Positions 1 to 21,456 of a stretch of DNA of 21,456 bases are shown in pieces. Positions within the stretch are counted from its first letter, which is position 1, and each line of letters begins with the position of its first letter. This DNA comes from a virus, in the IMG/VR virus record IMGVR_UViG_3300042559_001451, positions 1 to 21,456 of that record; one strand, written 5' to 3'. The notes beneath the pieces were generated by a model. That model had not been told where the DNA came from and ran no database searches. It was given only the letters and a program-made list of their open reading frames with translations. The position numbers and the translations under genes were made by a program.

Positions 1-288
1 GTAGAAGGACCTGTTTACAACGCACATCCAAAATTATTAACACAAGAAGAGTTCATCAACAAAATCAAAACAGATGATGAGTTCGCTAAAAAGTGGGGAT
101 TAAAAATTGAAGAACGAGAGTTGAGTTTGGAAGAAAGGTATAAAATAGCCCTCCCAATATGGAAAGAAAAATACGGTCTTTTAGCTAATATGATGGTTCC
201 TACTAATGTAGATAACACACCTTATAAAATCCCAACCAAACTAACCACAATAACATACAACGACAAAACAATAGAAAGTTATGAATGA
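1..288 (+). CDS. 3' end of an unidentified protein (partial)
   Basis: Frame 1 is open from the first base to a TGA at 286-288, giving 95 residues of a protein whose start lies outside the window. The visible part is soluble and charged, with a helical middle (LTQEEFINKIKTDDEFAKKW) and ends in KTIESYE. I do not recognise the family. Its stop overlaps the ATG of the next gene (ATGAATGA), so the two are translationally linked. Its last 17 or so codons are copied again at 613-666, where the copy still reads as a similar peptide ending in KKIESYE and a stop. Position just upstream of thymidylate synthase would fit a nucleotide-metabolism role, but nothing in the visible part proves it. Confidence 0.75.
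   Translation, partial: VEGPVYNAHPKLLTQEEFINKIKTDDEFAKKWGLKIEERELSLEERYKIALPIWKEKYGLLANMMVPTNVDNTPYKIPTKLTTITYNDKTIESYE
235..287 (+). repeat. 53-bp imperfect direct repeat, copy 1
   Basis: Positions 235-287 match 613-665 at 47 of 53 bases without gaps, by eye. This copy covers the last codons of the upstream gene and the ATG of the small gene at 281. Confidence 0.85.
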
Positions 289-622
289 AATTGAAACAAT
301 ACAAGAAACGATAACTAGGTTTATCAATAAGGGTGTGTATCAAACTAAAATAATACCAACTGAATCACCTTCTGTCGTTATTTGGTCAAAGACACGAAAA
401 TGTCTTGTAGGTGGTAAAGACCAACCAAATTCACTTGAAGTGATAGATGATGGTAATGGTAATTTATCACTTGGTATTGATAACAATATCTTTATCTCTT
501 TACAAAACAGAAGTGAATTATCCGAATCTGATGTGAAAGAAATAAATGAATCCGAAGGGATTATAGTTACAAACGCAACATATGGCAAACCTTATTTTAG
601 ATATGGATTTATACCAAACTAA
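281..622 (+). CDS. Small hypothetical protein inside a direct repeat
   Basis: 113 residues starting at the ATG that overlaps the previous stop codon. The protein is acidic, without membrane segments, signal peptide or cysteine clusters; the middle (residues about 40-75) is rich in D, N and G and looks like a beta-rich fold, and the end is KPYFRYGFIPN. I do not recognise the family. The gene is bracketed by the 53-bp direct repeat: copy 1 carries its start codon, copy 2 overlaps its stop codon and carries the start codon of thymidylate synthase. This suggests that the gene arrived by insertion or duplication between the upstream gene and thymidylate synthase. Confidence 0.7.
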   Translation: MNEIETIQETITRFINKGVYQTKIIPTESPSVVIWSKTRKCLVGGKDQPNSLEVIDDGNGNLSLGIDNNIFISLQNRSELSESDVKEINESEGIIVTNATYGKPYFRYGFIPN

Positions 623-665
623 TCACAATAAAATGCAACGACAAAAAAATTGAAAGTTATGAATA
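613..665 (+). repeat. 53-bp imperfect direct repeat, copy 2
   Basis: Second copy of 235-287, with the ATG of the following gene (659) at the same offset as the ATG (281) in copy 1. Read in the corresponding frame it still encodes a peptide ending in NDKKIESYE followed by TAA, a relic of the 3' end of the gene upstream of copy 1. Confidence 0.85.
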
Positions 666-1489
666 AAGCCGATAAATATTATATCCAAAATCTATCAAAT
701 ATTATGTCAGATGGATCTTGGGATGAAAATCCAAGACCAAAGTATTCTGATGGAACACCGTCACATTCAAAGTTTATAACACAAGTATTTGAAGAATATG
801 ACATATCAAAAGGCGAGTTTCCAATCCCAACATTAAGAAATACCGCAATTAAAATTGGTATTAAAGAAATTTTATGGATATACCAAAAACAAACTTCATC
901 ACTTGATGTTGCTCGTGAGATGGGTATTAACTGGTGGGAAGAATGGAATATTGGAGATAATAGTATTGGTCAGAGATATGGCGCAACAATCAAAAGATAT
1001 GATTTGATGAATAAACTACTTGATGGATTAGTTAATGATCCATTTGGTAGAAGGCATATTATTAGTATGTATCAATATGTTGATTTAGAAGAAACAAATG
1101 GTTTATTTCCTTGTGCTTATGAAATACTCTGTTCGGTTAGAAAAGTTGATAAAGATAAGGTTTTGGATATGACGTTGGTCCAAAGATCAAACGATTATTT
1201 GGTTGCGGGTTATATTAATAAAGTGCAATATTTGGCTTTACAAATGATGGTTGCGGGACATTGTGGTTATAAAGTTGGTAAGTTCTGTCATTTAGTCCAA
1301 AACCTTCATATATATGATAGACATTTTGATGGTGTTTCAGAACTATTAAACAAGGAACCATTAGACACACAACCAAAGTTAATTTTAAAGGAAAATAAAA
1401 ACTTCTACGACTATACAATTGATGATTTTGAGATTACCGGTATTGACGGTATAACTAAAATAAATTCAAAATTAGAGTTGGCAATTTAA
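659..1489 (+). CDS. thyA: Thymidylate synthase, divergent
   Basis: 276 residues, the usual length for thymidylate synthase (dUMP plus methylenetetrahydrofolate to dTMP, cytoplasmic). The catalytic region is clear: FPC at 150-152 with the nucleophile Cys152, QRSND at 175-179 (phosphate-binding Arg and Asp), Asn187 in the position of the uracil-selecting Asn, and HIY at 217-219. An Arg pair in PFGRRH (about 128-133) matches the conserved RR. It departs from the family at the residue after the cysteine, where PCH is replaced by PCA, and the usual LGLPFN is VAGYIN. The Asn rather than Asp at 187 argues for dUMP rather than dCMP as substrate. An in-frame TTG at 650 is possible, but ATG 659 aligns with the repeated context ahead of gene 281. 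It would supply dTMP for phage replication. Confidence 0.9.
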   Translation: MNKADKYYIQNLSNIMSDGSWDENPRPKYSDGTPSHSKFITQVFEEYDISKGEFPIPTLRNTAIKIGIKEILWIYQKQTSSLDVAREMGINWWEEWNIGDNSIGQRYGATIKRYDLMNKLLDGLVNDPFGRRHIISMYQYVDLEETNGLFPCAYEILCSVRKVDKDKVLDMTLVQRSNDYLVAGYINKVQYLALQMMVAGHCGYKVGKFCHLVQNLHIYDRHFDGVSELLNKEPLDTQPKLILKENKNFYDYTIDDFEITGIDGITKINSKLELAI

Positions 1490-1512
1490 ACTTTTTTGGT
1501 TTTAATAGATAT

Positions 1513-1541
1513 TTATATGGTAAGGAGGTAATACCATATGA
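1513..1541 (+). promoter_or_regulatory. Hairpin presenting the Shine-Dalgarno of the GIY-YIG gene
   Basis: ATATGGTA (1515-1522) and TACCATAT (1532-1539) are perfect inverted copies, extended by a G-U and a U-A pair to 1513/1541. The 9-nt loop AGGAGGTAA contains a strong Shine-Dalgarno sequence and the right arm includes the first two bases of the ATG at 1538. Strong SD sequences are otherwise nearly absent in this window. Such hairpins at homing endonuclease starts are known as translation controls in T4; that role here is inferred. Confidence 0.75.
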
Positions 1542-2290
1542 TTATTTATAAGACAACAAATTTAGTAAACCAAAAATTTTATGTGGGTAAGGACACAAAT
1601 AATAACCCTAACTATTATGGTTCAGGTAAAAGGTTAAAACTGGCAATTAAAAAATACGGAATTGTGAACTTCAAAAAAGAAACTTTAGAAGTTTGTAACA
1701 CACTAGAGTTACTTAATGAAAGAGAAAAATTTTGGATTAAAGAATTAAAAGCAATCACTGAAGGTTATAATATTTCGTTAGGTGGTGATGGTGGCGATAC
1801 TATAAGTAATAATCCAAGAAGGGATGATATAAGATTGGAACATAGTAGAAAAATGAAATCACCAAAACACAATAAGAAGAAAGGAACTAAAATTATAAAA
1901 TTAAAAAAAAGAGACGATCCCGATTGGGTTAACCCACGAAAAGGTAAAGTTGGCCCAATAAAAGGTAGACCAAACGGAAAAAAAGGCATACCAAACCCGG
2001 AACACTCAAAATGGATGAAAGAAAACAACCCGTTCAAAGGGAAAACACATACACCAGAAGTGGTCCAAAAAATAAAAGAAGTAAATTCAAAACCTAAAAG
2101 TGAAGAGCATAAACGAAAAATATCAGAAACGTTAAAGGGAAATAAACCAGGTAATATGAGAAAAGTTATTGTTGATGGTATTGAGTATGAAAGTTTAAGT
2201 GAAGGTGCGAGACAAATTGGTATACCGACATCAACTATAAAAAATAGATTAAAATCACCAAAGTTTGAAAATTACAAATATAAAGAGTAA
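1538..2290 (+). CDS. GIY-YIG homing endonuclease with NUMOD motifs
   Basis: 250 residues. The N-terminal domain (about 1-90) is a GIY-YIG nuclease in which the signature appears as IIY (2-4) and YVG (15-17), followed by YYGSGKRLKLAIKKYG and the family's NEREKFWI with the catalytic Glu, then GYNISLGGDGG. The central part (about 95-205) is very lysine-rich with repeated NUMOD3-type DNA-binding elements (NPEHSKWMKENNPFKGK, SEEHKRKISETLKGNKPG). The C-terminus (SLSEGARQIGIPTSTIKNRL) is a NUMOD1-type helix-turn-helix. This is the layout of free-standing phage homing endonucleases of the SegA/Mob type, which spread into neighbouring sites. It sits directly behind thymidylate synthase, a classical phage homing target. 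Its start is governed by the SD hairpin at 1513-1541. Confidence 0.93.
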   Translation: MIIYKTTNLVNQKFYVGKDTNNNPNYYGSGKRLKLAIKKYGIVNFKKETLEVCNTLELLNEREKFWIKELKAITEGYNISLGGDGGDTISNNPRRDDIRLEHSRKMKSPKHNKKKGTKIIKLKKRDDPDWVNPRKGKVGPIKGRPNGKKGIPNPEHSKWMKENNPFKGKTHTPEVVQKIKEVNSKPKSEEHKRKISETLKGNKPGNMRKVIVDGIEYESLSEGARQIGIPTSTIKNRLKSPKFENYKYKE

Positions 2291-2298
2291 ATTAATTA

Positions 2299-2546
2299 TG
2301 ATACACCAAATAAAAACCTTTGATGATAAGACCCTTGTGGAACTGAAAATTATTGATCACGGAACAGAATTTTATACTTCAAACGAACTTTCCGTTCTTA
2401 AACAAAAAATTATGGATGCAAACCAGGAACACGGTTTACAATTTGAGAATGACTTCTCATATTTAAATGGAATTAAAGAAGAAACAATAAACGATAAATT
2501 CACTGAGATAAGTGAAAGATGGGGATTAACCTACGAAAAAGTGTAA
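2299..2546 (+). CDS. Hypothetical protein
   Basis: 82 residues from ATG 2299; an upstream in-frame ATG at 2265 lies inside the GIY-YIG gene and was not chosen. Short acidic soluble protein with a beta-like first half (IKTFDDKTLVELKIIDHGTE) and a helical second half. No motif recognised. It is followed after 2 nt by the next small gene. Confidence 0.7.
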
Positions 2547-2548
2547 CT

Positions 2549-2761
2549 ATGAAAGAACTATCAAATAGACATATGAACACACTTAAAAACACATTTCCTG
2601 ACCTTGAAATTCAAAAGGAAGTTGAACCACAAACACAACTTGATGAACTAAACGACTATTTGAGGTTATTGGCTGATATGGATAATATTGGTATTAGAAG
2701 AAAACTTTTTCTTCTTGAGGGATATATGAATAAAGTTATAAGTCAATTAAAAAATAAATAA
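2549..2761 (+). CDS. Small helical hypothetical protein
   Basis: 70 residues from ATG 2549, two bases after the previous stop; an upstream in-frame ATG at 2519 would overlap the previous gene by 28 nt and is less likely. The sequence is mostly alpha-helical and leucine-rich (LDELNDYLRLLADMDNIGIR), with a basic C-terminus QLKNK. No family recognised. One base separates it from the phosphoesterase gene, so it belongs to the same transcription unit. Confidence 0.7.
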   Translation: MKELSNRHMNTLKNTFPDLEIQKEVEPQTQLDELNDYLRLLADMDNIGIRRKLFLLEGYMNKVISQLKNK

Positions 2762-2762
2762 T

Positions 2763-3269
2763 ATGAGCGAAAAACAAACGTATGATTATGGATGTGTGAT
2801 GTTGTATTTTGATTTTCCTGAAATCAAAAACCTACATTCATTAATTGATGAAGAAGATATATACACCGAAGATGGTGATAGAAGTTTTGGTTTAGAAGAT
2901 GAACCACACACAACATTACTTTATGGATTGCATGATGATGTGACAGAAGATGATGTTAGAGATGTTGTTAATGGTTTTGATTATGTAACTTGTAGAATCA
3001 CAAATCCATCTTTATTTGAAAATGAAAACTATGATGTTTTAAAATTTGATGCGAGTGGGCCAAACCTACACGAAACAAATTTTGAACTAAAAAATTATCC
3101 ACACACGACATCTTTTCCTAACTACCATCCACATTTAACTATCGGTTATTTAAAACCAGGTATGGGTAAAAAATATGTAAATAAACTAAAAGGATTACAG
3201 TTTAAATTGGATCCGACCCATGTTGTTTATTCTATGGCAAATGGGGATCAAATAAATTATGATTTATGA
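2763..3269 (+). CDS. 2H phosphoesterase-like protein
   Basis: 168 residues carrying the two histidine motifs of the 2H phosphoesterase superfamily: HTT at 49-51 (in EPHTTLLYGL) and HLT at 124-126 (in HPHLTIGYLKPG), about 75 residues apart as in the family. Members hydrolyse or form 2',3'- and other cyclic phosphodiester bonds in RNA ends, ADP-ribose cyclic phosphate or cyclic oligonucleotides; phage members include the anti-CBASS protein Acb1, which cleaves immune cyclic nucleotides. The sequence cannot tell which substrate applies. An acidic stretch (about 27-48, SLIDEEDIYTEDGDR) precedes the first motif. It ends in an ATGA overlap with the next gene. Confidence 0.8.
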   Translation: MSEKQTYDYGCVMLYFDFPEIKNLHSLIDEEDIYTEDGDRSFGLEDEPHTTLLYGLHDDVTEDDVRDVVNGFDYVTCRITNPSLFENENYDVLKFDASGPNLHETNFELKNYPHTTSFPNYHPHLTIGYLKPGMGKKYVNKLKGLQFKLDPTHVVYSMANGDQINYDL

Positions 3270-3526
3270 AATACAGAAAAAAACCAGTAGAAATTGATGC
3301 GATACAATGGGTATCCGATAACATTGAACAAGTGTATGAAATGTTAGGTGATAATCTAATAATAAATACAGATGAAGATAAAGATGAGGTAAAACATTTC
3401 ATTAACACATTGGAAGGTAAAATGGAGATGTCTTGGGGTGACTACATAATCAAAGGAGTTAAGGGCGAATTTTATCCGTGTCGTGAGGATATATTTTTAT
3501 TAACTTATGAAAAATGCGTTGATTAA
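3266..3526 (+). CDS. Conserved phage protein with GDYIIKGVKGEFYPC motif
   Basis: 86 residues, start overlapping the previous stop by 4 nt. It begins MKYRKKPVEIDAIQW and ends with WGDYIIKGVKGEFYPCREDIF, a pattern I recognise from many small proteins of unrelated tailed phages and prophages, whose function is unknown. A single small beta-rich domain is likely; no catalytic residues are apparent. Confidence 0.8.
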   Translation: MKYRKKPVEIDAIQWVSDNIEQVYEMLGDNLIINTDEDKDEVKHFINTLEGKMEMSWGDYIIKGVKGEFYPCREDIFLLTYEKCVD

Positions 3527-3569
3527 TATTTTATGGTGTTTATTTTACTTATAAACCAAAAAATAAAAG

Positions 3570-4334
3570 ATGCCGTTTAAAGACAAAGAAAAATTAAAAG
3601 AGTGGAGAAGAAAATGGTGGTCATCATTAAATCCTGAAAGAAAAAAAGAAAAACAAGAAAAGGCAAACAATAGATCTAAAAAAATAAAACAGTTTCTTGC
3701 TGAATATAAAATAGAAATAGGATGTGTGGATTGTGGTTATAATATCCACCATGCGGCATTAGATTTTGATCATATCACAAATGATAAATCATTTAATGTT
3801 TGTTTTGCAAAAAGTATTACACAGGCTAAAAAAGAAATTAAAAAATGTGAAGTAGTTTGTGCTAATTGTCATAGAATAAGAACATATAATAGAATACAAA
3901 AAAATAAAATTATGAAAACAAAAGTATATTCAGCATTTCCTGGTGTAGGGAAAACAACTTATTTTAACACCACAGATAAAAACGTATTGGACAGCGATAG
4001 TTCAAAGTTTGATAAGAAACTATTTCCTGCAAACTATATTGAACATATTGAAAGAAACATCCAAGACCCAAAGGTTGATATGATCCTTGTATCATCACAT
4101 AAAGACGTTAGAGACGCACTTCTTAAAAAAGGAATACCTTACGTATTGGTTTATCCACAAAGAGACATCAAAGATGAGTATATCCAAAGATATAAAGATA
4201 GAGGAAACAACGACGCGTTTGTTGACTTATTGAATAAAAATTGGGATAATTGGATGGATGAGATGGACAGTCAAGAAGGTTGTGAAAAAGTAACACTTGG
4301 TCCTGGTCAATATTTAGCTGACGTAATAAATTAA
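3570..4334 (+). CDS. HNH endonuclease fused in frame to a P-loop kinase
   Basis: 254 residues in two parts. Residues 1-114 form a complete HNH homing-type nuclease: a very basic N-terminus, zinc cysteines C52 and C55, HHAALDFDH (60-68) with the catalytic histidine region, and C93, C97, C100 and H101. Residues 115-254 form a small P-loop nucleotide kinase-like protein starting at Met115 (ATG 3912) with Walker A FPGVGKTT (123-130), then DSDSSKF and a basic region ending in GPGQYLADVIN. The kinase begins as a free-standing protein would, and AAAATAAAATT before ATG 3912 resembles start regions nearby, so it could also be translated on its own. The simplest reading is an HNH gene inserted just before the kinase start that lost its stop codon. 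Confidence 0.85.
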   Translation: MPFKDKEKLKEWRRKWWSSLNPERKKEKQEKANNRSKKIKQFLAEYKIEIGCVDCGYNIHHAALDFDHITNDKSFNVCFAKSITQAKKEIKKCEVVCANCHRIRTYNRIQKNKIMKTKVYSAFPGVGKTTYFNTTDKNVLDSDSSKFDKKLFPANYIEHIERNIQDPKVDMILVSSHKDVRDALLKKGIPYVLVYPQRDIKDEYIQRYKDRGNNDAFVDLLNKNWDNWMDEMDSQEGCEKVTLGPGQYLADVIN

Positions 4335-4337
4335 GAT

Positions 4338-4421
4338 ATGAAAAGATTATTTAAATACCTTGCTTGGTTAGAGCAAGAAAGAATTAAAGCGATGTCACAA
4401 TCCGGTAGAGGATGGGGATAA
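4338..4421 (+). CDS. Very small hypothetical protein
   Basis: 27 residues (MKRLFKYLAWLEQERIKAMS to GRGWG), starting 3 nt after the previous stop and overlapping the next gene by 10 nt in another frame. The spacing, ATG and amphipathic N-terminal helix fit a real small gene of the cluster, but there is no recognised family. Confidence 0.5.
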   Translation: MKRLFKYLAWLEQERIKAMSQSGRGWG

Positions 4422-4648
4422 AACGTATTCACGTTAATCAACATAATGTTAGGTCCAATAAAACAAAGGACACCGATCTTCCTGTAATAACAATTAAGGA
4501 AGGTAAGACCAATACGTACTGTAACGAAGTGGAGATACTTGGACCAAGTAAAATAAAGTATTGTGGTAGTGGAGATAAAAAACCATTATTACCTTGTGGT
4601 GCTAGAGTAGTAATAGAAACAGAGAGTGAAATTAAAATAATAAGTTAA
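4412..4648 (+). CDS. Conserved small phage protein, unknown function
   Basis: 78 residues beginning MGIKRIHVNQHNVRSN. The phrase IHVNQHN, followed by TYCNEVEILGPSKIKY and a C-terminal CGARVVIETES, is a pattern I associate with short uncharacterised phage proteins, mostly from environmental myovirus-like phages. Beta-rich, with three cysteines and no signal or membrane segment. One base separates it from the next gene. Confidence 0.75.
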   Translation: MGIKRIHVNQHNVRSNKTKDTDLPVITIKEGKTNTYCNEVEILGPSKIKYCGSGDKKPLLPCGARVVIETESEIKIIS

Positions 4649-4649
4649 C

Positions 4650-4970
4650 ATGACAGATAAAGACATCTCAAAATTCGGAGAAATACAATACCTCAAAGGT
4701 AGATTAGATGAACTATTTAAAGCGTTACCGACAGTATTTGATGTAAGTAGAAGTAGAAAACTTGACCAAAGAGTGGAAAAGTATTTGATTAAACTTAGAA
4801 ACGTTGATGAGGTTTCTTTTCATTTATATCAAGTGGAATTAAAAACCAGACACAAATCAAAAGAAAGATCCAAAAAAGAAATAAAAGAACTATTGGAGGA
4901 AGTGTCTAAATCAGAAAACATATCAGAAGAATTATTAGAAAAAATTAAAAAACAAATTGATAAATATTAA
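4650..4970 (+). CDS. Coiled-coil hypothetical protein
   Basis: 106 residues, almost wholly helical and highly charged (RHKSKERSKKEIKELLEEVS), with a probable coiled coil over the second half (about 65-105). No family recognised. Its stop codon overlaps the ATG of the thioesterase gene (TAATG), indicating coupled translation. Confidence 0.75.
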   Translation: MTDKDISKFGEIQYLKGRLDELFKALPTVFDVSRSRKLDQRVEKYLIKLRNVDEVSFHLYQVELKTRHKSKERSKKEIKELLEEVSKSENISEELLEKIKKQIDKY

Positions 4971-5377
4971 TGGAATTAATCTCAACACACCCAATTAAAA
5001 AATCAGATTTAGGATTTCATGGTAACCTATTTGGCGGATCTCTATTAAAATGGATTGATGGTTCCGCTGCGGGGTATGCCATGCAACTTTGTGATACACC
5101 AAGAATGGTGACTGTATCTATTGATAAATGTAATTTTGAAAAACCCGCAAGAGAAGGTCAGTTATTAAAAATATATGGCTATCCATCCGCTGTTGGTAAT
5201 AGTTCTGTAACATTATATATGGAAGCAAGAGCTCATAATGTTTATACTGGTAAACAAGTGATTGTATTAAAAACACAAATAAAGTTTGTGCACATAGACG
5301 AGGAGGGTAACCCAATTCCAATCGGAGAAAAAGGAAGAAGAAGAATTCAAACATTAATTGATGCCAATTCAAAATAA
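4970..5377 (+). CDS. Hotdog-fold acyl-CoA thioesterase-like protein
   Basis: 135 residues, typical for single-hotdog acyl-CoA thioesterases of the YciA/BACH type. The signature GFHGNLFGGSLLKWIDGSAA (residues 15-34) matches the family's N(x)GGxxxxWxD motif with the catalytic Asp31, followed by VTVSIDKCNFEKPAREGQLL (48-67), the usual hydrophobic strand and basic turn. The enzymes cleave acyl-CoA to free acid and CoA in the cytoplasm and work as dimers of trimers. Such genes are unusual in phages; a role in altering host lipid or acyl-CoA pools is only a guess. It starts in the stop codon of the gene before it and ends 17 nt ahead of the metallophosphoesterase start. Confidence 0.85.
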   Translation: MELISTHPIKKSDLGFHGNLFGGSLLKWIDGSAAGYAMQLCDTPRMVTVSIDKCNFEKPAREGQLLKIYGYPSAVGNSSVTLYMEARAHNVYTGKQVIVLKTQIKFVHIDEEGNPIPIGEKGRRRIQTLIDANSK

Positions 5378-5390
5378 TTTATTATCTTTG
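5358..5390 (+). promoter_or_regulatory. Bacteroidota-type promoter for the gene at 5395
   Basis: -33 TTG (5358-5360), 22-nt spacer, -7 box TATCTTTG (5383-5390), then 4 nt to the ATG at 5395. Matches the Bacteroidota consensus TTG-N19-23-TAnnTTTG. Confidence 0.75.
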
Positions 5391-5394
5391 TATT

Positions 5395-6099
5395 ATGAAA
5401 ATGAGAATCACATTTATATCGGATACACATAATAAACACAATCAAATAAATAGTTTTTTGACTGGTGGTGATTTATTAATACATGCTGGAGATATATCTA
5501 GTAGAGGTTATGTACACGAAATAGAGAATTTTGCGAAGTGGTATGATAAAATAGATAACTACGACAGTAAAGTTTTTATATGTGGTAATCACGACTTTGG
5601 GTTTCAAGATGATGCTGAAAAAGTAAAAGGATTACTTACTGGTTATAAAAACATAGATTATCTTCAAGATGATTGGATGGGTGTTGGTGAAGATATAGAT
5701 AACATGGTTAAAATATGGGGTAGTCCATGGCAACCTGAGTTCCATAATTGGGCTTTTAATTTACCTCGTGGTGAAAAACTAATGGAGAAGTGGAACTTGA
5801 TACCAAAAGACGTTGATATCTTGGTTACTCACGGACCCGCTTTTGGTAAATTAGATTTTGTTCCATATGACGGTTTAAATGTTGGTTGTGAAGATTTGTT
5901 ATCTAAAATACAAGAAGTAAAACCTAAAATCCATGTTTGTGGTCACATCCACGAAGGTTATGGGTATGTGTTTGATGGTACAACTCACTTTATAAATGCT
6001 TCCGTTCTTAACGGACGATATGAATTCCGAAACAAACCATTAACTGTTGATTGGGATCCAAAAACAAACGAATTAGAATTTGTTGATAACGCAGGTTAA
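5395..6099 (+). CDS. Calcineurin-like metallophosphoesterase
   Basis: 234 residues with all metal-binding blocks in order: SDTH (9-12), GDISSRG (about 32-38), GNHD (about 65-68), THGP (about 146-149) and GHIHEGYG (about 180-187). This is the MPPED/YfcE-like group of metallophosphoesterases, which use two metal ions to cleave phosphomono- or diesters; the substrate cannot be deduced. The second Met (MKMR) could also be the start, but the -7 box lies 4 nt before the first, as for other genes here. It has its own promoter and ends convergently with the minus-strand genes, overlapping by 4 nt, inside a strong hairpin. Confidence 0.9.
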   Translation: MKMRITFISDTHNKHNQINSFLTGGDLLIHAGDISSRGYVHEIENFAKWYDKIDNYDSKVFICGNHDFGFQDDAEKVKGLLTGYKNIDYLQDDWMGVGEDIDNMVKIWGSPWQPEFHNWAFNLPRGEKLMEKWNLIPKDVDILVTHGPAFGKLDFVPYDGLNVGCEDLLSKIQEVKPKIHVCGHIHEGYGYVFDGTTHFINASVLNGRYEFRNKPLTVDWDPKTNELEFVDNAG

Positions 6100-6113
6100 T
6101 CTACCTGCGTTAT
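6086..6113. terminator. Bidirectional hairpin between convergent genes
   Basis: ATAACGCAGGT (6086-6096), 6-nt loop, ACCTGCGTTAT (6103-6113): an 11-bp perfect stem extended outward by wobble pairs to about 6081/6118. The stop codons of both convergent genes lie at the top of the stem and in the loop. No long T-run follows on either side, so terminator function is likely from position but not certain. Confidence 0.7.
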
Positions 6114-7673
6114 TGATACTATTTCAGCACCAAACCCTTTATTTAGTAATGTGATTTCTATTTCGTTAGGATAAAGAATATTATTCTTTATTGATTCATA
6201 AAAATCAATCATATGTTTTTGTACTTTCACAGTGATCAAATAACAATTATCACCATATGAACTATCTCTTAATGGTCCGTAATGGTTATTTAATAAATGA
6301 TTCTTTTTTACTGAGTAATGTGAACCTGGATATTGTGTATCTATTTCATCTTTACTTCCTGCAAAAACTAATCTATATAAAGTAAGACTTTCAGGTAACA
6401 TATCATAATAATCCGTTAAATTGTTTAATTCATAAAGGGCGTCGTCATTATCAAAACCCATCTCATATAAATATCCAAGTAAGTTGTCAGTGTTATCTTC
6501 GCTCAATCTAATATAACTTTCATCTAAAGTTTTTCTTTCTTCTGGTGTTGTATTTTTAGGTGAAAGAGGTGGATCCAATAAGAACTTCTCATTTAACCAA
6601 TATCTTAATTCATTTTCAACAAAAAACTCAGGAACTTCTTCATCATCAGGTTTTTCTGATGCGGTATCTGCAATGTATCTTGCAAATTTAACTTTTAATT
6701 TATCATCTAACATCGTCATTAAACCATCCGATATAAAAAATATTTTAGATAAAGGATCGGTTGTGCCTAACTCACCCTCCACTAAATTAAAGATTTTCAT
6801 AATGGTTTTACCCCACCATGTTTTATAACCGGTAGTTTCTTCTAACGTAGGCCTAAAAACTTTATTAAATGCTCTTAACAATGAACCTGTAAAACCAGCA
6901 ATTGCTAACTGAGGAAAAAACCATGGCAATAACCTTAATGTTGCCTTATAACCACCCTCACCGACATGTAAAATTAATCTATTGGTTTTGGCGTTTTCAA
7001 CCAATTCTCTTAACTGACCGAATGTTATTTTTCCTTGAGCTTTACAAAACTTTTTTGCGTCACAAATATTTTTAATTGTTTTAGATGAAGGTTCAATGTC
7101 TTCTTTTAGAGTTACAAAACTTTCACCTAAATTATATTTTGATTTTTTTAATAGGTTTTTAATAAAAAATACAATACCTCCTAATACAACACCACTTACC
7201 AATACTTGTAAATTATCGGTGGTTATATTTCTATCATTTATTATTGATCCAATGATCTTCATAACCGGATTCAATAAGAATGCAAATCCAAGTATTTCAC
7301 TTAATGAATATGAAACACCTAAAACACCTTTAACGACTTCTCTTATTATGTCCGTTGAATTTTTAATTAAATTTTTTACACCATCAAATGCCTTTGTTAA
7401 ATTCATTTCTTTTAATCTATCAAACAACAATTCTTTATTTTTGTCATTAATTAAATGTGCAATTGATGTTATAATTAAAAGGGAAATCTCTGTTTCATTA
7501 AATGAAAACCCTGATCCTGTAAGCAATCTTTCAACGGGACCTAAAAATGCTGCCATTCCTGTACCGAAGGTGAATAATATACCTGTGTTTATTTTAAGAT
7601 CCTTTAAGGTGTCCTTAAATAAATTCTCATTTATTAAACTTTTATATTGTTCTTCTGTTATTATTATTTTCAT
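6096..7673 (-). CDS. Probable packaged membrane-interacting protein with C-terminal ADP-ribosyltransferase domain
   Basis: 525 residues from the second of two tandem ATGs, chosen because MKIIITEEQ matches MKIILTESQ of the gene at 11725. The leader MKIIITEEQYKSLINE ends in I-N-E at 14-16, the cleavage pattern (L/I)xE of T4 prohead protease. Residues about 30-185 contain several hydrophobic segments (FTFGTGMAAFLG, LVSGVVLGGIVFFI). The middle (GEGGYKATLRLLPWFFPQLA; GYKTWWGKTIMKIF; DPLSKIFFISDGLM) resembles a conserved family of marine T4-like phages without known function. The last 100 residues look like an arginine-type ADP-ribosyltransferase: LTLYRL, GSHYS and NEIEIT (ExE about 504-506) give the R-S-E pattern. 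T4 Alt, which is packaged and modifies host RNA polymerase, has the same logic. The activity is inferred, not proven. Confidence 0.75.
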   Translation of the reverse strand: MKIIITEEQYKSLINENLFKDTLKDLKINTGILFTFGTGMAAFLGPVERLLTGSGFSFNETEISLLIITSIAHLINDKNKELLFDRLKEMNLTKAFDGVKNLIKNSTDIIREVVKGVLGVSYSLSEILGFAFLLNPVMKIIGSIINDRNITTDNLQVLVSGVVLGGIVFFIKNLLKKSKYNLGESFVTLKEDIEPSSKTIKNICDAKKFCKAQGKITFGQLRELVENAKTNRLILHVGEGGYKATLRLLPWFFPQLAIAGFTGSLLRAFNKVFRPTLEETTGYKTWWGKTIMKIFNLVEGELGTTDPLSKIFFISDGLMTMLDDKLKVKFARYIADTASEKPDDEEVPEFFVENELRYWLNEKFLLDPPLSPKNTTPEERKTLDESYIRLSEDNTDNLLGYLYEMGFDNDDALYELNNLTDYYDMLPESLTLYRLVFAGSKDEIDTQYPGSHYSVKKNHLLNNHYGPLRDSSYGDNCYLITVKVQKHMIDFYESIKNNILYPNEIEITLLNKGFGAEIVSITQVD

Positions 7674-7676
7674 CAT

Positions 7677-8063
7677 CTATTTTTTCAATGGTGATTTACG
7701 TTTAAGAACATCTGCGTCCTGTTTATACTTTTCATTAAACCATTTTAAAATCATATTATCATCTGGTATATAATTTTGTATTTCATCATAAGTTCTACCA
7801 TCAATCCATAAAGTTTTTGGTAGATCTTTGTATTTTGTAATTTCATCGTCATTATCATCAAAATCCCAAACTAAAGCTCTTCTTGCTTCAGAAACTCTAA
7901 AGTAATATTCCTTATTTTTAGGGTTGTAATATATGGTATTATATCCATACAAATTTGAACTAAAGTTGGATTTTCGTTTAAGGTTATTAAGTTCGGGCAT
8001 TGCAGATTCAATAAAATCATTCATCACCTCTTCCTTTAATATTTTTCTAATTAAGTTTTTCAT
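7677..8063 (-). CDS. Hypothetical protein with capsid-targeting-like leader
   Basis: 128 residues. The N-terminus MKNLIRKILKEEV is nearly the same as that of the next upstream gene (MQRLIRKILKEV) and contains L-K-E at 9-11, a match to the prohead-protease consensus (L/I)xE. The body is a small acidic-to-basic domain (YYFRVSEARRALVWDFDDND; KDLPKTLWIDGRTYDEIQNY) that I do not recognise, with a basic C-terminus KRKSPLKK. The gene starts in an ATGA overlap with the upstream gene and ends 3 nt before the ADP-ribosyltransferase start, so the three are one operon read leftwards. An alternative start after the leader (M13) is preceded by GGAAGAGGTG, but the shared leader argues for the longer form. 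Confidence 0.75.
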   Translation of the reverse strand: MKNLIRKILKEEVMNDFIESAMPELNNLKRKSNFSSNLYGYNTIYYNPKNKEYYFRVSEARRALVWDFDDNDDEITKYKDLPKTLWIDGRTYDEIQNYIPDDNMILKWFNEKYKQDADVLKRKSPLKK

Positions 8064-8545
8064 AAATAATAATCTACAAGAGATTCAAAAGTTAAATTTA
8101 ATAAATCATCCGATAACTTTTTAAGTGGTAAAAAATAGTCATCAACACTTTCATCATACATATTACCATCTTCATCATATTCATAAACACTAACCCGAAC
8201 AGAACCGTCACCTACTAAAATCATATACTCTTCAAATGTGTGTCCGTCACCACTATCATAAGCGTCATCAGAACCTAAATATATATCTCTTCCGAGTATA
8301 TCGTAAAAATATATATAACCATCAGGATCATTAGCATTAACAAGTTCATTAATTAAATCTATTTTGTGACTTTTTTTAGAAAAGTAATCGGGAACTATTT
8401 CATTAAAAATATCAATATCACCAACCATTTTTATTGTTTCTAAAACACCAACGGTTGAAATATAACCCATTAAGGTTTCTTTAAGATTTGTTAGTTTTTT
8501 TTCTTCTTCCACCTCCTTTAATATTTTTCTAATTAGTCTTTGCAT
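8060..8545 (-). CDS. Acidic hypothetical protein with capsid-targeting-like leader
   Basis: 161 residues from ATG 8545; a further upstream ATG at 8587 would add MIIFLINQTIYNII and is rejected because the leader MQRLIRKILKEVEEE matches the downstream gene. L-K-E at 9-11 fits the prohead-protease cleavage consensus. The rest is strikingly acidic, with YIYFYDILGRDIYLGSDDAY and VYEYDEDGNMYDESVDDYF, ending FESLVDYYL. No known family. First gene of the leftward operon. It would be delivered with, or matured in, the head if the leader works as proposed. Confidence 0.75.
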   Translation of the reverse strand: MQRLIRKILKEVEEEKKLTNLKETLMGYISTVGVLETIKMVGDIDIFNEIVPDYFSKKSHKIDLINELVNANDPDGYIYFYDILGRDIYLGSDDAYDSGDGHTFEEYMILVGDGSVRVSVYEYDEDGNMYDESVDDYFLPLKKLSDDLLNLTFESLVDYYL

Positions 8546-8562
8546 GATAATATTATAAATAG

Positions 8563-8594
8563 TTTGATTAATTAAAAATATAATCATACTTTTG
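8563..8594 (+). promoter_or_regulatory. Bacteroidota-type promoter for the repeat gene
   Basis: -33 TTTG (8563-8566), 20-nt spacer, -7 box TACTTTTG (8587-8594), then 4 nt (CATT) to the ATG at 8599. It faces rightwards in the divergent gap between the leader-gene operon and the repeat gene. Confidence 0.78.
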
Positions 8595-8598
8595 CATT

Positions 8599-10011
8599 AT
8601 GGAAATAACACCTAAAATAAGAAAATTGATATATGGCATGTTTGATGACATGATTGAAGGTGCCGATAAGTATGTAACAAAATCATCAATGTGGTTAATA
8701 TTCACAGAAGAAAAAAGATGGGTTATTGAATTTACAAACACAAAAACTCTTTGGTTTAATTATAATCTATTTCATTCTGAATTAAAATTACTTAGCATTG
8801 ATTGTGTTGAGTCAAAAGATATAATTAAAGAATGGTTTGAATCAAGATTTTTAGAAAAAGACATTGAACATGTTACTGACACATCTAATGTACCGTATTC
8901 AATAGTTGAAAACGTAGTTCAAAATGGGGTGAAGGACGCCAAACAAAAAAATATGATTTACTACAGGCGAGTTGAAGATACCATTCAAAATGGGGTAAAG
9001 GACACCTCATATCAAAATGAGTTGGTACAACACTTAGTTGAAGACACCATTCAAAATGGAGTGAAAAATACTGAACCCGATGATTTTATGAATGACATGG
9101 GTGTTGAAAACGCAATTCAAAATGGGGTAAAGCACACCTTCTTTGATTTTATAAAAGGAAGGATGTTTGTTGAAGACGCCATTCAAAATGGAGTGAAAGA
9201 AATTATAGATAATCCATTTTCTATGACAACCAATGTTGAAAATGCCATTCAAAATGGGGTAAAGGAAATTGACGGTGATTCAAGTCCGTTGGAGGATATC
9301 GTTGAAGACACCCTTCAAAATGGGGTAAAATATGTCAAGGACGTACTTGAATCCTTAAATCCTGATTTTGAAGATACCCTTAAAAATGGAGTGAAAGAAA
9401 GTTATCCGTATTATTTTGAGGGAGATATAAATGTTGAAGACACAATTCAAAATGGGGTAAAGGACACCCAAACACGAATGTGGTATCCATTGGGTGCGGT
9501 TGACGAAACTATTCAAAATGGGGTAAAAGAAATCTCAGCTTGGGTTTTCCCAAGAAGTAGGGAAATTAAAAATGCGATTGAATTTGGTGGTCAGCAACCA
9601 CCGAATGTTGATAAGACAATTAAAAATGGGGTGAAAGATATTGGACACTTTGACATGGATGATAATATTATTGCTGAAGATGTTATAGAAAATGGGGTGA
9701 AAGAGGTGAAGTCGGTATACCTAAGGAGTTGTTTAGGGGTTGGAGACGCCATTCAAAATGGTGTAAAAGAGACTATCGGTACGCTACGACGTACTCTTCT
9801 TGGGGTTGATGACATTATTCAAAATGGTGTAAAAGACACAGGTGCTAGACATCTCCGTATAAATCGTAAAGTTGATGATGTTATACAAAATGGTGTTAAA
9901 GAAGTTAAACATAAGATGGCTGAAAGTTATCAACAAAAAGATCATATGGTTACTAACGCTATAATTACTGAAGATATTAATTATGCTATTGAAAATGGTA
10001 TTAAAGAATAA
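8599..10011 (+). CDS. Repeat protein: 22-residue units with conserved VEDTIQNGVKDT and variable 10 residues
   Basis: 470 residues. An N-terminal domain (about 1-100; KSSMWLIFTEEKRWVIEFTN, TLWFNYNLF, IIKEWFESRFL) is followed by 16 units from residue 103 to about 446. Each unit has 12 conserved residues, consensus VEDTIQNGVKDT with QNGVK nearly invariant, then 10 residues that differ completely between units. Unit 11 is degenerate (IKNAIEFGGQQP) and has only 2 linker residues. The protein ends with a last copy, INYAIENGIKE. There is no signal peptide, membrane segment or cysteine framework. Function unknown. The conserved V-x3-I-x3-V spacing suggests a short amphipathic helix ending in an NG turn, so variable segments could be exposed loops; a multi-core peptide precursor is another possibility. 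It has its own promoter. Third-position variation shows it is translated. Confidence 0.85.
   Translation: MEITPKIRKLIYGMFDDMIEGADKYVTKSSMWLIFTEEKRWVIEFTNTKTLWFNYNLFHSELKLLSIDCVESKDIIKEWFESRFLEKDIEHVTDTSNVPYSIVENVVQNGVKDAKQKNMIYYRRVEDTIQNGVKDTSYQNELVQHLVEDTIQNGVKNTEPDDFMNDMGVENAIQNGVKHTFFDFIKGRMFVEDAIQNGVKEIIDNPFSMTTNVENAIQNGVKEIDGDSSPLEDIVEDTLQNGVKYVKDVLESLNPDFEDTLKNGVKESYPYYFEGDINVEDTIQNGVKDTQTRMWYPLGAVDETIQNGVKEISAWVFPRSREIKNAIEFGGQQPPNVDKTIKNGVKDIGHFDMDDNIIAEDVIENGVKEVKSVYLRSCLGVGDAIQNGVKETIGTLRRTLLGVDDIIQNGVKDTGARHLRINRKVDDVIQNGVKEVKHKMAESYQQKDHMVTNAIITEDINYAIENGIKE
8905..10008 (+). repeat. Coding array of 36-nt repeats and 30-nt spacers (66-nt period)
   Basis: Repeats start at 8905, 8971, 9037, 9103, 9169, 9235, 9301, 9367, 9433, 9499, 9565, 9607, 9673, 9739, 9805 and 9871. 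All steps are exactly 66 nt except 9565 to 9607 (42 nt, a 6-nt spacer), and a partial last copy covers 9976-10008. The consensus begins GTTGAAGACACC, continues ATTCAAAATGGG and ends GTAAAGGACACC. Inside it CCATT-CAA-AATGG can form a hairpin in several copies. The 30-nt spacers share no visible similarity. The dimensions equal those of type II-C and VI-B CRISPR arrays of Bacteroidota, but repeats vary at codon third positions and the frame is open throughout. Confidence 0.95.
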
Positions 10012-10020
10012 AAAAATTAT

Positions 10021-10028
10021 TATATTTG
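10021..10028 (+). promoter_or_regulatory. -7 box for the kinase gene at 10033
   Basis: TATATTTG (10021-10028) followed by 4 nt (CAAT) and ATG 10033, the same geometry as the other promoters. No -33 TTG at the usual distance was found, so this is a partial match. Confidence 0.6.
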
Positions 10029-10032
10029 CAAT

Positions 10033-10437
10033 ATGGAAAAAATGTTATATTTAGTTAGAGGAATACCAGGTTCAGGAAAATCAACATTTGCTAAAACGAT
10101 AAGTCCTATTATTGTTGAGGCGGATCAATACTTTATTGATGGTGAAGGTAATTACAAGTTTGATGGGTCAAAAATAAAATTGGCTCATGAATATTGTAGA
10201 GCACAAACCGAAGCTTGGATGCAAACTAAAGGAGACCAAGTGAATGTTGATAAAATTGCAGTATCAAACACCTTTACACAGTTCTGGGAAATGGAACCAT
10301 ACTTTGAACTTGCAGAGAAATATGGGTATAAAACTTTCAGTATTGTGGTTGAAAACAGACATGGTAATAAAAGTATTCACAATGTCCCTGAAGATAAGGT
10401 GCAAATGATGAAAGACAGGTTTGAGATTAAGATTTAA
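10033..10437 (+). CDS. P-loop polynucleotide/nucleotide kinase-like protein
   Basis: 134 residues. Walker A GIPGSGKST (10-18) follows the first beta strand; EADQYF, YKFDGSKIKLAHEYCR and NTFTQFWEMEPYFELA match the AAA_33/N4BP2-like kinase group, related to the kinase domain of T4 polynucleotide kinase. The enzyme would transfer phosphate from ATP to a nucleotide or RNA/DNA 5' end; the substrate is not visible. Shorter than the full T4 enzyme and without its phosphatase domain, which could be supplied by the HAD proteins encoded elsewhere in this window. It overlaps the convergent nuclease gene by 11 nt. Confidence 0.85.
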   Translation: MEKMLYLVRGIPGSGKSTFAKTISPIIVEADQYFIDGEGNYKFDGSKIKLAHEYCRAQTEAWMQTKGDQVNVDKIAVSNTFTQFWEMEPYFELAEKYGYKTFSIVVENRHGNKSIHNVPEDKVQMMKDRFEIKI

Positions 10438-11017
10438 CAATAAACTTTTTGTAGTCAGTTGTTGAAGGTTTTTCATTTTTAAAGTAATACGTTTCAGTTT
10501 TACCGTTATATGTGATTTTTTTATAATACCCATCAGGTACAGTTGCACCAGATTTTAAAACAACTGAAGTTTTAGAAAACATACAAGTAACGGTTACTGT
10601 CACCGTATATTTTAAAGCCAATTCTCTTTCATATACCTCCAACAATCTCCAAGTAGTTCGGTTTAGGTCCTGATGTTGTAGTGTACAATTTAAATAACTA
10701 AAGGTTTTCTTTAACATTATTTTATCACAATTAAAATCTGCCGCAGGGGCCATATGACCCTTGTCCCAAACATTACTTTCATAATCTTTACTGTCTGATG
10801 TCTTAACAGAATCACAAGTAAAAAAATCCATACCTGATCTTGATGCGGAACCTGAAGGACACTGAACGGTGTATGTTACTGAAAGTGGTTGTTCTAATTT
10901 TTCGGAGTAAACGACTTGAAATATGTCGGTTTTAATTGTGACATTATCTCTTAATACTTTTTGAGATAATAAAATAAAAGGTAAAATAAAAAATAATAGT
11001 AGTAAAAACTTTTTCAT
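10427..11017 (-). CDS. Secreted DNA/RNA non-specific endonuclease (NUC1 family)
   Basis: 196 residues. An N-terminal signal peptide (MKKF then a hydrophobic core LLLLFFILPFILL, likely cleaved near SQ at 18-19) sends it to the periplasm or outside. The catalytic motif DKGHMAPAADF (85-95) matches the family's DRGHxxPxAD with catalytic His88; the metal-binding Asn (N119 in LNRTTW) and a downstream Glu (E127) follow at the expected spacing. Serratia nuclease relatives cut DNA and RNA using one magnesium ion. Somewhat shorter than usual (about 240). Four or more cysteines in the mature part fit an exported protein. It stands alone on the minus strand between plus-strand genes and faces the kinase gene tail to tail. 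Roles could be nucleotide scavenging or blocking of incoming phage DNA. Confidence 0.88.
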   Translation of the reverse strand: MKKFLLLLFFILPFILLSQKVLRDNVTIKTDIFQVVYSEKLEQPLSVTYTVQCPSGSASRSGMDFFTCDSVKTSDSKDYESNVWDKGHMAPAADFNCDKIMLKKTFSYLNCTLQHQDLNRTTWRLLEVYERELALKYTVTVTVTCMFSKTSVVLKSGATVPDGYYKKITYNGKTETYYFKNEKPSTTDYKKFIVKS

Positions 11018-11032
11018 CTAAATAAATATTAG

Positions 11033-11040
11033 TATATTTG
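11033..11040 (+). promoter_or_regulatory. -7 box for the metallophosphoesterase at 11045
   Basis: TATATTTG (11033-11040), 4 nt (TATT), ATG 11045. Only a T-run is present at the expected -33 position, so the upstream element is weak. Confidence 0.65.
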
Positions 11041-11044
11041 TATT

Positions 11045-11698
11045 ATGAGTTTTAGAAAATTATTAACAACAGGAAAAGTATATATAACATCCGATACCCA
11101 TTTCGGACACAAAAATATTGTGCGAGGAGTAACCAATTGGAGAACACAAGATGGTGAAGTACCTATTGATTCAACAAGGGACTTTCAAACAATTGAACAG
11201 ATGAACGAACGTTTGATTGATGGTATTAACCACTTTGTTGGTCAAGATGACACATTAATAATGTTAGGTGACGTTTCATTTGGTGGGTTTGATAACATCG
11301 GTATCTTTCTTGAAAGATTGGTTTGTCACAACATCCATTTAATACTTGGAAATCACGATCATCACATAGATAGAAACCGTGACTTTGTTCAAGGAAGATT
11401 TTTAAGTGTTCAACACTATTTGGAAGTAAATATTGAAGGTCAGGACTTTGTGTTATGTCACTATCCTTTACAAAGTTGGAACGGACTTAACAAAGGTGTT
11501 ATCCATTTGCACGGCCACGTACACCTTAGTCCTAATAGAAAATTTGGTAATGGAAAAAGACTTGACGTTGGTATGGATGGAAATGGAATGGACCCATACA
11601 GTATTTCTGAAATAATAAAAATTATGGATAAAATACCTGTTGGTTCTGATATGTCAGGTGATCACCATTTGGACGGATTAGTTGGTGTTGTAGGTTAA
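11045..11698 (+). CDS. Metallophosphoesterase, second type
   Basis: 217 residues with the metal-binding blocks SDTHFGH (16-22), GDVSFGG (about 75-81), GNHDHH (about 101-106), CHYP (about 139-142) and HGHVH (about 156-160). The DTHFGHxNI start and the spacing place it in the phage/bacterial metallophosphoesterase group that resembles YfcE-like phosphodiesterases and differs from the protein at 5395. Two divalent metals are expected in the active site. The C-terminal tail (about 195-217) is rich in G, D and H and unlike the core. It has its own -7 box and a hairpin over its stop codon, so it is probably monocistronic. Confidence 0.88.
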   Translation: MSFRKLLTTGKVYITSDTHFGHKNIVRGVTNWRTQDGEVPIDSTRDFQTIEQMNERLIDGINHFVGQDDTLIMLGDVSFGGFDNIGIFLERLVCHNIHLILGNHDHHIDRNRDFVQGRFLSVQHYLEVNIEGQDFVLCHYPLQSWNGLNKGVIHLHGHVHLSPNRKFGNGKRLDVGMDGNGMDPYSISEIIKIMDKIPVGSDMSGDHHLDGLVGVVG

Positions 11699-11711
11699 AT
11701 CACAACACCAA
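11682..11711 (+). terminator. Hairpin over the stop codon of the metallophosphoesterase
   Basis: TTGGTGTTGT (11682-11691) and ACAACACCAA (11702-11711) form a perfect 10-bp stem with a 10-nt loop that holds the TAA stop (11696-11698). A T/A-rich tract (TATATTTATTATT) follows. Acts as a likely terminator for the gene before it. Confidence 0.7.
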
Positions 11712-11724
11712 TATATTTATTATT

Positions 11725-12957
11725 ATGAAAATCATTTTAACAGAAAGTCAATTTAGAATATTACAGGAAGCTGTCGGTGTTCCTGAAGGAATATTACAAG
11801 CGGGTGAAGAATTATACAATTTAGTATCTGATGAATTAAAAACAATAGATACCACCGAAGAAAATTATAGTTTTAAAATTTATAGTGACTTAGTAATATC
11901 TGATGTAACGTTCACTAAAATAAATGTTGAAGTTTCTGTTGAAGAAGTTGAAGATTTCCCATATGAATATCCGGTGATTGCATCTATGGGTGTTGGTAAT
12001 GAATTTAAATTTGACGAAGGTGTAATGTTGCAAGTTAACGCTAAAAGCCAAACAATAGAACTACACATAAACTTTATATCTCCCGAAGGTTGGGAACCTG
12101 AAGAGTTATATGAAGAATTCACCAAAGATAAAGAACAAACAATATCTGTAATGTCACACGAAATAATGCATAGATTTCATAGACAAAAACAAGAACACGA
12201 ACTTATTGGTGGAACTGCTGATTATAACGTTTATTCTTCAGGAACTTTAAGATTTGGAATACCTGTGATTAATGAATTTATGAGGTATAGTTATTTTATA
12301 CAACAATCAGAAAACATTGTAAGACCAACTGAGGTTGCCTCAAGAATGATCCAAAAAGGAATTAAAAAACAAGATTTTTATGATTTTATTGTAAATGATG
12401 AGGTTTTTACTGAACTTAAAAAAATACGTGAATTTTCATATGATTATTTAATGGAGCAGTTATACGAACAAATGGATAGTATTGATGGATTAATTAGTCA
12501 TGCGGGTGGAGATCCTGATACTATGAATGATGAAGAAAAAATTAAATCAGTTTTGGAACTTATTTATATTAACTTAGTTAATGCTAAAGTGGATACATTT
12601 GATAATTTCTTTTATACACATTCTGAAAAAATGGCACAAATGTTCAGTGGATTTATGGGTCAATTATTTGGTAAAACACAAGAACCAAGTGGAGAAAAAG
12701 AAAAGGTTAGAAGAAAGTTTATTAATCACGTTTCAAAATATAAAGATAGAGAAATGGACTTCTTCGTGGATGAATGTGAAAGATTTAATTATGTCTCAAC
12801 AAATTTAATGAAAAAAATATCAAAAATATATTCTCTCCTTCCTGATGAAAAAGAACAAACAAACGAATCTATATTAGATTGGGACTTACACCAAAAACTT
12901 ATGGAAAAAAGATATGGTAAAAGACCAATAGAAACTTCCTACAAATTCAAAAAATAA
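11725..12957 (+). CDS. Zinc metalloprotease-like protein with capsid-targeting-like leader
   Basis: 410 residues. The leader MKIILTESQFRILQEA (1-16) ends in L-Q-E at 13-15 followed by Ala, matching the (L/I)xE cleavage consensus of T4-type prohead protease, and closely resembles the start of the 6096-7673 protein. HEIMH (145-149) within TISVMSHEIMHRFHRQKQ is an HExxH zinc motif; RPTEVASRM with Glu203 is a plausible third ligand about 54 residues later, as in gluzincins. The rest is helical and acidic, ending in a basic tail (RYGKRPIETSYKFKK). No exact family is known to me. A protease carried in the head and injected would act on host proteins at infection; a role in head maturation is the alternative. 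Confidence 0.8.
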   Translation: MKIILTESQFRILQEAVGVPEGILQAGEELYNLVSDELKTIDTTEENYSFKIYSDLVISDVTFTKINVEVSVEEVEDFPYEYPVIASMGVGNEFKFDEGVMLQVNAKSQTIELHINFISPEGWEPEELYEEFTKDKEQTISVMSHEIMHRFHRQKQEHELIGGTADYNVYSSGTLRFGIPVINEFMRYSYFIQQSENIVRPTEVASRMIQKGIKKQDFYDFIVNDEVFTELKKIREFSYDYLMEQLYEQMDSIDGLISHAGGDPDTMNDEEKIKSVLELIYINLVNAKVDTFDNFFYTHSEKMAQMFSGFMGQLFGKTQEPSGEKEKVRRKFINHVSKYKDREMDFFVDECERFNYVSTNLMKKISKIYSLLPDEKEQTNESILDWDLHQKLMEKRYGKRPIETSYKFKK

Positions 12958-12989
12958 TTTGTTTAATCAAATTTAATTTCCTACCTTTG
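12958..12989 (+). promoter_or_regulatory. Bacteroidota-type promoter for the gene at 12994
   Basis: -33 TTTG (12958-12961), 20-nt spacer, -7 box TACCTTTG (12982-12989), 4 nt (TAAG) and the GTG start at 12994. The constant 4-nt distance supports the unusual GTG start. Confidence 0.78.
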
Positions 12990-12993
12990 TAAG

Positions 12994-13188
12994 GTGAAAA
13001 AACCTTGTAAAGAATGTCCACACTTTATTCGTAATCGTCACAACGATATGATTGTTGATTTTGCCGATAGAACCGGTAAGAAACACAATTGTCATATGAC
13101 GGAAGGAAAAAAAGATTTGTGGAATGTTAAAGATAAAAAATTAGAATGTTATGGAAGTAAAACAGACAGCAGTAGAATGGTTATATGA
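12994..13188 (+). CDS. Small cysteine-rich zinc-binding protein (DUF6283-like)
   Basis: 64 residues with a GTG start fixed by the promoter position. CKECPHF (about 5-11), then NCH and a later ECYG give a four-ligand zinc site (C, C, C/H, C). The CxxCP...CH...C pattern with short length fits the small phage and bacterial proteins grouped as DUF6283, of unknown function. The gene overlaps the next one by 38 nt in another frame. Confidence 0.75.
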   Translation: MKKPCKECPHFIRNRHNDMIVDFADRTGKKHNCHMTEGKKDLWNVKDKKLECYGSKTDSSRMVI

Positions 13189-13669
13189 CCAAATAGAGAA
13201 TGAAGGAAAATGTATCTATGAAGTAATTGAACAAGCAAAAAAAATGGATGATGAGTTTTTAGAAAAACTTAAAGATTTTGATGTTTGGAAAGAATGGAAA
13301 AATTCTAGTATGAAAACAAAAGAAACTAAATTTGGAACTTACGTTGAAACTGAAAGTGCAACAAAACTAACCGGTGATAAGATCACAAGGTTTGTTGAAA
13401 GATTGAAAAAAATTGGTATTGATGTGAAACTATCAGGGAACTTTCCTTGGGTTTATATTGATGAAATCTGCGGAATTAGAGTTACTGAAAAATTTGAGGC
13501 AAATCACGGATTTACTTTGATATTTCTTCCAGGAAGAAATGATAGTCCTGTATCTGAATTTACAGATATTACAGAGATTTTCAAACTTATACGAAGATAT
13601 TCAAGAGAAGCTAGACTAACACAAATGATGAAAGATGATGAAGAAAATGGATTATATGAAGAATTGTAA
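13151..13669 (+). CDS. Two-part hypothetical protein
   Basis: 172 residues. The first part (1-53; VKQTAVEWLYDQIENEG, then YEVIEQAKKMDDE) is a short helical module seen as an independent small protein in many phages. The second part (54-172; MKTKETKFGTYVETESATKL, FPWVYIDEICGIRVTEKF, FTDITEIFKLIRRY) begins with Met54 (ATG 13310) as a free-standing protein would and resembles another phage hypothetical family of about 120 residues. They are in one open frame, so this looks like a fusion of two small phage genes. Function unknown. The start lies inside the preceding gene; the end overlaps the next start by 14 nt. Confidence 0.75.
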   Translation: MEVKQTAVEWLYDQIENEGKCIYEVIEQAKKMDDEFLEKLKDFDVWKEWKNSSMKTKETKFGTYVETESATKLTGDKITRFVERLKKIGIDVKLSGNFPWVYIDEICGIRVTEKFEANHGFTLIFLPGRNDSPVSEFTDITEIFKLIRRYSREARLTQMMKDDEENGLYEEL

Positions 13670-14069
13670 GCTCTTTTTAGATGACGTGCGTTCACCAAAG
13701 GACGCAATTGGATTGGTACCGGATAAACATAATAAGTTTTATTGGGAGAATGATTGGGATGTTGTAAGAAACTATGATGAGTTCGTACAATACTTAGAAG
13801 TAAATGGTGCTCCTGAGTTTGTTTCATTTGATCACGACCTTGGAGATACTGCAATGGATGAATATTTTAGAAATGTTGCAACCAAAGGAACTTTGGACTA
13901 CGACAACATCAAAGAAAAAACTGGACTTGACTGTGCTAAATTTCTTGTTGAATACTGTGCGGATGAAAACCAACCATTACCGGAATATTTGGTCCATTCG
14001 GCAAATCCTGTTGGTAAAAAAAATATTGAATTATTTTTGGAAAATGCAAAAAAACATTTATCTTTGTGA
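13656..14069 (+). CDS. Cyclic-phosphate-processing receiver-domain protein (cREC)
   Basis: 137 residues from ATG 13656, picked because KLFLDDVRSP follows at once; earlier in-frame ATGs lie in the preceding gene. Landmarks: LFLDDVR with the acidic pair D9 and D10, VSFDHDLGD, GLDCAKFLVEYC, and the C-terminal VHSANPVGKKNIELFLENAK. This is the receiver-like fold named cyclic-phosphate processing receiver domain, predicted from genome context to act on cyclic phosphate products in RNA repair or ADP-ribose metabolism; I know of no direct enzymology for this phage form. Its neighbours elsewhere in the window (RNA ligase, 2H phosphoesterase, kinases) support this reading. The promoter of the next gene is embedded in its last codons. 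Confidence 0.82.
   Translation: MKNCKLFLDDVRSPKDAIGLVPDKHNKFYWENDWDVVRNYDEFVQYLEVNGAPEFVSFDHDLGDTAMDEYFRNVATKGTLDYDNIKEKTGLDCAKFLVEYCADENQPLPEYLVHSANPVGKKNIELFLENAKKHLSL
14036..14066 (+). promoter_or_regulatory. Promoter for the gene at 14071, inside the end of the cREC gene
   Basis: -33 TTTG (14036-14039), 19-nt spacer, -7 box TATCTTTG (14059-14066), then 4 nt (TGAT) to ATG 14071. The -7 box encodes the last codons of the upstream gene. Confidence 0.75.
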
Positions 14070-14070
14070 T

Positions 14071-14481
14071 ATGGAAAAAGAATTTGTTATATACTCACTT
14101 GCATTAAGGATGAAAAAACTTGGGTATAATCGTCCTTGTTTTGCTTTTTATCAAGTAGAGAACTTTGAAGAAAAACCTTGTGGTGTTGATGATAGAGATG
14201 AGTATATTAGAACAGGTTTTGCCACTTGTAAGAACTCTGAAATTCCTGAACATTTTACATCGGCACCAACCTACTCACAAGCATTTAGATGGTTTAGAGA
14301 GAAGTATCAGTTACAATCTGAAATTCTTTGGATAACTGATATGAACTGTTTTTGGTATAAAACAGGTAAGTTTAAATATAGTTCACGTGATTTATCAAAA
14401 AATGATTATAAAACTTACGAAGAAACAGAACTTGCTTGTCTTGAAAAGTTAATTGAAATTGTAGAACAAAAAGAGAAATAA
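14071..14481 (+). CDS. Conserved phage hypothetical protein
   Basis: 136 residues from ATG 14071; the frame is open much further upstream but that part shadows the cREC gene, and the -7 box sits 4 nt before this ATG. The layout EFVIYSLALRMKKLGYNRPC, FAFYQ, then APTYSQAFRWFREKYQL is common among phage and prophage proteins of unknown function. Helical start, aromatic-rich middle (MNCFWYKTGKFKYSS), charged helical end. No catalytic motif recognised. Followed after 1 nt by the next gene, so likely the first of a three-gene unit. Confidence 0.82.
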   Translation: MEKEFVIYSLALRMKKLGYNRPCFAFYQVENFEEKPCGVDDRDEYIRTGFATCKNSEIPEHFTSAPTYSQAFRWFREKYQLQSEILWITDMNCFWYKTGKFKYSSRDLSKNDYKTYEETELACLEKLIEIVEQKEK

Positions 14482-14482
14482 T

Positions 14483-14734
14483 ATGAAACTAATTAAATTA
14501 ACATCCCATAAAGACGATAGTTTCATTTACATCAATATTAATGAAATTGGACATTTTTACGAAGTAAAGGAAAGTCAAATGTGGCATCAAGGAGAACCAA
14601 TATCAAAAAAACATACAGTTGTTGGTGTAACGACACATAATAACGGAGGTTTCAAAGTTAAAGAAACGCCAGAAGAAATACTTGAAAAAATTAGAATGAT
14701 ACGTAATGCTTTATCAACATACATAATACTATGA
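14483..14734 (+). CDS. FlbD-like small protein
   Basis: 83 residues: MKLIKLTSHKDDSFIYININ, IGHFYEV, HTVVGVTTHN, then FKVKETPEEILEKI. The order of a short strand with LT, the N-rich strand, a central beta hairpin and the VKExPEEIlekI helix is that of FlbD-like proteins found widely in phages and bacteria; in phages they have no known task. It overlaps the next gene by 4 nt (ATGA). Confidence 0.72.
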   Translation: MKLIKLTSHKDDSFIYININEIGHFYEVKESQMWHQGEPISKKHTVVGVTTHNNGGFKVKETPEEILEKIRMIRNALSTYIIL

Positions 14735-15252
14735 ACTTAGATAAACTAACAATGGACGAACTTATTTCATTACGAAATAAAATTGAATATAAAATAAATT
14801 CTTATGAAGATGGGTATTTGTATATCTGTTCTGTCCGTCAGTTTGGTAGTGTCTGGGAAGAAAGACCAAGTAGTGTATATGGTTTAAGAGAACTTTGTGA
14901 TTCATATTACGGTGACAACGGTATTGTTGATGTTTATACCAACAATCCAAATTTAGAATTTCCTGAAATGGGGTTTGAAAATTATGGTGACGTTATGTAT
15001 ATTAAATCTGAGGATGATTACAGAGAGTGGATTAAACATACTAAGACTAAAAACCTTATTGAAGATGTAACAAAACGACTTGATGAATGGGATGAAAGTA
15101 AAAATTTACCATTTAAGTATCGTCCTTCTTTTGCTCCACATTGGACAAGAGAAGATGTTAGTGAATGGATCACAGAGTTTGAAAGTAAGAAGTGGGATTT
15201 CACTGAACCAAGATCTATGAAGATAAATTATCTTGAAGACGACGTTGAATAA
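14731..15252 (+). CDS. Hypothetical protein
   Basis: 173 residues, starting in an ATGA overlap. It opens with a helical segment (DKLTMDELISLRNKIEYKIN), continues with an aromatic, acidic central region (VYGLRELCDSYYGDNGIVDV; MGFENYGDVMYIKSEDDY) and has a tryptophan-rich end (HWTREDVSEWITEFESKKWD). No membrane segment or recognised domain. Confidence 0.75.
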   Translation: MNLDKLTMDELISLRNKIEYKINSYEDGYLYICSVRQFGSVWEERPSSVYGLRELCDSYYGDNGIVDVYTNNPNLEFPEMGFENYGDVMYIKSEDDYREWIKHTKTKNLIEDVTKRLDEWDESKNLPFKYRPSFAPHWTREDVSEWITEFESKKWDFTEPRSMKINYLEDDVE

Positions 15253-15275
15253 TTAAAAAATAATTATTATATTTG
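15245..15275 (+). promoter_or_regulatory. Bacteroidota-type promoter for the gene at 15280
   Basis: -33 TTG (15245-15247), 20-nt spacer, -7 box TATATTTG (15268-15275), 4 nt (TGAT), ATG 15280. It probably drives 15280-16807 up to the terminator at 16794-16829. Confidence 0.75.
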
Positions 15276-15279
15276 TGAT

Positions 15280-15411
15280 ATGAAATATTTAGGAATTGGT
15301 TTGATTTATTTAGGTTTCTTTGGATTAATAGGAACTGCACTATACATTACCCAAAGTGCTACGTGTCTTTGGGCTTTATTATTAACACCCAGTTTAAAAA
15401 TGAATGACTGA
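15280..15411 (+). CDS. Small single-span membrane protein
   Basis: 43 residues, MKYLGIGLIYLGFFGLIGTA onwards; residues 3-23 form one clear membrane helix and a second hydrophobic stretch (TCLWALLLTPSL, about 28-39) follows. Supported by a promoter exactly 4 nt from the ATG and a TGATG overlap with the next gene. No family recognised. Confidence 0.72.
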   Translation: MKYLGIGLIYLGFFGLIGTALYITQSATCLWALLLTPSLKMND

Positions 15412-15671
15412 TGGAATTAGAAAAATTTGAACAAGCAAAAAAAGTTAAAGAAACCCTTGATAGGTTGGAAACACAAAAGTCTAAATTAGAATATGCACTC
15501 AAATCTTGTTCTTTGGGAGCAACAATTGCATACTCAAGAGGTGGAGAATTCCGAAGTAAAGGTGAAGTTAATATTTATAACACAGGATCAATTAGGGAGA
15601 TGTTATCTAAAGAACTTGAAAGATTGAAAGAAGAAATAGATTCAGTAAAAAAAGAATTTGAAAATATATAA
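15411..15671 (+). CDS. Coiled-coil hypothetical protein
   Basis: 86 residues. Two heptad-rich helices (about 2-32 with KVKETLDRLETQKSKLEYAL, and about 58-86 with MLSKELERLKEEIDSVKKEF) flank a short glycine-rich middle (GATIAYSRGGEFRSKGEVNI), suggesting a helical hairpin or dimeric coiled coil. No known family. Starts in the previous stop codon and is followed 2 nt later by the RNA ligase gene. Confidence 0.75.
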   Translation: MELEKFEQAKKVKETLDRLETQKSKLEYALKSCSLGATIAYSRGGEFRSKGEVNIYNTGSIREMLSKELERLKEEIDSVKKEFENI

Positions 15672-15673
15672 AA

Positions 15674-16807
15674 ATGGAAAATTTAAATAGTGTTGCATAT
15701 GTTGGTAAGATAGGTTCTATATCTGAAATACCAAACGCCGATAACATAGAGTTAGTTACTGTTGGTGGGTGGAACGCCATAACCAAGAAAGGCGAATACA
15801 AAGTAGACGATAAGGTTGTTGTTGCAACTACTGATGCGGTAATACCACAAGCTTTATCTGACTTGATGGAAGTAACTAACTACCTTCGTAAAGGACAAAG
15901 AGTTCGTACCGTTAAACTTCGAGGTGTTTACTCTGAATGTTTATTAATACCATTCAAATACTTGGCACCAAAATCATTGGAGAACAACGTTAATGAAGGT
16001 GATGATATGATGGGAATACTTGGTATAACTAAATACGAACCACCAGTTAAAACCGTTCAGTTAAGTGTTGGTGGACGTAAAATAAAATACCACCAAAACC
16101 CTAACTTCAAAGTTTACTACAAGTTCCCTAACCAAAAGAACGTACCTGATATGTTCAGTGAGGAAGATGAAGTTGTTATAACTCGTAAACTTCATGGAAC
16201 TAATGCTCGTTACGGTATAGTTAGAAAGAAAAAACTATCTATATGGGATCGTGTTAAAATGTTCTTTGGAAATCAATGGGCAGCATTTGAATATGTTTAT
16301 GGTTCTCATAACGTAGAAAAAGGTTCTGACTCACAAGGATTCTATGATACTGATGTGTGGAAAACTGTAGCAAACAACTACGACATAAGAGGTAAGTTGT
16401 GGGATCACGTAAAAGATACTTACGAACCACTTGACTTGACTGAAGGTGTTGTAATATACGGTGAGATATATGGTGCTGGTATACAGAAAAACTACGAGTA
16501 CGGTTTGACTGATGTTAAATTTGCTGGATTTGATGTTGAAGTTGACGGAGTGTACCAACCATACATAAATGAAACGGTACATTTTGATTGTCTTCAATTA
16601 CCTCAAGTTGAGTTACTATACAAAGGCATATGGGTTAAAGAAATACAAGATAGTTTTGTATTCAATAACAACATAGAAGGGACTAAAGTACCACACGAAG
16701 GTGTTGTTGTTAAATCTATAACTGGTGACCGTAGAAAGGTTAGTAAGGTAATAAATCCTGACTATTTAATATATGGTGAAAAAAATAACGTAGGTGACTC
16801 CCATTAA
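15674..16807 (+). CDS. RNA ligase, DraRnl (DRB0094)-like
   Basis: 377 residues. An N-terminal OB-like domain (about 1-115; IPNADNIELVTVGGWNAI, RVRTVKLRGVYSECLL) precedes a nucleotidyltransferase domain with motif I KLHGTNAR (172-179, Lys172 the predicted AMP-accepting residue), YGEIYG (262-267), EGVVVKS (342-348) and a late lysine pair around KVSKVIN (355-361). Enzymes of this group seal 3'-OH and 5'-phosphate RNA ends using ATP and favour nicks; the N-terminal domain plus this layout fits the Deinococcus Rnl-type rather than T4 Rnl1. It would repair RNA cut by host nucleases, along with the kinases and phosphatases in this window. Arginine codons are often CGT here while neighbours mostly use AGA. 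A terminator overlaps its stop codon. Confidence 0.9.
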   Translation: MENLNSVAYVGKIGSISEIPNADNIELVTVGGWNAITKKGEYKVDDKVVVATTDAVIPQALSDLMEVTNYLRKGQRVRTVKLRGVYSECLLIPFKYLAPKSLENNVNEGDDMMGILGITKYEPPVKTVQLSVGGRKIKYHQNPNFKVYYKFPNQKNVPDMFSEEDEVVITRKLHGTNARYGIVRKKKLSIWDRVKMFFGNQWAAFEYVYGSHNVEKGSDSQGFYDTDVWKTVANNYDIRGKLWDHVKDTYEPLDLTEGVVIYGEIYGAGIQKNYEYGLTDVKFAGFDVEVDGVYQPYINETVHFDCLQLPQVELLYKGIWVKEIQDSFVFNNNIEGTKVPHEGVVVKSITGDRRKVSKVINPDYLIYGEKNNVGDSH

Positions 16808-16829
16808 CTTGATGGAGTCACTTTTTTTT
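16794..16829 (+). terminator. Rho-independent terminator after the RNA ligase
   Basis: GTGACTCC (16794-16801) and GGAGTCAC (16814-16821) form an 8-bp perfect stem with a 12-nt loop containing the ligase stop codon TAA (16805-16807), followed by eight T. Confidence 0.92.
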
Positions 16830-16853
16830 ATTAACTTTATAAAAAATTAAATT

Positions 16854-17120
16854 ATGCCTTACATAAATGTAAAAGTGGAATTGGATGAGGTTTATGACCA
16901 AATGGGTACGTATGATAAAAATGATATTGCCGAATGGTTATACGAAGACGGAATATTAGAAACACACCCAAATTCCGAAATAAGAAAATTAGTTAGAGGT
17001 AAAGAAGAATCTAATGGGGAAAAAGAGTTAAGAGATAATTTAGCTAAATTATGGAATGCTCATTACCAACTAACAAATGAAGAAGAATTATTAATTAAAC
17101 AAATAGCAAATAGATTATGA
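16854..17120 (+). CDS. Hypothetical protein
   Basis: 88 residues after the terminator. First gene of a run that overlaps end to start up to the ATPase. A short beta start (MPYINVKVELDEVYDQMGTY) precedes a mostly helical charged part. The sequence DIAEWLYEDGIL is the most distinctive piece; family not recognised. Its stop overlaps the next ATG by 4 nt. Confidence 0.75.
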   Translation: MPYINVKVELDEVYDQMGTYDKNDIAEWLYEDGILETHPNSEIRKLVRGKEESNGEKELRDNLAKLWNAHYQLTNEEELLIKQIANRL

Positions 17121-17356
17121 TACAGCCAGCAAGAGAAATTATTTACGGTGTTTGTGATAAAACCGGTGATTGTGATTCGTATTTTGGATTCTTTAAAAAT
17201 TATGAAGACGCACAAAAAGAAGTTAAAACTCAATCAGACAGATTAAAAAATGAATTAGGTATGATGGATATTGTCGTTAAAGAAGACAGGGCAATTGTAC
17301 CTAAAGATAGAGTAGAAACCGTTGTAATAATAATTCATAGTTATGTCCTTAGATAA
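17117..17356 (+). CDS. Hypothetical protein
   Basis: 79 residues beginning MIQPAREIIYGVCDKTGDCD, with an ATGA start overlap. A small alpha/beta protein (SYFGFFKNYEDAQKEVKTQS; later VETVVIIIHSYVL). The first strand and YGVCDKTGDCD suggest a compact fold, but no family was recognised. Overlaps the next gene by 14 nt. Confidence 0.72.
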   Translation: MIQPAREIIYGVCDKTGDCDSYFGFFKNYEDAQKEVKTQSDRLKNELGMMDIVVKEDRAIVPKDRVETVVIIIHSYVLR

Positions 17357-17555
17357 AGAAAAAGAACCAATAGGGTTAAAGATCACGAAGTTTATAGTGG
17401 CGAACGTTTTTTGGTATTTGTTATTTTCTATAATTTATCTTAATATTGATTGTAGAGAATGGTGGTTAGTTAAAGGTGCATGGGGTAGATTCGTGCTTGT
17501 GGTTTTAGAATTATTAATTTATGGAAATATATTTTTAAATGGGAAAAAAAATTGA
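17343..17555 (+). CDS. Small two-span membrane protein
   Basis: 70 residues. Two hydrophobic helices, about 18-33 (IVANVFWYLLFSIIYL) and 47-63 (RFVLVVLELLIYGNIFL), separated by DCREWWLVKGAWG. The N-terminus is charged and the C-terminus is short and basic (NGKKN). Likely an inner-membrane protein; role unknown, but phage small membrane proteins often affect lysis or superinfection. Overlaps both neighbours. Confidence 0.72.
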   Translation: MSLDKEKEPIGLKITKFIVANVFWYLLFSIIYLNIDCREWWLVKGAWGRFVLVVLELLIYGNIFLNGKKN

Positions 17556-17742
17556 AGTTTTAGTTAGGTTTGCAAATGAAGGAACTTACTACAATACCAT
17601 TAGTATTGATCCAAAAAAAATAGAAGACCCGATGATTTTTACAGATGAGGTTTTTGTGACTATTGATGGTATTAGAGTTGCAATAAAAAAAGAAGATTGG
17701 AATAAAATTGAATCATGGGTAGAGATTGGAAAAGAGAATTAA
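17539..17742 (+). CDS. Hypothetical protein
   Basis: 67 residues, beta-rich (MGKKIEVLVRFANEGTYYNT; EVFVTIDGIRVAIKKEDW), ending in a helical EIGKEN. No motif recognised. The start lies within the previous gene (17-nt overlap) and the ATPase start within this one (28-nt overlap). Confidence 0.7.
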   Translation: MGKKIEVLVRFANEGTYYNTISIDPKKIEDPMIFTDEVFVTIDGIRVAIKKEDWNKIESWVEIGKEN

Positions 17743-18788
17743 AAGAAATTTTAAAAAAAAATAATATGAGTGAAGAATATATTGAAGAAACGGTAGGGTA
17801 CGGTGATACTGTACCTGAAGAAGAAGTAGAATACGCAGATGATGAAAGAATGGATGAACCTGTGATTACTGGAAGGTTTGGTAGGTTAAGAGCATCTATA
17901 GAAGATAAAAAAATTGATGCGGATGTACCTTCTTGTTGGAGTAATTTAAAAAATAATGAATATGCGCCAGCATATCCTACAGTACCAAAAGTACCTGCCG
18001 GTGTTTATGAAATCGGGTGGAATGGTAATTTATCAACACATACATTAAAGAAACAACCATTCAAGACAGATGAGTTATACCATTTACCATCATATGAGAT
18101 CACAGACATATTAAAAGACATTGATAATTTTTGGAATAGAGCAGACAATTATAAGAAGTATAACTACATCCACAAGAGAGGAATTTTAATGTATGGTGAA
18201 CCAGGTTGTGGTAAATCAGGAATTATTCAACTAATATCACAACAAATAATTGAAAAAGATGGCATTGTGATCAATGTTAAAGATGAAGAAGATGTTGAAA
18301 GGTTTACATCATTTATTGCAACATTTAGAAAAGTTGAACCTAATAGACCATTGATTGTTTTATTAGAAGATATTGATTCACTTGCCGGTGAAGGTAGAAG
18401 TCAGACCGCAAGACTATTAAACATCCTTGATGGTGTAAAACAAATTGAAGGTGTTGTTTATATTGCAACAACAAACTATCCTGAGAAGTTACAAGATAGA
18501 ATCACAAACAGACCATCTCGTTTTGACAGACGTTATAAAGTGGAACTACCAAACGCCGATATTAGAAGAGCATATATTCAACACAAATTAAATGATGAAG
18601 ATTTAAAAGGTATTGATATTGAAGAATGGATCAAAAAAACTGAAGGAATGTCTTTGTCACATTTAAAAGAAGTTGTAATTTCGGTTATTGTTATGGGTAG
18701 AACATTTGAAGAAACAATTGAAAACCTTGAAGGGTTGAAAAAAACACCAACAATTAAAGGTGGAGGTAAAGTAGGGTTTGGAAATTAA
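17715..18788 (+). CDS. AAA ATPase, BCS1/FtsH-like core
   Basis: 357 residues. An acidic N-terminal region (about 18-50) and a linker domain (about 50-150) precede the AAA module: Walker A GEPGCGKS (161-168), Walker B LIVLLEDID (213-221), sensor 1 ATTN (251-254) and the arginine-finger segment RPSRFDRR (266-273), which is the pattern of classical AAA proteins such as BCS1 and FtsH. Neither a protease motif nor a membrane segment is present, so it is more likely a remodelling ATPase working as a hexamer. Similar ATPases occur in T4-like phages without a settled role. A later ATG at 17766 is possible as start; the first was kept because it overlaps the neighbouring gene like others in this block. 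Confidence 0.88.
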   Translation: MGRDWKRELKEILKKNNMSEEYIEETVGYGDTVPEEEVEYADDERMDEPVITGRFGRLRASIEDKKIDADVPSCWSNLKNNEYAPAYPTVPKVPAGVYEIGWNGNLSTHTLKKQPFKTDELYHLPSYEITDILKDIDNFWNRADNYKKYNYIHKRGILMYGEPGCGKSGIIQLISQQIIEKDGIVINVKDEEDVERFTSFIATFRKVEPNRPLIVLLEDIDSLAGEGRSQTARLLNILDGVKQIEGVVYIATTNYPEKLQDRITNRPSRFDRRYKVELPNADIRRAYIQHKLNDEDLKGIDIEEWIKKTEGMSLSHLKEVVISVIVMGRTFEETIENLEGLKKTPTIKGGGKVGFGN

Positions 18789-18794
18789 AAGATT

Positions 18795-19232
18795 ATGAGA
18801 CATCACGCAAATTTTTATACAAATAGATTAGTCAAGGAATGGTTGAAAAACGGTAAGGTCATAATTGCTTGTGACCTTGATGATACAATCATTCCTTACA
18901 ACGAAGAAATCAAAGAGAACTGTAAAAAAATGGTTAATTTGATTTTGGACTGTCAAAAAGAAGGTATTATATTTTTAATTAACACAGCAAGAAGTGAACA
19001 CCAATTAGAAAGGGCAAAACAACAAGTTGAAGAACTTGGTATTATTGTTCACGGAGTAAATGAAATGCACCCTGAATGGGATAAACCTTATGGTGTAAAT
19101 GGGAAGTTGTATGCAAATATCTTCCTTGATGATAGAGGAGGTTTTTGGGACACGTATTGGACTTTATCAAACGCTTTAAGTATTGTTAGACACCAAAGAA
19201 AAAATGGGGATCAGAATGAACGACAATCATAG
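18795..19232 (+). CDS. HAD-superfamily hydrolase (BT0820-like)
   Basis: 145 residues. Motif I DLDDT (27-31) provides the Asp nucleophile, INTAR about 35 residues later the motif II Thr region, and FLDDRGG (about 111-117) the motif IV acidic pair. The short length and arrangement with LERAKQQVEELGI match small HAD hydrolases such as Bacteroides BT0820, acting on phosphate monoesters; the substrate is unknown. It follows the ATPase gene by 6 nt and overlaps the next gene by 17 nt. Confidence 0.82.
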   Translation: MRHHANFYTNRLVKEWLKNGKVIIACDLDDTIIPYNEEIKENCKKMVNLILDCQKEGIIFLINTARSEHQLERAKQQVEELGIIVHGVNEMHPEWDKPYGVNGKLYANIFLDDRGGFWDTYWTLSNALSIVRHQRKNGDQNERQS

Positions 19233-19767
19233 AACAGATTTTGAATTTGAAAGTTTTTTAAATTCAATTAGTGGGGTAACAATTTCACATAAACCACATT
19301 TACCACCAATTACAGAAAGAAGATATTTTGGAATTAACAATGGTTGGTTAGGAATTTTACAAAGATTATTTGAAACGTTGATTGCTCTTGGTTGGGATAA
19401 AAGTTTTATAAATGTAAAAGAAAAGTTTGGAGGTATGAGTATATTTTTGGATAACCTACCTGAAAACGGATTTTATTTTGTGGTGGAAGCAGAAAGAGAA
19501 ACATTTAAAGTTTGTGAAGTTTGTGGAGAGCCGGGAGAACAAAATCGTATTAACGGTTGGGTCCATACTTTATGTGAAAAACATAGAGATGAAAAACTAT
19601 ATGTTGATCATGAAGGTAAAACATACCTTAAAAAATTAATGGAACCAATATTAAACGGAGACCTGTATTACAATGCTTTAAATAATGAAATTATACTTTG
19701 TGATGTGGATAAATTTTTTGATCCTTGGTCATTAAAAGTTGTTGAAGTTATAAAAAATAATAATTAA
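19216..19767 (+). CDS. Zinc-ribbon phage hypothetical protein
   Basis: 183 residues from ATG 19216; ATG 19204 in the same frame is an alternative. The order GWLGILQRLFETLIALGWDK, VKEKFGGMSIFLD, AERETFKVCEVCG and NGWVHTLCEKH is that of a widespread phage and prophage family of unknown function, in which KEKFGg and the CxxCG...C zinc site are conserved. The C-terminal quarter (DGDLYYNALNNE-like region; FDPWSLKVVEVIKNN) is peculiar to this phage. Confidence 0.8.
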   Translation: MNDNHRTDFEFESFLNSISGVTISHKPHLPPITERRYFGINNGWLGILQRLFETLIALGWDKSFINVKEKFGGMSIFLDNLPENGFYFVVEAERETFKVCEVCGEPGEQNRINGWVHTLCEKHRDEKLYVDHEGKTYLKKLMEPILNGDLYYNALNNEIILCDVDKFFDPWSLKVVEVIKNNN

Positions 19768-19776
19768 ATTTTTGTT

Positions 19777-20097
19777 ATGGAAAGTGAAATTGAAAGATTA
19801 AACAAAATGAGAGAAAGAATAATTGAAAAGGCAGAAAAAATTAAACCAGATTTTAAACCAAGACAAGAGCCAAAACAAGATTTGGGAGATGAAGGTTACG
19901 GACCAATGACATTTACCATCTACCCAAAAGAAAACAAAATACTTAACGAATGGATGGGAAGTATTTACGGTGTTTATGGTAAGTATGGTAACTTTGATTA
20001 CACATTCAAATCAACAGGTGGGTTAGGTTGGGATATTTGGGTTTATAGCGAATTAGCAAAAACAGAAATATGTTTAACAAAAGATGTTGACTATTAA
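19777..20097 (+). CDS. Hypothetical protein
   Basis: 106 residues. Residues 1-45 are a charged helical and proline-containing segment (EIERLNKMRERIIEKAEKIK); the rest is aromatic and glycine-rich (MGSIYGVYGKYGNFDYTFKS; GGLGWDIWVYSELAKT), suggesting a beta sandwich. Not recognised. The TTTTTG before its ATG does not match the promoter consensus at the proper spacing. Confidence 0.72.
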   Translation: MESEIERLNKMRERIIEKAEKIKPDFKPRQEPKQDLGDEGYGPMTFTIYPKENKILNEWMGSIYGVYGKYGNFDYTFKSTGGLGWDIWVYSELAKTEICLTKDVDY

Positions 20098-20117
20098 AAA
20101 TTAAAATTATATAATTG
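20087..20117 (+). promoter_or_regulatory. Weak promoter candidate for the gene at 20122
   Basis: -33 TTG (20087-20089), 20-nt spacer, TATAATTG (20110-20117; one mismatch to TAnnTTTG), 4 nt (AACT), ATG 20122. Geometry fits the other promoters. Confidence 0.55.
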
Positions 20118-20121
20118 AACT

Positions 20122-20556
20122 ATGAATATAAAACAAGCACTTAAACAGAAAAATAAGTTGATCAAAGAGATCACCGAAAACACAAGGTTAATGCAAGAGT
20201 ATAACTCAATTGAACTTGGAAATGAGAGACCATATAGTATAAATTCACTTTATGATGAGGTAATTAACGCATCTTTAGAATTATCTAAATTAAAAGCAAA
20301 AATCCATAGAGCAAATGTTCCTGTGTTAGAAGACATATTCTTAATGGCAGAAATGAAATCAACAATCCAGTCACTTAAAAAAATGGATTGCACATCAGGA
20401 AAATCAAATAGGAATATGTATTCCTCAACAGAAATTGTTTTAATGGTTGAAATGAATATTGTTGAAAGAAATAATAAAATTAAACAATTAGAAAATAGAA
20501 TTGAAGAAATTCAAGATAAGCTTGATATATTCAATGCAAACACAGAAATAGTATAG
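20122..20556 (+). CDS. DIP1984-like coiled-coil protein
   Basis: 144 residues. MNIKQALKQKNKLIKEITEN at the start, a middle with ELSKLKAKIHRANVPVLEDI and a long C-terminal helix (NKIKQLENRIEEIQDKLDIF) match the DIP1984 family of small helical proteins, found in bacteria and phages and without an established function. Predicted antiparallel coiled coil. Its stop codon lies in the first pairing segment of the structured RNA described next. Confidence 0.75.
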   Translation: MNIKQALKQKNKLIKEITENTRLMQEYNSIELGNERPYSINSLYDEVINASLELSKLKAKIHRANVPVLEDIFLMAEMKSTIQSLKKMDCTSGKSNRNMYSSTEIVLMVEMNIVERNNKIKQLENRIEEIQDKLDIFNANTEIV

Positions 20557-20763
20557 TTTGAGTAAAAGGTTAAAAATTATGGTTTACTTCATTGAAAATC
20601 CGGCTGGAAGATAAGTGATACTGATAATGCATAGTCCCAAACTCAAAATTCAAATCATCATAAATCATTTAGTTAAAATTTAAAATTCTCGCTTTGACCA
20701 TTTTTAACTCTTGAACCAAACTATATTAAGCCCCCAGTATTTTTATTGGGGGTTTGTTTATTT
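20552..20763 (+). ncRNA. Candidate structured non-coding RNA
   Basis: The 233-nt gap after the DIP1984-like gene has no plausible ORF but folds end to end. TATAGTTTG (20552-20560) pairs with CAAACTATA (20717-20725). A symmetric 8/8-nt internal loop follows, then GTTAAAAAT (20569-20577) pairs with ATTTTTAAC (20700-20708), then after a 3-nt bulge GGT (20581-20583) pairs with ACC (20697-20699). Internally TTACTT (about 20584-20589) can pair with AAGTGA. A strong terminator closes the unit. The rod-like shape recalls 6S RNA, but no family can be assigned from sequence alone. It could equally be a long 3' untranslated region. Confidence 0.55.
20731..20763 (+). terminator. Rho-independent terminator of the candidate RNA
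   Basis: CCCCCAGTA (20731-20739), loop TTTT, TATTGGGGG (20744-20752): a 9-bp stem with one G-U pair, followed by TTTGTTTATTT. It is one of the most GC-rich spots in the window. Confidence 0.9.
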
Positions 20764-20784
20764 AAAATATTTTTATTATCTTTG
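20753..20784 (+). promoter_or_regulatory. Bacteroidota-type promoter for the gene at 20790
   Basis: -33 TTTG (20753-20756) lies in the T-rich tail of the terminator; 20-nt spacer; -7 box TATCTTTG (20777-20784); 5 nt to ATG 20790. Confidence 0.78.
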
Positions 20785-20789
20785 TTATT

Positions 20790-21335
20790 ATGAAAGTTTT
20801 ATTTTTAGATTTTGATGGGGTTATATGTCTATCTTCAGAATGGGGAGGACGATATAAAAAAAAAGGGTTTGATTCAAATCCCGAAACACCTATGGACACC
20901 CGAATGGACAGTTTCAATCAAAAAGCCGTTAAAGTATTAAATGAAATCATAGAAAAAACTGGATGTGAATTAGTTATTTCATCTGATTGGAAAAAACACG
21001 GAACTTTGGACCAACTAAAAGAAATGTTTATTACTCGTGGAATTAAACCACCAGTTGATATAACACCATTTTGTAGTGTTCTATTTCGTGAAGGTAAATT
21101 ACCTGATGATTTTGTTTTACCACACTTTAATAAAACAGAATATGAACGACATATTGAAATATTAAATTGGTTAAAAGAACATCCTGAAGTAACACATTGG
21201 GTTGCTGTTGATGATCTTGATATGTCAAAACGAGATGGTTGGGGACTTGAAAACTTTGTTCACTGTAAACGACCTAATCTTGAGGGAATAAAACAATCAG
21301 GGATTAAAGAAAAAATATTAAAGTTTTTGGAATGA
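20790..21335 (+). CDS. HAD phosphatase of the RNA-repair (Swiss Army Knife) type
   Basis: 181 residues. MKVLFLDFDGVI gives motif I DFDG (7-10) with the nucleophile Asp7 and general acid Asp9; TGCELVISSDWKKHG (about 57-71) supplies the motif II Ser region, and HWVAVDDLDM (about 138-147) the late acidic pair. This arrangement (FN.kaV..L..I...tG.elViSSdW, then W.avDD) is that of the HAD domain found in so-called Swiss Army Knife RNA repair proteins; members probably remove 3' or 2' phosphates from nucleic-acid ends. Here it is a single domain, without a fused ligase or kinase. It has its own promoter and its stop overlaps the next ATG by 4 nt. Confidence 0.85.
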   Translation: MKVLFLDFDGVICLSSEWGGRYKKKGFDSNPETPMDTRMDSFNQKAVKVLNEIIEKTGCELVISSDWKKHGTLDQLKEMFITRGIKPPVDITPFCSVLFREGKLPDDFVLPHFNKTEYERHIEILNWLKEHPEVTHWVAVDDLDMSKRDGWGLENFVHCKRPNLEGIKQSGIKEKILKFLE

Positions 21336-21456
21336 TTAATATAAAAGATTTATTTAAAAAAAGACCTGATTTGCTTGCAGAATTGGAAGTTAAAAAACTT
21401 ATCGAACACACCAAGGAACTTGAGGGTGAAATATTTGAGAAAAAAATTGAAGAAAC
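21332..21456 (+). CDS. 5' part of an unidentified helical protein (partial)
   Basis: Open from ATG 21332 (ATGA overlap) to the window edge, 41 residues visible: MINIKDLFKKRPDLLAELEV followed by a charged helix. Nothing assigns a function; the remainder lies outside. Confidence 0.65.
   Translation, partial: MINIKDLFKKRPDLLAELEVKKLIEHTKELEGEIFEKKIEE

What the first reader, a model, noticed from the sequence alone, without database searches (positions are those of the whole stretch)
6096..6420. Probable Alt-like ADP-ribosyltransferase domain at the end of a membrane-interacting protein
The last 100 residues carry LTLYRL, GSHYS and NEIEIT in the order of the R-S-E triad with an ExE motif. It is attached to a long protein with several hydrophobic segments and a packaging-type leader. 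T4 Alt is packaged, injected and modifies RNA polymerase; a form joined to membrane segments would be different and might assist its own passage through the host envelope.
Basis: partly seen in the sequence, partly recalled or inferred. Interest (0 to 1): 0.6.

Follow-up and report, generated by a model that had tools for sequence, protein, structure and literature searches.

The report
Capsid-packaged phage ADP-ribosyltransferase in cleavable chain
The end of this phage protein folds like an ADP-ribosyltransferase (an enzyme that tags other molecules using NAD), and its start and its module joints look like the address tag and cut sites that T4-type phages use to load proteins into the head, so it is probably a new kind of enzyme that the phage injects into the bacterium, although no activity has been measured.

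Summary
The ORF is on the minus strand (6096-7676, 526 aa). Its last ~140 residues belong to an unannotated phage family (105 IMG/VR hits; no Pfam, PHROG or PDB sequence match, and none in 50,697 phage records). AlphaFold2 gives a confident ART fold (pLDDT 91). R435, H453 and E505-x-E507 are invariant in the 43-row family alignment. The Ser of R-S-E is not: S452 and S455 vary, while His453 never does. Most relatives are standalone ~140-aa proteins with a short N-terminal leader ending in (I/L)-x-E. Relatives up to 290 kb encode a T4-type prohead protease and gp23 capsid protein, whose processing site (LINE|A) matches this leader (LINE|N). In the fusions, module boundaries fall on (I/L)-x-E sites. 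One syntenic relative carries leader plus ART alone. I conclude it is a late-expressed, head-packaged ART carried in a modular chain that the prohead protease probably cuts apart. The membrane-passage idea is not supported. Packaging, cutting and catalysis are all inferred. The leader marks at least 22 of 300 ORFs in one 257-kb relative, so it predicts a testable injected set.

The parts
6096..7676 (-). Whole ORF, 526 aa: leader + N-terminal hydrophobic module + middle module + C-terminal ART module
   Evidence: full-length homologues L002, L003, L004, L005, L031 and a start-truncated one, L029
6099..6521 (-). C-terminal ADP-ribosyltransferase-fold module, residues 386-526; predicted mature product would start at Ser387 after LDE|S
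   Evidence: family alignment A4, AF2 pLDDT 91.2 / pTM 0.84, PDB structural matches mostly ARTs
6372..6374 (-). Arg435 codon, first catalytic position (43/43 conserved)
   Evidence: end positions of the cholera toxin A1 alignment (44..141 to 1..131) put it at Arg7 if no gap lies between
6312..6326 (-). G451-S-H453-Y-S455 in place of the S-T-S motif; Gly and His invariant, both Ser variable
6156..6164 (-). E505-x-E507 (ExE motif), 42/42 of rows that reach it
   Evidence: would fall at Glu110/Glu112 of cholera toxin A1 and Glu127/Glu129 of pertussis S1 from the end points, if no gaps lie between
7626..7676 (-). N-terminal leader MMKIIITEEQYKSLINE| (capsid-targeting-like, ends in (I/L)-x-E)
   Evidence: same LINE site in the relatives' gp23 capsid protein
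7128..7625 (-). N-terminal hydrophobic helical module, residues 18-183; function unknown
   Evidence: hydropathy; no confident model
6564..7106 (-). Middle module, residues 191-371, shared with proteins of other architecture in jumbo phages and with 634-735-kb phages
7101..7124 (-). Predicted protease sites between N-terminal and middle modules: NLGE|S and TLKE|D
6519..6527 (-). Predicted protease site between middle and ART modules: LDE|S
7677..8063 (-). Co-oriented upstream gene, 128 aa, leader MKNLIRKILKE|EV
8060..8545 (-). First gene of the leadered operon, leader MQRLIRKILKE|VEEE; start reassigned to 8545 because the promoter-like element lies downstream of the longer ATG at 8587
8555..8561 (-). 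TATTTAT late-promoter-like element before the three-gene leadered operon
11725..12957 (+). Another leadered protein (MKIILTESQFRILQE|AVG, 410 aa) in the same window, with TATTTAT just upstream at 11714

Best explanation
This is a head-packaged ADP-ribosyltransferase of a T4-like jumbo phage, probably infecting Bacteroidota. (1) Shown in silico: the C-terminal module has an ART fold with invariant R435, H453 and E505-x-E507. (2) Inferred: the three-gene operon is transcribed late from a TATTTAT element; the leader targets the protein to the prohead core; the phage's gp21-type S77 protease cuts after (I/L)-x-E, removing the leader and cutting the chain at LGE|S, LKE|D and LDE|S, so the ART is freed inside the head. 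(3) Inferred: the ART is injected with the DNA and, like T4 Alt, ADP-ribosylates a host target early in infection. The target is unknown.
For: Fold: pLDDT 91.2, pTM 0.84. Of the 50 PDB entries listed by VIA-align nearly all are ART-superfamily or ART-like: TreX Z 6.9, PltA-type 6.7, LT-IIb 6.5, cholera A1 6.4, pertussis S1 5.9, Tpt1 5.9, ParT 5.3. Invariant residues. T4-type head: PF03420 (S77/gp21) in 14/20 relatives' records and Gp23 in 13/20; the window's RNA ligase is 74-78% identical to that of two of these genomes. Cut-site match: the relatives' gp23 reads FLINE|AT where T4 gp23 reads FLTE|AE; the window leader reads LINE|N. T4 Alt itself has a 6-aa leader MELITE| cleaved off and a late promoter. 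Leaders: 22/300 ORFs in a 257-kb relative against 2/907 internal Met positions; 0/56 in a Flavobacterium phage annotated with a non-T4-type head. Separators: 14/14 module breakpoints lie within 3 residues of an (I/L)-x-E cut. TATTTAT lies within 40 nt upstream of 73/300 genes, about 5 expected by my estimate from 274 occurrences.
Against: No enzymatic or virion proteomic data. The S-T-S Ser is not conserved, and no family profile links the module to a known ART family. The window record (21 kb) has no head gene; the T4-type head is inferred from relatives. (I/L)-x-E is common in this protein (17 sites in 526 residues), so most occurrences cannot be cut sites. About ten ARTs of the family have no leader, so not every member need be packaged; some of these also have TATTTAT upstream. 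Breakpoint positions are uncertain by a few residues and were picked from alignments by me, so the nominal P (5e-12) is optimistic. Z scores of 5-7 are only middling by the tool's own note.
Confidence: 0.62

Rival explanations
1. The protein is one intact multidomain effector (polyvalent-protein style). The hydrophobic module anchors or translocates the ART at the host membrane, and (I/L)-x-E tripeptides at the joints are ordinary linker sequence.
For: N-terminal module has two hydrophobic stretches; fused full-length forms are conserved at 71-88% identity in several phages; (I/L)-x-E is frequent in the protein.
Against: L024, at the same locus, has leader + ART only; L021 lacks the middle module; nearly all other relatives lack the hydrophobic module. 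Breakpoints in unrelated fusions sit on (I/L)-x-E sites.
Confidence: 0.18
2. The module has an ART fold but acts as a NAD(P) glycohydrolase, nucleic-acid modifier or NAD-signal scavenger rather than a protein ADP-ribosyltransferase; for instance it counters NAD-based defence.
For: His replaces the S-T-S Ser; structural matches include RNA phosphotransferase Tpt1, ParT and the toxin Tse6; ART-fold NADases exist (PMC13285283).
Against: The invariant ExE motif typifies transfer-competent R-S-E ARTs, and T4 Alt is a close functional precedent with the same delivery features.
Confidence: 0.3
3. The leadered proteins are internal scaffold or inner-body proteins that never leave the head; the ART fold is a structural relic.
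For: T4 core proteins carry similar short leaders and are digested in the head (PMC9958956).
Against: Catalytic Arg and ExE are among the most conserved positions in the family, which is not expected of a relic.
Confidence: 0.08

Closest known systems
T4 Alt (packaged, injected ADP-ribosyltransferase; Pfam PF03496)
   Same: ART fold; LPxxxTLYR and NExE motif spacing; short leader ending in (I/L)-x-E (MELITE| in Alt); late promoter
   Different: 141 aa against 682 aa; G-x-H-[YF]-S instead of F-V-S-T-S; not matched by PF03496; found in fusions with unrelated modules
T4 capsid-targeting sequence and gp21 prohead-protease substrates (IPs, Alt, gp24, gp23)
   Same: Short amphipathic N-terminal leader followed by (I/L)-x-E; S77 protease and Gp23 in relatives; T4 gp24 begins MAKINELLRE|S
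   Different: The leader is attached to tens of unrelated proteins per genome and similar sites occur between modules of fused proteins
Polyvalent proteins of phages and plasmids (PMC5512222)
   Same: Modular, mix-and-match, predicted injected proteins that can include ART domains
   Different: Here modules are separated by prohead-protease-type sites and the same module also occurs alone with its own leader; no peptidase domain is needed in the chain. The identity of most modules is unknown
Inner-body / ejection proteins of phiKZ and SPN3US
   Same: Head-packaged proteins processed by an S77-type protease after x-x-E (A-X-E in SPN3US, S/A/G-X-E in phiKZ)
   Different: There one long propeptide is removed from each protein; chains of several kept modules are not described in the papers read

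Membership tests
ART superfamily (fold) | Split beta-sheet ART fold | tested here: met
   AF2 model pLDDT 91.2; ART-superfamily and ART-like entries dominate PDB matches, Z 4.5-6.9, rmsd about 2.5-4 A. A prediction, not a structure.
ART superfamily, R-S-E clade | Catalytic Arg on strand 1 | tested here: met
   R435 43/43; end points of the cholera A1 and pertussis S1 alignments place it at Arg7 / Arg9 if ungapped
ART superfamily, R-S-E clade | S-T-S motif / conserved Ser on strand 2 | tested here: not met
   S452: S37, T2, N, I, A, K; S455: S38, A4, G1; the invariant residue is His453
ART superfamily, R-S-E clade | ExE with catalytic Glu | tested here: met
   E505 and E507 42/42 of rows covering them
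Alt/VIP2 family (PF03496) | Match to the family profile | tested here: not met
   No PF03496 hit for any of the 43 members at E up to 1, while T4 Alt scores 5.8e-36; hhalign to Alt alone or to 9 Alts probability 7% and 4%, P 0.0055 and 0.01
T4-type prohead-protease substrate with capsid-targeting leader | Short N-terminal leader ending in (I/L)-x-E | tested here: met
   MMKIIITEEQYKSLINE|N; leader patterns in 22/300 ORFs of G004 against 2/907 internal Met
T4-type prohead-protease substrate with capsid-targeting leader | Cognate S77 protease and gp23 in the same genome | tested here: inconclusive
   Present in 14/20 and 13/20 relatives' records; the 21-kb window is a fragment without head genes
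T4-type prohead-protease substrate with capsid-targeting leader | Present in virions, cleaved at the site | not testable with these tools
   No virion proteome for this group was found
Polyvalent proteins | Two or more distinct effector domains in one injected polypeptide | tested here: inconclusive
   Only the ART is identified; other modules have no family and the model of residues 1-386 failed (pLDDT 40.7)

The most novel reading that the evidence does not exclude
T4-like jumbo phages of this group encode beads-on-a-string polyproteins: several injected effectors, including this ART, are translated as one chain behind a single capsid-targeting leader, enter the prohead together and are cut into separate proteins there by the prohead protease at (I/L)-x-E sites. 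The same leader grammar marks the phage's whole set of injected proteins.
Probability: 0.45. Interest if true: 0.78.

Novelty: new variant of a known kind. Interest (0 to 1): 0.62.

Why it matters
Jumbo phages have hundreds of unassigned genes, and a 2026 review names only one characterised anti-defence protein from them, Tad1, which is injected (PMC13282480). If the leader is a packaging address, it gives a simple sequence rule that lists each phage's injected proteins, at least 22 in one 257-kb genome. The joint sites, if cut, would show that phages use polyproteins to load effectors at fixed ratios behind one leader. The ART family is a new, divergent enzyme family with His where Ser is expected, small enough for quick biochemistry.

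Tried and rejected
Pfam, PHROG and PDB-sequence searches of the whole protein, the module and all 43 relatives gave nothing significant. The phages collection has no relative of the ART, only of the middle module in 634-735-kb phages. A scan of bacterial genomes for the ART found none. The AF2 model of residues 1-386 failed (pLDDT 40.7), so I make no claim about its fold. I considered that leaderless ARTs might be early genes (like T4 ModA/ModB), but several have TATTTAT upstream, so I dropped it. Profile comparison with Alt was attempted twice and stays inconclusive. No virion mass-spectrometry data for the related Flavobacterium phage immuto were found; its leaders are fewer (5/114 ORFs in 100 kb). 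Literature searches for prohead-protease-cut effector polyproteins found none in the held library; subscription journals are largely missing. My reading of cupin-like and HExxH-like modules in L006/L022 is by eye; Pfam gives only a weak Cupin_2 hit (E 0.03).

Full report
OBSERVATION. The window is a 21,456-base virus record. The feature is on the minus strand: ORF 6096-7676, 526 aa. The quoted motifs are the C-terminal ones: LTLYRL (R435), GSHYS (S452, H453, S455) and NEIEIT (E505, E507).

THE MODULE IS A FAMILY. A first scan showed that the protein is mosaic: some relatives share only residues about 190-386, one only 381-526. A profile of the C-terminal module then found distant copies in relatives' records and 105 hits in IMG/VR, of which the best 80 were kept. 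Most are standalone proteins of 136-165 aa. In 43 non-redundant rows R435, G451, H453, N498, N499, L501 and Y502 are invariant, and E505 and E507 are invariant in rows that reach them. S452 and S455 vary. No known family matches by sequence.

FOLD. AlphaFold2 on this alignment gives pLDDT 91.2 and pTM 0.84 with order H-H-E(YR)-E(HYS)-H-E-H-E(ExE)-E. Nearly all of the 50 PDB entries listed by VIA-align are ART-superfamily or ART-like proteins: Rhs toxins TreX/TreTu, PltA-type, LT-IIb, cholera A1, pertussis S1, Tpt1, ParT, Tse6, pierisin, tankyrase. The end points of the cholera A1 alignment (44..141 to 1..131) place R435 at Arg7 and E505/E507 at Glu110/Glu112 if no gap lies between; those of pertussis S1 (..141 to ..148) place E507 at Glu129. 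The catalytic residue numbers of those toxins are from my own knowledge. Foldseek's own E-values are modest (best 0.03), and Z 5-7 is middling. What carries the call is that so many unrelated ART families lead the list and the conserved residues fall at the catalytic positions. The best BFVD matches are uncharacterised phage proteins.

LEADER AND HEAD TYPE. The ORF starts MMKIIITEEQYKSLINE|N. The two co-directional genes before it start MKNLIRKILKE|EV and MQRLIRKILKE|VEEE. Relatives' ART genes start MKLLPILSE|II, MKLLGLLNE|TI, MREIIKKVLKE|FT and so on. In a 257-kb relative 22 of 300 ORFs carry such leaders against 2 of 907 internal methionines. A Flavobacterium phage annotated with MuF, prohead protease and capsid precursor (not T4-type) has 0 of 56. 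Fourteen of 20 relatives' records encode an S77 prohead protease and 13 a Gp23 capsid protein. The window's RNA ligase is 74-78% identical to that of two of these genomes, so the window belongs to this phage group. The closest named phage by capsid gene is Flavobacterium phage immuto. In the relatives' gp23, FLINE|AT aligns with T4 FLTE|AE, which T4 cuts after residue 65 (PMC9958956). So the group's expected protease site is the sequence that ends the leader. T4 Alt shows the same layout: late promoter and a 6-residue leader MELITE removed in maturation.

MODULE JOINTS. Relatives L083, L081 and L086 are fusions of 1039, 762 and 360 aa ending in the ART. Their insertions and deletions start and stop at LNE|S, LTE|S, IRE|Q, ITE|R and ITE|S. 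L021 lost the middle module between L-G-E|S and L-D-E|S. The middle module starts at LNE|E, INE|E, LKE|E or ISE|D in unrelated contexts. Fourteen of 14 events I treated as separate are within 3 residues of an (I/L)-x-E cut, with a per-event chance of 0.12-0.22. Caveats: the events were chosen by me from alignments, some placements are ambiguous by a few residues, and some share ancestry. The window protein has 17 (I/L)-x-E tripeptides in all, so a folded context must decide which are cut.

EXPRESSION. TATTTAT lies just upstream of nearly all leadered standalone ART genes and of some capsid genes and within 40 nt of 73/300 genes in the 257-kb relative, where I estimate about 5 by chance. It is the reverse complement of the core of the T4 late promoter TATAAATA (own knowledge). 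In the window it precedes the leadered operon (8561, minus) and another leadered gene (11714, plus). Some leaderless ARTs also have it, so it does not separate the two classes.

HOW IT PROBABLY WORKS. Late transcription, leader-driven entry into the prohead core, cutting by the S77 protease, and injection with the DNA, then modification of a host target using NAD. The fold, residue conservation, T4-type head genes in relatives and coincidence of the sites are computed here. Packaging, cutting, injection and catalysis are inferred by analogy with T4.

NOVELTY. Packaged phage ARTs are known, and surveys argue that they are common (PMC9503650); multidomain injected proteins are known (PMC5512222). 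New here are the ART family itself, the His-for-Ser site, the genome-wide leader grammar in this phage group, and modules strung together with protease-type sites. I found no earlier account in the held library, which does not prove there is none.

Noticed in passing
L156-L168 (257-kb relative G004); L147-L150 upstream of the capsid gene; window 8555-8561 (-), 11714-11720 (+), 11022-11028 (-): TATTTAT late-promoter-like element upstream of structural and leadered genes, far above chance (73/300 genes; about 5 expected by my estimate).
   Followed up: partly
L083, L081, L086: Long fusions (up to 1039 aa) whose modules are separated by LNE|S-type sites, including a duplicated ~200-aa module; no Pfam family for L083.
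   Followed up: partly
window 6564-7106 (-); LR756501, LR756502, LR745206: The middle module is a widespread family of unknown function, also in 634-735-kb phages at 32-35% identity.
   Followed up: partly
L006, L009, L012, L014, L017, L022: The middle module is followed by a conserved cupin-like stretch (ELKWHFD...IPKGxYHRVIKG) and in L006/L022 by a stretch with a HExRH motif, possibly a metalloprotease; joints read F-[KS]-E|S, so F may also be accepted at P3.
   Followed up: no
window 10427-11017 (-): DNA/RNA non-specific endonuclease (PF01223, 2.6e-23) with a signal-peptide-like N-terminus and TATTTAT just upstream: a possibly secreted phage nuclease.
   Followed up: no
L040, L059, L060, L063, L074, L088, L090, L096, L098: Leaderless members of the ART family that start directly at the domain; they might act without packaging.
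   Followed up: partly
L009, L010, L011 (L043-L045): The ART gene is interrupted by an in-frame TAA in three near-identical contigs: a possible pseudogene or natural loss.
   Followed up: no
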